This document shows positions 1 to 64,000 of a stretch of DNA of 64,000 bases, in pieces. Position numbers and translations under genes: made by a program. The DNA comes from Limisphaerales bacterium. GTDB taxonomy: Bacteria; Verrucomicrobiota; Verrucomicrobiia; Limisphaerales; SXTU01. Where the stretch lies: NCBI GenBank assembly GCA_009773355.1, contig WRPG01000030.1:1-64000 (forward strand), in the 5' to 3' direction. A model generated the notes under the pieces. That model searched no databases, was not told the DNA's origin, and saw only the letters and a program-made list of their open reading frames with translations. Position 1 is the stretch's first letter. Every line of letters begins with the position of its first letter.

Positions 1-113
1 AGCCCGCCGCCGGCGGGCAGCAGCAGCGCCCCGCCCGCCAGGCCGCCGCCCAGCGCCAGCCACCGCTCGCGCCGCCGCTCGCGTCGCGCCCGGCGGCGCA
101 GCCAGTCTGCCAT
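1..113 (-). CDS. N-terminal fragment of an unidentified protein
   Basis: Read on the minus strand from an ATG at 113, the frame stays open to the window edge for 37 codons. It begins MADWLRRR, continues as a very Arg-rich stretch, then a Gly/Ala/Leu-rich segment that could be the start of a membrane helix. A basic head followed by a hydrophobic stretch fits a membrane or exported protein, but too little is present to name a family. It lies 175 nt downstream of the kinase gene on the same strand and could be its operon partner. The GC-rich sequence makes chance open frames common, so this call is tentative. Confidence 0.4.
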   Translation of the reverse strand, partial: MADWLRRRARRERRRERWLALGGGLAGGALLLPAGGG

Positions 114-288
114 GGCCTGCGCTTCCACGGCTTGTCCACGCGCAGATTTCGTGCCGCGAGGTTTGCCTGCGGGCAGTTGGGCCGCCGGGTGTGATCCGAG
201 ACGAGGCTGCCCCGGTTTGCGGGATCGCGGCGCTCAGAGGGTTGGAAAGGTCACGCTGGCCGGGGCGAAGGCGAACGGCCGCAACCGC

Positions 289-3200
289 CTAGCGGACGGC
301 GACGTGGGCCACGTCATAGACGCGCGTGGTGCGTTCCTGGCCGTCCACCATGAGCAACCGGCCGTTCGGGCTGAAGGAGAGCGTGACCGGGTTGCCGGCC
401 AGGCCGAGGAAGTAGTCGAGGAGCTTGCCGGTGCGGTGGTCCCAGACTTTCACCGAGCCGTCGGCGGAGGCGGTGGCGAGGATGGGCTGCTTCGGATGGA
501 AGGTCAGCGCGCCCACGTCGCCGTCGTGCGCGCGGAAGCCGGGCTGCTCGCGCAACGTGTCCGCGTCGAAGAGATGCACCGCGTGGTCGCTGCCGCCGAG
601 GGCGACGAGCCGGCGGTCGGACGATACCGCGAGGGCCTGGACGTGGAAGCGGTTCGTGGCGGTGAGGAGGGTTTTCCCGGTCGCGCCGTCAAGCTGGCGC
701 AGGTGGAACTCGACGGCGTCGGCCTTGACGGTGTGCGGGGCGATGGCGACGAGGCGTCCGCCGGTGCCGGCGAACTCCGCGCGCAGGTAGCTGCCCACGG
801 CCGAAAACTGGGTCTGGCCGCTTTTGGCGGAGAGGAGCTCAAGGTTGCCGTTGCGGAGCGTGGCGACGAGGCGGTCGCCCTCGGCGTTGAAAGCCAGATG
901 GATCGTCGGGGGAAATCCTTCGCGGTTGAGCTGCTCGGTGACCGTGGCGCCCTCGGTGGCGAAGACCCGCAGCCGGGGCGTGACGAATTGCGGCGCCAGC
1001 AGCGGAACCACGGCGAAGCGCCCGGAGGCCGGGTGCACGGCCATGATCCGGTCATGTCCCATGGCGGGGCCGGGTAGTTCCACCGCCTTGCCAGGCGTGC
1101 TGAGGTCGTAGCGGGCCAGTTCATACGCCTTGCGCGCGACGAGCAGGGTGTCGGCGAGGAACGCGCCACCCCAGGCTTGCTCGGAGACGTGGGAGAACTT
1201 CACCAGCTCGCGCCCGGCGGGGATGCGCCAGACGCGGGGCGGATTGTCCTGCGTGATCAGGTGGCCGCTGGCCGGGTTGAGCACCCAGTTCACGGCCGGC
1301 CCGGGGTTCAGTCCCCCGAAGGTCGCGCGCAGCGTGAGGAACTCGGGATGCCAGAGCCGGAACAGCCAGCGGCCGGAGGCGATCTTGCCCTCCTCGCCCA
1401 TCGTGAGCAGGTGGCCATCGGCGGTCCACGCCATCGCCTCCAGCTTGCCGGCATGCAGCTTGCCCTGCTGGACCACGGCACCAGTGAGGGTGTTGACCAG
1501 CATGACCTCACCCTGCTGCGAGCCGATGGCGACGCGCTGGCCGTCCGGGTGCAGCGCCTGGCACATCGCATAGATGGCGTGCTTGCTGATCTCGCGCCCG
1601 TCGGCGGCGTCGTATATCCAGCAGAAGCGCGAGCCGCCCCCGCTGGAGGCGATGACGCGTCTGCCCTCCGGGTGGATGAGGACGCTGGTGAAGTTCTGGG
1701 CGCGCCTCTGCCAGCGCACGGTGCCGGTGCTGGTCTCGAGCATGGAGAGCTGGAGGCCGCCTTGCACGGGACCGCGCGCGCCGGCGATGACCGCCAACAA
1801 GCCGGCGTCCTGCCCGAGGGCAATTTTCTGGATGCGCTCCCCCGGCAGCGTGAGCGACTTGCGGCGGGTGCCCGTGGCGGTGTCGTGCAGGTCCACTGCC
1901 ACGCCGGTGCCGCGGACGGCGAAGGTCTGCCCATCGCCGGAGAAGACCAGTTCCTGCGGCCGCTGCTGGCCGGTTTTCACGGTGCGCAACAGCCGGCCGT
2001 TGGCGGCGTCCACGAACCCGACATCGCCGCTGGCCACCGCGAACGCGAACTGCCCCGGCTGGCCGGGCACGGCGGCGAAGGGGCCGAACCGCTCGAAGCC
2101 CGGCACGCGCAAAGGGCCGAGCGCACCGTCGCGCTTGGCCGAGAGGTAGGCCCATGTGGAGTCGCGCTCATTGGCCGGGCAGGCGTCCAGCGCCTGCACC
2201 ATGGCGGGAAAATCACCGCTGCGGAACGCCGCCTCGGCGAGGGCGATTTGAGCCTGCGCGGAGGCGGCCCGCGCCTCCTTCTCCGCCTTGAGCGCCTTTT
2301 CCTTCTCGCTGATGGCCAGGTCCGCCGCGCGCGTGGCCTCGCGTTCCTTGGCCCGCAGGCCGCCGACGAACACGACCGTCAGCACCGCGATGACCGCCAG
2401 CGCCGCCGCCGCCGCGATGGTGACGCCCCGGTGGCGTTTCATCAGCAGGACGAGCTGGCCCAGCGCGCCGACCTGCTCCGCGCTGGTGGCGAAGCCGCCC
2501 TGATACGCCTCAATGTCGGCGACGAGCGCGGCGACGTTCGCGTAGCGGTCGGCGGGCTGGAGCGCCATCGCGCGCATGGTCACGGCGGAGAGCGAGGCGG
2601 GCACCTTGCCATCGGGACAATGCGGCAGGCCGGTGACTTTCCGCGCGTCGGGGACTTCCCCGTCCGGCTTTGGCGTCGGTGCCGCCATCGTGTTGTAGGT
2701 CGTGGGCGGCGTGATGATGCCGCTGATGACCTTGGCCAGCACTTCCTCGACCTTCTTGCCCTCGACCGGGTGCCGCAGCGTGAGGATCGCGTAGAGGATG
2801 CCGCCGAGCGAATAGATGTCCGAGTGCGTGCCGATGTCCGCCAGCCGGCCCTCCGCCTGTTCCGGCGGCATGTATTGCGGAGAGCCCATGACCGCGCCCT
2901 CGAGCGTGAGGTTGCCCGCGCCGGCGGCGAGTTCCGCGTCGCTCAACTCGTTGAACCCCTCGATGGCCTGCGCGCGCTCGGCCTCGGACTTCGCGTGCTG
3001 CTCGTCGTCGAGGTGCTTGGCCAGGCCCCAGTCCATCACGAGCACCTCGCCGAACTCGCCCACCATCACGTTCTCCGGCTTGAGGTCGCGGTGGATGATG
3101 CGCTGATGGTGCGCGAAGGCGACGGCGTCGCAGACCTTCCGGTAAATCGTCAGCAGCCGGTCCAGCGTGTAGTGCTGTGTGGTGAACTCGTCGCCCTTCT

Positions 3201-3546
3201 TGATAGCGGTGAGGATGGCCTGGAGCGTGCGGCCCTTCACCAGCTTCATCGTGTAGAAGCGCCGGCCCTGCTCATCGCGGCCCAGCTCGTGGATGGGCAC
3301 GATGTTCGGGTGCGACAGCCGCGCGAGCACGAGCGCCTCGCGCAGGAAGCGCTGCCGGGCGACCTGATCGCTCTCTCCCGAATCCAGCATGACCTTCATC
3401 GCCACCTCGCGGTCGAGCGACTGGTCCGTCGCCTCCAGGATGGCGCCCATGCCGCCGCGCGCGATCTCGCGGCCCACGGCGTAACGGCCCGCGACGGGCG
3501 GCGGCGCGTCCCCGGATGCGTCAAGTGAGGCCATGCTGTCAGGCAC
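289..3546 (-). CDS. Membrane Ser/Thr protein kinase with C-terminal WD40-type propeller
   Basis: This 1085-residue protein is a eukaryotic-type kinase fused to a beta-propeller sensor. Residues about 20-350 form the kinase domain: a Gly-rich loop at GRE.ARGGMG, the ATP-binding Lys51 in VAMKV, the catalytic HRD at 152-154 within HRDLKPENV, and DWG at 172-174 in place of the usual DFG. The activation segment ends in GSPQYMPPEQ. One membrane helix lies at about 375-398, so the kinase should be cytoplasmic and the rest outside. Residues about 470-1085 carry WD40-like repeats, clearest near the end (SADGSVKVWD). From family knowledge, such kinase-WD40 fusions are common in Planctomycetes and Verrucomicrobia. 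The signal sensed and the targets cannot be read from the sequence. Confidence 0.95.
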   Translation of the reverse strand: MPDSMASLDASGDAPPPVAGRYAVGREIARGGMGAILEATDQSLDREVAMKVMLDSGESDQVARQRFLREALVLARLSHPNIVPIHELGRDEQGRRFYTMKLVKGRTLQAILTAIKKGDEFTTQHYTLDRLLTIYRKVCDAVAFAHHQRIIHRDLKPENVMVGEFGEVLVMDWGLAKHLDDEQHAKSEAERAQAIEGFNELSDAELAAGAGNLTLEGAVMGSPQYMPPEQAEGRLADIGTHSDIYSLGGILYAILTLRHPVEGKKVEEVLAKVISGIITPPTTYNTMAAPTPKPDGEVPDARKVTGLPHCPDGKVPASLSAVTMRAMALQPADRYANVAALVADIEAYQGGFATSAEQVGALGQLVLLMKRHRGVTIAAAAALAVIAVLTVVFVGGLRAKEREATRAADLAISEKEKALKAEKEARAASAQAQIALAEAAFRSGDFPAMVQALDACPANERDSTWAYLSAKRDGALGPLRVPGFERFGPFAAVPGQPGQFAFAVASGDVGFVDAANGRLLRTVKTGQQRPQELVFSGDGQTFAVRGTGVAVDLHDTATGTRRKSLTLPGERIQKIALGQDAGLLAVIAGARGPVQGGLQLSMLETSTGTVRWQRRAQNFTSVLIHPEGRRVIASSGGGSRFCWIYDAADGREISKHAIYAMCQALHPDGQRVAIGSQQGEVMLVNTLTGAVVQQGKLHAGKLEAMAWTADGHLLTMGEEGKIASGRWLFRLWHPEFLTLRATFGGLNPGPAVNWVLNPASGHLITQDNPPRVWRIPAGRELVKFSHVSEQAWGGAFLADTLLVARKAYELARYDLSTPGKAVELPGPAMGHDRIMAVHPASGRFAVVPLLAPQFVTPRLRVFATEGATVTEQLNREGFPPTIHLAFNAEGDRLVATLRNGNLELLSAKSGQTQFSAVGSYLRAEFAGTGGRLVAIAPHTVKADAVEFHLRQLDGATGKTLLTATNRFHVQALAVSSDRRLVALGGSDHAVHLFDADTLREQPGFRAHDGDVGALTFHPKQPILATASADGSVKVWDHRTGKLLDYFLGLAGNPVTLSFSPNGRLLMVDGQERTTRVYDVAHVAVR

Positions 3547-3636
3547 TCTTTAGCAAACGAGGCCCGCCGCCCGCGAATCAAAAAGCGCGGCTGAATTTGC
3601 GCTTCCCGCCTCGTCGCTCGCTGCTACTTTGGGGGC

Positions 3637-4107
3637 GTGCCTCTGCTCCGCATCTTGGTGGACGGCTACAGCCTCCTGCACGCCTGGCCGGAACTGGCCG
3701 AGGGCCGGGCGCGCCATTCCGCCGCCGCGCGCGAGGCGCTCATCCACGAGCTGACGCACTACCACGACGCCACAGGCACGCCGGTCACGATCTTCTTCGA
3801 CGGCGCGGGCGCGCCCAAGGGCACGCCGCAGACGCACTCCACGCGGCAGGTCGAGGTGCTCTACTCGCGCGCCGGCCAGACGGCGGACTCGCTGATCGAG
3901 CGCGCCGCCTACCGCCTCAGCCAGCTCGGCGAGGTGCTGGTCATCACCAACGACTTCGCCGAGCGCGACACGGTGAATTCCTTTGGCGGCATGGCGCAAA
4001 GCTGCGAGAACTTCCTGCGCATGATGGGCGAAGCCAACCGGGACATGGCCCTGGACCTGAAGGAGCACAACCGGCGCGAGCGCGCCCGGTTCAAGCAACC
4101 GCGATGA
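3637..4107 (+). CDS. NYN-domain (YacP/Rae1-like) predicted RNase
   Basis: The 156-residue product starts at a GTG, giving MPLLRILVDGYSLLHAWPEL. An N-terminal ILVDGYSLLH strand with its acidic residue, a central TIFFDGAGAPKG segment and a VITNDFAERD motif match the NYN/PIN-like fold of YacP proteins. The family includes Rae1, which cleaves mRNA on the ribosome; activity here is inferred from fold only. The length is close to that of the family. The TGA stop overlaps the ATG of the next gene (ATGA at 4104-4107), so the two are probably translationally coupled although their functions look unrelated. Confidence 0.85.
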   Translation: MPLLRILVDGYSLLHAWPELAEGRARHSAAAREALIHELTHYHDATGTPVTIFFDGAGAPKGTPQTHSTRQVEVLYSRAGQTADSLIERAAYRLSQLGEVLVITNDFAERDTVNSFGGMAQSCENFLRMMGEANRDMALDLKEHNRRERARFKQPR

Positions 4108-6062
4108 CGGCCCGGCTGAAATCAATCCTCGGCCTGCTGGCGGTGGCGATGTGCGCGTCCGCCGCCTTCGCCGCCGCGCCCTTCGCCCCCCGGCCGGTCG
4201 TCAAGCTCACGCCCATCCCCTCGGTCGGCCCCTCGCCCATCACGCCAGACTGCCGCTACCTGTTCGTCGTGGACCTGTCCTCCGCGATGCAGCGCGCCGC
4301 CGACGGCCTTTACCGCACCACGCACCGGCTCGTCGCCAGCGGCCTCGGCGGGCGGATGCGCGACGGCGACGTCTTCACCGTCTGGACTTACGCGGACACC
4401 GTGCTCACGCGCGAGTTCCCGCTCAACGCGTGGACGCCGGACCTGAACATCGCGCTGGCCAACCGCACCTACGAGTTCCTCGCGCAGCAGAAGTTCCGCG
4501 GCAAATCCAACCTCCGCCCCGTCTTCGCCGAGCTGGGTCAGGCCCTTGCCATCTCGACGAACCTCACCGTCATCCTCATCTCCGACGGCACTGATGTGAT
4601 CGTCGGGACGCCCTTCGACCGCCCCATCAACGTCACCTACGGCAAGCGCGCCAGCGAGATGCGCACGGCGCGGATGCCCTTCATCACTTCGCTGGTCACG
4701 CAGCGGGGCGAGTTCACGCAGTGGGCGGTGCGCGGCGGGCTGGAGGACATCGGCCTGCCGTTTCCGGAGAAACCGGTCTTGCCTGCTCCCGTGATTGCCC
4801 AATCGCCTGCGCCTCCGGTCGCGAAGCCAGTCGCGCCGACGAACCCGCCGGCTCCAGCGGTCGTCATAGCCCCGCCGCCGAAGGCGTCCCCGCCCGCTCC
4901 GACACCGATTCCAAAGGTGGTGGTGACAACCAACGTCGTCACCAAACCCGCGCCGCCACTCACCAACACCGTTGCTGCCAAGCTGCCAGAGGTCGTCGCG
5001 CCGAAGCCGCTGCCCGCGCCGCCGGTTCCCGCACCGGCCCCGAAGCCAGTGGCCGTGACCAACATCGTCGCGAGCACTTCACCCGTGCCGAAGCCCACGC
5101 CAGCACCTCCGATCCCAAAGGCACCCGAAGCCGCCCCCATCGTCGCCACCGCGAAGCTGCCGACGCCAGGCACGTCCCCGATGCCGAAGAAGTCCGACGT
5201 AAACCTTCCCCCGCCCGCGCCTGCTCCGAAGCAGGAGGCCAAAGCCGCTGCGCCGCCGCCGCCCAAGCCGATGATTGAAACGCCCAAGACGCCAGTTCCC
5301 TCGCCCAAGCCCGTTGTCACCCTCACCTTGACCAACGCCCCGGCCCCGCCTGTGCCCCAGCCCGTCGTGGCGAAAGCGAACGAGACGCTCGTTCTCCAAC
5401 CCATCCCGCCGGCACTCCCGCCGGCACTCCGACAGCCCAAGAGCGTGATTGATGTGTCCAACGCGCTCGCCAAGGTCGAGTTGCTCCGCCCGCCCGCCGG
5501 CACGTCCGCCCCGACCGCCAAGCCGCTCGAAGCCCGCGTCATTCAGCCCAAGCCCGCTCCGCCGAAGGCGACGAACACCACCATCGCCGCCGCGAAGACT
5601 GTTCCGCCTCCCGCGATCACCCCATCCGCCAAGCAGTCCGTCACGAACGCGTCGGCCACTGCGATGCCTGCGCCCAAAGCCATTCCCATCGTCGTCCCGC
5701 CCGCTGCGACCACGAAGCCGCCGTCGCCCAAACCCGCCGAGGCGAAAGCCCCCGCACCGCCGACCAACACGCCAGTTCGCCCCACTAGCCCGCAAGTTGC
5801 CGTTGCTCCGAAGCCATCTCTGCCGGAAGCCAAGAAGCCCGCGACCGCGAGCGAAGCCAAAACGGTCACCACTCCTGAGAAAGCCGCGAAGTCCGCCGGC
5901 CAGCTCGCCGTCGCCACGCCCGGCGCGCGCCAGGGCGGCTGGGCTTACCTCGCCGCCGCCGTGGCCTTGCTTGTCGTGGCCGGCGGCATCATCGCCCACC
6001 TCCTCCGCCCGCGCCCGCACCCCAGCGTCATCTCGCAATCACTGGACGACACCCGGCTATAA
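4104..6062 (+). CDS. Exported von Willebrand A-type protein with long Pro-rich stalk
   Basis: The ATG at 4104 overlaps the preceding stop and opens a 652-residue protein. It has a signal peptide ending in AAFAAAP and a VWA-like domain at about 50-210, with the strand YLFVVDLSSAMQRA and a later VILISDGTDV. The metal-site motif is degenerate: DLSSA, lacking the second Ser of DxSxS. A proline/alanine/threonine-rich region of roughly 370 residues follows, full of PKP and TNT motifs. It ends with a membrane helix (about 613-633) and a short basic tail. This reads as a surface domain anchored by a C-terminal helix. The open frame extends further 5', but that part has no protein-like character. Confidence 0.8.
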   Translation: MTARLKSILGLLAVAMCASAAFAAAPFAPRPVVKLTPIPSVGPSPITPDCRYLFVVDLSSAMQRAADGLYRTTHRLVASGLGGRMRDGDVFTVWTYADTVLTREFPLNAWTPDLNIALANRTYEFLAQQKFRGKSNLRPVFAELGQALAISTNLTVILISDGTDVIVGTPFDRPINVTYGKRASEMRTARMPFITSLVTQRGEFTQWAVRGGLEDIGLPFPEKPVLPAPVIAQSPAPPVAKPVAPTNPPAPAVVIAPPPKASPPAPTPIPKVVVTTNVVTKPAPPLTNTVAAKLPEVVAPKPLPAPPVPAPAPKPVAVTNIVASTSPVPKPTPAPPIPKAPEAAPIVATAKLPTPGTSPMPKKSDVNLPPPAPAPKQEAKAAAPPPPKPMIETPKTPVPSPKPVVTLTLTNAPAPPVPQPVVAKANETLVLQPIPPALPPALRQPKSVIDVSNALAKVELLRPPAGTSAPTAKPLEARVIQPKPAPPKATNTTIAAAKTVPPPAITPSAKQSVTNASATAMPAPKAIPIVVPPAATTKPPSPKPAEAKAPAPPTNTPVRPTSPQVAVAPKPSLPEAKKPATASEAKTVTTPEKAAKSAGQLAVATPGARQGGWAYLAAAVALLVVAGGIIAHLLRPRPHPSVISQSLDDTRL

Positions 6063-6065
6063 GGA

Positions 6066-6225
6066 GGCGGAGCGCCGGCTTGCAGCCGGCTTAACGCATC
6101 CGAACCAGCAACATGTCGTTTCCCCCCGCGCTGAAAGCCTGCGGAACGGCGAATCTAAATTCCGCTGATTGGCACCGGCTTGTTACGTCTCACGTCATAA
6201 GCCGGCTGCAAGCCGGCGCTCCGCC
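6066..6225. repeat. Palindromic repeat pair with 28-bp perfect terminal inverted repeats
   Basis: Positions 6066-6093 and 6198-6225 are exact reverse complements. Each arm contains its own hairpin, GCCGGCT-TGC-AGCCGGC (7-bp stem, 3-nt loop). The element occupies most of the 313-nt gap between the VWA gene and lysA, where I see no gene. The arrangement resembles a REPIN (two REP hairpins in inverted orientation). It could also act as a bidirectional transcription stop, but there is no T-run. Confidence 0.85.
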
Positions 6226-6375
6226 AACTGAGTGGATCCGATTGATGGCGGCTCGCTCGGCCAGCGGGCAAGTTAAGGAGCAAGCTCAGGAGCAGGTGAC
6301 GAGACGCCATCACGGTGTCCTACTCGCGCACTTTCCCCTTTTCGCTTTCCCCGCCAGCAGGCATAACGCGCCGCC

Positions 6376-7674
6376 ATGCATTCGTTTCGCTACGTCGGGA
6401 AAGAGCTGAGTTGTGAGGGCGTCACCATCGCGTCGCTCGTGAAGCGGCACGGGACGCCGCTCTACGTGTATTCGCAGGCCACGCTCGAGGACCATTTCAG
6501 CAAGCTCCACGCCGCGCTCGCGCCGCTGGACCACCTCATCTGCTACGCGATGAAGGCCAACTCCAACCAGGCCGTCATGCGCGTGCTCGCCAATGCGGGC
6601 GGCGGCTTCGACACCGTGAGCGAGGGCGAGCTGCGCCGCGTCATCGCCGCCGGGGGCGACCCGGCCAAGTGCGTGTTCGCCGGCGTGGGCAAGACGGAGG
6701 CGGAGATCGAGTTCGCGCTCAAGGCCGGCATCTATTGCTTCAACTGCGAGTCCGAGCCGGAGTTGCAGCGCATCAACCGGGTCGCCGCGCGGCTCAAGAT
6801 GATCGCCCCCGTCGCCGTGCGCGTGAACCCGAACGTGGACGCGGGCACGCACGCCAAGATCACCACCGGCACTTACGAGAACAAGTTCGGCATCGCCTTC
6901 GAGGAGGTCGAGGGCGTCTATGCCCGCGCTGCCAAGCTCAAGCACCTCCGCCTGCGCGGCATCCAAACGCACATCGGCTCGCAGCTCACGAGCGTAAAAC
7001 CCTTCGAGCTGGCGGTGAAGAAGCTCCTGCCGCTCGTCGCGAAGCTGAACGCGAAATACAACTTCGAGTTCTTCAGCATCGGCGGCGGCCTGGGCATCAT
7101 CTACAACCCCGCCCTCGCCAGCAGCGACGCGAAGTGGTGGCAGTCCGCCGCCGCGAAGGGCATCCTCACGCCCGCCACCTACGCCGCGCGCGTGGTGCCG
7201 CTACTCAAGCCCTTGGGCCTGCGCATCCTCATCGAGCCGGGCCGCTTCATCGTCGGCAACGCCGGCATCCTCGTCACGCGCGTCGAGTATGTGAAGAAGA
7301 CCGGCAGGAAGAACTTCGTCATCGTGGACGCCGCGATGAACGACCTCATCCGCCCCGCCTTCTACGACAGCTATCACGAGATCGTCCCGCTCACGAAGCG
7401 GGGCGGCGCGACCGTCAGCTCCGATGTGGTCGGCCCGATCTGCGAGAGCGGCGACTACTTCTGCAAGGACCGCCCGCTGCCGAAGGTCGGCGAAGGCGAC
7501 TGCCTCGCGCTCTTGAGCGCGGGCGCCTACGGCTCCGTGATGGGCTCGAACTACAACTCCCGCTCCCTCCCCACCGAGGTGCTGGTCCACGGCAAGAAGT
7601 CTGCGGTCGTCCGCACGCGCCAGCCAGTCGAGGCCATCTGGGCCAACGAGAGCGTGGCGGGGTGGCTGAAGTAG
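6376..7674 (+). CDS. lysA: Diaminopimelate decarboxylase
   Basis: This 432-residue PLP enzyme converts meso-diaminopimelate to lysine, the last step of lysine synthesis, in the cytoplasm. The PLP lysine is Lys60 in CYAMKANSN. HIGSQ, the phosphate-binding SIGGGLGI, the EPGRF motif and the active-site Cys in GPICESGD are all present in order. The C-terminal barrel ends with SAGAYGSVMGSNYNSR, typical of the family. Length is normal. No lysine riboswitch is evident in the repeat-filled upstream gap. The stop TAG lies in a GTAGGCG string at the edge of the downstream repeat cluster. Confidence 0.97.
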   Translation: MHSFRYVGKELSCEGVTIASLVKRHGTPLYVYSQATLEDHFSKLHAALAPLDHLICYAMKANSNQAVMRVLANAGGGFDTVSEGELRRVIAAGGDPAKCVFAGVGKTEAEIEFALKAGIYCFNCESEPELQRINRVAARLKMIAPVAVRVNPNVDAGTHAKITTGTYENKFGIAFEEVEGVYARAAKLKHLRLRGIQTHIGSQLTSVKPFELAVKKLLPLVAKLNAKYNFEFFSIGGGLGIIYNPALASSDAKWWQSAAAKGILTPATYAARVVPLLKPLGLRILIEPGRFIVGNAGILVTRVEYVKKTGRKNFVIVDAAMNDLIRPAFYDSYHEIVPLTKRGGATVSSDVVGPICESGDYFCKDRPLPKVGEGDCLALLSAGAYGSVMGSNYNSRSLPTEVLVHGKKSAVVRTRQPVEAIWANESVAGWLK

Positions 7675-7684
7675 GCGCTGTAGC

Positions 7685-7932
7685 GGCGCTCTGTGAGCGC
7701 CCAGCCCCAGCGGGGCTGAACAACAGTAGCCGTGGGTGAAGTGAGCCAGGCGAACGAAACCCACGGTAGCCACGTGAAGGATGGGCCAACCGCGTAGTGG
7801 TTGAACCGTTGGTGAAACTCCGCGTTCTGTTCAACCGCTACGCGGTTGCGGTCTTGGGCGGACGGAACCGTGGGTTGCGCTCGCGTTGCTCGCTCCACCC
7901 ACGGCTACCATTGTTTGGCTCCTACGGAGCCA
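7685..7932. repeat. Cluster of nested palindromic repeats
   Basis: The 356-nt gap after lysA is almost entirely palindromes. Simple hairpins of the form stem-3 nt-stem lie at 7685-7701 (GGCGCTC-TGT-GAGCGCC), 7702-7718 (CAGCCCC-AGC-GGGGCTG) and 7916-7932 (TGGCTCC-TAC-GGAGCCA). Between them is a nested element: outer arms 7726-7746 and 7888-7908 are inverted with two mismatches, and inner arms 7787-7806 and 7829-7848 are inverted with one mismatch. I see no gene in the gap. Confidence 0.85.
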
Positions 7933-8039
7933 GACCGTTCCGCGGGAATTGAAAGCGCAGCAGGCGCATCGGGGAAGGCGATGCCGCGCGCCGGAGAATC
8001 AATTTCCCGGCAGACCGGCGCGCTTGCTACATGAGGTGC

Positions 8040-8588
8040 ATGAAAATGAACCGTCGCCTCACCCAATTCACCGCCACCCTCGCCCTCGCCACCGCGACGC
8101 TCCTCGCGGCGTGCTCCACGCGCACAGGGTTCTCCCAGAACCCGCCGCCCAGGCCGAAGGAGCGCATCGGCGTGTATGATTCCCGCGCCATCGCGGTGGC
8201 CTATGCCGGCTCGGCCTTTCAGCAGCAGAAGATGAAAGACCTGACCGCGCGCCACCAACAGGCCAAGGCCGCCGGCGACACGAAGGAAACCGCGCGCCTG
8301 GAGGCGGAGGGCCAGGCGTGGCAGGCGGCACTGCACCGGCAGGGCTTCGGCACCGCGCCGGTGGACGACCTGCTGGCTCACATCGCGAGCGAGCTGCCGC
8401 GCCTCCGCGAGACCGCCGGCGTGACGACGCTCCTCTCCAAGTGGAACCAGCCCGAACTCGCGAAGCACCCGCAAGCCGAGCGCGTGGATGTCACGATGCA
8501 ACTCGTGGATGCGTTCCGCCCGACCGAGACCCAGCGGAAGCGCGCCCTCGAGATTCAGCAGCACCGTCCGGTGTCGGTGAAGGACTGA
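8040..8588 (+). CDS. Predicted lipoprotein of unknown function
   Basis: The product starts MKMNRRLTQF and has a lipoprotein signal peptide with the lipobox LLAAC, so it should be acylated and membrane-attached in the periplasm. An in-frame ATG at 8031 and another at 8046 are alternative starts. The mature part of about 155 residues begins near RIGVYDSRAIAVAYAGS and is rich in Gln, Lys and Ala helices. I do not recognise the family. The RIGVYDSRAIA strand followed by helices loosely recalls Skp/OmpH-type chaperones, but that is weak. Confidence 0.75.
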   Translation: MKMNRRLTQFTATLALATATLLAACSTRTGFSQNPPPRPKERIGVYDSRAIAVAYAGSAFQQQKMKDLTARHQQAKAAGDTKETARLEAEGQAWQAALHRQGFGTAPVDDLLAHIASELPRLRETAGVTTLLSKWNQPELAKHPQAERVDVTMQLVDAFRPTETQRKRALEIQQHRPVSVKD

Positions 8589-8611
8589 GGCAGATCGTGG
8601 GCGGTGGAGTG

Positions 8612-8805
8612 CGAGGACTGGTCCTCGCGATTCAAATTGCGAGCTCGGTGGTCGGCCCACGTCTTGGAGTGCGCCGGCAGAGCGCAGCGGCGACGGCGCT
8701 TTGGCCTCCCGCGAAGCGGAACGCGAGACCGCATCCGGCGGATGCCAACCGCTCTGCGGGAGGTGAAAGCGGTGTCGCCGCTGCGCTTGCCACCGCAGTC
8801 CAAGA
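8612..8805. repeat. Palindromic repeats with ~40-bp imperfect inverted arms
   Basis: The hairpin GCGAGGAC-TG-GTCCTCGC lies at 8612-8629. Further on, 8662-8702 and 8766-8805 form inverted arms of about 40 bp with a handful of mismatches and one indel, sharing the core AGCGCAGCGGCGAC. Together they fill most of the 325-nt gap between the lipoprotein and the DUF4304 gene. I see no coding potential there. Confidence 0.8.
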
Positions 8806-8894
8806 TGCGCGCCGGAGGCTGGACAACGGGCGGGGTTCGGAACAGGGTGCGCTGGCCGGATGGGATGGGCTGCGTGATGTGCAAGCTATCACCA

Positions 8895-8901
8895 GTTAGG
8901 C
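8895..8901 (+). other. Isolated GTTAGGC heptamer (attC R'-box-like)
   Basis: GTTAGGC matches the integron core consensus GTTRRRY and sits 13 nt ahead of the next start codon. A partner box (GCCTAAC-like) is not visible upstream, so this is not a complete attC site. It is recorded because the same heptamer recurs next to another orphan gene near 30.4 kb. Confidence 0.25.
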
Positions 8902-8913
8902 CGTTTCACGCGC

Positions 8914-9537
8914 ATGGAAAATCGCAAACAATTTCTCGCCCAAATCAAACAGGTGTTTGCGCCTGTGCTCAAGGCCGACGGCTTCACTGGAAGCGGCAGC
9001 ACTTACCGGCGTGTCGCTGGGGACGTGATTCATGTAGTGGCGTTGCAGGGTTCGGCGAGCGGCGGCAAGTGTTGCGTGTGTCTCGGCATTCACCTCAGTT
9101 TTCTGCCCGGCCAAGGTTCTCTCACCCCGCCAGACCCAAAGATGATTGAGGAGTCAGACTGTGAGTTTCGCACGCGCCTTGCGCTGCCGGGACAGTCTGA
9201 TGCGTGGTGGCCTTACGGCGCGACTGAGCAAGAGGCCAGAGAGTCAGCGGAGTCCATTCGTGCGCTTTATCAGCAGGTCGGAGCACCTTTCTTTCGGCGA
9301 TTCTCCACCTTTCCCGACGACTTCATCCGCGTCACGCCTCCGATGCTGGCTGTCGAGGGAGAGTTGCCCTTTCCGCCCGGCTGCACTTTCGTCCGGCTTG
9401 CGCTCGCGCTTGCTCGCATCGCGCAGCGAGTTGGGCGCATCGAAGACGCGCGTCAGTTCGCTGAGGTTGGTCTCGCACGAGTCGGACCTGCCACATCACT
9501 CAAACTTGCATTCAGACAGATTATCACAGCGGCTTGA
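8914..9537 (+). CDS. DUF4304-type protein
   Basis: This 207-residue cytoplasmic protein starts MENRKQFLAQIKQVFAPVLK. The opening helix, the GFTGSGSTYRR segment and the following strand VIHVVALQGSASGGKCCVCLG resemble DUF4304 proteins; the function is unknown. Base composition is visibly less GC-rich than the neighbours, and the gene stands alone between repeats and the large PQQ gene. This suggests an acquired gene. The family assignment is from memory of its N-terminal pattern. Confidence 0.7.
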   Translation: MENRKQFLAQIKQVFAPVLKADGFTGSGSTYRRVAGDVIHVVALQGSASGGKCCVCLGIHLSFLPGQGSLTPPDPKMIEESDCEFRTRLALPGQSDAWWPYGATEQEARESAESIRALYQQVGAPFFRRFSTFPDDFIRVTPPMLAVEGELPFPPGCTFVRLALALARIAQRVGRIEDARQFAEVGLARVGPATSLKLAFRQIITAA

Positions 9538-9652
9538 CCCCTTGATGGTCTGCGAACTCTTCCGTCGGTTCAGTAACTCCCCCCGCCTTCCCCGCGTCTG
9601 TTGGCGCATTGCAACGTCTCCAGACTCCGCCATACTGTCCGCACCTTCAGCC

Positions 9653-12600
9653 ATGAACACACTTCGCTTCCCCCTGTCCATCGTCGCACGGCTCTCCACG
9701 TTGGTAGGGCGCGGTGTCCTCACCGCGCCGCTGGCGTGTCCGAACAACTCAGCGGCGCGCTGGTGGGGCGAGGCTCCTGCCGAGGCACTGGTCTTGGTCG
9801 CAGCACCCCTTTCCGCCGCGCCCGCCGATGACGCGCAGCGCATCCTCGCTGCGTCCGGCGTGAAGGGCGGCCTCGTCGTCCAGCTCGGTCTCGGCGAGGC
9901 CGCGTTGACCAGCGCGCTGCGGGCGAACAACAGCTACCAGGTTGTCGCGTTGGACGCGGACACGAAGAAGGTCGCCGCCGCGCGCGAGGCGATTTTCGCG
10001 GCGGGCAAATACGGCCCCGTCAGCGTCGAGCAGTTCACCGGCGCGCAGTTGCCGTTCATTGACAACCTCGTGAACCTGCTCGTCGCCGAGAACCTCGGCG
10101 GCGTGCCACGCGCGGAGGCGCTCCGCGTGCTGGTGCCCAACGGCGTGCTGCTCACCAAGTCCGGCGGCCAATGGCAGAAGACGGTGAAGGCCAAAGACCC
10201 CGGCTTCGACGACTGGACGCACTACTTCTACGACGCGAAGGGCAACACCACCTCGAAGGACACGTTCGTCGCGCCGCCCGAGCGGCTGCAGTGGGTCGGC
10301 TCGCCGCGCTGGTCGCGCCATCACGACCGCATGAGCAGCCTCAGCGCGCAGGTTTCGTCGGGCGGCCGGCTCTTCTACATCATGGACGAAGGCTCGCGCA
10401 TCTCCATCCTGCTGCCGGCCAAGTGGCATCTCATCGCGCGCGACGCGTTCAACGGCACGCCGCTCTGGAAGCTGCCCATCGCGTCGTGGAACACGCATCT
10501 CTGGCCGCTCAAGTCCGGCCCCACGCAGCTCACGCGCCGGCTCGTCGCGGACGGCGAGCGCGTGTTCGTCACGCTGGGCATCGAGGCGCCCATCAGTTGC
10601 CTCGACGGCGCGACGGGCCAGACCTTGTTCACCTGCGAAGGCTCGCGGGGCGCGGAGGAATTTGTGCAGGCGAACGGCGTGATTTACGCGCTCATCAATC
10701 CGCGTCCGTGGGTGCTCGAAGAATTCGCCGTGAAGGCGCAGAGCGACCAGGGCCGCGTGGTGAACGAATACAATTGGGACCAAAAGCCGCGCGACCTCGC
10801 GGCCTTCGACGCGAAGACCGGCAAGCTTCTTTGGCGGAAGGCCGACCAGAAAATCGCGCCCATCACGCTCGCCTGCGACGGCACGCGGCTGGTGTATCAC
10901 GACGGCGATGTGCTTGTGTCGCTCGACCCGAAGACCGGCGCGCAGCAGTGGGCGAGCGAGAAGGCCAGCAAGCGCACGCTCTTCGAGTTCAACTATTCGC
11001 CGCGCGTGCTCCTCTCCGGCAACACTGTCCTCTACGCGGGCGGCGACGGCGCGCAGCGCGGCATTGACGCCGCGACGGGCAAGACGCTCTGGCAGGACAC
11101 GCACGAGAAGTCCGGCTATCGCTCGCCGGAGGATTTGATTGTCGCCGGCGGCCTCGTGTGGAACGCGGGCACGCTGCAAGGCAATCAGAAGGGCGAGTTC
11201 AAGGGCCGCGACCTTCGCACCGGCGCGGTGAAGAAGCAGTTTTCGCCCGACGTGCCGGACGGCACCTACTGGTTCCACCACCGCTGCTACATCGCGAAGG
11301 CGACGGAGAAGTATCTGATGCCCTCGCGCACGGGCATCGAGTTCGTGGACCACGCAAAGGAGCACTGGGACTTGAACCACTGGGTGCGCGGCGCATGCCT
11401 TTACGGCGTGATGCCCGCGAACGGCCTCACCTACGCCGGCCCGCACAACTGCGCGTGCTACCCCGAGGCGAAGCTCGACGGCCTCAACGCGATGGCCGGC
11501 GGCCAAGGCTCGCTGCATCCCATCCGCGCCGAGGCGACGCGCCTCGTGAAAGGCCCGGCCTTCAACGACCCGCTCGGCACCGACGCCGACGCGAAGGACT
11601 GGCCCACCTACCGCCACGACGCGAAGCGCAGCGGCAGTTCCGACCAGCCGCTCCTGCCTGACCTCGGCAAGGCTTGGGAAGTGAAGCTCGGCGGCCCGCT
11701 CTCCGCGCTGACCATCGCGGGCGGCAAGGTGTTCGTCGCGCAGGTGGACGCGCACACGGTCCACGCGCTCGACCACGCCACGGGCCTGCCGAAGTGGCAT
11801 TTCATCGCGGGCGGCCGCGTGGATTCACCGCCGACCTACTGGAAGGGCCGCGTTTATTTCGGCGGCAAGGACGGCGTCGTTTATTGCCTCCGCGCGAGCG
11901 ATGGCGCGTTGGCTTGGAAATATCACGGCGCGCCCAGCGACCGTCGCCACGCCGCGCACGAGCAGATGGAGAGCGTCTGGCCCGTTCACGGCAGCGTGCT
12001 CGTCGAGGACGGCAAGGTCAGCTTCGTTGCAGGCCGCAGCGTGTTCCTCGACAACGGCCTGCGCTTCGTGCGGCTCGACGCCGCGAGCGGCAAACTGTTG
12101 GCCGAGCAGACTTACAACCATGTGGACCCCGAGACGGGCAAGGACTTCAACGACCGCCACAAGACCCTGCAAATGCCCGTGGGCTTGAACGACATTCTCT
12201 CCAGCGACGGCAAGTGGACTTATCTCCGCACGCAGAAGATTGCCGCCGACGGCAAGCGCGTGGACATCGGCCCGGTGAGCAACAACGCCATCGAGCAGGG
12301 CGCGGCGCAGAAGGGCGAGGGCGCGCACCTCTTCGCGCCGATGGGCTTCCTCGACGATTCGTGGTTTCACCGCAGCTACTGGGTCTATGGCAAGAGCTTC
12401 GCCGGCGGCCACAACGGCTATTACCAGGCCGGCAAATACACGCCGTCGGGCCGCATCATCGTGCATGATGACAAGAACGTTTATGGCTACGGGCGCGAGG
12501 CGCAGTATTTCAAGTGGACCACCACGATGGAGCACCAGCTCATGAAGATGCCCAAGGACGCGCCCGGCGTCGCCCCGGACCTGACGCTCGCCACGAAGGC

Positions 12601-13774
12601 CGGCAAGCAGGCGGCGAAACAGGCCGAAAAGAACGCGCCCGCACCCGCCGCCGGCAACACGCCGCTGGTCGTGACCTACCCGCAGACCGAGAAGAACAAC
12701 ATCGCGGGCAAACCCTTCACGCTGGAGATTTGGGCGCTGCCCGACGGCAAGGACGGCGTGCTCATCAGCCACGGTGGCCCGCAGAACGGTGCGGGTTTGG
12801 TGATTGAGCAAGGCAAAGTCGGCTTCGTTATCAACAGCAACTCCACCCGTGCCCGCGCCAATGCGCCCGCGCCGTTGCTCGAGGGCTGGCACCACCTCGT
12901 CGGCTTGCTGGAGGCGGACCAGACGATGAAGCTCTACGTGGACGGACAGATTGTCGCGCAGGCGAAGTCCGCGTTCATCCCCGCGCAGCCCAAGCAGCCG
13001 CTCCGGCTCGGCGGCGACGGCAACAACAACCTCACCGGCGAAACGCTCGACGCCAGCTACACCGGCATGATGGACCAGTTTGCGATTTACACGCGCGCGC
13101 TGAGTGGCGTGGAGATTCAAGCGCGCCTCGCCGACCCGACCGCGAAGACCGACAAGTCCATCGCGCAGTTCTCCTCGTTCGACAAAGGCGACGCCCGCGA
13201 CGAGGCCGGCACGAACCACGGCGTCTCCGGCCCCGGCATCGAGACGGGCAAGGGCCGGAGCGGAGCCGCGCTGTGGTTCCGCCGCGCGCCCGGTGCGCCC
13301 GGTGCGCCCGGTGCGCCCGCTGTTGCAGCGAAGGGTGGCAAGAAGGCTGCGAAGGCCGCTTCTGCGACAACCCCGGCCAACCCGGCGAATCCCGGCGCGC
13401 CCGCGCCCGCGCAGAAGGGGACGTTCGTCGCCAACGACTGGCAGCGCTACGTCCCCATCATCACGCGCGCGATGGCCAAGGCCGGCAACTCGCTCATCGT
13501 CAGCGGCGCGGAGGATTTGGTGGACGAGGAGTATGCCTTCGAACGCCTCGCCGCGAAGGACAAGAGCATCCTCCAGCAGCTTCAGGAGCAGGACGACGCC
13601 CTCGAAGGCAAGCGCGGCGCCAAGCTCTGGGCCGTGGCCGTGGACAACGGCAACCAAAGCACCGGCCTCGACCTCGCCAGCCCGCCCGTCTGGGACGGCA
13701 TGGCCGTGGCGCAAGGCCGGCTGTATGTGTCGAGTTTGGATGGCGTGGTGCGGTGTTTTGGGAAGGCGAAGTGA
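9653..13774 (+). CDS. Exported PQQ-like beta-propeller protein with Rossmann and LamG domains
   Basis: This is a 1373-residue multidomain exoprotein. Residues about 1-65 contain a signal region interrupted by an in-frame repeat (TLVGRGVLTAP... to ...APAEA), followed by VLVAAPLSAAPA as the likely end of the signal. Residues about 70-175 look like a methyltransferase-type Rossmann fold (VVQLGLGEAALTSAL, VVALDADTKKV, LVPNGVLL), but the SAM-binding glycines are not classical. Two blocks of PQQ-like propeller repeats follow (for example LDGATGQTLF, DAKTGKLLWRK, LDHATGLPKWHF). A LamG/concanavalin-type domain comes at about 1005-1150 (LEIWALPDGKDGVLISHGG, LEGWHHLVGLLE). A last propeller strand closes the chain. 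Related architectures occur in Planctomycetes and Verrucomicrobia. The substrate is unknown. Confidence 0.85.
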   Translation: MNTLRFPLSIVARLSTLVGRGVLTAPLACPNNSAARWWGEAPAEALVLVAAPLSAAPADDAQRILAASGVKGGLVVQLGLGEAALTSALRANNSYQVVALDADTKKVAAAREAIFAAGKYGPVSVEQFTGAQLPFIDNLVNLLVAENLGGVPRAEALRVLVPNGVLLTKSGGQWQKTVKAKDPGFDDWTHYFYDAKGNTTSKDTFVAPPERLQWVGSPRWSRHHDRMSSLSAQVSSGGRLFYIMDEGSRISILLPAKWHLIARDAFNGTPLWKLPIASWNTHLWPLKSGPTQLTRRLVADGERVFVTLGIEAPISCLDGATGQTLFTCEGSRGAEEFVQANGVIYALINPRPWVLEEFAVKAQSDQGRVVNEYNWDQKPRDLAAFDAKTGKLLWRKADQKIAPITLACDGTRLVYHDGDVLVSLDPKTGAQQWASEKASKRTLFEFNYSPRVLLSGNTVLYAGGDGAQRGIDAATGKTLWQDTHEKSGYRSPEDLIVAGGLVWNAGTLQGNQKGEFKGRDLRTGAVKKQFSPDVPDGTYWFHHRCYIAKATEKYLMPSRTGIEFVDHAKEHWDLNHWVRGACLYGVMPANGLTYAGPHNCACYPEAKLDGLNAMAGGQGSLHPIRAEATRLVKGPAFNDPLGTDADAKDWPTYRHDAKRSGSSDQPLLPDLGKAWEVKLGGPLSALTIAGGKVFVAQVDAHTVHALDHATGLPKWHFIAGGRVDSPPTYWKGRVYFGGKDGVVYCLRASDGALAWKYHGAPSDRRHAAHEQMESVWPVHGSVLVEDGKVSFVAGRSVFLDNGLRFVRLDAASGKLLAEQTYNHVDPETGKDFNDRHKTLQMPVGLNDILSSDGKWTYLRTQKIAADGKRVDIGPVSNNAIEQGAAQKGEGAHLFAPMGFLDDSWFHRSYWVYGKSFAGGHNGYYQAGKYTPSGRIIVHDDKNVYGYGREAQYFKWTTTMEHQLMKMPKDAPGVAPDLTLATKAGKQAAKQAEKNAPAPAAGNTPLVVTYPQTEKNNIAGKPFTLEIWALPDGKDGVLISHGGPQNGAGLVIEQGKVGFVINSNSTRARANAPAPLLEGWHHLVGLLEADQTMKLYVDGQIVAQAKSAFIPAQPKQPLRLGGDGNNNLTGETLDASYTGMMDQFAIYTRALSGVEIQARLADPTAKTDKSIAQFSSFDKGDARDEAGTNHGVSGPGIETGKGRSGAALWFRRAPGAPGAPGAPAVAAKGGKKAAKAASATTPANPANPGAPAPAQKGTFVANDWQRYVPIITRAMAKAGNSLIVSGAEDLVDEEYAFERLAAKDKSILQQLQEQDDALEGKRGAKLWAVAVDNGNQSTGLDLASPPVWDGMAVAQGRLYVSSLDGVVRCFGKAK
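9701..9789. repeat. Palindromic element inside the signal-peptide region of the PQQ gene
   Basis: GGCGCGGTG-TCCT-CACCGCGCC forms a hairpin at 9708-9729. GCGCCGCT and AGCGGCGC pair across the middle. The right part, GGTGGGGCGAGGCTCCTGC (9762-9780), is the same string found at 26202-26220 in another gene. The left part matches 15164-15189 nearly exactly. The element keeps the frame open. Confidence 0.8.
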
Positions 13775-13796
13775 GCGCAGTGCCATTTTTTGAGAC

Positions 13797-14099
13797 ATGA
13801 ACATGGACCTGCTAAGAGAGCGGGCTGAACGCGCCATTGAGCAACCTGATGCGCAGACGGCGCTCATTGCGCTGGCGGTGGAGTTCAAGACTGAGGGGAT
13901 GACTGAAGCCGAAGTCATGGAGCTGTATTGCGAGTTTCTACGCAAACGTCAGGACGACACGGATGAGACAAAGTATGACGCGATTTTCGAGGCGCTGACC
14001 CTCGTCGGCGGACATTGTTCTTCGAGTTGTCACATCTTTGGCGAGCACTATGACGCCGGTTTTGTAGCCAGCCTTGTTAAGCGCGGCTTCCATGACTAA
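13797..14099 (+). CDS. Small orphan protein, function unknown
   Basis: This is a 100-residue acidic, helical cytoplasmic protein beginning MNMDLLRERAERAI; an ATG two codons in is an equal start candidate. It contains GMTEAEVMELYCEFLR, a helix pattern seen in several small proteins of unknown role, and a C-terminal CSSSCHIFGEHYD segment. Composition is lower in GC than the flanks, as expected for a recently acquired gene. A GCTAGGC string follows its stop (14103-14109). I do not recognise the family. Confidence 0.6.
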   Translation: MNMDLLRERAERAIEQPDAQTALIALAVEFKTEGMTEAEVMELYCEFLRKRQDDTDETKYDAIFEALTLVGGHCSSSCHIFGEHYDAGFVASLVKRGFHD

Positions 14100-14131
14100 A
14101 TGCTAGGCGGAATCCCAGTCGACCCCTCCTC

Positions 14132-15124
14132 ATGAATTCATTCCGACTCGCCCTAGTTCTCGCGCTCACCGCGCTCACCGCGCGCGCCGCCGACAACTGG
14201 TTCCTCGCCGTCGGGCACGGCGGGCACCGGATGCTTTCGCGTGACGGACTCAAATGGGAGTTGCACCAGGAATGGGGCAAGCCCGGCCACGACCAGAACG
14301 ACCTCAACCTGTGCGTGAACTTCAAGGGCATGTTCCTCGCCGCCGGTGGTTACTTCAGCGGGCGTGTCACCGCCACGCGCGACGGGCGCGCATGGTCCGA
14401 CGGCGTCATCCCCGGCAGCTCGCCCATCTTCGGCCTGGAGATTTTCGGCGACACGCTTTACGCGGTGGATTTGCGCGGCAAGGCCTTCAGGACCACCGAC
14501 GCGGAGAAGTGGCAGCTCGTCGCGACGCCGGAGATGCCCACCAAGACGCATTGGATTCGCGCCTCGACGCAGGGCAACGGCCTTATCGTCAGCTCCGGCG
14601 ACTTCGGCCCCGTCACCGCGTTCAGCCCCGCGACCGGCAAAATCACCGTCACGCAGATGGCCGGGCAGGTGGACAAGCAGGCGGGTCTGCGCCGCGTGGC
14701 GTTCGGCAACGGCGTGTTCGTCATCGGCGGCCAGAACGGCCTGCTCGCGGTGACGAAGGACGGCGTGACCTTCCAGAACAACGCGACCAACGCCGCGCGG
14801 GCCGACATCCAGTGCGTCGTATGGACCGGCAAGGAGTTCCTCGCCACGACGCAGAAGGAGGCGTATCGCTCGCCGAACGGCCTCGACTGGCAGCCGGTTG
14901 CCACCGGCCCTATCCCGCGCCAGATTCGCCGCGTGGAAAACTGGTTTTACGGCTACAGTTGGCCGCCGCATAAAATCTCGCGCAGCACCGACGGCGTGAA
15001 GTGGGAGCCAGTGCCGAACGAGAAAGAGTGGCAGGCCAAGTCCTTTGCATTCGGCCCGTTGAGTGGCGGTGAGCCGCCAAAGCTGCCGCCGGGGCCAAAA
15101 CCGAAACCGGTGGAGAGCAAATGA
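14132..15124 (+). CDS. Exported sialidase-like propeller protein
   Basis: The 330-residue product has a clear signal peptide (MNSFRLALVLALTALTARAA). The mature chain is built of repeated units with the pattern (S/T)xDGxxW, for example LSRDGLKWELH, ATRDGRAWSDG, VTKDGVTFQN and RSTDGVKWEPV, typical of BNR/sialidase-type beta-propellers. No catalytic sialidase set is visible, so a binding or scaffold role is more likely. A Pro/Lys-rich tail ends the protein. Its TGA overlaps the ATG of the next gene (15121-15124), so the two exported proteins probably form one operon. Confidence 0.8.
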   Translation: MNSFRLALVLALTALTARAADNWFLAVGHGGHRMLSRDGLKWELHQEWGKPGHDQNDLNLCVNFKGMFLAAGGYFSGRVTATRDGRAWSDGVIPGSSPIFGLEIFGDTLYAVDLRGKAFRTTDAEKWQLVATPEMPTKTHWIRASTQGNGLIVSSGDFGPVTAFSPATGKITVTQMAGQVDKQAGLRRVAFGNGVFVIGGQNGLLAVTKDGVTFQNNATNAARADIQCVVWTGKEFLATTQKEAYRSPNGLDWQPVATGPIPRQIRRVENWFYGYSWPPHKISRSTDGVKWEPVPNEKEWQAKSFAFGPLSGGEPPKLPPGPKPKPVESK

Positions 15125-16353
15125 CCAGCGTCCAAGGCCCAATGATGAATCAATCACCAACGCTGGTAGGGCGCGGTGTCCTCACCGCGCCGGAGCGCAG
15201 GTGTCCAACCTGCGCGTTCGCGGACGGTGTCAACGCGCAGGTTGGACACCTGCGCTCCGGTCATTGGTCGTGGGTCCTACTCTTCTTCACCCTTACCTTC
15301 GCCCGCGCTGCCGAGTGCTGCACCGTCCCCGTCTTCCGCTACGGCCTGGACAACTGGCAGGCGGACGCCTACCGCCTCGAATTCCCCGCCGCCGCCATGC
15401 AGGACGGCAAGCTCGCCGACTTCTTCCGCAACCTCGGCACCGCACTGCCCGTGAACTTGGAGGCCAAGCCCGGCACCGGCACCGAAGCGCGCTTGCTCTT
15501 CCCACATCCCGAGGAGGCGAAGTCCCCCGTCGTCTGGACCGGCGCGCTCACGCCCGCAAGCCTCGCCGCGCTGACTGATTCGCCCGCGCGCAAGGAGATC
15601 GCCCGCCGCATCCTCGCCGGCGAATCCGTCGTGTGGGTGCTCGCCGAATCGGGCGACAAGGCGGAGGACGACGCCATCGCCGCGCGCGTCGAGAAGCGGC
15701 TGCGCTACTTGGAGCAAGTCGCCATTCTCCAGCCCATTGACCCGAACGACCCGACCAGCAAGCTCGGCCCCGGCCCCGCGCTGCGCGTGAAGTTCTCACT
15801 CCTGCGCGCCCCCCGTGCCGGCGATTTGCAATCGCCGTCTTTGGCGAACGACAGCAACGGACGGCGGTTGCAAACCGCCGGCACGGCGTCGGAGTCGCTC
15901 CTCCTCAAGATGCTCGCCGGCCCGAAGCCCGCCGCCGAACTCGCCACCGGCCCGTGGCTCGCCGCCGTCTTCGGTCGCGGTCGTGTCCTCGGTGCGTGGC
16001 CGGCCGCCAATTTTGGCGACGCGGAAATCGAGGAAGCCTGCCTCTTCCTCCTGGGCGCGTGCTCCTGTCAGGTGAAACGCCAGAACCCCGGCTGGGACGT
16101 GCTGATGAACGTGAACTGGACGGAGGAACTGCGAGCCGTTGCGGAGAAGGCCAGCGGTGCTGCGACGGCTACCGCGCCTGCCCGAGTCGCCGACTCAGGC
16201 AGCAACCACACCAACGAAGCGCAGACCGTGACCATCTCGAGCGCGGCGGCTCCTGACGCCACCGTGCCCAAGCCGGGTTCGCCGACAGTCTTGTGGCTGG
16301 GGGCTTCCGTGTGTGCCATCGTCGGCCTGTTCCTGTTCGCCCGTAGGAGCTGA
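15121..16353 (+). CDS. Exported, C-terminally anchored protein with translated repeat inserts
   Basis: This 410-residue protein starts at an ATG overlapping the previous stop; ATGs at 15142 and 15145 are alternatives. The first ~45 residues come from a repeat element (TLVGRGVLTAPERRCPTC...), after which SWVLLFFTLTFARAAECC looks like the true signal core and cleavage or lipidation site. The mature start, CTVPVFRYGLDNWQADAYRL, is a pattern I associate with Verrucomicrobia/Planctomycetes exoproteins of unknown function. A second element is translated as GDLQSPSLANDSNGRRLQTA (about 237-256). A helix at about 388-406 followed by RRS anchors the C-terminus. No start codon exists between the first element and the signal core. 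Confidence 0.75.
   Translation: MTSVQGPMMNQSPTLVGRGVLTAPERRCPTCAFADGVNAQVGHLRSGHWSWVLLFFTLTFARAAECCTVPVFRYGLDNWQADAYRLEFPAAAMQDGKLADFFRNLGTALPVNLEAKPGTGTEARLLFPHPEEAKSPVVWTGALTPASLAALTDSPARKEIARRILAGESVVWVLAESGDKAEDDAIAARVEKRLRYLEQVAILQPIDPNDPTSKLGPGPALRVKFSLLRAPRAGDLQSPSLANDSNGRRLQTAGTASESLLLKMLAGPKPAAELATGPWLAAVFGRGRVLGAWPAANFGDAEIEEACLFLLGACSCQVKRQNPGWDVLMNVNWTEELRAVAEKASGAATATAPARVADSGSNHTNEAQTVTISSAAAPDATVPKPGSPTVLWLGASVCAIVGLFLFARRS
15163..15260. repeat. Palindromic element translated at the N-terminus of an exported protein
   Basis: Positions 15190-15218 and 15232-15260 are exact reverse complements (29 bp, 13-nt spacer). Each contains the hairpin GCGCAGGT-n5-ACCTGCGC. Ahead of them is the hairpin GGCGCGGTG-TCCT-CACCGCGCC (15168-15189), shared with the element at 9708-9729. 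Confidence 0.9.
15815..15884. repeat. Palindromic element inside a coding sequence
   Basis: The arms 15815-15839 and 15860-15884 are inverted copies with two differences. The left stem reads CGGCGATT-TGC-AATCGCCG and the right CGGCGGTT-GCA-AACCGCCG. The two differences form one exchanged base pair, so both hairpins remain perfect. The right arm is identical to the one at 21393-21416. Confidence 0.9.
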
Positions 16354-16360
16354 CTGAGCC

Positions 16361-16948
16361 ATGATGGTTTCCGACCAAGACACGCTTGATGTGATGCTCG
16401 TAGGCAAGCGGCTGACCGTTTCGGAAATGGACAACGGACATTCGCTTGCGTATCGGTCGTTGTGGGGCGGGTTTATGCTGGCAGTTGGTGGGTTCGTCCT
16501 GTGGGCTTTTCTCGGTCAGGGTGGACCTTCGTTCAAGGTGGAAACAACACTCTCGGAGCGATTGATTGGTGGCAGCATGGTGGCATTACTCGTCGTCGCG
16601 ATGGGGATAATCCCATGCTGCTGGGGGCTGGGCACGTTGTTCGTCCGGGACCGCCTCGTGTTTGACGCTGGGCGCGGGTGCGTCGAGGTCCACAAGACCG
16701 TCTTCGAGCAGACGGTCCGCAGGCGAGAGTATCCGCTGAAGGATTTTGATGAGATAGCAGTTGGGCAACGGCGGCTCGGCGGTGCGTTGACGAGTCGCAC
16801 TGTTTTTGTGGTGGAGAGCCGCAGTGTGCGTCGAAGTCTGGACGTGGCTGGCTGCCTGACGCAGCAACAAGCAGAAGATTTGGCAACTCAAATTGCGCAG
16901 CACACGGGCTTGGCGCACGTGAGCAAGTGCGCTTCCGTTCACACATGA
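16361..16948 (+). CDS. Two-helix membrane protein with PH-like cytoplasmic domain
   Basis: The 195-residue protein has two membrane helices, at about 35-51 (GGFMLAVGGFVLWAFLG) and 70-92 (GSMVALLVVAMGIIPCCWGL). A C-terminal half of beta strands follows, LFVRDRLVFDAGRGCVEVHK to RTVFVVESRSVRRSLDV, which looks like the PH-like domains of small bacterial membrane proteins. Function is unknown. Composition is lower in GC than its neighbours. Its stop overlaps the ATG of the following binding protein (16945-16948). Confidence 0.65.
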   Translation: MMVSDQDTLDVMLVGKRLTVSEMDNGHSLAYRSLWGGFMLAVGGFVLWAFLGQGGPSFKVETTLSERLIGGSMVALLVVAMGIIPCCWGLGTLFVRDRLVFDAGRGCVEVHKTVFEQTVRRREYPLKDFDEIAVGQRRLGGALTSRTVFVVESRSVRRSLDVAGCLTQQQAEDLATQIAQHTGLAHVSKCASVHT

Positions 16949-18489
16949 AAAAGCTCGCCGCCCTTCTCTTCGCCATCGCCGCATTGTTCGCGGCGCTCGC
17001 GCTCTTGCAGCGTCGCGATGCCGCACCGGCCACCGGCTCGGCTCGGGCCAACGCGCTGACTGTTTACTGCGCCGCTGGCTTGAAGCAGCCGGTTGAGGCC
17101 ATCGCGGCGAAGTATCGCGCGGAGTTCGGCGTGGAGGTGCGGCTGCAATACGGCCCCACGGGCGCGCTCATCAGCAATTTCCGCGTCGCCAAGCGCGGCG
17201 ACCTCTTCATCGCCGCCGACGACGGCTCGGTGGCCGACGCGCGGAAGTATGAGCTGGTGCGGGAAGTCCTGCCGCTCGTCCGCCAGCATCCCGTCATCGC
17301 CGTGCGCGCGGGGAATCCGAAGAACATCCGCAGCATCGCCGACCTGCTGCGCGACGACGTGAAGCTCGCGCTGACCAATCCCGACGCGGCCAGCATCTCG
17401 CGTGTGTCAAAGGCCGCGCTGGGCGAAACGTGGACCAAGCTCGCCGCCCGCGCCGCCGTGATGAAGCCCACCGTCACCGAAGTCGCCGCTGATCTTTCCC
17501 TCGGCGCGGTGGACGCGGCGATTCTCTGGGACGCGACTGTCCCGCAGTTCAAAGGACTCGTGGCCGTGGATGTGCCGGAACTCAAGGGCCGCGTCGAGAA
17601 CGCCAGCGCCGCCGTGCTGGCCTTCACCGCGCAATCCGCTGCCGCACTCAAGTTCGCGCGCTACCTCGCCGCGCCGGAGAAGGGCGGCACGAGCTTCCAG
17701 TCGCACGGCTTCCAGCTCGCGGGCGGGGACAAGTGGGCGGCGAAGCCCGACCTGATTCTCTACAGCGGCGGGGTGAACCGGCCCGCCGTCGAGAAGCTGC
17801 TGCGGCAGTTCGCCGACCGCGAGGGCGTGAGCGTGACCACGGTCTTCAACGGCTGCGGCATCCTCTGCGCCACGATGAAGACGATGGGCGACTCGACCAA
17901 CCCGAAGTTCCCCGACGCCTACTACGCGTGCGACCTGTGCTTCGTGCCGCCCGTGGCCGAGCAGTTCCCCGAGGCCGTGATGCTGACGGAGACGGACATC
18001 GGCATCGTGGTGCGCAAGGGCAACCCGCACGGCGTCCGCACGCTCGCGGACCTCGCGCTGCCGGGGCTGAAGGTGGGCCTGTGCAACGCGGAGCAAAGCA
18101 CGCTCGGCTTCATGACGCGCGGGATGCTCAAGCAGACCGGCCTGCTGGATTCGGTGCGCAAGAACGTCGTCGTCGAGGTGCCCACGGCGGACTTCCTCAT
18201 CAACCAGATGCGCGCGGGCGGACTGGAGGCGGCCATCGTCTATCGCGTGAACGCCGCGCCGCAGGCGGAGCACATCGAATTCTTCCCCATCAAGCACGAG
18301 GGCGCGAAGGCCATCCAACCGTTCGCCGTGCGGAAGGACTCGCCGAACAAGCAGCTCGCCACGCGGCTGCTGGATTTCCTCAAGGCGAACCGCGGCGAGT
18401 TCGAGCAGGCCGGCTTCCAGTGGCGCGGCAACGAGCCGGCGCTCAAGAGCAAGGACATCAAGGTGCCGGACTATCTGCTGGAGAAGTAG
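16945..18489 (+). CDS. Tandem molybdate-type (ModA-like) substrate-binding protein
   Basis: The start MKKLAALLFAIAALFAALAL gives an N-terminal signal or anchor without a lipobox. Two periplasmic binding domains follow in one 514-residue chain. Domain 1 (about 35-260) opens LTVYCAAGLKQPVEAIAAKY and has QYGPTGAL. Domain 2 (about 270-510) opens LILYSGGVNRPAVEKLLRQF and contains VRKGNPHGVRTLADL. Each resembles the ModA family that delivers molybdate or tungstate to ABC permeases, but no permease or ATPase is nearby. Domain 2 has an unusual Cys group (GCGILC and ACDLC). The start overlaps the previous stop. The stop TAG lies in the GTAGG that begins a repeat. Confidence 0.8.
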   Translation: MKKLAALLFAIAALFAALALLQRRDAAPATGSARANALTVYCAAGLKQPVEAIAAKYRAEFGVEVRLQYGPTGALISNFRVAKRGDLFIAADDGSVADARKYELVREVLPLVRQHPVIAVRAGNPKNIRSIADLLRDDVKLALTNPDAASISRVSKAALGETWTKLAARAAVMKPTVTEVAADLSLGAVDAAILWDATVPQFKGLVAVDVPELKGRVENASAAVLAFTAQSAAALKFARYLAAPEKGGTSFQSHGFQLAGGDKWAAKPDLILYSGGVNRPAVEKLLRQFADREGVSVTTVFNGCGILCATMKTMGDSTNPKFPDAYYACDLCFVPPVAEQFPEAVMLTETDIGIVVRKGNPHGVRTLADLALPGLKVGLCNAEQSTLGFMTRGMLKQTGLLDSVRKNVVVEVPTADFLINQMRAGGLEAAIVYRVNAAPQAEHIEFFPIKHEGAKAIQPFAVRKDSPNKQLATRLLDFLKANRGEFEQAGFQWRGNEPALKSKDIKVPDYLLEK

Positions 18490-18578
18490 GTCAGCGCGTC
18501 CCGCCTGACAGCCATTCGAGACAGTCCGCTTAAGCGGGGTTTGAAAATCAGAAGGACAGGCGGGACGCGCTGTCCTAC
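18486..18578. repeat. Palindromic element between convergent genes that supplies both stop codons
   Basis: The arms 18486-18509 and 18554-18578 share a 16-bp inverted core (CAGCGCGTCCCGCCTG). Each arm begins GTAGG, read outward-in. The TAG of the left arm ends the ModA-like gene, and the TAG of the right arm, on the minus strand, ends the amidohydrolase gene. GTCAG...CTGAC in one arm corresponds to GACAG...CTGTC in the other, a paired change. CCGCTTAAGCGG lies in the middle. Confidence 0.85.
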
Positions 18579-20332
18579 TTGGACTCCCACACCACTTTCC
18601 CGCCCACCATCGTCAACAGCACTTTGGTCTGCGCGATTTTGTCCTCGGCGCAGGTGAGCAGGTCCGTGTCGAGCAGGGCGAGGTCGGCGAGCTTGCCCGG
18701 TTCGAGCGAGCCGGTCTTGTCCTCCCGGAAGAGCAGCCGGGCGTTGTTGATGGTGTAGAAGCGCAGCGCTTGCTCGCGGGTGAGGGCTTCCTCGGGATGC
18801 AACTGGCCTTCGTGCCACTTCGCGCGACGCGTGACGGCGGTCGCCATGCCGAGGAACGGGTTGTAGGGATTCACGCTGCGGAACGAGCCGATCTTCTGCA
18901 TGTGGTCCGAGCCGCCGCCCACGATGCCGCCTGCCGCGAAGATGCTCTTGAGCGGCTGGAACCAGCGCAGCCGGTCGTAGCCGAACTGCTTCGTGAGCGT
19001 GCGCGTGTCAAGGTAGAGCCACGCGGGCTGGATGTCCACCACCACGCCGAGGCGCGCGGCGGTCTCGACCGCTTCCTTGCTCATGAAGTTGCAGTGCGTG
19101 ATGGAACCGCGCGTCTGGCGCACGGGCAGGCCCTCCTTCGCCAGCTCGTCGTAGACCTCCAGCAGCGTGTGCACCGCGCCGTCGCCGACGGAGTGGGCGG
19201 TGAACTGCAGGCCGCTCTCGACGGCGGCGCGGACCATCGGCTTGAGCCGCTCCTTCGGTATGAAGAGCACGCCGCGATACTGCGGGTCCGTGATGGAGTA
19301 AATCTCGCTCAAGCCCCACGGCTGCCGCATGTAGGCGCTGCCCGTGAGCATGCCGCCGTCGAGGAACATCTTGATGCCGATGATGCGCACCCAGTCGTCG
19401 TTTTCCGTGTGGAGCTTGTGCTTCGCCACGGCGCGGATGTTGTCCTGAATCTTCGCCAGTTCGCCGAGCGAGCCGACGCCTTGCGACGCGCTCACGCGCA
19501 CGGTCAGCACGCCCTGGTCACGCAGCTTCGCGTAACCCTCGATGGCCCCGAGGCTTGCGCTCCGGTCGCAGATGGCTGTGATGCCCACGGAGTTGTAGTC
19601 CCGGAACAGCGCGCGCAGCCGTTCGGTGCGCTCGGCCTCGGTGGCGCTGCGCGCGCCGGTGTTGCCGGTTTTGAAGTAATTGCCCGAGGTGCGGAGGATG
19701 CCGGTCGGCTCGCCGTTGGCGTCCTTCTCGATCTTGCCCGGCACGCCGGCGGGAAGCTGGAAGTTGCGGTCAATTTTGTTGAGCTGGAGCGCGAGCGTGT
19801 TGACCGAGGCGTCGGGGCCGGTCTGGAAGGAGACCGGATGGTTCGGCGCGGCGGCGTCCAGTTCCGCGCGGGTTGGGTAACGCTGCTCCTTCAGCCGCGT
19901 GATGAAGACCTGCGACAGCGTGATCCACCGGCCTTCGGGCACGACCGCCGCGCGCGACCGGATGTAGGCGAGCACGTCGGCGATGGATTCCATCTCGGGC
20001 ATCGGGTGGTCGAACTCATACATGCTCGCGCCGCTGGGATGCGTGTGGGAGTCCATGAGGCCGGGGATGACGAGGCGGCCTCGCGCGTCCACGATGCGCG
20101 TGTTCGGCCCGGCGAGCTTGGCGATGTCCGCGTTGCCGCCGACGGCGAGGATTTTGTCCCCGCGCACGGCGATGGCCTGCGCGAGGCTGAACTTCGCGTC
20201 CACGGTGGCAACCTTGGCGTTGCGCAGGATGAAGTCGGCCGGCTCGGCGGCCCGCAGGACCACCGAAGCGGTCAGCAGAAATACCGATGGCAGGACAAGG
20301 GCGATGGCCCGTCGAAACATTCGCATGGACAT
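18575..20332 (-). CDS. Exported YtcJ-type amidohydrolase
   Basis: From the ATG at 20332 (alternatives at 20326 and 20320) the product has 585 residues with a signal peptide ending SVVLRAAEPA. The metallo-amidohydrolase core shows GLMDSHTHPSG (first metal pair), IKMFLDGGMLTG (bridging Lys), TAHSVGDGA and VGGGSDHM. The C-terminal strand LGKLADLALLDTDLL-type segment (EPGKLADLALLDTD) completes the split beta domain. YtcJ-like members hydrolyse amides or cyclic amides; the substrate is unknown here. The start codon overlaps the divergent gene's start region, so the two share one promoter zone. Confidence 0.9.
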   Translation of the reverse strand: MSMRMFRRAIALVLPSVFLLTASVVLRAAEPADFILRNAKVATVDAKFSLAQAIAVRGDKILAVGGNADIAKLAGPNTRIVDARGRLVIPGLMDSHTHPSGASMYEFDHPMPEMESIADVLAYIRSRAAVVPEGRWITLSQVFITRLKEQRYPTRAELDAAAPNHPVSFQTGPDASVNTLALQLNKIDRNFQLPAGVPGKIEKDANGEPTGILRTSGNYFKTGNTGARSATEAERTERLRALFRDYNSVGITAICDRSASLGAIEGYAKLRDQGVLTVRVSASQGVGSLGELAKIQDNIRAVAKHKLHTENDDWVRIIGIKMFLDGGMLTGSAYMRQPWGLSEIYSITDPQYRGVLFIPKERLKPMVRAAVESGLQFTAHSVGDGAVHTLLEVYDELAKEGLPVRQTRGSITHCNFMSKEAVETAARLGVVVDIQPAWLYLDTRTLTKQFGYDRLRWFQPLKSIFAAGGIVGGGSDHMQKIGSFRSVNPYNPFLGMATAVTRRAKWHEGQLHPEEALTREQALRFYTINNARLLFREDKTGSLEPGKLADLALLDTDLLTCAEDKIAQTKVLLTMVGGKVVWESK

Positions 20333-21317
20333 GGTGTTATACTGGCGCGTGACCTTGAGCGGGACAATTGCATTCTGGCGGGCGGTCTTGCTGGGCGCGT
20401 TGCTCATCACCTTGGGGTCGCTTCCCCGTCCGGCCGCCGCCGCCACGCTCATCTACCGCACCACCTTCGAGGGGCACGAGGGCTACGACACCAACCTCAC
20501 CTTGGGCGGGCAGAACAACTGGATTCAGTTCGGCACCGGCGGCAACGGGCTGGTGAACGGCTTCGTCCCCGGCGCGGGCCAGTCGGCTTACATCGGCTTC
20601 GGGGCACCGACCGGCACGGATGAGTTCCTCAACGTCTGGCGGCCCGTGAACCTCGCGCCAGTGCCCACGAACCTGAGCGTCGTCACCTTCTCCGTCACGA
20701 TGATGGTGGTGGACTCGAACAACGGCCGGCAGGACGACTTCCGCTGGAGCATCTACAACACAAACGGCGCGCGGCTCTTCTCGCTGGACTTCGACAACTC
20801 AACGACCGGGATAAACTACGGGCTGGACGACGGCGCGGGCTTCACCGCGACTGGCTTCCAGTTCACGCGCGGCGCCGTGCATGAGCTGACCATCACGATG
20901 AACTTCCCCCGCAATCGCTGGCAGGCGTCGCGCGACGGCACGGTGCTGACCGCGCCCCTGCCCATCACCACGACCAACGCGGCGCTGAACCTTGGCGACA
21001 TTGACGCCGTCTGGGCCATCCGCACGCCGGGCAGCGCGGGGAACAACTATCTCGTGTTCGACAACTTCCAGATCGCCGGTGAGCCGCGCGTGACCGTTCC
21101 GGCACTGGTCTCCGCGACCCGCCAGAGCGATGGCCACCTGCGGCTGACCGTGCAGGCGGAGCAGGCGGCACGGAATGCCATCGAGGTCTCGACGAATCTG
21201 ACGACGTGGAGCGGCGTGGTGACGAACAGCGCGCTGGACGGGCTGTTTGACGTGCTGGACAGCGCGCCGCTGACGCTGCCAAGGCGCTTCTACCGCGTGC
21301 GATTGGCGGAGCCGTAG
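20331..21317 (+). CDS. Exported protein with C-terminal FYR-type module
   Basis: This is a roughly 328-residue exoprotein. The N-terminus contains AVLLGALLITLGSLPRPAAAA as signal core. An ATG at 20325 and a GTG at 20349 are alternative starts, and the last avoids overlap with the divergent gene. The body (LIYRTTFEGHEGYDTNLTLG, then many Asn/Gly strands) looks like a jelly-roll or LamG-type beta domain. Residues about 275-328 (EVSTNLTTWSG to RRFYRVRLAEP) match the C-terminal tails of the giant proteins at 34.7-41.5 kb. Function is unknown; surface or secreted location is inferred. Confidence 0.75.
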   Translation: MVLYWRVTLSGTIAFWRAVLLGALLITLGSLPRPAAAATLIYRTTFEGHEGYDTNLTLGGQNNWIQFGTGGNGLVNGFVPGAGQSAYIGFGAPTGTDEFLNVWRPVNLAPVPTNLSVVTFSVTMMVVDSNNGRQDDFRWSIYNTNGARLFSLDFDNSTTGINYGLDDGAGFTATGFQFTRGAVHELTITMNFPRNRWQASRDGTVLTAPLPITTTNAALNLGDIDAVWAIRTPGSAGNNYLVFDNFQIAGEPRVTVPALVSATRQSDGHLRLTVQAEQAARNAIEVSTNLTTWSGVVTNSALDGLFDVLDSAPLTLPRRFYRVRLAEP

Positions 21318-21321
21318 TGCC

Positions 21322-21416
21322 GTGCCGGCGGTTTGTAACCGCCGTGTTGCGTGTTGGCTGGGTGATTGCGTCCAGACTGTCGGTTGCCATGGACGGCGGT
21401 TGCAAACCGCCGGCAC
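21322..21416. repeat. Palindromic element between convergent genes
   Basis: The arms 21322-21345 and 21393-21416 are inverted copies differing only in the loop. The stem is CGGCGGTT with loop TGT on the left and GCA on the right. The element fills the gap between the FYR-type exoprotein and the sulfatase and shares its arm sequence GTGCCGGCG with those at 15815 and 31216. Confidence 0.9.
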
Positions 21417-21424
21417 GCGTCGTC

Positions 21425-22948
21425 CTATTTCGCCTTCTTCTTTTTGCCCTCGCCGCCGGGCGCAGGCCAGGGCCGCGTGGGATCCATGCGCTTGTAGTCT
21501 TCCTCGGTCGGGCCGCCGCCGAACTGCTTCCAATAAAGCTCGGCGAACGGATTCAGCTTCGGGCCGACGACCTTCTCGTTCACCAGCAGCGGCTGACAAT
21601 CGCTCCACCACTGGTCGTAAGCGGCGGCGAGTTGCTTCACCACGCCGGGATTCTGTGCCGCGACATCGGTCTGCTGCCCGGCGTCGGCCTTCACGTCGTA
21701 GAGCTGCCACTTCGGCTCCGCGCCGCCGTTGGGCGAGATGAGCTGCCAGCGCGAGTTGCGCACGCTGCACATCGAGAACTTCGCGAGGTTCGGGTCGGAG
21801 TGCTTCGGCCAGCGACCGAGGTGCGTGACCTGAATCCGGTCGGGCAACGTGCCCGCCGGCTTCTCCAACAGCGGCACCAGGCTGCGGCCTTCGACTTGGG
21901 CCTTCACTGCGTCAGGTGTTTTCGCGCCGGCGATCTCGGCGATGGTCGGGAAGAAGTCAATGTGCGCCGCGAGCACGCCACAGTCGGCGGGCTGGAGCGT
22001 GCCGGGCCAGCGCCAGAAGGAACTCGCGCGCGTGCCGCCGAGCCACGCGGAACCTTTGCTGCCACGCATCCTGGCGTTCCACACGGGCACGCCAGCCGTG
22101 CCGCCGTTGTCGTTCATGAAGACGACCAGCGTGTCCTTCGCGATGCCCCACTCGTCGAGCTTGGCCAGCACCTTGCCGATGTTTTGGTCAATGTTGTGGA
22201 CCATGCCGAGGAAGCTGGCGGCCTGGTCGCTCGGAGCCTTGCCGGCGTAGAGCGCCTTGTCCTCAGGGCGCGCGTTGTAGGGCGCGTGCGGCGCGTTCGA
22301 GGGGATGTAGGCGAAGAAAGGTTTGCCTGCCTTGCGCTGCGCGTCCATCCACTGCGTCGCCTGCGTGTAGAAGACATCAGTGCAATAACCCTTGGTCTTC
22401 ACGAACTTCCCGTTGTGCAGGATGGCGGGGTCGAAGTAGGTGTTGCCTGGCGCGTCGCCGCAACTGCCGGGATACGACTGCCCGATGCCGCCGGCGCCGT
22501 GGATGAACATCTCATCGAAGCCGCGCCGGCTGGGCAGATACTCCGCCTCGTCGCCGAGATGCCACTTGCCGAAGATGCCGGTGGTGTAGCCGGCGGTCTT
22601 GAGCACCTGCGCGAGCGTCGTGGCCTTGAGCGTGAGCCGCTCGCGCTCAAGAATCGTATGCGTGATGCCGTTCTTAAACTCGTGCCGGCCCGTGAAGAGC
22701 GCGCTGCGCGTCGGCGCGCACGTGGGGCTGACGTGGAAGTCCGTGAAGCGCACGCCCTCACGATGGAGGCGGTCCATGCTCGGCGTCTTGAGGAGGGGAT
22801 TCCCGTGCGCCGAGAGGTCGCCGTAGCCCTGGTCGTCGGTGAAGAAGAAGACGATGTTCGGTCGCTTGCCGGCGAGCGCGGCTGAGGAATCGCCGCAAAG
22901 AGCGCAAAGGAGCGCAAGGAGAAGAACGCGGACAAGTGAGGTTTTCAT
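21425..22948 (-). CDS. Exported sulfatase
   Basis: From the ATG at 22948 (MKTSLVRVLLLALLCALCGD) the product has 507 residues and a signal peptide. RPNIVFFFTDDQGYGD supplies the paired metal-binding Asp residues. SPTCAPTRSALFTGR contains the C-x-P-x-R sulfatase signature, with Cys77 the residue matured to formylglycine. GIFGKWHLGD and MNDNGG are further family motifs. It should cleave sulfate esters from polysaccharides or similar, outside the cytoplasm. No formylglycine-generating enzyme is nearby. The hydrophobic core of the signal peptide is encoded by a low-complexity repeat. The open frame extends upstream, but without protein-like sequence. Confidence 0.95.
   Translation of the reverse strand: MKTSLVRVLLLALLCALCGDSSAALAGKRPNIVFFFTDDQGYGDLSAHGNPLLKTPSMDRLHREGVRFTDFHVSPTCAPTRSALFTGRHEFKNGITHTILERERLTLKATTLAQVLKTAGYTTGIFGKWHLGDEAEYLPSRRGFDEMFIHGAGGIGQSYPGSCGDAPGNTYFDPAILHNGKFVKTKGYCTDVFYTQATQWMDAQRKAGKPFFAYIPSNAPHAPYNARPEDKALYAGKAPSDQAASFLGMVHNIDQNIGKVLAKLDEWGIAKDTLVVFMNDNGGTAGVPVWNARMRGSKGSAWLGGTRASSFWRWPGTLQPADCGVLAAHIDFFPTIAEIAGAKTPDAVKAQVEGRSLVPLLEKPAGTLPDRIQVTHLGRWPKHSDPNLAKFSMCSVRNSRWQLISPNGGAEPKWQLYDVKADAGQQTDVAAQNPGVVKQLAAAYDQWWSDCQPLLVNEKVVGPKLNPFAELYWKQFGGGPTEEDYKRMDPTRPWPAPGGEGKKKKAK
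22891..22920. repeat. Direct repeat of GCGCAAAG-type units inside a signal peptide
   Basis: Units GCCGCAAAGA, GCGCAAAGGA and GCGCAAGGA follow each other on the plus strand. On the minus strand they encode the LLLALLCALCG core of the sulfatase signal peptide. A related string (GCGCAAGAAGGCGCAAAGAG) occurs at 29564-29583. Confidence 0.7.
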
Positions 22949-23031
22949 GCGTGCGGAATTTATGCCTGAGCAGACGCGGCAAGGCGAGCGGAAGTCACAA
23001 CGCAACCAACTCGCGGACAAGGCTGCCCGCG

Positions 23032-23607
23032 TCAATTGCGCTTCTGCAACTTCAGGAAGTTCGCCATGAGCTGGCGGCCGTGCTCGGTGAGGATGCTCTC
23101 GGGGTGGAATTGCACGCCCCAGATGGGCAGCTCACGGTGGCGCACGCCCATGATCTCGCCCTCGTCGGTCTCGGCGGTGATTTCGAGGCAGGCGGGCAGC
23201 GTGTCGCGCTTGATGACGAGGGAATGGTAGCGCGTGGCGTTGAACGGACTGGGGATGCCGGCGAAGAGGTCCTCGCCATTGTGCCGGATGGGCGAGGTCT
23301 TGCCGTGCATCATCCGGTAGTTCACGACGACTTCGCCGCCGAAGGTGTGCCCGATGCACTGGTGGCCGAGGCAGACGCCGAACAGCGGGAGGTGCGGGCC
23401 GAACGCGCGGATGATCTCGTTGGACAGCCCGGCCTCGCGCGGCGAGCACGGCCCGGGCGAGACCAGGATGCGCTCCGGTTTCAGGTCGCGGATCTGGTCG
23501 AGCGTGACCTCGTCGTTGCGGACGACGCGCAGGTCCGCCTTCAGCTCGCCGAGGTATTGGACGAGGTTGAAGGTGAACGAGTCGTAGTTGTCTATGACCA
23601 GGATCAT
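23032..23607 (-). CDS. pabA/trpG: Glutamine amidotransferase subunit of anthranilate or aminodeoxychorismate synthase
   Basis: The 191-residue class I glutamine amidotransferase starts [20 protein letters not shown]. The nucleophile is Cys79 in GVCLGHQ, and His168 and Glu170 lie in [16 protein letters not shown] is the oxyanion-side motif. It releases ammonia from glutamine for the chorismate-using partner, in tryptophan or folate synthesis; the two cannot be told apart by sequence alone here. No synthase large subunit is adjacent. The protein-like sequence begins at the ATG at 23607, so upstream in-frame codons are excluded. Confidence 0.93.
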
Positions 23608-23761
23608 TTCGGACGCGGGCGGGAAGCTAGCGGCGGGGCGCGGGTTTGGAAACTTCAAATCCGAAGGCCCGCCACCAACCCTGCGCCGCCTGCTGGAAAC
23701 CAGGCCGCGCATTTCTGGGCTTTCCTGCCAGCCGCCTTTGCCCTACCACTCCGGCTAACGC

Positions 23762-24577
23762 GTGTATCTCAACTACTACGGACTGCGCGAGCCGCCGTTC
23801 AACATCAACCCGAACCCGCGGCTCCTGTTCTACAGCGCGAAGCATCGCGAGGCGCTGAACCATCTCCTCTACGGCATCCGCGAGCGCAAGGGCTTCGTCC
23901 AGCTCACCGGCGAGGTCGGCGCGGGCAAGACCACCATCTGCCGCGCGCTGCTCGAACACCTCGGACCCAACTTCGCCACCGCCCTCATCCTCAACCCGGT
24001 GCTCAACTCCGACCAGTTGATGAAGGCCATCGCGATGGAGTTCGGCCTGCAAGTCAAGGGCATGGACCGGCTCGAAACCGTCGCGGCGCTCAACCAGTTT
24101 CTCCTCGACCAGGTCATGCGCGGCCACGACGCCGTGCTCATCATTGACGAGGCGCAGGACCTCACGCCGGAGCTGCTCGAACAGGTGCGCCTGCTCTCCA
24201 ACCTCGAAACCGACGACCGCAAGCTGCTCCAGATCATTTTGCTCGGCCAGCCGGAGCTGCGCGACCGGCTGAACAAACACGAGCTGCGCCAGCTCCGCCA
24301 GCGCATCACCGTGCGCTACCACCTCGCCCCGCTCACGCCGCGCGAGGTCGGCCAATACATCCAGCACCGCCTCGCCGCGTGCGGCGCGAACGGCTCGCCC
24401 TACTTCAGCGCGCCCGCCGTCTGGCGCATTCACCGCTACAGCACCGGCATCCCGCGCCTCGTCAACGCGCTCGCGGACAAGTGTCTCCTCGCCGCCTTCG
24501 TGCAGAAGCGCGACCGCGTGAGCTTCAACATGGTTGGCACCGCCATCCGCGAACTGGAGGGCCGCATCCGCGTATGA
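23762..24577 (+). CDS. ExeA-type AAA ATPase of the secretion apparatus
   Basis: The GTG at 23762 starts a 271-residue ATPase (MYLNYYGLREPPFNINPNP). The opening GLREPPF...P segment is diagnostic of ExeA/MshM-type proteins. Walker A is GEVGAGKTT (50-58), Walker B is AVLIIDEAQ, and sensor-type GQPELRDRL follows. ExeA with ExeB/GspB helps secretins assemble through peptidoglycan in type II secretion. The next gene encodes a GspB-like partner and overlaps its stop (ATGA at 24574). There is no C-terminal peptidoglycan-binding domain, so the protein is shorter than Aeromonas ExeA. Confidence 0.9.
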   Translation: MYLNYYGLREPPFNINPNPRLLFYSAKHREALNHLLYGIRERKGFVQLTGEVGAGKTTICRALLEHLGPNFATALILNPVLNSDQLMKAIAMEFGLQVKGMDRLETVAALNQFLLDQVMRGHDAVLIIDEAQDLTPELLEQVRLLSNLETDDRKLLQIILLGQPELRDRLNKHELRQLRQRITVRYHLAPLTPREVGQYIQHRLAACGANGSPYFSAPAVWRIHRYSTGIPRLVNALADKCLLAAFVQKRDRVSFNMVGTAIRELEGRIRV

Positions 24578-25434
24578 GCCTCATCAACGACGCCCTCAAG
24601 CGCGCGAGCGAGTCGCAGGCCCAGGCGGCCACGCGCCCGCGCGGGCCCAAGGGCGTCGAGGACTTGCCGGTGCCGATGACGCCCGTGGCCGCCCGCGAGC
24701 GGCCCGCGTGGCTGCCGGTGGCCGGCATCGCCCTGGTCATCGTCACGCTGCTGGGCGCATCCGGCTTTTTCTTCGCAAAGTGGTGGAAGGAACGGAAGGC
24801 CTGGCAGCCCTACGCGTCCGAGGACATTGATGAAAACGGGATGCCGCGCACCAACGCAACGGCCAAGGCGGCCTCTCCCAAGGCCCCGGTCGCGCCCGTT
24901 CCTGCCGCCACCAGGCCTCCCGTCACTCCGCCCACCCCCGCGCCGGAGCCACCGAAGACCAACCCTCCCGCCGCCATCGTGGCCGTCGTGATGCCGGCCA
25001 CGCCCCCGACCACGCCGGAGCCGCCCGCGCCGAAAGCCACCAACGCGGTGGTCAATGTTCCCACGCTGCCACCTGCCAAGCAGCCCGACCCCGTCGTTCC
25101 TGCGCCGCCACCCGTAAGCCCGGCCGCCATGGCGAAAGCGGAAACAAATCCGGCCCCCCCGACTCCGCCACCCGTCAAGCCCGCCCCGCCCGTCGTGCCG
25201 CCGGACCCGGCGAAGAACGGCGACGGCCGCACCGCCAAGGTTGCCGCAGTCGAGTTCCCCGAGATGAAACTTCAAGGCATCAGCCGCCGGAAGAACAAGA
25301 CCTTCGCCGTCATCAACGGCAAAACACTTTCCGCCGGCGACCGCATCGAGGGCGTGATCCTGCTCAAGATTGACACCGACAGCGTCACCGTCGAGAAGGG
25401 CGGCGCGCGGCGGGAGTTGTTCCTGCTGCGGTGA
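24574..25434 (+). CDS. GspB/ExeB-like membrane protein
   Basis: The 286-residue protein starts MSLINDALKRASESQAQ, the typical GspB-type N-terminal peptide. One membrane helix lies at about 48-68 (LPVAGIALVIVTLLGASGFFF). A long Pro/Ala-rich periplasmic stalk follows. The C-terminal 55-residue beta domain starts MKLQGISRRKNKTFAVINGK and ends ELFLLR. This last domain has the same pattern as the end of the PilP-like protein at 43.2 kb (LRGITATKTRRIAEVN... ELFLREG). It likely pairs with the ExeA-type ATPase upstream and contacts the secretin system. Confidence 0.85.
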   Translation: MSLINDALKRASESQAQAATRPRGPKGVEDLPVPMTPVAARERPAWLPVAGIALVIVTLLGASGFFFAKWWKERKAWQPYASEDIDENGMPRTNATAKAASPKAPVAPVPAATRPPVTPPTPAPEPPKTNPPAAIVAVVMPATPPTTPEPPAPKATNAVVNVPTLPPAKQPDPVVPAPPPVSPAAMAKAETNPAPPTPPPVKPAPPVVPPDPAKNGDGRTAKVAAVEFPEMKLQGISRRKNKTFAVINGKTLSAGDRIEGVILLKIDTDSVTVEKGGARRELFLLR

Positions 25435-25545
25435 GCAAACCGGGGGGCACGCTCAGGATTGAGATCGGGAGCGGGAGAATTTGTCCCGCCGCCGCCCCAC
25501 TCGTGCTCGTAATCCTGACCCTGATCTTCCTCCTTTTTCCCATCC

Positions 25546-27309
25546 GTGAATCCGCCCTGCGTCCTCTTTGAAGACGAGCACCTGCTGGTGGTGAACAAGC
25601 CCGCCGGCTGGAACACGCACGCCCCCGCGCCCCACGCCGGCGAGGGCATCTACGACTGGCTGCGCCACCGCGAGCCGCGCTGGGCGGACCTCGCCATCAT
25701 CCACCGGCTCGACAAGGAGACCAGCGGCGTCCTCGTCTTCGGCAAGACGCCGCTGGCGAACAAGTCGCTCACCGAGCAGTTCGAGCAACGCAAGGTGTCG
25801 AAGCGCTACCTCCTCGTCAGCGACCGTCCGCCGCCGAGGGGCGAACTCGTGGTGCGCAGCAACATCGCGCGCGACGGCGAGCGCTACACAAGCCTGCCGA
25901 CCGGCGCAGGCGGCGAGCCGGCGGAGACGCGGTTCAAACTCGGAACACAGAACTCGGAACGCGGAACGTGGGAAGTCACCGCCGAGCCGCACACCGGTCG
26001 CACACACCAAATCCGCGTCCACGCCGCCGCGAACGGCTTCCCAATTCTGGGCGACACGCTGTATGGCGGCACGCCCGCCGCGCGCGTTTTTCTGCACGCG
26101 CATGAGATCCGCTTCCAGCATCCCGCCACCGGCAAACCAGTCATCTTCGATGCCCCGCCCAGTTTCACGTCCGATCCGCGGCTTGCGCTGCGCGAGGCCT
26201 TGGTGGGGCGAGGCTCCTGCCGAGCCGGAGGGAGCCGCGCTGGCGCGGTGAGCGATGACCTCACTGTTGCCACCGCCGGCTCAGCGGGAGCCTCGCCCCA
26301 CCTTGACGCTCAGACGCCGCCGCCCACCACCGCCTTCCGCCTCGTTCACGGCGCGGCGGATCGCTGGCCCGGCTGGCAGGTCGAGCGGCTCGGCGACTTC
26401 CTCCTCTCACAATCCGAAGCCGCGCTCACCGATGCGCAGACGGCCCAACTCTCCGCGTGGCTGGCACAACTCCACCTGCGCGGCGCGTATCACAAGCACC
26501 TCGACCGCCGTGTGCGTGAGACCAAGACCGCGCAGGTGTCGCCGCAACTCGTTCTCGGCGAGCCGGCCCCCGAGCGCTTCACCGTGCTGGAGAACGGCCT
26601 TCAGTTTGAACTCAGCTTCACCGAGGGCTACAGCTACGGCCTCTTCCTCGACCAACGCGACAACCGGCGGCGGTTGCTCACGGGCCATGTGGCGGCGGGT
26701 TTCGATTGCCGCAGCGTGTTCCGCGCTGCGGGTTGCGTGCGGGAGAACCAAGCGAGTCCGGACGCCGTCACGCAACACGCAACACGCAACACGCTGCTCA
26801 ACTGCTTCGCCTACACCTGCGCCTTCTCCGTCGCCGCCGCGCAGGCCGGCGCGCACACCACCAGCCTCGACCTCTCGAAGAAGTATCTGGAGTGGGGCCG
26901 GCGCAACTTCGCGCTGAACGGACTCGACGCGGCGGCGCACGACTTCCTCTACGGCGACGTGTTCGACTGGCTGCGGCGGCTCGCGAAGAAGGGCCGGCAG
27001 TTCGACGCCGTGCTGCTGGACCCACCGACTTTCTCGCAGTCGAAGGAGAGCGGCGTCTTCCGCGCGGAGAAGGATTACGGGAAGCTCGTCGCACTCGCGC
27101 TGCCGCTGCTGAAGCCGGACGGGGTTCTCTTCGCGTCCACCAACTGCGCGACGCTCTCGCCGGAGGAATTCCTCGCCACGATTGAAGCGATGGTTCAGCG
27201 CGCGGGCCGGCGCATCGTGCAGCAGCACTACGTCCCCCAGCCGCCGGACTTCCCCATCACGCGCGACGAACCGGCGTATTTGAAGACAGTGTGGTTGCGG
27301 GTGAGTTGA
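25546..27309 (+). CDS. Fusion of RluA-type pseudouridine synthase and RlmI-like methyltransferase
   Basis: The GTG at 25546 starts a 587-residue fusion. Residues 1-215 are an RluA-family pseudouridine synthase: VVNKPAGWNTH, then IIHRLDKETSGVLVF with catalytic Asp56, and GRTHQIRVH. Residues about 258-587 are a SAM-dependent RNA methyltransferase of the RlmI/RlmK type: FTEGYSYGLFLDQRDNRRRL, the SAM site LNCFAYTCAFSVAAAQAGA, and LLDPPTFSQSK. Both halves should modify rRNA. The linker (about 217-254) and two shorter stretches (132-141, 409-416) are encoded by repeats. All key motifs are intact. Confidence 0.92.
   Translation: MNPPCVLFEDEHLLVVNKPAGWNTHAPAPHAGEGIYDWLRHREPRWADLAIIHRLDKETSGVLVFGKTPLANKSLTEQFEQRKVSKRYLLVSDRPPPRGELVVRSNIARDGERYTSLPTGAGGEPAETRFKLGTQNSERGTWEVTAEPHTGRTHQIRVHAAANGFPILGDTLYGGTPAARVFLHAHEIRFQHPATGKPVIFDAPPSFTSDPRLALREALVGRGSCRAGGSRAGAVSDDLTVATAGSAGASPHLDAQTPPPTTAFRLVHGAADRWPGWQVERLGDFLLSQSEAALTDAQTAQLSAWLAQLHLRGAYHKHLDRRVRETKTAQVSPQLVLGEPAPERFTVLENGLQFELSFTEGYSYGLFLDQRDNRRRLLTGHVAAGFDCRSVFRAAGCVRENQASPDAVTQHATRNTLLNCFAYTCAFSVAAAQAGAHTTSLDLSKKYLEWGRRNFALNGLDAAAHDFLYGDVFDWLRRLAKKGRQFDAVLLDPPTFSQSKESGVFRAEKDYGKLVALALPLLKPDGVLFASTNCATLSPEEFLATIEAMVQRAGRRIVQQHYVPQPPDFPITRDEPAYLKTVWLRVS
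25939..25969. repeat. Direct repeat of CGGAACNC-type units inside a coding sequence
   Basis: Four successive units built on CTCGGAAC / GCGGAAC stand in the pseudouridine synthase half of the fusion gene and encode LGTQNSERGT. The codons keep frame and lie in a surface-loop position just before the GRTHQIRVH strand. Confidence 0.6.
26202..26302. repeat. Palindromic element forming the linker of the two-enzyme fusion
   Basis: The 25-bp arms 26202-26226 and 26278-26302 are inverted with two mismatches and share GGTGGGGCGAGGCTCC. The element lies exactly between the two catalytic domains and is translated as VGRGSCRAGGSRAGA and onward. The same left arm occurs in the PQQ gene at 9762, read there in a different frame. 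Confidence 0.9.
26769..26793. repeat. CACGCAA-type direct repeat next to the SAM-binding motif
   Basis: CACGCAA and AACACGC units repeat three times and encode TQHATRNT immediately before the SAM-binding LLNCFAYTCAF of the methyltransferase. Frame is preserved. Confidence 0.65.
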
Positions 27310-27374
27310 CTCGTAGATAATACACCACGGCCCGAAAGCCGCGCCTTGGGACCATAAACTACCGCCGGACAGTG

Positions 27375-27470
27375 TAGGGCGAGCATCTTGCTCGCCTCGC
27401 CCGAGCGCAGCGCGGGCGGTGGTCATCCGTCGGCTTGTGCCGACGCCGGGCGGGCAAGATGCCCGCCCTA
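27375..27470. repeat. Palindromic element between convergent genes
   Basis: The left arm 27375-27396 is GGCGAGCA-TCT-TGCTCGCC and the right arm 27448-27470 is GGCGGGCA-AGA-TGCCCGCC. The arms are inverted copies whose A/T pair is replaced by G/C in both stem positions. Another hairpin (CGTCGGC-TTGT-GCCGACG) sits between them. The element separates the fusion gene from the prepilin peptidase gene. Confidence 0.9.
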
Positions 27471-27473
27471 CCT

Positions 27474-28580
27474 TCACCGCCCCGACAACCACGCCACGAT
27501 GTTCCCACGACCGAACAGCCAGATGACCGCCGCCAGCGCGATGTAGGGGCCGTAGGGCAGGCGGCTGGACCACTCGCGGCGCTTGCAGACGATGAGCGTC
27601 ACGCCCACCACCGACCCGATGAACGCGCTGACCATCAGCGAGAACAGCACCGCCGGCCAGCCGAGGAACGCGCCGATGGCCGCCATGAACTTCACGTCGC
27701 CAAAACCCATCGCCTCGCGCGGCAGGCTGAGGCTGCTCGTCACCGCCTCCATGTGATGCACCGTCGCCGGATCGAACTCGTCGTTGCCCACGCGCAGCTT
27801 CGCGGGCGAGAGCCGCACTTCGGCATCCCAGTAGCAGCGATCCACCATCTCCAAGCGCGCGGCGCGGAAGGCCACCGTGTCGCTCTTGCGGTAGAAGAGT
27901 TCCTCGTAAGTCACCGGGCCGGTCGGCAGCAGCAGCTCGTTCTCCGTGAAGGTGATGACCGAGTTCTCCGGCAACTCGATGCGATGCTGGCCAAAGAGCA
28001 GCTTGCCCAGCCGCAGGATGCCATACACCAACCCGGCACCCACCACGGCACCTAGCGCCGCCGCCTTCAACCCGTCCGCCGCCTTCTCCCCGTAGTGGAT
28101 TTCCGGGAACAACCCCGACAGCACCACGCCCACCGCGATGCCGCCGATGGTGATCTCGTCCGGGATGATGAAGTGCTCGAAGTCAATGAATGTGGCGACG
28201 ATGAAGCCAGCCAGCAGCACGCAATAGATGATTGGCGATGGAAAGCCCTTCTCCCCGAACCGCAGCCAGCAGGCCAGGAACGTCAGCCCCGTGAGCAGCT
28301 CGACGGCGAAGTAACGCGCCGAGATGGGCGCGGCGCAGTTGGCGCATTTGCCGCGCAGCCAGAGCCAGGTCACCAGCGGGATGTTGAGGTAGCCGGGGAT
28401 TTGATACTGGCAGTGCGGGCAATGCGACGGCGGCGAGACAATGCTCTGGCCCAGCGGCATCCGGTGGATGCACACGTTCAGGAAGCTGCCGACGATGCAG
28501 CCGAACACGAAGAACGTGAACGACCAGAAGTGAAACGGCACGGCGGCCAGTGTGGATGGCTCAGGCGCGGGCATAGACAT
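27474..28580 (-). CDS. pilD: Prepilin peptidase/N-methyltransferase
   Basis: This 368-residue polytopic inner-membrane enzyme cleaves and methylates type IV prepilins or pseudopilins. It starts near FGCIVGSFLNVCIHR, a conserved N-terminal motif. The zinc-binding cysteines 54, 57, 79 and 82 (CPHC, CANC) are present. The catalytic aspartates lie in FIDFEHFIIPDE and in GFGDVKFMAAIG. Between them is an insert of roughly 100 residues that is longer than in textbook PilD (LPENSVITFTENELL and onward). It overlaps the end of aroE by about 20 nt. It belongs with the PilMNOPQ and ExeA/GspB genes in function. Confidence 0.93.
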   Translation of the reverse strand: MSMPAPEPSTLAAVPFHFWSFTFFVFGCIVGSFLNVCIHRMPLGQSIVSPPSHCPHCQYQIPGYLNIPLVTWLWLRGKCANCAAPISARYFAVELLTGLTFLACWLRFGEKGFPSPIIYCVLLAGFIVATFIDFEHFIIPDEITIGGIAVGVVLSGLFPEIHYGEKAADGLKAAALGAVVGAGLVYGILRLGKLLFGQHRIELPENSVITFTENELLLPTGPVTYEELFYRKSDTVAFRAARLEMVDRCYWDAEVRLSPAKLRVGNDEFDPATVHHMEAVTSSLSLPREAMGFGDVKFMAAIGAFLGWPAVLFSLMVSAFIGSVVGVTLIVCKRREWSSRLPYGPYIALAAVIWLFGRGNIVAWLSGR

Positions 28581-29499
28581 TCTTGAGCAAGGCCGCGCGC
28601 ATCAACTCGACGGGCGCAGGCTGACCGGTCCAGATCTCCAGCGCCTTCGTGCCCTGATAGAGCAACATGCCGAGGCCGTTCGCGACCTTGCAGCCGGCAG
28701 CTTTTGCAGCGCGGAGCAAGGGCGTCTCGGCTGGGCGGTAAATCATGTCATAGACGTAAGTGGCCTTGGTAAGAGGAAAATGCTTCTCATCCAACGGCAG
28801 CGCATCCCCTGGACGAAGCCCAAGAGAAGTCGCATTGAGAATCAGGTCAACGGTGCCGGCTGGATACCCCACTGTGACTTTTGTGAACGGAAATCTGCCT
28901 TCGACCTGCGCTTTTGTGATCTGCGCTGCAATTTCGTCGGCTTTGCTTTGCGTCCGGTTGACTAGGAAAAGTTCGGCGACCGGCTCAGACGCCAATTTCA
29001 ACGCGGCTGCCCGACCCGCTCCACCAGCTCCTAACAGCAGGACTCTGGCATCAACTAAGGGCTGCACTCCCAAATCCATCCGAAGCGACCGCGTGATGGC
29101 GTCGGCATCCGTGTTGAAGCCGTGGGAGCGCAGTTCGCCGATGTCGTCCGGGTTCAGCTTTGCGAGCGGCTGCCATGCGCCGGACTTGTCCTTTGCCTCG
29201 AAGCGCACGGTGTTGACCGCGCCCCACGTCTTCGCGGACTCGTCGAGTTCGTCCACGATGTCCACGGCGAGCAGCTTGTGCGGGACGGTGAGGTTGAGGC
29301 CGATGAACTTCATCGCCTGCGCGCCGGCAATGGCCTCGCGCAAGCGGTCGGGATGCACGTCGCAGGCGAGGTAGCGCCAGTCCAGGCCCAGCGCGGCGAG
29401 CGCGGGGTTGTGCATGGCGGGGGAGGCGGAGTGGCGGATCGGATGCCCGAAGACCGCGCAAAAGCGCGTGCTGGCGCGGAGTTCAGCCGGTTCGGACAC
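28561..29499 (-). CDS. aroE: Shikimate dehydrogenase
   Basis: From a GTG at 29499 (MSEPAELRASTRFCAVFGHP) the product has 312 residues. HSASPAMHN is the shikimate-binding motif, NLTVPHK carries the catalytic Lys, and GAGGAGRAA is the NADP-binding glycine loop. NATSLGL and the final YQGTKALEIWTG complete the family pattern. It reduces 3-dehydroshikimate in aromatic amino acid synthesis. An in-frame TTG at 29535 would extend the protein into the AGTTCAAAGTTC direct repeat and is unlikely to be the start. The gene overlaps pilD, suggesting cotranscription. Confidence 0.95.
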   Translation of the reverse strand: MSEPAELRASTRFCAVFGHPIRHSASPAMHNPALAALGLDWRYLACDVHPDRLREAIAGAQAMKFIGLNLTVPHKLLAVDIVDELDESAKTWGAVNTVRFEAKDKSGAWQPLAKLNPDDIGELRSHGFNTDADAITRSLRMDLGVQPLVDARVLLLGAGGAGRAAALKLASEPVAELFLVNRTQSKADEIAAQITKAQVEGRFPFTKVTVGYPAGTVDLILNATSLGLRPGDALPLDEKHFPLTKATYVYDMIYRPAETPLLRAAKAAGCKVANGLGMLLYQGTKALEIWTGQPAPVELMRAALLKNVYARA

Positions 29500-29511
29500 G
29501 AGGCGGACAGT

Positions 29512-29583
29512 AGAAGTTCGGAGTTCAAAGTTCAAAGTTCAAAGTCGGGCCACAAAGAGGCGCAAGAAGGCGCAAAGAGGAGC
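29512..29583. repeat. Two low-complexity direct repeats upstream of aroE
   Basis: 29514-29551 repeats AGTTCAAA-type units (GGAGTTCAAAGTTCAAAG). 29556-29583 repeats GCGCAAGAAG/GCGCAAAGAG units. Both are of the text-like class also seen in the signal peptides near 22.9 and 38.3 kb. They sit directly ahead of the aroE start. Confidence 0.65.
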
Positions 29584-29618
29584 CGCAGTGTCAGCCCCAA
29601 GGGGGCTGCGGCCTCCAG

Positions 29619-29801
29619 CCCAAGGTTGCGCCCCCGGCGCCACCTTGGGTGACCGGCCCCAATCGGCTCAACCCCAACGGGGTTGTGCCTTTGCCGAATC
29701 GCGGACACAACCCCGTTGGGGTTGGCTGCGGATGACCGGCAGACCCAGGGTAGCTCGTGCCTCGCAACCCTGGGCTGGAGGTCACAGCCCCGTTGGGGCT
29801 G
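29619..29801. repeat. Cluster of CAACCCC-type hairpins
   Basis: Perfect 7-3-7 hairpins lie at 29669-29685 (CAACCCC-AAC-GGGGTTG), 29708-29724 (CAACCCC-GTT-GGGGTTG) and 29785-29801 (CAGCCCC-GTT-GGGGCTG). CCCAAGG...CCTTGGG and CCCAGGGT...ACCCTGGG pair around them. They fill the 435-nt gap between aroE and the next gene, where I see no coding sequence. Confidence 0.85.
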
Positions 29802-29914
29802 CAAGAAACCGAGCTGCGGCGGCAACGCCCGCGACTCTGGGCTGGACTGGAAAGTCTGCCCGCAATAAAACCGCAACGAACAACAAAGCCGTAGGAACTG
29901 CGGTTTAGTAACAG

Positions 29915-29921
29915 GCTAGGC
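29915..29921 (+). other. GCTAGGC heptamer at the upstream boundary of a cassette-like gene
   Basis: GCTAGGC differs by one base from the integron core GTTAGGC and stands 13 nt before the ATG at 29935. It is preceded by GTTTAGTA and a short spacer, like the L'-R' end of an attC site. A short stem (AAACCGCA...TGCGGTTT, 29868-29906) precedes it. No matching R'' box is visible. Confidence 0.3.
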
Positions 29922-29934
29922 GGCATTGAGCACC

Positions 29935-30351
29935 ATGCACACTCGAACACACAGTTTCGCAGTCTTCCTGCCTGTGGGATTCATCGGCGCGTTCATCACG
30001 GCCTTCACTTTCATTGCCGTTATTCAACTCACGTTACCACCGAACGACAAGGCGTATGGTCAGGGCATCTCGAAGACGTTGAGCGATCCGTTCGTCACGG
30101 CCATCGCGGCACCGGTTGTTCTTGTCTCGGGTGCGCTCGCCACGCCACTACTTTACTTCTGTCTTAGACATCGCCGACTCGCCGTTGCGTTGCCGATTGT
30201 GTTTGGTTCGGTTCTCGTCACCGTCGCCATTACCACACCCCTGTCGCAGTTGTTTGGCTTGTTTAGCGCCTTCGTAGCCTTGGTTGTTTCGTGTATTGTT
30301 TGCACCCAGATCCAAGCCACGAGCTACGAGGGTTCTCATGATGCCGCATAA
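29935..30351 (+). CDS. Small four-helix membrane protein, cassette-like orphan
   Basis: From the ATG at 29935 (MHTRTHSFAVFLPVGFIGAF) the product has 138 residues and about four membrane helices: residues 8-30, 53-76, 85-101 and 104-122. An upstream in-frame TTG at 29926 is less likely. No family is recognised. The gene is visibly lower in GC than its surroundings, is oriented against both neighbours, and its TAA stop overlaps the first box of an attC-like site. This is the arrangement expected of an integron gene cassette. Confidence 0.65.
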   Translation: MHTRTHSFAVFLPVGFIGAFITAFTFIAVIQLTLPPNDKAYGQGISKTLSDPFVTAIAAPVVLVSGALATPLLYFCLRHRRLAVALPIVFGSVLVTVAITTPLSQLFGLFSAFVALVVSCIVCTQIQATSYEGSHDAA

Positions 30352-30439
30352 CCATCCGCATCTAATCCGACCCACCCGCCTTGGCTGCAATCCACGCGCT
30401 TCGCGCGCCTGCGGTCGCTGTAACTCGAATTCGTTAGGC
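30346..30439 (+). other. attC-like integron recombination site
   Basis: The R''-like box GCATAAC (30346-30352, one mismatch to GCCTAAC) overlaps the stop codon of the preceding gene. The R' box GTTAGGC is at 30433-30439. Ahead of R' is GTAACTCG-AATTC, the size and look of an L' box plus 5-nt spacer. The matching left half carries CCGACC, pairing with GGTCGC further in, and a GCGC-TTC-GCGC hairpin forms the tip. Total length is 94 nt, in the normal attC range. No integrase gene is in the window. Confidence 0.5.
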
Positions 30440-30445
30440 GGCCGT

Positions 30446-30486
30446 CCCCCCCCCCTCCGTCGCTCGCCTCGCAACCTGAAGGTTGC
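30446..30486. repeat. C10 homopolymer and GCAACCT-type hairpin
   Basis: A run of ten C residues (30446-30455) is followed by the palindrome GCAACCTGAAGGTTGC (30471-30486) and GGCTAC. On the minus strand this reads as GTAGCCGCAACC..., and its TAG is the stop codon of the exonuclease gene. Confidence 0.7.
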
Positions 30487-30488
30487 GG

Positions 30489-31202
30489 CTACTTGATGCC
30501 GGCCAGCCGTTCCTTCCAGATCTTGTGCAGCAGCACGGTGGCGCGCACGTCGCGGAGGCAGTAGTCGGCGATTTCCTTGTGGCGGCCCTCCTCCATCATG
30601 TTCGTCACGTCCATGCCGGTGACGCCGTGGCTTTTCGGCGACTCGATGCCGAAGGACTTGCAGTAGAAATCCAGGTTGAACTTCCGCGCCGCGCCGTCGC
30701 GTCCGCTCACGCCGTAGAAAGTGAGCTGCTCGGCGAGGTCGCAGTGCGGGTCGGTGGCGTAGCGGTAGCCGAGCCAGTCCTTGCGCGCGATGGGGACGTT
30801 CAGTTGTGCCGAGCGCAGGTAGAGGAACGGCACGTCGAAGCCGCGCCCGTTGAAGGTGACGACCTGCTGGTAGTGCTTGGCCGCGTCCCAGAAGGCGGTG
30901 AGCAGCTCGTGCTCGTCCGCGCATGGCACGAACTCGACCGGCCCGGCCTCCGCGTCGTCCTCGAAGTCCTCGGCCTGGAAGAGCACCTGCCCGCGCTGCG
31001 TCTCGGCGTTGAGCATCGCGATGCACACGACCTGCGCGGTGAAGGGCCACAGGCTGAAGAGCCGGGCAATTTCCTCGCGCTTGGCGGGCTGCTGCTCCTC
31101 GGGAAGTTTCCCCGCCTCGCGGAAGAGGTATTCCTGCTGCACCTCGTCGAACATCTCGACGGGCAGGCGCGAGGTCTCGATGTCGAAGACGAGGGTGGCC
31201 AT
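30489..31202 (-). CDS. DEDD-type 3'-5' exonuclease (PolB-exonuclease-like)
   Basis: This 237-residue protein has an RNase H-like fold. Motif I is LVFDIETSRLP, motif II is VVTFNGRGFDVPFLYLR, and the last motif lies in ADYCLRDVRATVLLHKIW, giving the D-E-D-D set. This matches the stand-alone proteins annotated as predicted 3'-5' exonucleases related to the DNA polymerase B proofreading domain. It probably degrades DNA or RNA from 3' ends; the physiological substrate is unknown. The stop codon lies in a repeat, and another repeat fills the region upstream of the start. Confidence 0.88.
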   Translation of the reverse strand: MATLVFDIETSRLPVEMFDEVQQEYLFREAGKLPEEQQPAKREEIARLFSLWPFTAQVVCIAMLNAETQRGQVLFQAEDFEDDAEAGPVEFVPCADEHELLTAFWDAAKHYQQVVTFNGRGFDVPFLYLRSAQLNVPIARKDWLGYRYATDPHCDLAEQLTFYGVSGRDGAARKFNLDFYCKSFGIESPKSHGVTGMDVTNMMEEGRHKEIADYCLRDVRATVLLHKIWKERLAGIK

Positions 31203-31215
31203 AGCGTTGGTGCTC

Positions 31216-31311
31216 GTGCCGGCGGCTTCCAGCCGCCGAGTTGCGCGTGAGTTTTTTTAAAGCGCCTCGTTCTGCTGCTGCCTGCGGACGGCGACTGGAA
31301 GTCGCCGGCAC
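31216..31311. repeat. Palindromic element with compensated arms
   Basis: The left arm at 31216-31240 contains CGGCGGCT-TCC-AGCCGCCG, and the right arm 31287-31311 contains CGGCGACT-GGA-AGTCGCCG. As inverted copies they differ by one exchanged base pair that preserves both stems. The T7 stretch GTTTTTTTAA lies between them. The element separates the exonuclease and isomerase genes. Confidence 0.9.
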
Positions 31312-31317
31312 GGGCGT

Positions 31318-32370
<1,053 letters not shown>

Positions 32371-32533
32371 GGTCGTGCGCTGCTTGCGTTGGAAACTGTG
32401 GGCGGAGCGTAACAAGGGGAGTTTTGGGTTCAATGCCAAACTGCAAAGCGCACGGGGCAAACGGATGAACGGCGACCATGACGCGGGACTCCTTGCCTCC
32501 GCGCGGCGCGTTCTGCTCCAATCGCGCGACGCG

Positions 32534-34678
32534 ATGAGCGCCGCGAAACGAAAACCCAGTTCCGACCAGCCTGAATTACCGATGGCCGACATGACGCCCC
32601 CGCCCGCTGAGACGAAGCCTGCCGCAGATAAGGAAACCAGGCCCAAGCCCGCCGCCGCCAACGGCAACGGCGGCGCGCACATCGTCGCGGAGGAGACGCC
32701 GGGCGTCGCGCACCGGCCGTTCGCGCCGGACAAGATCGAGCTGCCGCTGCATCGGCGCGTGGACACGGGCTTCCTGCAATACGCCTCCTACGTCATCCGC
32801 GACCGCGCGATCCCGAATCTGGAGGACGGCCTCAAGCCCGTGCAGCGGCGCATCCTCTGGGCGCTGCATCGCGGTGACGACGGGCGCTTCACGAAGGTCG
32901 CCAACGTGGTCGGTGACACGATGAAGTTCCATCCGCACGGCGACGCGTCCATCGGCGACGCGCTCGTGGTGTTGGCGAACAAGCGCTACCTCATCGAGGG
33001 CCAGGGCAACTTCGGCAATGTCTTCACCGGCGACCCCGCCGCCGCGCCGCGCTACATCGAATGCCGGCTCACGGAACTGGCGCGCACCGAACTGTTCAAC
33101 AACGACATCACGCAGTTCGTCCCCAACTACGACGGCAAGCAGCAGGAGCCGGTGGTGTTTCCGTCGAAACTGCCGCTGACGTTGATGCTCGGCGCGGAGG
33201 GCATCGCGGTGGGCATGTCGTGCCGCATCCTGCCGCACAATTTCCCCGAGCTGCTGGAGGCGCAGATCGCCATCCTGCGGAAACAGCCGTTCAAGTGCCT
33301 GCCCGATTTCCCGACCGGCGGCCAGATGGACGCGCGCGATTATCAGGACGGCAAGGGCAGCGTGAAGGTGCGCGCCAAGATCAAAGAGAAGGACGAGAGC
33401 ACCGTCGTCATCAAGGAACTGCCGCCCGGCACCACCACCGAGTCGCTCACCAACTCCATCGAGGACGCCGTGGCCAAGGGCAAGCTCAAGGTGAAGTCCA
33501 TCAACGATTACACCTCCGAGTCGGTCGAGATCGAGATCAAGGCCCCCGCCGGCGTGAGCGCGCAGCAGCTTACGGACGCGCTCTTCGCCTTCACCAACTG
33601 CGAGGTCACGATCAGCAGCCGCATCACCGTCATCAAGGAGAACCGCCCGGTCGAGCTGACCGTGAGCGAGGTGCTGCGCGAGAACACCGACCAGCTCGTG
33701 CGCGTGCTCAAGCTGGAGCTGGAGCTGAAGCAGCATAAGCTGGAGAACGAGCTGCATTTCCGCACGCTGGAACGCATCTTCATCGAGGAGCGCCTCTACA
33801 AGGACATCGAGAAGTGCAAGACGAACGAGGCGGTCGTCGCGGCCGTCTTCGAGGGCTTCAAGCCGTTCAAGCGGCAGATGCTCCGCGAGCTGGCCGACGC
33901 CGACGTCGAGCGCCTGCTGCAGGTCCGCATCCGGCGCATCTCGCTCTTCGACATCCACCAGCACCGCGAGGAGATGGAGCAGACCAAGGCCGAGCTGGCC
34001 GAGACGCAGAAACACTTGAAGAACGTGGTGAAGTTCGCCATCGCGCACCTCGAAGGCCTGCTGGAGAAATACGGCCCGCAGTATCCGCGCCTGACGACCA
34101 AGGGCAGCCGGCACGAGGAGGTGGACGTAAAGGCCGTCGCGTTCAAGGCGTTCAAGGTGGCCTACGACCGCGAGAGCGGCTACGTGGGCTACAAGGTCAA
34201 CGGCGACGAGTTCAAGACCGAGTGCACGAAGTTCGACAAGATTCTCCTCGTGTTCAAGGACGGCACCTACAAGGTCACGGAGCTGCCGGAGAAGCTCTTC
34301 GTCGGGCCGGAGCTGTTCTTCTGCGGGCTGCCCGACCGCGAGCGCGTGTTCACCTGCGCCTACACGGACCGCAAGGCGAGCTACCTCAAGCGCTTCACCT
34401 TCGGCGGCACGATCCTGAACAAGGCGTATCTCTGCATCCCGGACAAGTCGCGCATCCTCTACTTCGCGCCGGACACGCCGAAGGTGCTCTACGTCCGCTA
34501 CAAGCCCGCGCTGCACCAGAAGGTCCACCAGCAGACCTGCGACCCGGCGAAGATTGACGTGAAGTCGCCCAAGACGCGCGGGCGGATGCTCTCGATCAAG
34601 GACATCAGCAGCGTGACGCCGGAGCCAACGCGCGGCTGGGATGAAACGGCGGCGACGACGGAAATCGTGTTCGTGTAA
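32534..34678 (+). CDS. Type IIA topoisomerase A subunit (topoisomerase IV-like)
   Basis: From the ATG at 32534 the product has 714 residues; ATGs at 32465 and 32582 are alternatives. After a Pro/Lys-rich, low-complexity head comes the breakage-rejoining core: [43 protein letters not shown] and [11 protein letters not shown]. The DNA-cleaving Tyr174 lies in [11 protein letters not shown] coiled-coil arm lies at about 435-560. The C-terminal region (560-714) is short and lacks an obvious GyrA-box beta-pinwheel, favouring a topoisomerase IV-type or second-copy enzyme over GyrA. The B subunit is not adjacent. Confidence 0.9.
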
Positions 34679-34691
34679 GGGCGGGACGGCA

Positions 34692-34705
34692 GGCCGGGCG
34701 CGGCC
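34692..34705. terminator. Small hairpin between convergent genes
   Basis: GGCCG-GGCG-CGGCC forms a 5-bp GC stem between the ends of the topoisomerase and NHL-protein genes. No T-run follows on either strand, so a termination role is only a possibility. Confidence 0.25.
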
Positions 34706-37700
34706 TCACGGCTCGACCAGCCGGACGCGGTAGAAGCGCGGGCCACCCGGGGGCGGGGTCTGGAACTCGATGTCACGGCCGCTGCCCGCGAGGTTGGTGG
34801 CGATGGCCACCCAGTTCGTGCCGACCAGCGTGGTGGAGACTTCCAAGACGTAGGACTTGCCCACCGCCGTCGGCCAGCGCAGGCGCGGGCCGCCGGAGAC
34901 GAGGCCCGGGGCGCGCAACTGCAGCCCGGAGCCGGCATCGGCGGGATCGGTCCCGGCGCGGAACTCGGCCCAGTTCGGGATGCCATCGCCGTCCGCATCG
35001 GCGTTCGCGGCGGAAAGCAGGTTGTCCAGCCGGCCAAAGTGCTTCAGCCGCCAGGTGTCGGAAATGCCATCGCTCCACGAGGAGGTGCCGCGGTTGCGGG
35101 TCGTGATCAGGCCGGCCTCGCGGCGCGCGGGCACGGTGCCGAGGCCGGTGGGCGAGGCGGAGGCATGGTCGAAGCGGACGGAGTAGGCGGCGTCCGCGCC
35201 CGCGCCGGCGGGCAGCGTGACCACCAGCGTGCCGACCACGGCGTCCCCGCTCAGGCCGGCGACGGCGTCGTTCAGCCAGGCGGCGGCATAATTGCCCGCG
35301 CCGCGCGACTGGCTGAAGCCAGGTGCGCCCAGCGCGCTGTCGGGCACGAACTGCACCGGCGTCGTGATGTCAGGGGAGCCGGGCAACGCAATGACGCTGA
35401 GGTTGAGCGCCAACATCCGCAACGGCACCGAACCGGACACGCGCGCGGTGATGGGGATGTTCAGCGACTGCCCGGCGGCACCGATGATTTCCCCGGCGCT
35501 GAAGGTGACGGACGCGTCCGCCGGCGTGCTGAGGGATTGCGCCACGCGGCCGCCGCGCGAACCGCCGGAGCCGCCGCGCGCCAAGGACGTGCCGACCACG
35601 CCCCGGAAATTGTTCGCGGCCAGCGAGGCGTAGTGGATGCCGTTGGAGCGGAAGCGGACGAAGTTGGTCAGCGACATGTCCAGCGACCGGCGGAAGGTGA
35701 TGTAGATGTCCGCCACGTTCAGCACCCCGTCACCGAAGGCGATGGAGTTGATCCCCACGTCGGTCCCGACGCTGGCCGAGCCGCCGTATTGGACGCTGTA
35801 GCGGAGCAGCGAGGTCGGGGCGTCGTTGGTCCCGATCCCGCAGCACGAGTCCATCGCATCGAGCATGTCGCTGCCCAGTGGCGGGCCGTTGAACCCATAG
35901 ACAGCGGTCTGGAACACCTGCGCGAGGTCGTTTGCGAGCAGGTTGGTGTCGCCGAAATCCGGCGCGTTGAACCAGCGGAAGGGCACGGCGTCGCCGACCA
36001 AATACCCCGGGGAGCCGATCGTCACCGTCTTGAGCGCCGAGAGCGAGCCGTTGGTGGGGGCGTTGATGAACACGTCCTCCTTGATGCCGTCGGAGGTGGC
36101 GGAGGGCCGGTGCAGGGCCACCTGATAAGTGTGGCCGGCGACCGCGTTGGTGGGCACCACGAAGCCGAACGCGCCGATGACGACCTGGCCGCCCGAACTC
36201 AGGAAAAGGGTGTCGTGCGCCTGGGACATGGTGACCAGGTCCTGGGCCAGCGTGTTGTAGAGGTTGGTGGAGCCCAGCCGCTCAATCCAGCCGACGGACA
36301 GGAGGTTGTTGTTGGTGACCAGCAGGTTCGTGAAGCCCGCCGACACAAACATCGAGGGCGGAATGCGGATTCGGATGGTCGGGTCCGCCGGGTCCGGCAT
36401 GAGGAGAAACGATTGGAACCCGACCACATTGCTGCCCTGCGGCGTGCCGCTGAGGGCCGCCGCGCCGGGCAGGTTCGTGACCGACATGGCGAACTGGAGC
36501 GAATACATCTTCTGCGCGGGCAGGATGGTGAGGGTGACCGGCGAGTAGTTGGTCTGGCCGGGCGAGGCGATGAACTGGCTCGACGCCTCGCCGCTGGCGA
36601 AGCCAAACGAGATGGTGTTGGCGACGAAGTTGGTGGGGGAGAACTCGCGGGTGATCGTCGAGCTGTCGGTGTAGCTCGCCTTGAACGCCTTGATCTTGAA
36701 AGTCATGTTGCTCGCGCCCAGTTGGAACGCGAGGTTGGTGCCGGGAAAGGGAATCGGCCCGAAGTTCGTCGTCGAGGCGGTCGAGACCGGCTCCACCCCG
36801 TTGGTCGTGTAGAACATCTGCGCGTTCGTGGTCGCCAGGCTCACGCTGAACAACGCCGCGTTGTCGCCGGTCACCACCGGGGTGGCGGTCTGGAACTGGA
36901 AGCGCGCCTTGACCACGGCGCTGGAGACGCGCCCGGACTTCACGCTCTGGACCTTCACCGTGACATCGGGCAGGGGACTTACCAGCGTGGCCGGCACGGG
37001 GAGCGTGTTCAACGTGTAGGGCGTGATCGCGCCGGTCGGGACCGGCACCGTGTCATTGAAGGGATCCGTCGGCGTCACGCCGGAGCTGAGGAGCGTGGTG
37101 ACGTTGGCCTCGGCGGTCACGGCGATGATCGCGTCGTTGATGAACACGCCGTCCGTGACGGCGGTGAAAATCGGCGTGACGCCGGTGGTGGCGTTGGTGG
37201 TGATCGTGATGACGCCGATGACGGGGTTCGCCACCGCTGCCTGGGCCGGCGTCTGCTGCACCCGCCGGACGGCCTTGTTGCCCGCGTCCGCCACCAGGAA
37301 GGCACCGTTCAGCACGTCCGCCACCACGCCGATGGGCGAGTTCAGCCGCGCCACGTTCGTCGTTCCGTTCACAAACCCGGCCTGGCCCGCCGCCCCGGCG
37401 GTGGTTTCCATGATGTAGGTATTGATGCTCGTGTTCGTGTAAAGGCGGCGGATGGTGTGGTTGCCGGAGTCCGCGATGAGCAGCCCCGCCGTCCCCATCC
37501 AGACCACGCCCCGGGGGCTGGACAAAAAACCGCCCAAGGCCACCGAGCCATCGGTGCTGCCCGCCGTCCCGACCGATCCAGCGCGGATCGTGATGACACC
37601 GTTGGTGCCGACGGTCTTGATGACGTGGTTCAAGGTGTCGGCCACCCACAACTCGCCGTTGTCACCGACCGACACGCCGTTGGGCTGGTTGAAGCCGGTG

Positions 37701-38353
37701 GCGTAGGTGGTCACGGCGTCCGCCGGGTCAATCCGGCGGATGACATTGTTCTTCGAGTCGGCCACGTAAATGTTGCTGGCCGAGTCCAGCGCCAGGCCGA
37801 TGGGGGCGTTGAATCGCGCGGCGGCACCGGTGCCGTTCGCCAGCGCGGCAATCGTCGGCGCGCCCGCGATGTTCGACACCACGCCGTCGAAGCCGACGTA
37901 GCGGATGGTGTGGTTGCCGGAGTCCGCGACGATGAGGCCACCGCGCGCGGCGATGATGCCCGCCGGGTTGAAGAACCGCGCCGTGAAGCCCGCGTTGGCG
38001 GTGGGATTGTCGTTGGTTCCGTTGCTGCCGGATGGATCGCCCGCAAGCACCGAGAGCGCAGCGGTGCCGGGAACAAACTTCATGATCCGGTTCGCCGAGG
38101 TCTGGCCGAAGAAGGAAATGCCGCCCTGATCCGTGAGGTAGAGCGTGCCCGCCGAATCCACCGCCACACTGTGCGGCTCCACCAGTCCGGAGGACACCAC
38201 CGCGTCCACCGACTGCGCGGACGCCGAGGCCACCCCGAGCAGCAGGCAGCAGACAGCGGACAGCAGACAACGGACAGCAGATCCCTGACCGCTGACCGCT
38301 GACCGCTGATTGGGGGCAAACATCATGGCGCGTTGGGCAGGAGCAGTTCTCAT
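34706..38353 (-). CDS. Giant exported NHL-repeat protein with cohesin-like, Ca-binding and FYR-type C-terminal parts
   Basis: This is a 1215-residue exoprotein. The signal peptide region (RSAVSGQGSAVRCLLSAVCC...VASASAQS) is encoded by a low-complexity repeat. Residues about 50-375 form an NHL-type propeller with units such as GLIVADSGNHTIRYV, NIYVADSKNNVIRRI and LWVADTLNHVIKTV. Residues about 380-590 hold chitobiase/FN3-like strands (MFYTTNGVEPVS). Later cohesin-like beta segments lead to ANADADGDGIPNWAEFRAGTDP, a calcium-type loop. The tail YVLEVSTTLVGTNW...RFYRVRLVEP closes the protein. It is the last gene of the pilM-to-Q operon, 13 nt behind its paralogue, and is a likely substrate of that machine. 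Confidence 0.88.
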   Translation of the reverse strand: MRTAPAQRAMMFAPNQRSAVSGQGSAVRCLLSAVCCLLLGVASASAQSVDAVVSSGLVEPHSVAVDSAGTLYLTDQGGISFFGQTSANRIMKFVPGTAALSVLAGDPSGSNGTNDNPTANAGFTARFFNPAGIIAARGGLIVADSGNHTIRYVGFDGVVSNIAGAPTIAALANGTGAAARFNAPIGLALDSASNIYVADSKNNVIRRIDPADAVTTYATGFNQPNGVSVGDNGELWVADTLNHVIKTVGTNGVITIRAGSVGTAGSTDGSVALGGFLSSPRGVVWMGTAGLLIADSGNHTIRRLYTNTSINTYIMETTAGAAGQAGFVNGTTNVARLNSPIGVVADVLNGAFLVADAGNKAVRRVQQTPAQAAVANPVIGVITITTNATTGVTPIFTAVTDGVFINDAIIAVTAEANVTTLLSSGVTPTDPFNDTVPVPTGAITPYTLNTLPVPATLVSPLPDVTVKVQSVKSGRVSSAVVKARFQFQTATPVVTGDNAALFSVSLATTNAQMFYTTNGVEPVSTASTTNFGPIPFPGTNLAFQLGASNMTFKIKAFKASYTDSSTITREFSPTNFVANTISFGFASGEASSQFIASPGQTNYSPVTLTILPAQKMYSLQFAMSVTNLPGAAALSGTPQGSNVVGFQSFLLMPDPADPTIRIRIPPSMFVSAGFTNLLVTNNNLLSVGWIERLGSTNLYNTLAQDLVTMSQAHDTLFLSSGGQVVIGAFGFVVPTNAVAGHTYQVALHRPSATSDGIKEDVFINAPTNGSLSALKTVTIGSPGYLVGDAVPFRWFNAPDFGDTNLLANDLAQVFQTAVYGFNGPPLGSDMLDAMDSCCGIGTNDAPTSLLRYSVQYGGSASVGTDVGINSIAFGDGVLNVADIYITFRRSLDMSLTNFVRFRSNGIHYASLAANNFRGVVGTSLARGGSGGSRGGRVAQSLSTPADASVTFSAGEIIGAAGQSLNIPITARVSGSVPLRMLALNLSVIALPGSPDITTPVQFVPDSALGAPGFSQSRGAGNYAAAWLNDAVAGLSGDAVVGTLVVTLPAGAGADAAYSVRFDHASASPTGLGTVPARREAGLITTRNRGTSSWSDGISDTWRLKHFGRLDNLLSAANADADGDGIPNWAEFRAGTDPADAGSGLQLRAPGLVSGGPRLRWPTAVGKSYVLEVSTTLVGTNWVAIATNLAGSGRDIEFQTPPPGGPRFYRVRLVEP
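38241..38312. repeat. Low-complexity direct repeats encoding a signal peptide
   Basis: On the plus strand, units of GCAGACAGCGGACA/GCAGACAACGGACA run into units of CTGACCG. Read on the minus strand they encode SAVSGQGSAVRCLLSAVCCL, the N-terminal part of the signal peptide of the 1215-residue protein. Confidence 0.8.
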
Positions 38354-38366
38354 GCGATTCGCAAGT

Positions 38367-41300
38367 TCAAGGCAGCACCCTCAGCCGGTAGAAACGCGGC
38401 GCACCCGGCGTCACCGCCTGGATGAACTCCTTCAGATTGCCGTCACCCTGGGTCGTGAGAACCGTCGTCCAGTTCGGGCTGATCAAGTCAGCATTGCTCT
38501 CCAGCACATAGACCTTGCCGGGCGCGCTCAGGAGTTGCAGCGCCACGTCGCGCCCGCCGTTGCGCCAGCCGCCGGGTTGCAACTGCACGCGAGAACTGGC
38601 GCTCGTGGGATCGGTGCCGGCGAAATACTCCAGCGCGTTGACCACGCCGTCGCCATCGGGATCGGCCAGGTCGGCGGCGGACGCGTTGGCCGCACTGCCG
38701 AAGAACGCCACCTTCCACTCATCCGAGATCAGCGACGGCGGCGCGGGCGCGGCGCGCCCGATCCAGACCGAGGCCCCGCGCGTCTCGAAGCTGTATTGGG
38801 TGAAGAAATCCGGCGAGCCGTCCGCGTTCGCGAAGCTCACGGAGTAGCTCGCCCCGGCGGTGGCCGTGGCCGGGACGGTGAAGCGCACGAAGCCGAGCAG
38901 GTTGCTGGTCGTCGCTGGCAGGGCCACCTGTCCGATGTTCCAGGCGCTCACCACGCCGTTGAGCGCGGCGGGCTGAATGGTGGCGTTGGGCAAGGAGGGA
39001 ATGAACTGCGCCTGCTGCGCCAAGGCGGGCGCGCCGTCCGTCGGGTTGACCAGCGCGCGGAATTGCAGGCCCGCGAGCGCCGCGCCGGGGGCGACGCGGG
39101 TGAAGACCGGCACGCTCACCGTCGCGCCGGGCGTGACGTTCTCCAACGGCAGCGCGCCGATGGCGGCCTGCCGGTTCCACACTTCGCCGGGCGGGGTGAT
39201 CCCGGCGGGCCGCAGCGCGGCAGGCGTGATCAGGTTCGTCGTCGTCGTCGTGCGCACGCCGCCGGACCAGGTGCGCAGCCAGTTGGTCGTGCTCACGCCG
39301 ATGCTCGCGTTGGTGTTCAGCCGCAGCGCGCGGAGCAGGATGATCTGCCAGTCGAGGAAGCGGATCTGGCCGTCGCCACCCACCGTGCCGGCGGTGTCCT
39401 CGGGGAAGGCGTCCATCGCATCGAAGGCGTCGCTGAAGGCGAACGGCAGGCGGATGCCGGCGGCGGCGTTGAACGCGTTGTTCACGTCGGCGTTGTCGAG
39501 GTTGCCGTTGCCGAAGTCGCCCGCGTTATACCAGCCGCCCGGCGAGGTGTCGCCCACGCGGTAGGACAGGTTGGTGACGGTGATGACACGCGTGCCGGCG
39601 GAAGCGATGGCGACGCTGTTCTGCGCGCCGTCGGAAGTGCCGGTGGGGACGAGGATGTCAATGTTGTAGGTGTCACCCTGCGCGGCGCCCGCAGGGACCG
39701 GGATGGTGATCAAGGCGGCAACCGCGAAGCGATTCACCAGCAGGTTCGCGTTGGTGCCGACGAAGGAAATCACCAGGCCGCGCGTGGTGCCCAGCGTGTA
39801 GGCCAGCGAGCTGAAGCTGGCCGAGGCCCCGCCCGTGGTGAGCAGGACGAAGTCGTTCGTGCCGATGGCCTGCGCACCGAAGCTCGCGCCGACCATCGGG
39901 GCCGCGCCGACGGGCGAAACCTCGACACGGAACTGGAGCGTGCGGAGCGTGTCGTTGGTGCGGAGGTTCAGCACGAGGGGCACCACCACGCGCGAGCCAA
40001 CCCCGGCGAAGATGTTCGTGTTCAGGCTGGCCGGCACGCCAATCGTGGTCGCCGTGGCGGCGATGCCCGAGATGTTCGTGCTCGCGATGTTGGTGCCGCT
40101 GGCCAGGAACGCCGCCACGCGCAGGCCGGTGAGGTCGTTGGTGGAGTTCTGCCACTGGATCGTGCCCGTGCCGCCGGTGATGGTGACGCGCGTGCTGTTG
40201 GTGTTCGGCTCCGAGCCGTCGGCGGTGTAGAAGACGTTGGTGCTGGAGCTGGTGACCGTGACCGCGGTGCCGAGCGGGAAGTAGCCGGTGTTCGGGCTGA
40301 TGGCGAGCGAGGGCGGGTTCAGCGTGGTGCCGCCGCCGGCCCCGGACCCCACGCCGCTGGGGCCGGTGAGGCCCGAGCCGGACGCCGTGCGGATGAGATG
40401 GTAGAACTGCTCGGTCACGTAGGTGGTGCCGCTGCCATCCACGACCACGCCGGTGGGCACGCGGGATTCCGCGAACTCCGCGGTGCCATCCGCCCAACCA
40501 GGATAGATGGATGGGTCGCTGAAATTGACCCAGAAGTTGGAGAGCACGCCGTAGAGGACGGTGGTGGCCCCGGCGCTGTCCACCAGGCGGACCTGGTGGT
40601 TGCCCTGGTCGGCGACGACCAGCACGTTGTTGCCGGCCTTGGCCAGGTGGGCGGGTGTGTTGAACCGCGCCACGGTGCCGGTGCCCACCGCCGTGCCGGG
40701 CGTGTTCGTGCCGCCCGCGAGGAAGGCGACGGCGAACGTGTTCGCGTCCACGGTGTGAATCGTGTGCCGGCTGCTGTCGCTGACGGCGATCTTGCCGCTG
40801 TCGAGCACCTCGACGCCGCGCGGGGCAACGAACGTGCCAGCGGGCACGAGCGTGGCGCTGACGGTGAAGTTGGAGAGCGCCACGCGACGCAGCGCGCCGG
40901 CCTCCTCGACGACGTAGAGGTTGCCCACGCCGTCGAAGGCCAGCGCGTTGGGCAGCGTGAAGGTGCCCGCCGCGACGATGGGTGTGACCGTCGCGCCAAA
41001 GGCGAGGTTCCGCAGGTCCACCTGGTGGATGCGCCCGTCGCCGCGCGTGAGGATGTAGAGGTTCGTGTTGCCGTCAACCGCCACATCCACCGGCGTGCTG
41101 AAGATGATGTTTCCGCCGGAGGAGTTGGTGGCGAGCGTGGAGGTGGTGCCGGCGGTGAGGTCCAACCGGCGGACGGTGTTGTTGGTGGTGTCGGCCACCC
41201 AAAGGACGCTGCCGGACGCCTCCAACACGAGGCCGCCGGGGGTGTTGAACTGGGCCACGGTCGCGGTGCTGCCGTCGTTGGTGCCGGAGGCGGAACTGGG

Positions 41301-41453
41301 ATTGGTCGAACTCGGGCCGCCGCTGAGGGTGGTGACGGTGGTCTGCGCCAGCGCGGCCGTGTGCGCCAGCAGCGCGCCCAGCAGGAGCGCGAAGGCCCAG
41401 CGCGTCGAGCGGCGTGCGCCGCGCGTCTCACCTGCTGTCCGGATGGCACTCAT
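38367..41453 (-). CDS. Giant exported NHL-repeat protein, paralogue of the downstream gene
   Basis: This 1028-residue protein has a signal peptide (WAFALLLGALLAHTAALAQ). NHL-type propeller units fill about 45-345 (VLWVADTTNNTVRRLD, LYVVEEAGALRRV, VLVVADQGNHQVRLVD). A chitobiase/FN3-like segment follows (VFYTADGSEPNTNS), then two cohesin-like beta regions, and DLADPDGDGVVNALEYFAGTDP as a calcium-type loop. The C-terminus (VYVLESNADLISPNW...PRFYRLRVLP) matches the tail of its neighbour. Order and type of domains are the same as in the 1215-residue protein, so they are tandem paralogues. It starts 21 nt after pilQ. Confidence 0.88.
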   Translation of the reverse strand: MSAIRTAGETRGARRSTRWAFALLLGALLAHTAALAQTTVTTLSGGPSSTNPSSASGTNDGSTATVAQFNTPGGLVLEASGSVLWVADTTNNTVRRLDLTAGTTSTLATNSSGGNIIFSTPVDVAVDGNTNLYILTRGDGRIHQVDLRNLAFGATVTPIVAAGTFTLPNALAFDGVGNLYVVEEAGALRRVALSNFTVSATLVPAGTFVAPRGVEVLDSGKIAVSDSSRHTIHTVDANTFAVAFLAGGTNTPGTAVGTGTVARFNTPAHLAKAGNNVLVVADQGNHQVRLVDSAGATTVLYGVLSNFWVNFSDPSIYPGWADGTAEFAESRVPTGVVVDGSGTTYVTEQFYHLIRTASGSGLTGPSGVGSGAGGGTTLNPPSLAISPNTGYFPLGTAVTVTSSSTNVFYTADGSEPNTNSTRVTITGGTGTIQWQNSTNDLTGLRVAAFLASGTNIASTNISGIAATATTIGVPASLNTNIFAGVGSRVVVPLVLNLRTNDTLRTLQFRVEVSPVGAAPMVGASFGAQAIGTNDFVLLTTGGASASFSSLAYTLGTTRGLVISFVGTNANLLVNRFAVAALITIPVPAGAAQGDTYNIDILVPTGTSDGAQNSVAIASAGTRVITVTNLSYRVGDTSPGGWYNAGDFGNGNLDNADVNNAFNAAAGIRLPFAFSDAFDAMDAFPEDTAGTVGGDGQIRFLDWQIILLRALRLNTNASIGVSTTNWLRTWSGGVRTTTTTNLITPAALRPAGITPPGEVWNRQAAIGALPLENVTPGATVSVPVFTRVAPGAALAGLQFRALVNPTDGAPALAQQAQFIPSLPNATIQPAALNGVVSAWNIGQVALPATTSNLLGFVRFTVPATATAGASYSVSFANADGSPDFFTQYSFETRGASVWIGRAAPAPPSLISDEWKVAFFGSAANASAADLADPDGDGVVNALEYFAGTDPTSASSRVQLQPGGWRNGGRDVALQLLSAPGKVYVLESNADLISPNWTTVLTTQGDGNLKEFIQAVTPGAPRFYRLRVLP

Positions 41454-41474
41454 GGAACTGGAAGGTCGCCAAAC

Positions 41475-43190
41475 TTACGGTTTCGCGGGACTGGCCGGTT
41501 TCTTACCCCATTCTTTTGGCTTGCCGGAGTCCATAAAGGAATCGGGTTTATCCTGCATCAGCGGCACGCGCTGTTGGAGGAAGTCCGCCCCGGTCGGCTG
41601 CGTCTGGCCTTGCAGGAAGTCCGTGCTCGGGGCCTGGAAGTGGTTCCCCTCGACGAGCGTGGGGGTGACGAAGATGAGCAGGTTGGCCTTGTTGCGGACC
41701 TTGGTCTCCTTGCGGAAGCCCCAGCCGATGCCGGGGAGGTCGCCCAGCAGCGGCACCTTGGTGTGGCTCTTGCTGATGTTGTCCGTCATCAGGCCGCCCA
41801 TGACGAGCGTGTGGCCGCTGGGGATCATCACCTGCGTCTCGACGCGCCGGACGGCATAGACGTTGGCCTCGTTGACCTGGCCGTTGATGGTCTGCCGGTC
41901 CTTGGAGTCAATGTTCGAGACCTCGGGGATGACGCGCAGGGCGATGTTGCTGTTGGCGGCGATGCGCGGGCTGACCTCGAGGATGGTGCCGAGGTTGGTG
42001 TAAGTGACGCTGGCGGCGGCGGGGGTGTTGGCGGAGCCGGGCGTGACCTGGAAGATGGGGAAGGCGCGCGTGACCGAGAGCTTCGCGGTCTGGCCGTCCA
42101 TCATCACCGAGCGCGGGGTGGAGATGACCTCGGTCTCGGCGTCGGAGTTCAGGAAGGAGAGCGTGGCGCGGAGGCCGTCGGCGTTGAGGAAGCCGACCGA
42201 GGGAGCCAGGCCGTCGCGGGTGTTGACGTTGAAGCCCGGCACCAGGCCGCCCACGGTCGTGGTGAGCGTCTCCGTGATGGCGGAGGGCGCGGTGGAGGAG
42301 CTGGTGATGGTGCGCCCGCCGGGCAGCGTGGTGGTGGTGGTGGTGGTGGCCCCGGGGCGCGTGCCGGTGACGACGCCGGAGACGTTGCCGTTGCCAAAGC
42401 CGATCTGCTGGTTTTGCAGGGTGCCGCTCCAGTCCACGCCCTTGAGCGACTGCGGGCTGCGGGAGGACTCCAGGATGCGGGCCTCGATGAGCACCTGCAT
42501 GGTGGGCGTGTCGAGCTTCTCCAGAACCTCGGTGAGGAAGTCCCACTCGCGCTCGGTGGCGGAGATGATCAGGCGCTGGGTGCGGGCGTCGGGGATGACC
42601 TTGGCGCGGGTGGAGAGGATGCCGGTGCCGGGGGCGAGCACGCCGGCGAGGTTCGTCGGGCTGGTGTATTTGAGGTCAATGATCTTGGTGACGAGCGGCT
42701 CCTGCGCGGCGGCGTCCTTGGGACTGACGCGGTAGGTGTTGGTCTTGGGGTCGTGGGTCATCAGGAGGTTGTTGTTCGCCAGGATGGCCTCCAGCGCCTG
42801 TTTGGCGGTGACGTTGGTCATGCGGAAGGCGGGAACCTTCGGGGCGGGCAGCGGGGTGCCGTCCGGGGCCTTGCTGACCTGGGTGAGCTTGGGGTCGAAG
42901 AGGACGTTGATTTCCGCCTGCAGGGCCAGGCTCTTGATCAGGTCCACCAAGTCCATGTCGTCATACTTGAGTTCGAGGATGACTTCGTTGTCGAGCGCGA
43001 CGCGGGCGGTCTCCTTGGCCTCGGCGGCGGCCTTGGCCTTGCTCTCCGGGCTGGGGATCGTCTGCACCGGGCGCGGCGCGGCGGGCGCGGCGGGGGCCGG
43101 CTGGGCGGGGGGCGGATTGTTCTGCGCCGCCAAGGGCGGGGCGGGCAGGCAGAATCCCGCAGCCAGCAGGAGGACGAGCGTCGTTTTCAT
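41475..43190 (-). CDS. pilQ: Secretin (PilQ/GspD family)
   Basis: From the ATG at 43190 (MKTTLVLLLAAGFCLPAP) the product has 571 residues with a signal peptide and a Pro/Ala-rich head. An N0-type domain (ILELKYDDMDLVDLIKSLAL) and one N1-type domain (IIDLKYTSPTNLAGVLAPG to LEKLDTPTMQVLIEARIL) lead to the secretin barrel. The barrel contains ETQVMIPSGHTLVMGGLMTD and the signature KVPLLGDLPGIGWGF. It forms the outer-membrane gate. It is shorter than most PilQ or GspD proteins because it has few N domains. A Thr run in the barrel region is encoded by a GTG-repeat tract. It is the fifth gene of pilMNOPQ. Confidence 0.93.
   Translation of the reverse strand: MKTTLVLLLAAGFCLPAPPLAAQNNPPPAQPAPAAPAAPRPVQTIPSPESKAKAAAEAKETARVALDNEVILELKYDDMDLVDLIKSLALQAEINVLFDPKLTQVSKAPDGTPLPAPKVPAFRMTNVTAKQALEAILANNNLLMTHDPKTNTYRVSPKDAAAQEPLVTKIIDLKYTSPTNLAGVLAPGTGILSTRAKVIPDARTQRLIISATEREWDFLTEVLEKLDTPTMQVLIEARILESSRSPQSLKGVDWSGTLQNQQIGFGNGNVSGVVTGTRPGATTTTTTTLPGGRTITSSSTAPSAITETLTTTVGGLVPGFNVNTRDGLAPSVGFLNADGLRATLSFLNSDAETEVISTPRSVMMDGQTAKLSVTRAFPIFQVTPGSANTPAAASVTYTNLGTILEVSPRIAANSNIALRVIPEVSNIDSKDRQTINGQVNEANVYAVRRVETQVMIPSGHTLVMGGLMTDNISKSHTKVPLLGDLPGIGWGFRKETKVRNKANLLIFVTPTLVEGNHFQAPSTDFLQGQTQPTGADFLQQRVPLMQDKPDSFMDSGKPKEWGKKPASPAKP
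42328..42349. repeat. GTG trinucleotide microsatellite in the secretin gene
   Basis: Seven consecutive GTG units on the plus strand encode a run of threonines (GATTTTTTTLPGG) in the gate region of the secretin. Such a tract can change length by slippage without a frameshift. Confidence 0.8.
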
Positions 43191-43231
43191 GCGCGTGTTC
43201 AGTTGGCCGGCGGCCGAGGCCGCCGGATGGT

Positions 43232-43927
43232 CTAAAAGGTTCCCTCTCGCAAAAAGAGTTCTTTGGTTTCGGGTTCGCCTTCGGCTTGGAAGATGGCGGA
43301 GCGCTCGCGGATGTCGAGGCAGCGGACTTTGAGCTGGCGGTCGCCGGGGAGGCGGAGCAACTGCACGTCGCCCTTGAGGAAGGTGTAGCTGCGGGCGCCG
43401 GTGTTGACCTCGGCGATGCGGCGGGTCTTGGTGGCGGTGATGCCGCGCAGGCTCAGGTTGGCGCTGCCGATGAGGGTGACGGGCACGACGGGCACGACGG
43501 GCACCGGGTTCGTCACCCCGGCGGGCGGCAGGTTGGTGGTGCCGGGGTCCGGAACCTTGATCACCACCGGGACGTTGGTGGGGGGCGCAACGGGCGGCGG
43601 CTTGGGCGGCTCCGGAGCCTTCGGCACGCGCCGCTTGCTGCCGGGGAAGAAGGGGTCGCGGCCGACGTCCAAGGCCGTGCTGAACACCGCCTTGGGAAAG
43701 GCCACCAAGATGGGCGGGGTATTCGTCGCCACCGGGGCCGCCTCCTTCGCAGCGGCCTTGGGATCGCCGCCCGCCTTCGGATCGGCGGGCTTCTTCTCCG
43801 GTGCCTTGTCCTTCTTTTCGTCCGGCTTCTTGTCCGCCGCCAGCGCGAATCCGGCTCCGAGACACAACGCCGCCGTCAGCGCCAGCCGGGCGGCACGCGT
43901 GCGGAGCGATGGGGGGATCGGCTTCAC
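43232..43927 (-). CDS. pilP: PilP/GspC-like periplasmic assembly protein
   Basis: The 231-residue product has a signal peptide (ALTAALCLGAGFALAAD) and a Lys/Pro-rich linker. Its C-terminal beta domain (about 150-231) begins SANLSLRGITATKTRRIAEV and ends ELFLREGTF. In type IV pilus systems PilP links the PilNO inner-membrane pair to the secretin. The assignment rests on position between PilO- and PilQ-like genes and on this HR-type domain. The domain resembles the tail of the GspB-like protein at 25.3 kb. It lies 3 nt after pilO and 41 nt before pilQ. Confidence 0.75.
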   Translation of the reverse strand: MKPIPPSLRTRAARLALTAALCLGAGFALAADKKPDEKKDKAPEKKPADPKAGGDPKAAAKEAAPVATNTPPILVAFPKAVFSTALDVGRDPFFPGSKRRVPKAPEPPKPPPVAPPTNVPVVIKVPDPGTTNLPPAGVTNPVPVVPVVPVTLIGSANLSLRGITATKTRRIAEVNTGARSYTFLKGDVQLLRLPGDRQLKVRCLDIRERSAIFQAEGEPETKELFLREGTF

Positions 43928-43930
43928 GGG

Positions 43931-44545
43931 TCAGTTTTTCTTGGGCGGTTTGACGAGCGCCGCCACCTCGAAGTTGAAGACGAGTTTCTCCCGGTCGTCG
44001 CCCGCGACCGACGTGGCCGAGTTGGATTCCTCCGGGCCGAGATCGAGGTTCAGGACGCGCAGGTAGGGGAAGTAGTTCTCGAAGTCCGCCAGGAACTTGC
44101 CCAAGTCGTGGTAATACGCGCTGCCGCTGACGCGGTAGGTGGCGGACTTGTAGGGAAACTCGGGGATCATCGTCATGTCGCCCATGGCCGGCGGCGGGAA
44201 GTTGGGGATCTCGACCTTGTAGGGGGCCTGGGTGCGGAACTTCTCGTAGGTGAGCCGGATCCACAGGTTGGCGTCGCCCGTGACCATGCCGGATTCCATG
44301 GCGGCCAGTTGCTCCTCGCGGCGGGTGAGCTTCTCCTCCTCCGCGTCCGCGGTCTTCACCAGTTTGGCCGCGTCCGTGTATTTCTTCTCCGCCTCGGCGA
44401 TGCTGGTCTGCATCTTCGCCAGGCTGCCCTGGGCGGAGCGGATGAGGAAGAAATAGATCAGCCCCAGCACCATCACCGTCCCCATGGCCACGGCCACCAG
44501 GTGCTGCTTCTTCTCCGGCGAAAGTTGTTTGATCTGGCTGAACAT
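43931..44545 (-). CDS. pilO: PilO-like assembly protein
   Basis: The 204-residue protein has a short cytoplasmic head, one membrane helix (about 17-36, LVAVAMGTVMVLGLIYFFLI), a coiled-coil stretch (about 40-85, SLAKMQTSIAEAEKKYTDAA) and a ferredoxin-like periplasmic domain (IPEFPYKSATYRVSGSAYYHDLG). This layout is that of PilO, partner of PilN in the inner-membrane alignment complex. It begins 1 nt after pilN and ends 3 nt before the PilP-like gene. Confidence 0.85.
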   Translation of the reverse strand: MFSQIKQLSPEKKQHLVAVAMGTVMVLGLIYFFLIRSAQGSLAKMQTSIAEAEKKYTDAAKLVKTADAEEEKLTRREEQLAAMESGMVTGDANLWIRLTYEKFRTQAPYKVEIPNFPPPAMGDMTMIPEFPYKSATYRVSGSAYYHDLGKFLADFENYFPYLRVLNLDLGPEESNSATSVAGDDREKLVFNFEVAALVKPPKKN

Positions 44546-44546
44546 C

Positions 44547-45212
44547 TCAGTTGCGGAACTGCTCGGTGAACGCGCACTCCATCGTGAAGGTGACGAAGAC
44601 CCTGTTCGGGTCGTCCTTGTCCGGCGTGGGGTTCGAGAAGCCCTTGAAGGTGACGGCGTTCTCCTTGGCCAGGTATTGCTTGAACCACGGGTGCGCCTCG
44701 ACGCGCTCCTTGAACTTGATGTAGTTCTGGTCGGCCGAGCCGTAATCGCGCGCGGTCACGACGAGGCGGATGACCTCGGTGGAGCTGGCGAGCTTGCTCT
44801 TGCCGCGCTCGCGGGACACCACCGCCGCCTGCACGTTGTAACCCTGCTCCACCCGGATGCGGGTGAGCTGGATCGGCTCCTGCGCCACCTGCTGCAGGGC
44901 GTTCAGGCACCCGGACCACAGCACGCGGTTGGTCACCATGCGGTGCAGGGCGTGGATGTTGCGCTCGATCTCCGCCGCGCGCTTCTGATGGTCGGCCACC
45001 TCCTTCGCGGTCTTCTCGAGCTTGGTGAAACTGGCCTTGTGCCCCTCCAACGCCCGGTTGGCCGCGCCCTTCGCGAAGAGCAGCCAGCCCCACCAGCCCA
45101 GCGCCAGCACCGCCAGGAAGCCGCCCAGATAGGCCGCCCGCTTGACCGGATCCCGCCGGCGCACCTCGGCGAGATACTGTTCTTCGGCCAGCAGATTGAT
45201 GCGGATGGGCAT
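44547..45212 (-). CDS. pilN: PilN-like assembly protein
   Basis: The 221-residue product starts MPIRINLLAEEQYLAEVRRR; the INLL motif is the conserved PilN peptide that binds PilM. A membrane helix follows at about 28-47, then a coiled coil and a ferredoxin-like domain (VIRLVVTARDYGSADQNYIK). It should pair with PilO and tie PilM to the inner membrane. It lies 3 nt after pilM and 1 nt before pilO. Confidence 0.88.
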   Translation of the reverse strand: MPIRINLLAEEQYLAEVRRRDPVKRAAYLGGFLAVLALGWWGWLLFAKGAANRALEGHKASFTKLEKTAKEVADHQKRAAEIERNIHALHRMVTNRVLWSGCLNALQQVAQEPIQLTRIRVEQGYNVQAAVVSRERGKSKLASSTEVIRLVVTARDYGSADQNYIKFKERVEAHPWFKQYLAKENAVTFKGFSNPTPDKDDPNRVFVTFTMECAFTEQFRN

Positions 45213-45215
45213 GGT

Positions 45216-46286
45216 CTAAAAGGCGGCCATTCCCGCGCCCACCGCCACGGTCAGTTGCGGCGCGACGGCCTCGATCTCCCCCAGCATCTGCGGGGGCAGC
45301 TCCAGCGTCATGAAGCTGGTCGGGTTCCAGGTCTGGCACGGCACCATCAACTCGACCTGCAGCGCCTGGACGATCTGCGGGCAGCGCGCCGCGCCGCCGG
45401 AGAAAAACACCTGGCTCACCGCCCGGTCCCGCTGGTGGTCGTGGAAGTCAATCGAGGCCCGCAGTTCCCGGCCCAGCGGCGAAAGCAGCGCCTGCGCGAC
45501 GGATTCGACCTCCGGCGGCATGGTGATCTTCGCCCCCTCCGCCTCCTCCAGGCTCATGCCCAGCGCCTCGGAGATGCCCTGCGTGAGCTTGCCGGAGCCG
45601 AAGGCCACCACCCGGCTCAACGTCAGCTCGCCGTTGTAAAGAATGCAGATGGTCGTGTTCTTGTAGCCCACGTCCACCAGCGCGACCACCTCCTTGGCGA
45701 AGGCCTCCGGTTGCGCCATTTCAAACGCGTTCGCCGGCCCGATGAAGCTGGGGATGATCTGGTCGGCCACCAGGCCCGCCCGCTCCGCCGACTCCTGCAA
45801 GTCCGCCACGATCTGCTTCTTCGCCGCGCCCACCAGCACCCGTGCCTTGGGGTTCCCGCCTTTGGGCGCGTCCGTCTTGGCGGGGCCATCCGCCTTGAGC
45901 GGCAGGATGTGGACATCGAAGATGCAGTCGGACAAATCCTGCTGCAGATAGTTCTTGCTGCCGAATTTCAGCATCTGCCGCATGTCATGCGCCGTGACCA
46001 GCGGCATGTCCGCATGGCGGAGCAGGGAGCTTTCCACGCCCACGGCGAGGCTGACGGGCTTGAGCCGCGCGTTGAGGAGCTGGGTCACCGCCTTGAGATG
46101 ATCCGCCATCGGCCCGGTGTTGAGTCCCTTGTCGAACACCGGCGCGTCCACCAGCGCGAAGCCGTTCAAGATGAAGCCATTGGCCTTGCGGGTGACATGG
46201 ATGGCCTTGGTGACCTTGGCCCCAAGGTCAATGACCATCACCTGGTCCCGCCTCTTTTCGAAGCTGTTGAAGAACGGCAACGGCAT
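45216..46286 (-). CDS. pilM: PilM-like actin-fold ATPase
   Basis: This 356-residue cytoplasmic protein is of the actin/FtsA-like PilM family. The first phosphate loop is VMVIDLGAKVTKAIHV, the second VVALVDVGYKNTTICIL, and the adenosine motif is FFSGGAARCPQIVQAL. PilM binds the PilN tail and helps organise the pilus or pseudopilus platform. It opens the operon that runs pilM-N-O-P-Q and then the two NHL exoproteins. The gap upstream (46287-46373) is where the promoter should lie, but I cannot pick a convincing -35/-10 pair. Confidence 0.92.
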   Translation of the reverse strand: MPLPFFNSFEKRRDQVMVIDLGAKVTKAIHVTRKANGFILNGFALVDAPVFDKGLNTGPMADHLKAVTQLLNARLKPVSLAVGVESSLLRHADMPLVTAHDMRQMLKFGSKNYLQQDLSDCIFDVHILPLKADGPAKTDAPKGGNPKARVLVGAAKKQIVADLQESAERAGLVADQIIPSFIGPANAFEMAQPEAFAKEVVALVDVGYKNTTICILYNGELTLSRVVAFGSGKLTQGISEALGMSLEEAEGAKITMPPEVESVAQALLSPLGRELRASIDFHDHQRDRAVSQVFFSGGAARCPQIVQALQVELMVPCQTWNPTSFMTLELPPQMLGEIEAVAPQLTVAVGAGMAAF

Positions 46287-46373
46287 CCGCAGCTTTGTAA
46301 GCGAAACCCGCCACGCGTGGCAAGCCGCAATGTCGGCCCGGTCCGCCCGCGTCGCCCATGGCAGCCACCCGCG

Positions 46374-47021
46374 TCAGGCCGGGGGCTTCCGGGCGAAGAC
46401 ATAGACGCGCCGGCTTTGGTGCTCCACTTCTGGATACGGGTCGCGCTCGACGATTTCTTCAATTTCCCAGCCGGCGGCTTCAAGTTCGCTTGCCATCGCC
46501 TCGGCCCGGAAGAAGTGGAAATCCACGTTCACCGGCTGGCCCCACCATTCATCAAGATGCACGGTGTCCGCCCCGAGATGAAAGGTGAGCAGCAGCCCGC
46601 CGCCTGACTGGACCACCCGTTGCAATTCGCGCAAGGCGGCAGGCACGTCCGCGCGCGGGACATGGATGATGGAGTAGAAGGCCGCGATGCCGGCCCAGGT
46701 CCCGTCGGCGAAGGGGAGGCGTAACATGCTCGCCTGGTGAAACTCGATGCCCGGGTTCAGCCGCCGCGCGCGCTCCACCATTGCCGCCGACAGGTCCACG
46801 CCGCAGACGCGCACGCCGCGCTCGTGCAAATAGCGCGCGACTTGTCCCGGCCCGCAGCCCAGGTCGCAGGCGGTGCCCCGGTCTCGCACCATGTAGGCGA
46901 AGCGGTCGAGGAGCTGGCGGTCAAGGGGCTTGTGCTGCAGCTCGTCGTAGATGCGGCGCACGTATTCGTCCGCCACGCGGTCGTAGCTGGCCTGCAGTTC
47001 CCGCGTGTTCGGCTCGTTCAC
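46374..47021 (-). CDS. Class I SAM-dependent methyltransferase
   Basis: This 215-residue cytoplasmic protein begins MNEPNTRELQASYDRVADEY. The SAM-binding motif is ACDLGCGPGQVARYL, followed by VCGVDLSAAMVERAR and the LPFADGTWAGIAAFYSIIHV segment, as in the UbiE/Methyltransf_11-type family. The substrate cannot be told. Its start overlaps the stop of the preceding exoprotein gene (ATGA, 47018-47021), so the two are cotranscribed. Confidence 0.9.
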   Translation of the reverse strand: MNEPNTRELQASYDRVADEYVRRIYDELQHKPLDRQLLDRFAYMVRDRGTACDLGCGPGQVARYLHERGVRVCGVDLSAAMVERARRLNPGIEFHQASMLRLPFADGTWAGIAAFYSIIHVPRADVPAALRELQRVVQSGGGLLLTFHLGADTVHLDEWWGQPVNVDFHFFRAEAMASELEAAGWEIEEIVERDPYPEVEHQSRRVYVFARKPPA

Positions 47022-48457
47022 TTGCCCAGCTTGTCGAGGATGTTCTTGGTGATGCGCTCGACGGCCTTGTCGCCGCCGCGCAGGCCGTGCGCCCAGTCGG
47101 TGGTGCCGGCGGTGAAGACCGTGCCGCCGCGCGTATAGACACCCATCACGGCGTTGCCCACGCGGCCCTTTTCCCAGCGCTCATACCACTCGGCATCGTC
47201 GGGATGCCACTTGGCCGGGCAGGACGAGAGCACGGTGAAGCCTGCGGGCGTGCCGTCACGGTGCGTGGGGGACGGCAGGCCGTTGAGCCAGACCAGCTCG
47301 CAGCCGTCGCACTCGTAGCCGACGATGGTGTCCTTCGCGCCGAAGACATCGCCGCGCTTCAGCTCCGTGCCCGTGAAAACCCAGTGCTCCGGGCGATGCA
47401 CGGTGAACTCCGCCGGCTCGGCCATGAACTGCCCGTGGCTCTTGCGGTAGCCGCCCCACAGGAAGCCCACGCCCGTCAGCGTGTTCTCGGGGCGCTTCAC
47501 GAGGTGATGACTCCACGCGGTCGAGAGCGTGCGGTGGTCGCCGGTCGCGAAGACCGGGTCCACGAAGTAATGCTGCTTGAAACACACGAGCGCGCTGCCG
47601 TTGTCCTCGCTGCGCACCTGCCAGCAGACCGAGTTGCCGCTGAAGAAGGCGACGTTCCCGCCGCGCCCGATGAACGCCTCCAAGTTGTCCCGCATCGGCG
47701 CGCTCCAATACTCGTCGTGGCCCACGCTGAGAACCAGCTTGTAGCCCGCCAGCAGCTCCGGGCGGAACTCCAGGTCGCTGTTCACCGCGTAGTCGAGCAC
47801 GTAGCCGTTGCGCTCCGCCCACACGACGAAGGGCAGTTCCCAGCGATCGAACTGCGAGCCGCCGGGTCGGTGGAACGACACGCGACTGCCCTGGTTCTTC
47901 CCGCGCCCGTTGTAGGCGTAGAGGCTGAAGCCGCCCCAGTTGTTGTAGGCGTTGTAGGTGTTGGAGGCGAGTTGCAGCAGAATCTTCGTGCCGCTGCCCG
48001 GCTGTGCGGGGCGCACGACGAAATACGTATCGCTCGCCGCCGTGCGCGGGCCGCGCTGCGTGTAAAGCCCGCCCCGGTCCTCCGCGCGCAGCGACGCCAC
48101 GTAGTAGCCGCTGCGCCAGTTCGCCGCGACCGGCACCTTGAAGCCCACCGGCCAGCCGCACCCGTGCGACGACGCGTTCTCCGGCACCGGATGCTCGCGG
48201 CCCGGCAAGTCCTTGCCCGTCCACACGACCTCGCGCTTCCCGCCGACGCGCGCGATCTCGACGCTGAACTTCGCCGCGCTGGTGGAGACGTGGAACGCGA
48301 CCTCCTCGCCGGGCTGAACGCTCAACTGCCCCGCGTAACTCTCGACGAACAGTGGGCGCGGCTCGTCTGCAGCGCCCAGGTGTGTGGCTCCGAATAAGCA
48401 GAGCAAGGCGAGGGCGGCGAAACGGCGGGTGACGGAGGCGAAGTGCATGGCACGCAT
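47018..48457 (-). CDS. Exported DMF-amidase beta-subunit-like protein
   Basis: From the ATG at 48457 (another at 48448) the product has 479 residues and a signal peptide (RFAALALLCLFGATHLGAAD). The first ~110 residues are an immunoglobulin-like domain (ESYAGQLSVQPGEEVAFHVS). The rest resembles the C-terminal domain of N,N-dimethylformamidase beta subunit (LQLASNTYNAYNNWGGFSLY, LVLSVGHDEYWSAPMRDNLE, VAFFSGNSVCWQVR). That region has a Rossmann/glutaminase-like fold. In exported proteins of this group the activity is not established, so a hydrolase role is only a suggestion. Confidence 0.82.
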   Translation of the reverse strand: MRAMHFASVTRRFAALALLCLFGATHLGAADEPRPLFVESYAGQLSVQPGEEVAFHVSTSAAKFSVEIARVGGKREVVWTGKDLPGREHPVPENASSHGCGWPVGFKVPVAANWRSGYYVASLRAEDRGGLYTQRGPRTAASDTYFVVRPAQPGSGTKILLQLASNTYNAYNNWGGFSLYAYNGRGKNQGSRVSFHRPGGSQFDRWELPFVVWAERNGYVLDYAVNSDLEFRPELLAGYKLVLSVGHDEYWSAPMRDNLEAFIGRGGNVAFFSGNSVCWQVRSEDNGSALVCFKQHYFVDPVFATGDHRTLSTAWSHHLVKRPENTLTGVGFLWGGYRKSHGQFMAEPAEFTVHRPEHWVFTGTELKRGDVFGAKDTIVGYECDGCELVWLNGLPSPTHRDGTPAGFTVLSSCPAKWHPDDAEWYERWEKGRVGNAVMGVYTRGGTVFTAGTTDWAHGLRGGDKAVERITKNILDKLGK

Positions 48458-48524
48458 GGTGTGAAGTTGGTTGACGCAACATCCGACGCAGTTGAGCCGA
48501 CCGGTAGTCGCCGCGACCGGCGGC

Positions 48525-49175
48525 CTATTCGAACTGCTTGCGAAAACGTGCCAACTCCTCGCGCAACGCGGCCACGTCCATTTTGAGCGCGGCGACTTCG
48601 GCCTCGAGCGCTTCCACCCGCGTCGGGCCGGATACAATCGTCGGACGCGCCTCGGCGGCAGCCGGATCCTCCAGCGCCGGCTCGCCGGAGAGCAGTTGCA
48701 CGAATCGTTTTTCCTTCTGGCCAGGCCGGGGCGGGACGATGCGAACGAGCGGCTCCGACAGCAGGGCGAGACCCTGCAAGGTTTCCTCGACCTCCACCAG
48801 GGACGCGAACGGATGCAGCCGCTCGGCGCGGGTGCGGAGTTCCCCCGGCGTCTGCGGGCCGCGCAGCAGCAGCACGCACAGCAGCGCCACCTCGCGCGGG
48901 TTCAGTTCGTAAACGTCGAGCAGGTTGTGCCGGTATTTCTGCACGCGCGAACCAGCGCCCCAAAGCTGCGTCACCAGCTTCTTGCCGCGCAAATCGTCCA
49001 GCCCCAGCGCGACAGCCTTCTCCTCGTAGTAAGTGACCGGGTCGCGATTCGTGGACTGGTTGCAGGCGATGGTCACGCCGTTGAGCGAGAGCGGATACTG
49101 GTCCGGCGTGGTGCGCTCCTTCTCGATGAGGCAGCCCAGGATGCGGGTTTCTTCCGGCGACAGTGTCAAAGCCAT
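48525..49175 (-). CDS. yceH: YceH (DUF480) family protein
   Basis: The 216-residue protein starts MALTLSPEETRILGCLIEKE and contains PDQYPLSLNGVTIACNQSTN and NPREVALLCVLLLRGPQTPGELR, the two winged-helix halves of YceH/DUF480. The C-terminal VEALEAEVAALKMDVAALRE is a coiled coil. Function in bacteria is not established; a nucleic-acid-binding role is suggested by the fold. It lies just before the tRNA-Leu on the other strand. Confidence 0.95.
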   Translation of the reverse strand: MALTLSPEETRILGCLIEKERTTPDQYPLSLNGVTIACNQSTNRDPVTYYEEKAVALGLDDLRGKKLVTQLWGAGSRVQKYRHNLLDVYELNPREVALLCVLLLRGPQTPGELRTRAERLHPFASLVEVEETLQGLALLSEPLVRIVPPRPGQKEKRFVQLLSGEPALEDPAAAEARPTIVSGPTRVEALEAEVAALKMDVAALREELARFRKQFE

Positions 49176-49272
49176 GCGCGACTTCTAACAGCCGGCAAAG
49201 GTGCCCACAAACTCTTACGCGCCGCCGGTCGTTGACGGCGAAACGCGCGCGAGTGAGTATGCCCGCGTCCTC

Positions 49273-49356
49273 GGGCACGTGGCGGAATGGCAGACGCGCT
49301 GGACTTAGGATCCAGTGGAGCAATCCGTGCAGGTTCAAGTCCTGTCGTGCCCACCA
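49273..49356 (+). tRNA. tRNA-Leu (anticodon UAG)
   Basis: The acceptor arms GGGCACG (49273-49279) and CGTGCCC (49346-49352) pair fully and are followed by A and an encoded CCA. The anticodon stem CTGGA/TCCAG holds the loop CTTAGGA with anticodon TAG at 49306-49308, reading CUA. GGTTCAAGTCC is the T arm. The long variable arm expected for leucine tRNA is present between the anticodon and T arms. Confidence 0.95.
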
Positions 49357-49465
49357 GCGAACGCCTGGCTTTCCCACGCGCAAGAACAGCTCCTGCGGCG
49401 CTTGGTTGCGATCTTGCCGCTACGGCACCCCTCGTGGACCCACCCAATGCGGACACGTCAACCGT

Positions 49466-50209
49466 TCATTCCTGCAACGATGCCAGCACCTCGGGGTCGC
49501 GCACGTCCACCCAGCGGCCCGCGATTTGTAGGCCGGCCACCTGGTGTCCCGCCGCGAGCATCGCCGTGAGCGCGTCGGTCAGCTCGTATTCGCCGCGCGG
49601 GGACTTCTGGAGTTTCGCGGTGAACGCAAAGAGCACCGGGTCGAAGAGGTAGATGCCCGCGTTATACCACGCGGTTTCGCCCGCCTTGAGCCAGCCGCTC
49701 TTGCGCAGTTCCTCCAACTGCGCCGCGCTCGGCTTCTCCACGAGATGCTTCAGACAGAAGTTGGCGTCGAAGAAGAACAGCCCGCCCTTGGTCACGTCCT
49801 CGCTGCCGGTCACGGTGACGAGGCCGGAGAACTTCCCGCTGTTCCAGCGCTTGAGCATGTCCGCGTAGGTTTCCGGCTTCACGAGGATGTCGCCATAGGT
49901 CAGCAGGAACGGCTCAGTGCCCGCAAAGGCCTTCGCCAGTTCCGGAGCCTTGCCCGTGCCGTCCTGCACGACCTGCCGCACGTAGCTGATGCGCGCGCCG
50001 AATTTGGAGCCGTCGCCGAAGAAGCCCTCCACCACCTCCGCGTGCCAGCCCGTGACGATGCAGAACTCGCGGATGCCCACGCTCAACAGCCCCTCGACGA
50101 TGTGCTGGAGGATGGGCTTGCCCTGCACACGGAGCATGGGCTTGGGGATTTCGTTGGTCAGGTCACGCATGCGCGTGCCTTTGCCTGCGGCGAGGATGAC
50201 GGCTTTCAT
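49466..50209 (-). CDS. Nucleotide-sugar pyrophosphorylase
   Basis: The 247-residue protein opens MKAVILAAGKGTRM, the nucleotidyltransferase signature, followed by NEIPKPMLRVQGKPIL with the substrate Lys. FLLTYGDILV carries the metal-binding Asp, and LKHLVEKPS and WYNAGIYLFDPVLF are further sugar-1-phosphate site motifs. It is most like glucose-1-phosphate thymidylyl/cytidylyltransferases; the exact nucleotide and sugar are uncertain. It lacks the C-terminal beta-helix of GlmU-type enzymes. It sits alone between two tRNA genes. Confidence 0.9.
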   Translation of the reverse strand: MKAVILAAGKGTRMRDLTNEIPKPMLRVQGKPILQHIVEGLLSVGIREFCIVTGWHAEVVEGFFGDGSKFGARISYVRQVVQDGTGKAPELAKAFAGTEPFLLTYGDILVKPETYADMLKRWNSGKFSGLVTVTGSEDVTKGGLFFFDANFCLKHLVEKPSAAQLEELRKSGWLKAGETAWYNAGIYLFDPVLFAFTAKLQKSPRGEYELTDALTAMLAAGHQVAGLQIAGRWVDVRDPEVLASLQE

Positions 50210-50224
50210 TGAGGTTAAAATCCG

Positions 50225-50300
50225 TGGTGGGCTGGCGGGGACTCGAACCCCGGACCAATGCCTTAAAAGGGCACTGCTCTACCAACTGAGCTACCAGCCC
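50225..50300 (-). tRNA. tRNA-Lys (anticodon UUU)
   Basis: On the minus strand GGGCTGGTAGCTCAGTTGG begins the molecule. The anticodon stem GTGCC/GGCAT (one G-T pair) encloses CTTTTAA with anticodon TTT. GGTTCGAGTCC is the T arm, and the acceptor stem closes with CCAGCCC followed by A and an encoded CCA. The 5' end is at 50300 and the CCA end at 50225. Confidence 0.96.
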
Positions 50301-50551
50301 GCCGAAGGTGTCGCGCCGGCCGGAAACCTACCGGCGTCCGGCCCGACGCGGGCGGGAACCTAATCAGCGCCCCACGGACCGCGCAAGCGCATTTCCTTGG
50401 CCTCGCAGCAGCACCGGACAGGGTCCGGGGAAATGCCCGGTCGTGGCTTCCTCTGACAGCAACCGGGCAAAACACGCAGAACGAGGCGAGGTGACGAGCG
50501 CGTCTCGACCACCGGCCGTTCGAGGCAGTGAGGAACGCCCCCCAGCCGCCC

Positions 50552-51808
50552 CTACGAGTTGCGTTTAAGTCTGGCCGCGTAGAAGCCGTCGAATCCCTCG
50601 CGGTCGGGGCGCAGTTGAAGCTCCTGCTCCAACGTCCACGCTGTGCCGTGCCCGGCGAGGAAAGCCTGCACCTGCCGCTCGTTTTCGTCCGGCAGCAGGC
50701 TGCAGGTGGCATAGACCAGCTTGCCGCCCGGCTTCACGAACTGCGAATAGTCCCGGAGGATGCGCGCCTGCACGCGCACGAGCCGCGCGACTTCCTTGGC
50801 CGTCATCTTCCACTTCACGTCCGCGTTCCGGCGCAACGTGCCGAGGCCGGAGCACGGCACGTCCAGCAGCACGCGGTCGGCGCTGGCGAACAAATCGGTG
50901 TGAACCTGCTCCTTGTCGAGCACGCCCAGCTCGATGATGGAGATGCTGGCGCGCTTGGCGCGCTCGGCGAGGGCGTGGAGCGGCTTGTCGCGAACATCGA
51001 GGGCGAGCAGCCGGCCCTTGTTCTTCATCAATGCCGCGAGATGCAGCGTCTTGCCGCCCGCGCCGCAGCACGCGTCAATCACGACCTGGCCCGGCTCGAC
51101 TTGCAGCAGCGGCGCGACGTGCTGGGACGCGGCGTCTTGAATCTCGAAGAGGCCGTTGCAGAAGGCGGTCGAGTTGCCGAGCTTGCGGCGTTCCTTCAGG
51201 CGCAAGGCATCTGGCAGGCCGGGAACTTCGTCGGCCTCGATGCCTTGCAGGGCGAGGTCCGCCTTCAGCGCGCCGGCGGTCGTGTGCAGGGAGTTCGCGC
51301 GCAGGAAGACATCAGCGGGCTGGTTGAGGGCGGCGAGCAAGCCCGGCCACTCGGAGCCAAACTCCTTGCGCCCGAGTTCAAACAGCCAGTCCGGGACGGA
51401 GGCGCGAATCGCGAGGGGCGTTTCACTGGCAGGGCCGGCCTGCTGGTCGGCCTTGGCTTCCGACGCCAACGTCGCTGCGCTCGTTGGCTCGATGCCGGCC
51501 GACCCGCAGGTCGGCCCTACCGCAGAGCGTCGCGCCCAATACGCCTCCCACAAAGTCTGCACCCGCTCCTCCGTGATGGCCTCGGGCAGCAGGCACTCGG
51601 CATCCGGCAAACCCGCGAGGTGCCAGTTCAGCCGCCACCAGCGGACGTTCTCGTAGACGCTCTCCGCGAAGAGCCGCCGGTCGCGCGCGCCCCACTTGCG
51701 GTTGGCCTTGAGCCGAGCGTCCACGACCTGCTCCGCGTGCTGGTTGCGCGCGAAGATGTCGCCGAGCGCGGCGAGGATTTGCGTGGTGAGGTTCGGGTGA
51801 AGAGTCAC
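50552..51808 (-). CDS. RsmB/NOP2-type rRNA cytosine-5 methyltransferase
   Basis: A GTG at 51808 opens a 418-residue protein (MTLHPNLTTQILAALGDIF). The N-terminal helical part resembles the NusB-like region of RsmB. The catalytic part shows DACCGAGGKTLHLAALM (SAM site), LLDVPCSGLGTLRRNADVKW with one catalytic Cys, and YATCSLLPDEN with the second. It should methylate cytosine 5 in rRNA. Residues about 95-126 (TCGSAGIEPTSAATLASEAK) are encoded by a repeat element lying between the two domains. The codons upstream of the GTG contain a TAATCACCAACCACTGATTA repeat rather than protein-like sequence. Confidence 0.93.
   Translation of the reverse strand: MTLHPNLTTQILAALGDIFARNQHAEQVVDARLKANRKWGARDRRLFAESVYENVRWWRLNWHLAGLPDAECLLPEAITEERVQTLWEAYWARRSAVGPTCGSAGIEPTSAATLASEAKADQQAGPASETPLAIRASVPDWLFELGRKEFGSEWPGLLAALNQPADVFLRANSLHTTAGALKADLALQGIEADEVPGLPDALRLKERRKLGNSTAFCNGLFEIQDAASQHVAPLLQVEPGQVVIDACCGAGGKTLHLAALMKNKGRLLALDVRDKPLHALAERAKRASISIIELGVLDKEQVHTDLFASADRVLLDVPCSGLGTLRRNADVKWKMTAKEVARLVRVQARILRDYSQFVKPGGKLVYATCSLLPDENERQVQAFLAGHGTAWTLEQELQLRPDREGFDGFYAARLKRNS
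51429..51520. repeat. Palindromic element inside the RNA methyltransferase gene
   Basis: The inverted arms 51429-51452 and 51497-51520 share GGGCCG(A/G)CCTGC(G/T)GGTCGGCC. CCAACG and CGTTGG pair in the middle. The element keeps the frame and encodes a linker between the N-terminal and catalytic domains. Confidence 0.8.
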
Positions 51809-51899
51809 GGGGCCGAGGGTAATCAGTGGTTGGTGATTAGTCGCGCAGCAATTCGGGGAGCCTCCCGCTCTCACCGGGGATGAACCAAGCGTGGCCGGT

Positions 51900-52484
51900 T
51901 CACGCCTCGCCCGGCCGACACCTCTGCCACAGCCATCCCGCCAGACCGCCCGCGAGGTAGCCGCCCAAATGCCCGCCCACCGCGACGCCCATGCCGGGCA
52001 GGAAGGCGAAGACAACGTCCTTGGCGATGAGCGCCAGCGCCAGCCAGATCACCGGCACGCGCACCGACGCATCAAGCAGCGCGACGTGGCCGCCCAGCCG
52101 GCCCGCCACGACCAGGCCCGCAAATCCGCAGAGCACGCCGCTGGCTCCGGCAGCTTGTCCGCCGCCCACGAGCAAATGGCCCGCCGCTCCGGCGAGCGTG
52201 AAGGCGAGCCATGCGCCCGCGTAACGTAGCGGGCCGAGCGCGTTGCCAGCCAGTCCGCCGAAGATGTGCAGCAGCAGAAGATTCCACGCGAGGTGCAGGC
52301 TGTGAACGTGGACGAACGGGTGCGTGAGCAGCCCCGGCAGGCTCCAGCCGGTGAGCGTGAGCGCGGCAAAGCGGCGCTCGTCCACCAGCCATTGAAGCCA
52401 GAAGGAAACGAACAGGACAGCCAGCAGCGCCTGGTTCCAACGGAACCCATGCCGCTCGCGAACTTCAAGGCGCAGCCAGTCCAT
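51900..52484 (-). CDS. Rhomboid-family intramembrane serine protease
   Basis: This 194-residue membrane protein has about six helices. HVHSLHLAWNLLLLHIFGG is the rhomboid HxxxN-type motif. The catalytic Ser115 lies in AAGASGVLCG, and the catalytic His172 in VAVGGHLGGYLAGG. The length fits a minimal six-helix rhomboid. It would cut membrane proteins within the bilayer; targets are unknown. It lies 95 nt downstream of leuA on the same strand. Confidence 0.9.
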   Translation of the reverse strand: MDWLRLEVRERHGFRWNQALLAVLFVSFWLQWLVDERRFAALTLTGWSLPGLLTHPFVHVHSLHLAWNLLLLHIFGGLAGNALGPLRYAGAWLAFTLAGAAGHLLVGGGQAAGASGVLCGFAGLVVAGRLGGHVALLDASVRVPVIWLALALIAKDVVFAFLPGMGVAVGGHLGGYLAGGLAGWLWQRCRPGEA

Positions 52485-52579
52485 GGACAGCTTTCGTGTT
52501 CAGCAACCGGGAGATGCTGACCACCGGTTGCCGCCCCATCCACCGCCCGCCAAGGGAGACCAGCGTGTCCTGCCGCCGT

Positions 52580-54235
52580 TCACACCCGGTTCAGGGCACT
52601 GAGGACGGCCTTGATGGACGCCAGCTCGATGTTCGTGTCCACGGCGGCGCCCCAGCGGACCTTGCCGTCGGCGAGCTTGATCTGGATGTAGCTGATGGCG
52701 CTCGCGCCCTCGCCGGCGCTCAAGGCGTGCTCGCGGTAGTTGGTCACCTCGAACTTCGACGCGCCGCCGTCGGCGAGCGCGCTCACGAACGCGGCGATGG
52801 GGCCATTGCCTTCGCCGGTGAGCTTCAACTCCGCGCCGTCCTTCCGCACGCTGGCGCGGCAGCGGAACACGCCGTCCACGCCGTCCGCGTGGAAGTGGAT
52901 CAGCGACCACGGTGTCGTGCGCTCGACGTATTCGCGCCAGAACATCGCCTTGAGTTCCTCGCCCTTCACCTCGCGGCCCAGCGCGTCCACAAGGTCGTTC
53001 GCAATCGGGCCGAACTCGCGCTGCATGTCCTTGGGCAGCTCAATGCCAAATTCGCTCTCGAGCAGGTAGGCCACGCCGCCCTTGCCGGACTGGCTGTTCA
53101 CGCGGATGACCTCGCGGTATTCGCGGCCCAAGTCGCGCGGGTCAATGGTCAGATACGGCACGTCCCAGTGGGTGCGCCCGCCTTTTTCCCATTCGGCGAT
53201 GCCCTTCTTGATGGCGTCCTGATGCGAGCCGCTGAACGCGGTGAAGACCAGCTCGCCCGCGTAAGGCTGGCGCGGCGGCACGGTCATGCCGGTGCAACGC
53301 TCATAGACCTCGCGCAGCGCGTTCAAGTCGGAAAAGTCGAGGCGCGGGTCAATGCCGTGCATGTAGAGGTTCAGCGCCACGGTGATGATGTCGAGGTTGC
53401 CCGTGCGTTCGCCGTTGCCGAAGAGCGTGCCCTCGACGCGGTCCGCGCCGGCGAGCAGGCCCAGCTCCGTGGCGGCCGTGCCGGTGTTCCGATCGTTGTG
53501 CGTGTGCAGGCTGACGATGAGCGAGTCGCGGTTGCGGATGTTGGTGCAAAGCCACTCGATTTGGTCGGCATAGACATTCGGCATCGCGACCTCGACCGTA
53601 TCGGGCAGGTTCAGAATCATCTTACGCTGCGGCGTGGGCTGCCACACGTCCATCACGGCCTCGGAGACTTCCTTGGCATACTCGACTTCCGTCGCGGAGA
53701 AGCTCTCCGGCGAATACTGGAGCGTCACGTCCGTGCCCTTGAGCCGGTGCAATCGCTCCTGAATCAGCTTCGCGCCTTGGACGGCGATGGCCTTGATTTC
53801 GTCCTTCGACTTGCCGAACACCACGCGGCGCTGCGCCGGCGAGGTCGAGTTATACATGTGGATGACGACCCGCTTCGCGCCAACGAGCGACTGGAAGGTT
53901 TTCTCGATGAGGTCCTCGCGCGCCTGCACGAGCACCTGGATGGTCACGTCGTCGGGAATGCGGTTCTCCTCGATGAGCCGGCGGTTGAAGGCGAACTCGG
54001 TGTTCGACGCGGACGGGAAGCCGACCTCGATCTCCTTGAAGCCGCACTTCACGAGCGCCTGAAAGAGCTCGAGCTTCTGCGCCACGTTCATGGGCACGGC
54101 GAGCGCCTGGTTGCCATCGCGCAGGTCCACGCTGCACCAGAGCGGCGCGTGGGTGAGCGTGCGATTGGGCCACTGGCGGTTCGGGAGGTGGACGCCGGGG
54201 AACGGGCGGTATTTGGCGACGGTGTCTTTCAGCAT
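52580..54235 (-). CDS. leuA: 2-isopropylmalate synthase (long form)
   Basis: This 551-residue enzyme condenses acetyl-CoA and 2-oxoisovalerate, the committed step of leucine synthesis. The start MLKDTVAKYRPFPGVHLPNR and length match the second class of LeuA (about 550-600 residues). APLWCSVDLRDGNQAL holds the first active-site residues, SLHTHNDRNTGTAATELGL the metal-binding HxH-type region, and ADRVEGTLFGNGERTGN the glycine loop. The C-terminal part from about 440 on is the regulatory domain that binds leucine. A leader peptide and terminator lie upstream (54357-54486), suggesting control by attenuation. Confidence 0.96.
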   Translation of the reverse strand: MLKDTVAKYRPFPGVHLPNRQWPNRTLTHAPLWCSVDLRDGNQALAVPMNVAQKLELFQALVKCGFKEIEVGFPSASNTEFAFNRRLIEENRIPDDVTIQVLVQAREDLIEKTFQSLVGAKRVVIHMYNSTSPAQRRVVFGKSKDEIKAIAVQGAKLIQERLHRLKGTDVTLQYSPESFSATEVEYAKEVSEAVMDVWQPTPQRKMILNLPDTVEVAMPNVYADQIEWLCTNIRNRDSLIVSLHTHNDRNTGTAATELGLLAGADRVEGTLFGNGERTGNLDIITVALNLYMHGIDPRLDFSDLNALREVYERCTGMTVPPRQPYAGELVFTAFSGSHQDAIKKGIAEWEKGGRTHWDVPYLTIDPRDLGREYREVIRVNSQSGKGGVAYLLESEFGIELPKDMQREFGPIANDLVDALGREVKGEELKAMFWREYVERTTPWSLIHFHADGVDGVFRCRASVRKDGAELKLTGEGNGPIAAFVSALADGGASKFEVTNYREHALSAGEGASAISYIQIKLADGKVRWGAAVDTNIELASIKAVLSALNRV

Positions 54236-54256
54236 GGCTCGTGTGAGTTCAGGATA

Positions 54257-54359
54257 TTAACCACGGATGGACACAGATGGACACGGATAAAACCCGACCG
54301 CCGCGAACTCGTTTCGCGTTCCAGCCCATCCGTGTTCATCTGTGTGCATCCGTGGTTAA
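54257..54359. repeat. GGATGGACACAGATGG-type element with 32-bp inverted arms
   Basis: The arms 54257-54288 and 54328-54359 are inverted with two mismatches. Each is built of ACGGATGGACACAGATGGAC-like units and begins TTAACCACGG at the outer end. A small hairpin (CGCGAA-CTCG-TTTCGCG) lies in the 39-nt centre. The element separates the leader terminator from the leuA start. Confidence 0.9.
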
Positions 54360-54396
54360 GAAACAAAAACCCCACCGCCTTCGTGGCAGTGGGGTT
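54357..54396 (-). terminator. Rho-independent terminator upstream of leuA (attenuator)
   Basis: Read on the minus strand, AACCCCAC pairs with GTGGGGTT around an inner GCC/GGC pair and a 5-nt loop, with one mismatch. The run TTTTTGTTTCTT follows directly. It stands after the leader peptide stop and about 120 nt before the leuA ATG. The 5' arm (AGAACCC) is perfectly complementary to GGGTTCT at the end of the leader peptide frame, which gives an alternative, antiterminating pairing. Confidence 0.8.
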
Positions 54397-54417
54397 CTCG
54401 AAATCGTGGTGATGAGT

Positions 54418-54486
54418 TCAGAACCCGACCGCCGCGCCGGCCAGCAGCGCGCGAAGCGAAAGTCGAAGGTTTAGAATGTCAGTCAC
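54418..54486 (-). CDS. leuL: Leucine-rich leader peptide of leuA
   Basis: A 22-codon frame starts at GTG 54486 and stops at TGA 54418-54420. It starts MTDILNLRLSLRALL and has six leucines (codons CTA, CTT, CTT, CTT, CTG, CTG) in the first 15 residues. The end of the frame contains GGGTTCT, complementary to the terminator 5' arm, and the Leu codons overlap a CGCGC...GCGCG stem. This is the layout of a classical attenuator: scarcity of charged Leu-tRNA would stall the ribosome and prevent terminator formation. No strong Shine-Dalgarno is visible ahead of the GTG. Confidence 0.65.
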   Translation of the reverse strand: MTDILNLRLSLRALLAGAAVGF

Positions 54487-54594
54487 GCTGCGAGTTGTAG
54501 GCTGGTGAATGCGCCGGGTCAATTCGTTTGTCGGGGCGGCAAAGCATCAGGTGCCATTGAACATTCGCACCCTTTCGGTGGCAGCACGCGCAAA

Positions 54595-54612
54595 GCGGGC
54601 GAGGACGCCCGC
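54595..54612. repeat. Palindromic hairpin
   Basis: GCGGGCG-AGGA-CGCCCGC followed by GCTCCGCAG stands just after the FmdB-type gene, between it and the leuA leader. It belongs to the same word-loop-word class as the other elements. A partner arm is not evident. Confidence 0.7.
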
Positions 54613-54626
54613 GCTCCGCAGCCAGG

Positions 54627-54920
54627 TCAGTCCTTCGGCGGCTTCACGCTCGCGCCGGGGTCGTTCTTCTTGGGCCGGTGCGTCTCGTATTCGCCCTTGC
54701 CGAGCTTCTTGAGGACGGTGAAGCCGGCGTTGGTCGCGTCCTTCACGTTGAACTTCTTGAAAATCTTCGGCGAGTAGAAGGTGCCGAAGACCTTGCGCAC
54801 CGGCTTGCGGCACGCGGGGCATTCCGTGAGCGGCTTGGCGTCGAGCGGGCGGCGCAGGGTGAACCGCCCGCCGCAGACCACGCAGCCGCCTTCGCAGAGT
54901 TCGTATTCGTAGAGTGGCAT
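54627..54920 (-). CDS. FmdB-type zinc ribbon protein
   Basis: This 97-residue cytoplasmic protein starts MPLYEYELCEGGCVVCGGRF, the FmdB/CxxC_CxxC_SSSS-type zinc ribbon. CxxC at 13-16 (CVVC) is followed by CPAC, and FGTFYSPKIFKKF comes after it. The C-terminus is Lys/Pro-rich and disordered. The family is thought to be regulatory or to assist metal sites; its role is unknown. It lies 50 nt downstream of the CobW-type metallochaperone on the same strand, which suggests a metal-related link. Confidence 0.88.
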   Translation of the reverse strand: MPLYEYELCEGGCVVCGGRFTLRRPLDAKPLTECPACRKPVRKVFGTFYSPKIFKKFNVKDATNAGFTVLKKLGKGEYETHRPKKNDPGASVKPPKD

Positions 54921-54970
54921 GGTGCGTTATGCTTCGTTGCCTAAAATGACAGCACAGCCGCCGCGCGCGT

Positions 54971-56053
54971 TCAACCCGCCACGCACGCCGCGAAGCCCGC
55001 ACGGATGCCCGCCTCGTCCAGTTCCTTGCCGATGAAGACAAGCTGGTTGCCGCGCTTCTCGTCGGGGCTCCAGAAGCGCTCCGGCTCCACGTCGAACATC
55101 ATCTGGACGCTTTGGAAGATCACGCGCTTGGGCACGCCCTGGATGTGCAGGATTCCCTTGGCGCGGTAGATGTTTTCGCCGCCCTTGGCCAGCAGCTCGT
55201 TCAGCCACGCCTCGGTCTTCTTCAAGTCCAGCGGGCGTTCGTCGAGGATGTGGAAAGAACGCACCGCGTCATCGTGGCGGCCTGCGTGGTCGTGATCGTG
55301 GCCTTCGTGATCGCACTGCTCGCCGTGCTCGTGGCCGCAGTCGTGATCGTGGCTGTGGGCATGGGCGTGCTCGTGTTCGCAATGGTCGTCGCACTCGTGC
55401 GCGGGCTTCTCGGCGGGGATTTCCAACGGCGCGCTCAAGTCACGCGCGTGGGTGTTGAAGATCTTGCCCATGTCCACCTGCGAGCGCTGGGTGCGGTGGA
55501 TCTTCGCCAACGGGTTGATGTGGCGGATGCGGTGCTCGACGCGGTCCAAGTCGGCCGGCGTAGCGAGGTCAGTTTTGTTGAGGAGAATCACGTCAGCGAA
55601 GGCGATCTGCGGCAGCGCCTCCGGGGCCTTGTCCAGCACACCCTCCAAGTGCCGCGCGTCGGCGACGGTCACGATGGCGTCGAGCCGGAGCTTCTCCTGA
55701 AGCTGCGGCAGGTAAAATGTGTGCGCGATGGGGCTGGGATCGGCCAGGCCCGTCGTCTCGACTAGCACGTAGTCGAAGCGCTTCTGGCGCTTGAGCAGAT
55801 CGGCGAGCGTCTTGACGAGGTCGCCGCGCACGCGGCAGCAAAGGCAGCCGTTGTTCAACTCCACGACTTCCTCGTCCGCGCCCACGACGAGCTGGCCGTC
55901 AATGCCCACCTCACCGAACTCGTTGATGATGATGGCGCACTTGTAGCCGTGCGGCTGCGTGAGCAGGTGCTGGAGCAGCGTGGTCTTGCCCGCGCCCAGG
56001 AAGCCCGTGAGCACCGTGACGGGGATGGAGGTGTCTTTCTTCGTGTCAGCCAT
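54971..56053 (-). CDS. CobW/COG0523 GTPase metallochaperone with His-rich loop
   Basis: This 360-residue G3E GTPase has Walker A GFLGAGKTT (17-25), the family's CxCC metal motif in NNGCLCC (70-73), ETTGLADPSP as switch region and NKTDL for guanine recognition. Between the GTPase and CobW C-terminal domains is a stretch of about 45 residues dominated by His, Asp and Glu (HCEHEHAHAHSHDHDCGHEH), able to bind zinc, cobalt or nickel. The C-terminal domain (VRSFHILDERPLDL onward) is complete. It probably delivers metal to an enzyme. I see no Zur-type box upstream. Confidence 0.93.
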   Translation of the reverse strand: MADTKKDTSIPVTVLTGFLGAGKTTLLQHLLTQPHGYKCAIIINEFGEVGIDGQLVVGADEEVVELNNGCLCCRVRGDLVKTLADLLKRQKRFDYVLVETTGLADPSPIAHTFYLPQLQEKLRLDAIVTVADARHLEGVLDKAPEALPQIAFADVILLNKTDLATPADLDRVEHRIRHINPLAKIHRTQRSQVDMGKIFNTHARDLSAPLEIPAEKPAHECDDHCEHEHAHAHSHDHDCGHEHGEQCDHEGHDHDHAGRHDDAVRSFHILDERPLDLKKTEAWLNELLAKGGENIYRAKGILHIQGVPKRVIFQSVQMMFDVEPERFWSPDEKRGNQLVFIGKELDEAGIRAGFAACVAG

Positions 56054-56120
56054 AGTTAAGCGGGGCGGACGTTAGTGGAGCGGGCGGACGGGCGCAACCC
56101 GCCGAATTCGAGCTTGCCAA

Positions 56121-56138
56121 TTCAAACAGATGTTTGAA
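56121..56138. promoter_or_regulatory. Perfect palindromic operator upstream of the TetR gene
   Basis: TTCAAACA-GA-TGTTTGAA is an exact 8-2-8 inverted repeat. It lies 14 nt before the regulator's ATG and 68 nt upstream of the divergent CobW gene. Its AT-rich sequence stands out in this GC-rich region. Position and symmetry are those of a TetR autoregulatory operator. Confidence 0.8.
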
Positions 56139-56151
56139 GTATGCATTTGAA

Positions 56152-56877
56152 ATGGCCGCTATCGCCCAAGCGAAACATGATACCTCCTCTGCCCAGACCC
56201 GCCAGATGCTCATCGAGGCGGGCGGCGCGGTGTTTGCCGAAGTCGGCTTTCACAACGCCACCGTGCGGGAAATCTGCCGCCGGGCCGGAGCGAACATCGC
56301 GGCGGTCAACTACCACTTTGGCGACAAGGATGCGCTCTACCGTGAGGTGCTCGCTTACTACCAGGGACGTGCGCTTCAGAAATACCCACTCGACCTGGGC
56401 GTGCGGCCGGGCGCGCCGGCGACGGAGCGGCTGCGGGCCTTTGTGCGCTCGTTCCTGCTGCGCATCTTCGACCACAGCAGCGACGCGTGGCACGGCAAGC
56501 TCATCTCGCGCGAGATGATTGACCCCACCAGCGCGCTGGACGCCATCGTGGTCGAACGCATCCGCCCGCAGGCGCAGCATCTCGGCGGGATTGTGCGCGA
56601 GTTGCTCGGCGGCGAGCCGGATGTGGAGACGGTGCGGCTGTGCTCGTTCAGCGTCGTCAGCCAGTGCCTGTTCTACCATCACTGCCAGCCGGTCGTTTGC
56701 CGGCTCTTCCCCGAGCAAAAGTTTTCTCCCGAGCAAGTCGAGAAGCTCGCCGACCACATCACGAGCTTCTCGCTCGCGGCCATCAAGGCTTGTAGCCGCC
56801 GGGGTAACGAGGCGGATGCCAAGCGCGCCACCACCCCCTCCGCCTCCTCACGTCGGCGGCTACGCGCATCACGCTGA
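56152..56877 (+). CDS. TetR-family transcriptional regulator (CerR-like)
   Basis: From the ATG at 56152 (an in-frame TTG lies at 56134, inside the operator) the protein has 241 residues. The HTH is at about 35-57, ATVREICRRAGANIAAVNYHFG, with the TetR-typical YHFGDK end. The C-terminal ligand/dimer domain (LRAFVRSFLLRIFDHSSDAW, LCSFSVVSQCLFYHHCQPVV) resembles the DUF1956 domain of CerR/YbiH. Its stop overlaps the start of the exporter permease (TGATG), so it is the first gene of the exporter operon. It should repress that operon until an effector, perhaps an export substrate, binds. Confidence 0.92.
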   Translation: MAAIAQAKHDTSSAQTRQMLIEAGGAVFAEVGFHNATVREICRRAGANIAAVNYHFGDKDALYREVLAYYQGRALQKYPLDLGVRPGAPATERLRAFVRSFLLRIFDHSSDAWHGKLISREMIDPTSALDAIVVERIRPQAQHLGGIVRELLGGEPDVETVRLCSFSVVSQCLFYHHCQPVVCRLFPEQKFSPEQVEKLADHITSFSLAAIKACSRRGNEADAKRATTPSASSRRRLRASR

Positions 56878-58016
56878 TGTATCACCTCGCCCTCAAGATG
56901 CTGCTCGGCGACCGCGCGAAATACGTGATGCTCGTCGGCGGGCTGACCTTCGCCACGATGCTGATGACGCAGCAGAGCGCGGTCTTCTGCGGGCTGCTCA
57001 CCTGGACCACCAGCCACATGCGCAACATGCGCGCGAAGCTCTGGGTCGTGGACCGCAAGGTCGAGCAAGCCAATGAACTCAAGCCCCTCCGCGACACCGA
57101 CGTGAACCGCGTCCGCTCCGCGCCCGGCGTGGCCTGGGCCGTGCCGCTCTACATCACCATCCAGTCCGCCAAGCTGGCCGACGGCAACTTCAAGCCCATC
57201 CTGCTCGTCGGCTTGGACAACACCACGCTCGTCGGCCGGCCGCCGGTGATTCTCCAGGGCAAGCTCGAGGACGTGCGCCTGCCCAACGCCATCATCCTCG
57301 ACGAGCTGGGCATCAAGCGCCTGAGCGTCGGGCGCGCGAAGCCGCTGGGCCTCGGCGACACCTTCGAGCTGAACGACAAGGAGGCGCGCATCGTGGCCAT
57401 CTGCCGCGCGGACCGGCATTTCTTCGGCTATCCCTACGCCTACTCGACCTACACGCAGGCGCTCCAGTTCGCGCCCAAGCAGCGCAAGATGCTTTCGCTC
57501 GTGCTGGCCGAGCCGGCTCCGGGCTGGACGCTGGAACAGGCGGCGGCGTCCATCCAATCCGAGACGGGCATGAAGGCCTACACCGAGGAGGAACTCTTCT
57601 GGTCCACCATCTGGTGGTATTTCCGCAACACGGGCATCCCCATCGCCTTCATGTCCATCATCATCCTCGGGTTCATCGTGGGCACGACGATTTCGGGCCA
57701 GACCTTCTACGCGTTCGTGCATGAGAATCTCCGCCACCTTGGCGCGCTCAAGGCAATGGGCGCGAGCAACGCGCTGCTGGCGCGGATGCTTCTGGTGCAG
57801 TCGCTCACCGTCGGCTTCCTCGGCTACGGCATCGGCGCGCTGCTGGTGACGGCGTTCGGGCGCGCGGTGCTGGCGCGCGGCGAGCCGCCGTTCATGATGC
57901 CGTGGCAGCTTCCGGCCGGGACGTTCGTGCTCGTGATGGCCATCTGCTGCTTCAGCGCGCTGCTGGGCATCCGCAAGGTGTGGAAGGTCGAGCCGGCGAT
58001 TGTGTTCAGGGGGTAA
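56877..58016 (+). CDS. ABC exporter permease (DevC/MacB-FtsX type)
   Basis: The 379-residue protein has a helix near the N-terminus (AKYVMLVGGLTFATMLMTQQ), a large periplasmic domain (about 40-245) and three C-terminal helices (about 258-280, 305-335 and 345-370). The FtsX-type GALKAMGASNALLARMLLVQ segment couples to the ATPase. It resembles the DevC family, which works with a DevA ATPase, DevB adaptor and TolC. It is followed by a repeat and then the ATPase gene. Confidence 0.88.
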   Translation: MYHLALKMLLGDRAKYVMLVGGLTFATMLMTQQSAVFCGLLTWTTSHMRNMRAKLWVVDRKVEQANELKPLRDTDVNRVRSAPGVAWAVPLYITIQSAKLADGNFKPILLVGLDNTTLVGRPPVILQGKLEDVRLPNAIILDELGIKRLSVGRAKPLGLGDTFELNDKEARIVAICRADRHFFGYPYAYSTYTQALQFAPKQRKMLSLVLAEPAPGWTLEQAAASIQSETGMKAYTEEELFWSTIWWYFRNTGIPIAFMSIIILGFIVGTTISGQTFYAFVHENLRHLGALKAMGASNALLARMLLVQSLTVGFLGYGIGALLVTAFGRAVLARGEPPFMMPWQLPAGTFVLVMAICCFSALLGIRKVWKVEPAIVFRG

Positions 58017-58034
58017 AAGTGAAAGCGCAGCCAT

Positions 58035-58157
58035 GAAAGCTCCAAAACCCAAGCTCCAAGTTCCAAAGAAGCTCCAAGCACCAAGCTCCAAAAGGCGCGG
58101 TGGCGAACGGGTGTCCGTCTTGGTGTTTGGAGCTTGGACCTTGGGATTTGGAGCTTC
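58035..58157. repeat. AAGCTCCAA-type element with inverted ends, first copy
   Basis: The left half is built of AGCTCCAAAACCCAAG / AGTTCCAAAG units and the right half of the reverse complement type (TTGGTGTTTGGAGC). It begins soon after the permease stop and ends just before the ATPase start at 58164. A second copy follows the ATPase gene. Confidence 0.9.
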
Positions 58158-58163
58158 GTAACC

Positions 58164-58907
58164 ATGTCAGCGTCCGCCACAACTTCATCCCCGCTGGCCG
58201 TCCAAGTCCGCGCCGTGACGAAAACCTTCGGCACCGGCGAGGCTGCCGTGCGCGCGCTCAAGGGCGTGGACTTCACCGCGAGGCAGGGCGAGCTGCTGAT
58301 GATTGTCGGCCCGAGCGGCTGCGGGAAGACCACGCTGCTCTCCGTCATCGCCGGCACGTTGAACTTCGATGGCGGCGAAATCGAGGTGTTCGGCTCGTCG
58401 CTGCACGCTATGAAGCCGCGCCACGTCACCGAGTTCCGCAAGCGCCACGTCGGCTTCATCTTCCAGCAGTTCAACCTCATCCCCACGCTCTCGTGCGTCG
58501 AGAACGTCTCCGTGCCGCTGCTCATCAATGGCGCGTCCCGCCGCGAGGCCGAACGCCGCGCCGAGGCGATGCTCGACCAGATTGGCCTCCAAGGGCGCGG
58601 CCACGAGCGGCCCACGAACCTCTCCGGTGGCCAGCAGCAACGCGTCGCCATCGCGCGCGCGCTCGTGCATGAGCCGCGCCTCGTCATCTGCGACGAGCCG
58701 ACCAGCGCCCTCGACAAGGACACCGGCGGCCACATCATGGACCTGCTCCGCGACGTCGCGCGCCATCCCGACCGCAGCGTCATCGTCGTCACCCACGACA
58801 ACCGCATCTTCAAATACGCCGACCGCCTGACCGAGATGGAGGACGGTCGCGTGCAGCGGGTGCATGACCAGGGCGGGAACTTTGAGGAAAGCGGAGGGAC
58901 AAAGTGA
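58164..58907 (+). CDS. ABC exporter ATPase (DevA/LolD type)
   Basis: From the ATG at 58164 (MSASATTSSPLAVQVRAVTK) the product has 247 residues. Walker A is GPSGCGKTT, the Q loop is in GFIFQQFNLIPTLS, the signature is NLSGGQQQRVAIARAL, Walker B with the catalytic Glu is LVICDEPTSALD, and the switch His is VVTHD. This is the MacB/LolD/DevA subgroup that powers FtsX-type permeases. The in-frame codons upstream of the ATG belong to the repeat. Its TGA lies inside the start of the second repeat copy. Confidence 0.94.
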   Translation: MSASATTSSPLAVQVRAVTKTFGTGEAAVRALKGVDFTARQGELLMIVGPSGCGKTTLLSVIAGTLNFDGGEIEVFGSSLHAMKPRHVTEFRKRHVGFIFQQFNLIPTLSCVENVSVPLLINGASRREAERRAEAMLDQIGLQGRGHERPTNLSGGQQQRVAIARALVHEPRLVICDEPTSALDKDTGGHIMDLLRDVARHPDRSVIVVTHDNRIFKYADRLTEMEDGRVQRVHDQGGNFEESGGTK

Positions 58908-59047
58908 AAGCTCCAAAACCCAAGTTCCAAATCCCAAAGAAGCTCCAAACACCAAGCTCCAACAGCTCATCCGAGCCACAGCGCCGCGTTCTGGAATTTG
59001 GAGGTTGGGATTTCCTTGGAGCTTGGAACTTGGGATTTGGAGCTTTT
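58906..59047. repeat. AAGCTCCAA-type element with inverted ends, second copy
   Basis: The opening GAAAGCTCCAAAACCCAAG matches the first copy at 58035, and the right end GGAACTTGGGATTTGGAGC is its inverted counterpart. It starts within the ATPase stop codon and ends 38 nt before the adaptor gene. The centres of the two copies differ. Confidence 0.9.
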
Positions 59048-59084
59048 TCCAGTTCGGTCCTGCGCACCTAAACTTTTCACAACC

Positions 59085-60071
59085 ATGCTCCTCTTCCGCC
59101 AAGTCACCTTCTACCTCGCCATCGCCGGGTTTGCCGGCGTGTTCTTCCTCGTGAAAGACATGCGTCGGAAGCCGCCCGCACCGCCGCCCGCCGTCGAGCC
59201 GGCACGCTCGCCCTTCGCCGCGTCGGTCGCCGCCACCGGCATTCTCGAAGCCGCGCGGGAGAACGTGAAGATTGCCGCACCCAAGCCCGCCTTGATTCAG
59301 AAGGTCGCCGTCGAGGTCGGCTCCAAGGTCAAGGCCGGCGACACGGTCATCCAGCTCGACGACCGCGAGGTCCGCGCGCGGCTCAACACCCTGCGCGCCC
59401 AGCTCGAAGCCCTCCGCGCCGCGCTCAAGGCCGACCGCGTGATGCAGGCCGACGCCGCTGACCAGCTCGCGCGCGCCGAGAAGCTCGCCAAGGACGCCGT
59501 CATCTCCGTGGACGAGCGCAAGCGCCGCGAGTTCGCCGTGCAGAACTGGGACGCGCGCATCGCCAAGAGCGAGGCCGACATCGCCGCGATGGACGCGCAG
59601 CTCCAGCAGGTCCAGACCGAGTTGGACATCCTCACCGTGCGCGCGCCGCGCGACGGCACCATTCTCCAGGTCAACGTGCGGGCCGGTGAGTTCGCCGGCA
59701 CCACGCCGCAGGAGCCGCTGATGATTCTGGGCGAGGTCGAGAAGCTCCAGGTGCGCGCCGAGGTGGACGAGCAGAACGCGCCGCTCGTCGAGGCCGGCCG
59801 GCCCGCCGTCGCCTACTTGAAGGGCGACACCATCCGCAAGCTGCCGTTGCGCTTCGTGCGCATCGAGCCGTTCGTCATCCCCAAGCGTTCGCTCACCGGC
59901 GACAGTGCCGAGCGCGTGGACACGCGCGTGCTGCAAATCATCTTCGAGCTGGACCGTCCCGAGGTTCCGCTCTACGTCGGCCAGCAGGTGGACGTGTTCA
60001 TCGAACGCGTGCTGACGCCGATTGCGGCGCCGCCTGCCGGACAAAGTTTGACTTCGACAAACTCCCCATGA
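59085..60071 (+). CDS. Membrane-fusion adaptor of the exporter (DevB/HlyD type)
   Basis: From the ATG at 59085 (MLLFRQVTFYLAIAGFAGVF) the product has 328 residues with an N-terminal membrane anchor. ATGILEAARENVKIAAPKPALIQKVAVEVGSKVKAGD is the lipoyl-like half, ending in VIQLDDREVRARL. A coiled coil lies at about 105-185, then the second half (LTVRAPRDGTILQVNVRAGE) and beta-barrel. The PVYVGQQVDVFIE-type end (LYVGQQVDVFIERVL) is typical. It bridges the inner-membrane ABC unit to the TolC channel encoded next, whose possible ATG at 60068 overlaps its stop. Confidence 0.92.
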   Translation: MLLFRQVTFYLAIAGFAGVFFLVKDMRRKPPAPPPAVEPARSPFAASVAATGILEAARENVKIAAPKPALIQKVAVEVGSKVKAGDTVIQLDDREVRARLNTLRAQLEALRAALKADRVMQADAADQLARAEKLAKDAVISVDERKRREFAVQNWDARIAKSEADIAAMDAQLQQVQTELDILTVRAPRDGTILQVNVRAGEFAGTTPQEPLMILGEVEKLQVRAEVDEQNAPLVEAGRPAVAYLKGDTIRKLPLRFVRIEPFVIPKRSLTGDSAERVDTRVLQIIFELDRPEVPLYVGQQVDVFIERVLTPIAAPPAGQSLTSTNSP

Positions 60072-60112
60072 ACCTGTCACCGCTGTCGTCAACGAACTCG
60101 CTTTTGCCACCC

Positions 60113-61492
60113 ATGAAACAGACTTTGCCCCTCCTCCTCGCCGCGCTCTGCCACACGGCCGCCTTCGCCGCCGACCAGCCTGCCGGCACGAACGCGCCGC
60201 CGGCAAAAGCCACCAACACCGTCTCCTGGCCCACCGCGCCGCTCTCGCTCCGGGACGCGGTCGAGGTCGCGCTGCGCCAGAACAGTGCCGTGCGAAAGAG
60301 CCAGTCCGACCTTGAGGCCACCTATGGTGTTGTAATCCAGACGCGCGCCATCCAGATGCCCCGGGTCACCGGCAGCATCAACCACACGCTCACCGACCAG
60401 GGCGCGATTGAGCAGTTTCCCGGCGGCGTCTTCCGCTCGCCCGACCAGGCGTGGGGGGTGCGCGTGCAAATCACCCAGTCCATCTACGAAGGCGGCAAGA
60501 TCGAGTCCGCCAAGCGCACCGCCGACCTCACGCGGGACCAGGCGCTGCTCCAGCACCAGACGGTCCTCGCTGACACCGTGCTGGCCGTGCGGGTGAACTA
60601 CGACGACGCCCTGCTGGCCGTGCAGCAAATCGTCGTGCAGGAGGCGAGCATCGAGCTGCTCAAGAAGGAATTGCAGGACAACCAGCGCCGCTTCGAGGCC
60701 GGCACCGTGCCGCGCTTCAACGTGCTGCGCGCGGAGGTGGAACTCGCCAACGCGCGGCCCAAGCTCATTCGCGCCCGCAACGCCCTGCGCATCGCGAAGA
60801 ACAACCTCGCCAACCTCCTCGGCTACGACGTGCCGCGCACGGTGGTCGAAGACATCCCGCTCCAGCTCTCCGGCAAGCTCGAAGCCGACCCGACGCCCAT
60901 CGAGCTGCCCATCGCGCTCGCGAAGGCGCTGGAGCAGCGCACCGAACTCGCCGCGCTCCGCAAGGCCGAGCGGCTGCGCCAGGAGGCGATCACCAACGCC
61001 GAGGCGGGCCGCAAGCCCAGCGCGCAGATTTACGCCGGTGTCGGCTCAAAAAGCTCGCGCTTCAGCCAGCATCTCACGCGGGACATTTCCGGCTGGGATG
61101 TCGGCTGGCAGGCGAGCTGGAACATCTTCGACGGCTGGTTGGTGAAGGGCAAGGTGGCCGAGGCCGCCGCGCTGCACCGCAAATCGCAGGAGGAGCTAGA
61201 CGACTTTTCCCGCCGCATCGAGCTGGATGTGCGCACGTCCTACTCGAACTTCATCGAGGCGAAGGAGGTTTTGGAGTCGCAAAAGAAAGTGCAGGAGCAG
61301 GCCGAGGAGGCGTTGCGCCTCGCCAACGCCCGCACCGAGGCTGGGACCGGCACGCAGCTCGATGTGCTCAACGCCCAGACCGCGCTGACCGAGGCGCGCA
61401 CGACGCAAATCTTGGCGTTGCGCGACTACTCCGTCGCCCGCGCCCGCCTGGAGCGCGCGATGGGCGTGACGCTGAAGCTGGACGGGAGGTAG
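60113..61492 (+). CDS. TolC-type outer-membrane efflux protein
   Basis: The start at 60113 gives a clean signal peptide (MKQTLPLLLAALCHTAAFAA) and a 459-residue protein. An in-frame ATG at 60068 overlaps the adaptor's stop and would add 15 residues. Two repeats of the OEP fold are visible, each with long helices: LRDAVEVALRQNSAVRKSQ and ALLQHQTVLADTVLAVR in the first, IALAKALEQRTELAALRK and VLNAQTALTEARTTQ in the second. It forms the outer-membrane duct of the DevBCA-type exporter and closes the operon. Confidence 0.93.
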   Translation: MKQTLPLLLAALCHTAAFAADQPAGTNAPPAKATNTVSWPTAPLSLRDAVEVALRQNSAVRKSQSDLEATYGVVIQTRAIQMPRVTGSINHTLTDQGAIEQFPGGVFRSPDQAWGVRVQITQSIYEGGKIESAKRTADLTRDQALLQHQTVLADTVLAVRVNYDDALLAVQQIVVQEASIELLKKELQDNQRRFEAGTVPRFNVLRAEVELANARPKLIRARNALRIAKNNLANLLGYDVPRTVVEDIPLQLSGKLEADPTPIELPIALAKALEQRTELAALRKAERLRQEAITNAEAGRKPSAQIYAGVGSKSSRFSQHLTRDISGWDVGWQASWNIFDGWLVKGKVAEAAALHRKSQEELDDFSRRIELDVRTSYSNFIEAKEVLESQKKVQEQAEEALRLANARTEAGTGTQLDVLNAQTALTEARTTQILALRDYSVARARLERAMGVTLKLDGR

Positions 61493-61501
61493 GCGCGGGC
61501 T

Positions 61502-62467
61502 TCATGCGACCTGTCCTCCTCCGCCAGACTTCGATGCGGCCTCCCGCTCCGCCTGCCACCGCCACCATGCCGCCAGCAGGCTGCCGATGACCGAGTGAAA
61601 CACGCTCGACACCGCGCACGGCACCGGCGCAAGCGTGTCGGGGAAGTGCTTCCGGGCGAGCACCACGCCGAGACCGGAGTTCTGCATCCCGACCTCGATG
61701 GAGATGGTGCGGCAGACAATTTTGTCATAGCCGAACAGCTTCGCAAACAGATAGCCCAGCCCGAAGCCGCACGCGTGCAGGAGGAACACCGCCAGCAGCA
61801 GCACGCCGCCGGATTCGCGGATGGGCTTCGCGTTTTGCCCGATGACGCTCGCCACGATGAGCGTGATGAAGACGACCGACACCAGCGGCGCAGCGGGCAG
61901 CACCTTCGTCACCAGTTTCGGGGTGAAGTGGGGCAACGCCAGGCCCAGCACCAGCGGCAGGAGCACCACCTTTACCGTGCTGAGGAAAAGGCCCATCGCA
62001 TCCACCGGCACCAGCGCGCCGGCGAGGAACTTCGTCAGCAGCGGCGTCATCACCACGGCGGCAAACGTCGAGCACATGGTCATCAGCACCGAGAGCGGCA
62101 CGTCGGCCTTCGCGAGGAAGGTGACGACGTTGGACGCGGTGCCGCCGGGGCAGCACGCCACGAGGATTAGGCCCACGGCCATGTGCTTCTCCAACGGCAG
62201 CGCGCTGGCGATGGCCCAGCCGAGGAACGGCATGAGGGAGTATTGCGCGAGGAAGCCGGCGGCAATGGCCTTGGGCATTTTGAAGACGCGCTTGAAGTCG
62301 TCCACGCTCAGGGTGATGCCCATGCCGAGCATGATGATGGCGAGGCCCCACACGATGAACTCGCCGCTGAACCAGGTGAACCAGCGCGGCTCGACCAGCG
62401 CCAGCGCGCCACCCAGCAACGCCCACAGGGGAAAGAGATTCGTGAGCCAGTCGAGAACGCGCTGCAT
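61502..62467 (-). CDS. BASS-family sodium-coupled transporter
   Basis: From the ATG at 62467 (MQRVLDWLTNLFPLWALLGG) the 321-residue protein has nine to ten membrane helices. IIMLGMGITLSVDDFKRVF, GLILVACCPGGTASNVVTFLA and SIEVGMQNSGLGVVLARKHF match the bile acid:sodium symporter family (SBF), including the conserved CCPGGTASN crossover. Bacterial members carry small organic acids such as pantoate; the substrate here is unknown. It converges with the tolC-type gene (9-nt gap). Confidence 0.93.
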   Translation of the reverse strand: MQRVLDWLTNLFPLWALLGGALALVEPRWFTWFSGEFIVWGLAIIMLGMGITLSVDDFKRVFKMPKAIAAGFLAQYSLMPFLGWAIASALPLEKHMAVGLILVACCPGGTASNVVTFLAKADVPLSVLMTMCSTFAAVVMTPLLTKFLAGALVPVDAMGLFLSTVKVVLLPLVLGLALPHFTPKLVTKVLPAAPLVSVVFITLIVASVIGQNAKPIRESGGVLLLAVFLLHACGFGLGYLFAKLFGYDKIVCRTISIEVGMQNSGLGVVLARKHFPDTLAPVPCAVSSVFHSVIGSLLAAWWRWQAEREAASKSGGGGQVA

Positions 62468-62564
62468 GGGGTGCGGTTGTAGTCGGGATGCACGGGTGAA
62501 CCAAGGGCGAAGATGTCGTGGGCGCGGCGTTTGACGCCACGGCTCCGATGCCCTTAACTGCCCT

Positions 62565-62978
62565 GTGCCTTCCGCGCGCCACATTGTCCTCTACGACGGC
62601 GAGTGCTCCCTCTGCACGTTCCAGATGAAATTGCTCACCTGGCTGGACTGGTGCCACGTCGTGCGCCTGCTGCCCATCGCGGACCCGGAGGCGGCGCGGG
62701 TCGCGCCCACGCTCACGCGTGAGGCGCTGCTGGAAGCCATCCACTGCGTCACGACCGAGGGCACAATCCATCGCGGCGCGCGGTGCCTGCGGTTCGTGGG
62801 CTTGCGGATGCCGCTGTTGGTGCCGTTGGCGCTGGTGCTGTGGATTCCTGGCGTCATCTGGATTGCCGAGCGGATTTACATGTGGGTAAGCCGCAACCGG
62901 TATCTGTTGAGTCGTCTCTTCGGCTGCAAGGACGCCTGCGCCATCCTGCCCGCGCGCAAGCGGGGCGGGGATGTCTGA
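62565..62978 (+). CDS. DCC-type thiol-disulfide protein (DUF393)
   Basis: The GTG at 62565 opens a 137-residue protein. The DxxCxxC motif DGECSLC (11-17) after HIVLY is diagnostic of the DCC/DUF393 family, a thioredoxin-like fold. A hydrophobic segment (MPLLVPLALVLWIPGVIWIA) suggests membrane contact. A redox role is inferred from the cysteine pair. It lies 2 nt before the next gene on the same strand. Confidence 0.9.
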   Translation: MPSARHIVLYDGECSLCTFQMKLLTWLDWCHVVRLLPIADPEAARVAPTLTREALLEAIHCVTTEGTIHRGARCLRFVGLRMPLLVPLALVLWIPGVIWIAERIYMWVSRNRYLLSRLFGCKDACAILPARKRGGDV

Positions 62979-62980
62979 AC

Positions 62981-64000
62981 ATGACGCGGCTCCGTCAGGT
63001 GTTCTGCGTGGTGGCGGACTGCCATGCGCCCTCGGGACATTATCGGTCGCTCTGGCAACGACACTTTTACGACGGCCTGCGTGCGGTGGTGGACCGGCTG
63101 ACGATCCCCGCGAACTTGGATTGGGCTTGGGCGCGCCGGGCGGGGCCGGAACCGGCGGCGGACATGGCCGACGAGCGCTCGCGGGTGAGCGAGCATCTGG
63201 CCGCCCAAATCCTGCGCGAGCACGCGGTGCATGGGCTGGACGCGGTCATCTCCTACTGCTTTGGCGGGGACGTGCAGCCGGAGGTGGTGCGCCGGGTGAT
63301 CGCGGCGGGCGTGCCGTGGGTGAACTTCTTTTGCGACAGCACCTATCGCTTCGCGGAGGTGGAGCCGCTGGCGCGCGTGGTGTCGCTGAACTGGTTTGTC
63401 GAGCACGCGGCGATTCCCAACTACCGCGCGCTGGGTGTGCCGTTCCTCTGCCTGCCTTACGCGCTCACGCCGCCGCACCTGCCGGACTGCGCGTGCGTCC
63501 GGCCCGAGCGCGCCGCCGCGTTCATCGGGATGCCGACCGGGCCGCGCGTCGAGCAGCTTGGACAATTGCTGGCGGCGGGTGCGCGGCTGGAAATCCGCGG
63601 GCCGGGCTGGCGCGAGGAACCCACGGATAACGCCGCCCGTCAGGCCATGTTGTTTCATGGTCTGGGGGATCAGCTTCGCCGGCAGCCGAGCTGGCCGCAG
63701 GTTCAAGCCCGCACCCAAGGGCCGCTGCGCGACGAAGAGGTGCCGGAATATCTGCGCGGGTGCCGCGTGGTGCTGGGCTTGAACCAGGGTCTGGACGGGC
63801 ATGGCCGGCAACTGAGTTATCTCAAGCTCCGCGATCTCGAATTCCCCGGCCACGGCTGCTGCTACCTGACGGAGCACAACGACGACGTGGCGGCGGCGCT
63901 GGACGTGGGGACCGAGGTGCTCACCTACCGCACGCTCGGCGAGGCGGCGCAGCTCCTTCGCGAACTGCCCCGCCAGCCGGAGCATTGTGTGCGGATCGGC
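62981..64000 (+). CDS. CgeB-like glycosyltransferase, C-terminus beyond the window
   Basis: From ATG 62981 the frame is open for 340 codons to the window end with no stop. It begins MTRLRQVFCVVADCHAPSGH. Rossmann-type segments (DAVISYCFGGDVQPEVVR, VPWVNFFCDSTYRFAEVEPL) and the late block YLKLRDLEFPGHGCCYLTEH with EVLTYRTLGEAAQLL resemble CgeB/glycosyltransferase family 1-like proteins, in which this block contacts the nucleotide sugar. Acceptor and sugar are unknown. It follows the DCC gene by 2 nt. Confidence 0.7.
   Translation, partial: MTRLRQVFCVVADCHAPSGHYRSLWQRHFYDGLRAVVDRLTIPANLDWAWARRAGPEPAADMADERSRVSEHLAAQILREHAVHGLDAVISYCFGGDVQPEVVRRVIAAGVPWVNFFCDSTYRFAEVEPLARVVSLNWFVEHAAIPNYRALGVPFLCLPYALTPPHLPDCACVRPERAAAFIGMPTGPRVEQLGQLLAAGARLEIRGPGWREEPTDNAARQAMLFHGLGDQLRRQPSWPQVQARTQGPLRDEEVPEYLRGCRVVLGLNQGLDGHGRQLSYLKLRDLEFPGHGCCYLTEHNDDVAAALDVGTEVLTYRTLGEAAQLLRELPRQPEHCVRIG

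Follow-up and report, generated by a model that had tools for sequence, protein, structure and literature searches.

The leuA gene of a Limisphaerales bacterium (genome size 6.2 Mb) is preceded by a short frame rich in Leu codons and by a hairpin with a T-tract. Do these parts constitute a transcription attenuator that is governed by translation, or do they serve another function? We analyzed the locus within the window, that is, the whole stretch of 64,000 nucleotides, and compared it with related genomes. The arrangement and conservation of the parts make us highly confident that a ribosome-mediated transcription attenuator of leuA is encoded here. The LeuA product (551 aa) scored 822 bits with NF002991 and 731 bits with TIGR00970, both above the cut-off. 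The features are listed below in the direction of transcription.

54517-54522, minus strand: -35 element TTGACC; its TTGAC is conserved in nearly all aligned leaders
54494-54499, minus strand: -10 element TACAAC, 17-nt spacer, forming a sigma70-like promoter with TTGACC
54418-54486, minus strand: predicted leader peptide frame GTG to TGA, MTDILNLRLSLRALLAGAAVGF, 22 codons with 6 Leu (sequence and conserved Leu content)
54462-54471, minus strand: region 1a, AACCTTCGAC; by pairing with GTCGGGTT (54429-54422) it can sequester the 5′ arm of the antiterminator
54433-54451, minus strand: P1 hairpin over the control codons GCG CTG CTG (CGCGC : GCGCG in the window)
54420-54433, minus strand: region 2, 5′ arm of the antiterminator, GGCGGTCGGGTTCT, a near-copy of the 3′ arm of the terminator
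54385-54398, minus strand: region 3, AGAACCCCACTGCC, shared as 3′ arm of the antiterminator and 5′ arm of the terminator
54379-54370, minus strand: region 4, 3′ arm of the terminator, GGCGGTGGGG, separated from region 3 by a 5-nt loop
54369-54361, minus strand: T-tract, directly after region 4
52580-54235, minus strand: leuA, 2-isopropylmalate synthase of the TIGR00970/PRK03739 class (NCBIfam match above the cut-off)

The earlier note had described a 22-codon frame with six Leu codons upstream of leuA, an antiterminator pairing and a strong terminator, and all three are found at the locus. The frame runs from 54486 to 54418. The noted pairing of GGGTTCT (54426-54420) with AGAACCC (54398-54392) is present, and the antiterminator is longer than these seven pairs: beyond one C-C mismatch, GGCGGT (54433-54428) faces ACTGCC (54390-54385), giving 13 pairs and one mismatch in total. 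The terminator with its T-tract is G+C-rich, is the only strong one in that region and ends 125 nt from leuA. The stop codon TGA occupies 54420-54418, its first base being the last T of region 2, and a 19-nt spacer separates it from region 3. A frame rich in codons for the end product of the pathway is followed by an intrinsic terminator between frame and gene, and the antiterminator, whose 5′ arm overlaps the end of the frame, excludes the terminator. The interval proposed before (54236-54486) contains the frame, the antiterminator and the terminator; its part from 54360 to 54236 lies outside the element, which on the upstream side extends beyond the interval to the promoter at 54522.

In the mechanism that we propose, RNA polymerase would start at or beside the leader GTG (a predicted position), and a ribosome would initiate on the leaderless 5′ end. 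When charged tRNA-Leu is low, the ribosome would stall on the Leu codons, chiefly at the CTG CTG placed 11-14 nt before region 2. The stall is expected to break P1 and the pairing between regions 1 and 2 (1:2 pairing), leaving region 2 free for region 3; this pairing would block the terminator, and leuA would be transcribed. With ample leucine, the ribosome would reach the stop codon and cover region 2, region 3 would pair with region 4, and transcription would end at the T-tract. The leader is accordingly predicted to respond to leucine, and the enzyme is probably made only on leucine shortage. What can be read directly from the sequences is the set of parts, their order, their conservation, the pair-keeping changes, the fixed geometry and the match of codon identity to pathway, with Leu before leuA and Val before ilvB.

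The pairings were tested on an alignment of 51 leaders (A1). As controls, the pairings were slid by 1-3 columns or the sequences were shuffled; shuffled controls overstate significance among relatives, whereas slid controls retain their relatedness. Cells of the antiterminator were paired in 85.5% of cases, compared with 37-59% after sliding, and six of its pairs had changed on both sides. The terminator was paired in 92% of cells. For the P1 hairpin, 83% were paired over the relatives, with pair-keeping changes on both sides in four of eight pairs. The 1:2 pairing (AACC..CGAC : GTCGGGTT) reached 80%, against 21-49% when slid, and seven of its eight pairs had changed on both sides. All four pairings exceeded both the slid and the shuffled controls. 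Furthermore, RNAalifold, unaided, returned the terminator together with a helix in which CTG/CTGC of the Leu codons faces region 2 at its 5′ end. Conservation of the Leu codons and of the alternative pairing in relatives had been named beforehand as a point on which the reading as leu-type attenuation would stand or fall; both are conserved in the 51 aligned leaders, and this supports the reading.

Energy comparisons gave the following results. The terminator was more stable than the antiterminator in 44 of the 51 leaders, the averages being -24.0 and -20.1 kcal/mol. The leader folded far more stably than shuffles, with a z-score of -8.65, a value to which the energy of an unrelated palindromic repeat (54260-54356) contributes. 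Since duplex energies of the leuA antiterminator against mononucleotide shuffles are uninformative in this G+C-rich sequence, the antiterminator rests on the alignment tests. The antiterminator mismatch is kept: at column 72, 50 of the 51 leaders have C, T or A and one has G, and the alternative GTG at this codon would still encode Val. Selection that keeps the antiterminator weaker than the terminator is one reading of the mismatch; it is not the only one, because the same C also serves the 1:2 pairing.

The position of the frame is fixed relative to these hairpins. In 50 of the 51 leaders, region 2 ended on the base that opens the stop codon. The last Leu codon was located 11 nt (34 leaders), 14 nt (12) or 17 nt (4) upstream of region 2, again in 50 of 51. 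From these distances, a ribosome stalled at the last Leu codon would leave region 2 largely free, and one at the stop codon would cover it. This is the layout of the classical attenuator, such as that of E. coli trp. Leu makes up 0.28-0.30 of the leader residues over the 51 leaders, and the codons differ from those of the genes, in comparisons whose Fisher tests ignore phylogeny: in leuA leaders, 30% of the Leu codons are CTT, CTA or TTA, whereas the figure for 24 leuA genes from the same group is 6.5%, and CTC falls from 42% in the genes to 4% in the leaders. Similarly, the share of GTA among Val codons is 33% in the leaders of ilvB and 0.9% in the genes themselves. Rare codons in a leader are expected to raise its sensitivity to tRNA charging; base-pairing constraints may contribute to their enrichment.

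An alternative is that the region upstream of leuA holds a terminator that acts constitutively, or a gene for a small RNA, and that the frame is incidental. With a promoter just ahead of a strong terminator, a short transcript of about 125 nt would be expected, and attenuators are known to give rise to small RNAs, such as rnTrpL of S. meliloti (PMC7298713). We consider this alternative very improbable, since the frame keeps its start, its stop position and its Leu content despite its varying length and 5′ sequence. Moreover, the Leu codons use all six synonyms, the ilvB leaders have the same layout with Val, and the pairing of region 2 with region 3 is conserved, which a plain terminator does not need.

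The start of the transcript was considered next to that of the frame. In nearly all aligned leaders, TTGAC is placed 35-40 nt 5′ of the leader start codon. Over 49 leaders, the -10 box has T at position 1 in 44 and A at position 2 in 48, and the spacer is 17 nt in 38. This promoter stands at a distance that, judged by sequence, fits a start upstream of or at the frame. Since the start codon follows the -10 box by 6-8 nt (41 of 49 leaders) and no Shine-Dalgarno sequence precedes it (a similar motif occurs in 1 of 49), the leader mRNA is probably leaderless; transcription is predicted to start at the leader start codon or within a few nucleotides of it. A start downstream of the terminator, which would speak against attenuation, is unlikely because the conserved promoter is just 5′ of the leader frame and because leuA begins no more than about 20 nt from the T-tract in some relatives (L015 of G052 and L041 of G020), leaving no room for a promoter.

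To place the element among known systems, the window and the leader were compared with Rfam. No Rfam family reached its cut-off on the leader. Leu_leader (RF00512) likewise has a Leu-rich leader peptide and alternative antiterminator and terminator hairpins before leuA. It gave no match in the window itself; the best relative (L044), whose alignment covers the entire model, scored 34.9 bits (E 6e-4), below the gathering cut-off of 50 bits. The leader described here differs from it in its own sequence, its putative leaderless start, a stop codon located where the antiterminator arm ends, and a mismatch that is conserved within the antiterminator. In other phyla, the terminator/antiterminator switches of leucine genes are T-boxes, so that an RNA sensing a metabolite or a protein (riboswitch, T-box or repressor site), and not a translating ribosome, might control leuA. 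This appears close to negligible: at the cut-off, the window contains no match to a T-box, a riboswitch or any further regulatory family of Rfam, the T-box model (RF00230) matched neither the window at its gathering cut-off nor the leader at E up to 10, and the leader at that E value had sub-threshold Rfam matches only. In addition, no conserved structured aptamer exists besides the frame and its hairpins, and codon identity follows the pathway.

The actinobacterial LEU element (PMC1262725) also has a leader peptide with a run of Leu upstream of leuA. In contrast to the present leader, it has no terminator switch; a pseudoknot is predicted between the Leu-codon run and the Shine-Dalgarno box of leuA, and mutations in the Streptomyces leader peptide did not behave as in classical attenuation (PMC1262725). 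Control of the translation or stability of leuA mRNA, as debated for Streptomyces leuA, would be an analogous role for the present leader. However, a strong T-tract terminator and a mutually exclusive antiterminator are conserved here, and the terminator is 125 nt away from leuA in the window, so that we give such control hardly any weight and retain transcription attenuation by the translating ribosome. Two further systems are comparable. The Corynebacterium ilvB-II motif, or ilvBNC attenuator, combines a short frame rich in branched-chain amino acids with attenuation before ilvB (PMC10272879); it is actinobacterial, has another sequence and peptides of 15-17 aa, and leuA is not mentioned in that report, which cites a study on leader peptide formation in the absence of a ribosome binding site. 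In the trpL attenuator of S. meliloti, the transcript opens directly with the leader frame, so that the attenuator peptide is leaderless; this system differs in its Trp codons, its target trpE(G) and its host group, Alphaproteobacteria (PMC7298713).

The distribution of the leader was investigated in 58 genomes. With blastn, the 141-nt leader matched 34 of the 57 other genomes; 33 of the matches were at leuA or at a contig end, and that in G002 was 27 nt long and located elsewhere. When a profile and targeted loci were used, the leader was found in 54 of the 58 genomes, which comprise the 51 rows of A1 together with G023, G040 and G041, the latter two divergent. Records that bear the element are named Limisphaerales, Pedosphaera or Verrucomicrobia. 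Two of the remaining genomes (G001 and G008) are incomplete assemblies with no match to an orthologous leuA. The other two, the congeners G002 and G009, have no promoter, leader or terminator, and their leuA begins 29 nt behind the upstream gene. Since these two have none, the leuA leader is dispensable; their ilvB leaders are still present. At both loci (L009 and L008, each at 3100-3560), leuA directly follows a small Cys-rich gene, a case of attenuator loss in nature.

The relatives have LeuA of the window's class at 73-97% identity and a second class (TIGR00973 type) at about 30%. The leader was found before both classes. G026 has both (L061 on C183 and L025 on C220), each behind a Leu-rich leader, the class-1 leader being weak (30.8 bits); in other genomes the leader stands before one class or the other.

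A covariance model of the leader (R1) was run on 384 genomes of the class and on a sample of 289 genomes of the phylum. In the class, it matched nearly all sampled members of the order, a few of them via the ilvB leader alone, and gave about 30-58 bits in several members of other families (f59, f61, f67 and f69), where the matches are Leu-rich leaders before class-2 leuA, for example MNRNLNLLLALLALLLTRQTAG. In the phylum sample, it matched the genome of the window and gave one weak match only. This match (L138) was considered as a leader and rejected, its locus being neither a leuA nor an ilvB leader, and the weak matches L138-L143, L154-L156 and L159 were dropped for the same reason. The predicted element spans the order Limisphaerales and extends, in more divergent form, to a few further families within the class. 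One leader of verrucomicrobial type is on RFVF01000032.1 (L086), titled 'Proteobacteria bacterium', a record that is probably mislabelled.

The secondary matches of R1 were Val-rich frames before ilvB. Targeted analysis of the ilvB loci of relatives gave 45 Val leaders, that of the own genome (MFGTVGQVLLEVVVVIGDAGGPCRA) included.

G000:C15, 18501-19306 (L196): putative ilvB Val leader of the own genome, with terminator and antiterminator
L145, L147-L153, L157, L158, L160-L162 and L165-L215: further Val-rich ilvB leaders

In the ilvB leaders, the antiterminator was paired in 76% of cells (29-53% when slid) and the terminator in 98% (23-49% when slid). The start codon follows the -10 box by 6-9 nt in 37 of 45, and a Shine-Dalgarno-like motif occurs once; these leaders are probably leaderless as well. 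Residue fractions were Leu 0.30 and Val 0.06 in leuA leaders and Val 0.27 and Leu 0.08 in ilvB leaders. A generic scan, based on frame, codon run, promoter distance and terminator, detected a Leu leader at 28 of 30 leuA loci and a Val leader at 29 of 30 ilvB loci, with no Leu/Val cross-hits between the two sets. Before trpE, hisG, PDT (pheA) and hom, the same scan, which covered operons led by one of these genes, gave three stray hits in 582 tests and nothing consistent. Six ilvB loci had no Rfam match to the ilvB-OMG/ilvB motifs at E up to 1, in Rfam 15, which may not include these motifs. As judged from the conserved parts, a second attenuator with the architecture of that at leuA is located before ilvB throughout the order.

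A wider interpretation is tentative, and we regard it as somewhat doubtful when taken as a whole. Two leaderless attenuators, one with Leu codons at leuA and one with Val codons at ilvB, may be ancestral in Verrucomicrobiia; the ribosome would start on the RNA 5′ end as it emerges, the conserved antiterminator mismatch would set the balance of the hairpins, and the same leader would have persisted when a leuA gene of a distant class replaced the one downstream of it.

Leader-peptide attenuation is textbook knowledge in Proteobacteria and is known in Actinobacteria. In Verrucomicrobiota, which are common in soil and fresh water and mostly known from uncultured genomes, no report of it was found in the open-access literature, subscription papers being mostly outside the search. 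The mechanism is known, and its occurrence in Verrucomicrobiota would be new as far as searched. The element is conserved across an order and supplies a ready covariance model, and the Leu and Val supplies are indicated as being sensed separately, at leuA and at ilvB. The two sister genomes without the leader and the two LeuA classes behind the same leader are natural experiments, and the predicted leaderless start makes transcription-translation coupling testable in a little-studied group.

Two other features of the locus were observed. Between the terminator and leuA lies the palindromic dispersed repeat (54260-54356, arms ACCACGGATGNACACNGATGNACACGGAT), unrelated to the attenuator. The genome contains 47 matches to its core, many as inverted pairs, and none to the reversed control pattern, and similar repeats occur 3′ of the terminator in several relatives (L032, L034-L036 and L046). 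In addition, a CobW-like GTPase with a long His-rich stretch is encoded at 54971-56053 on the minus strand; it is related to the CobW/ZigA models, scoring below their cut-offs, and is likely to bind metal.
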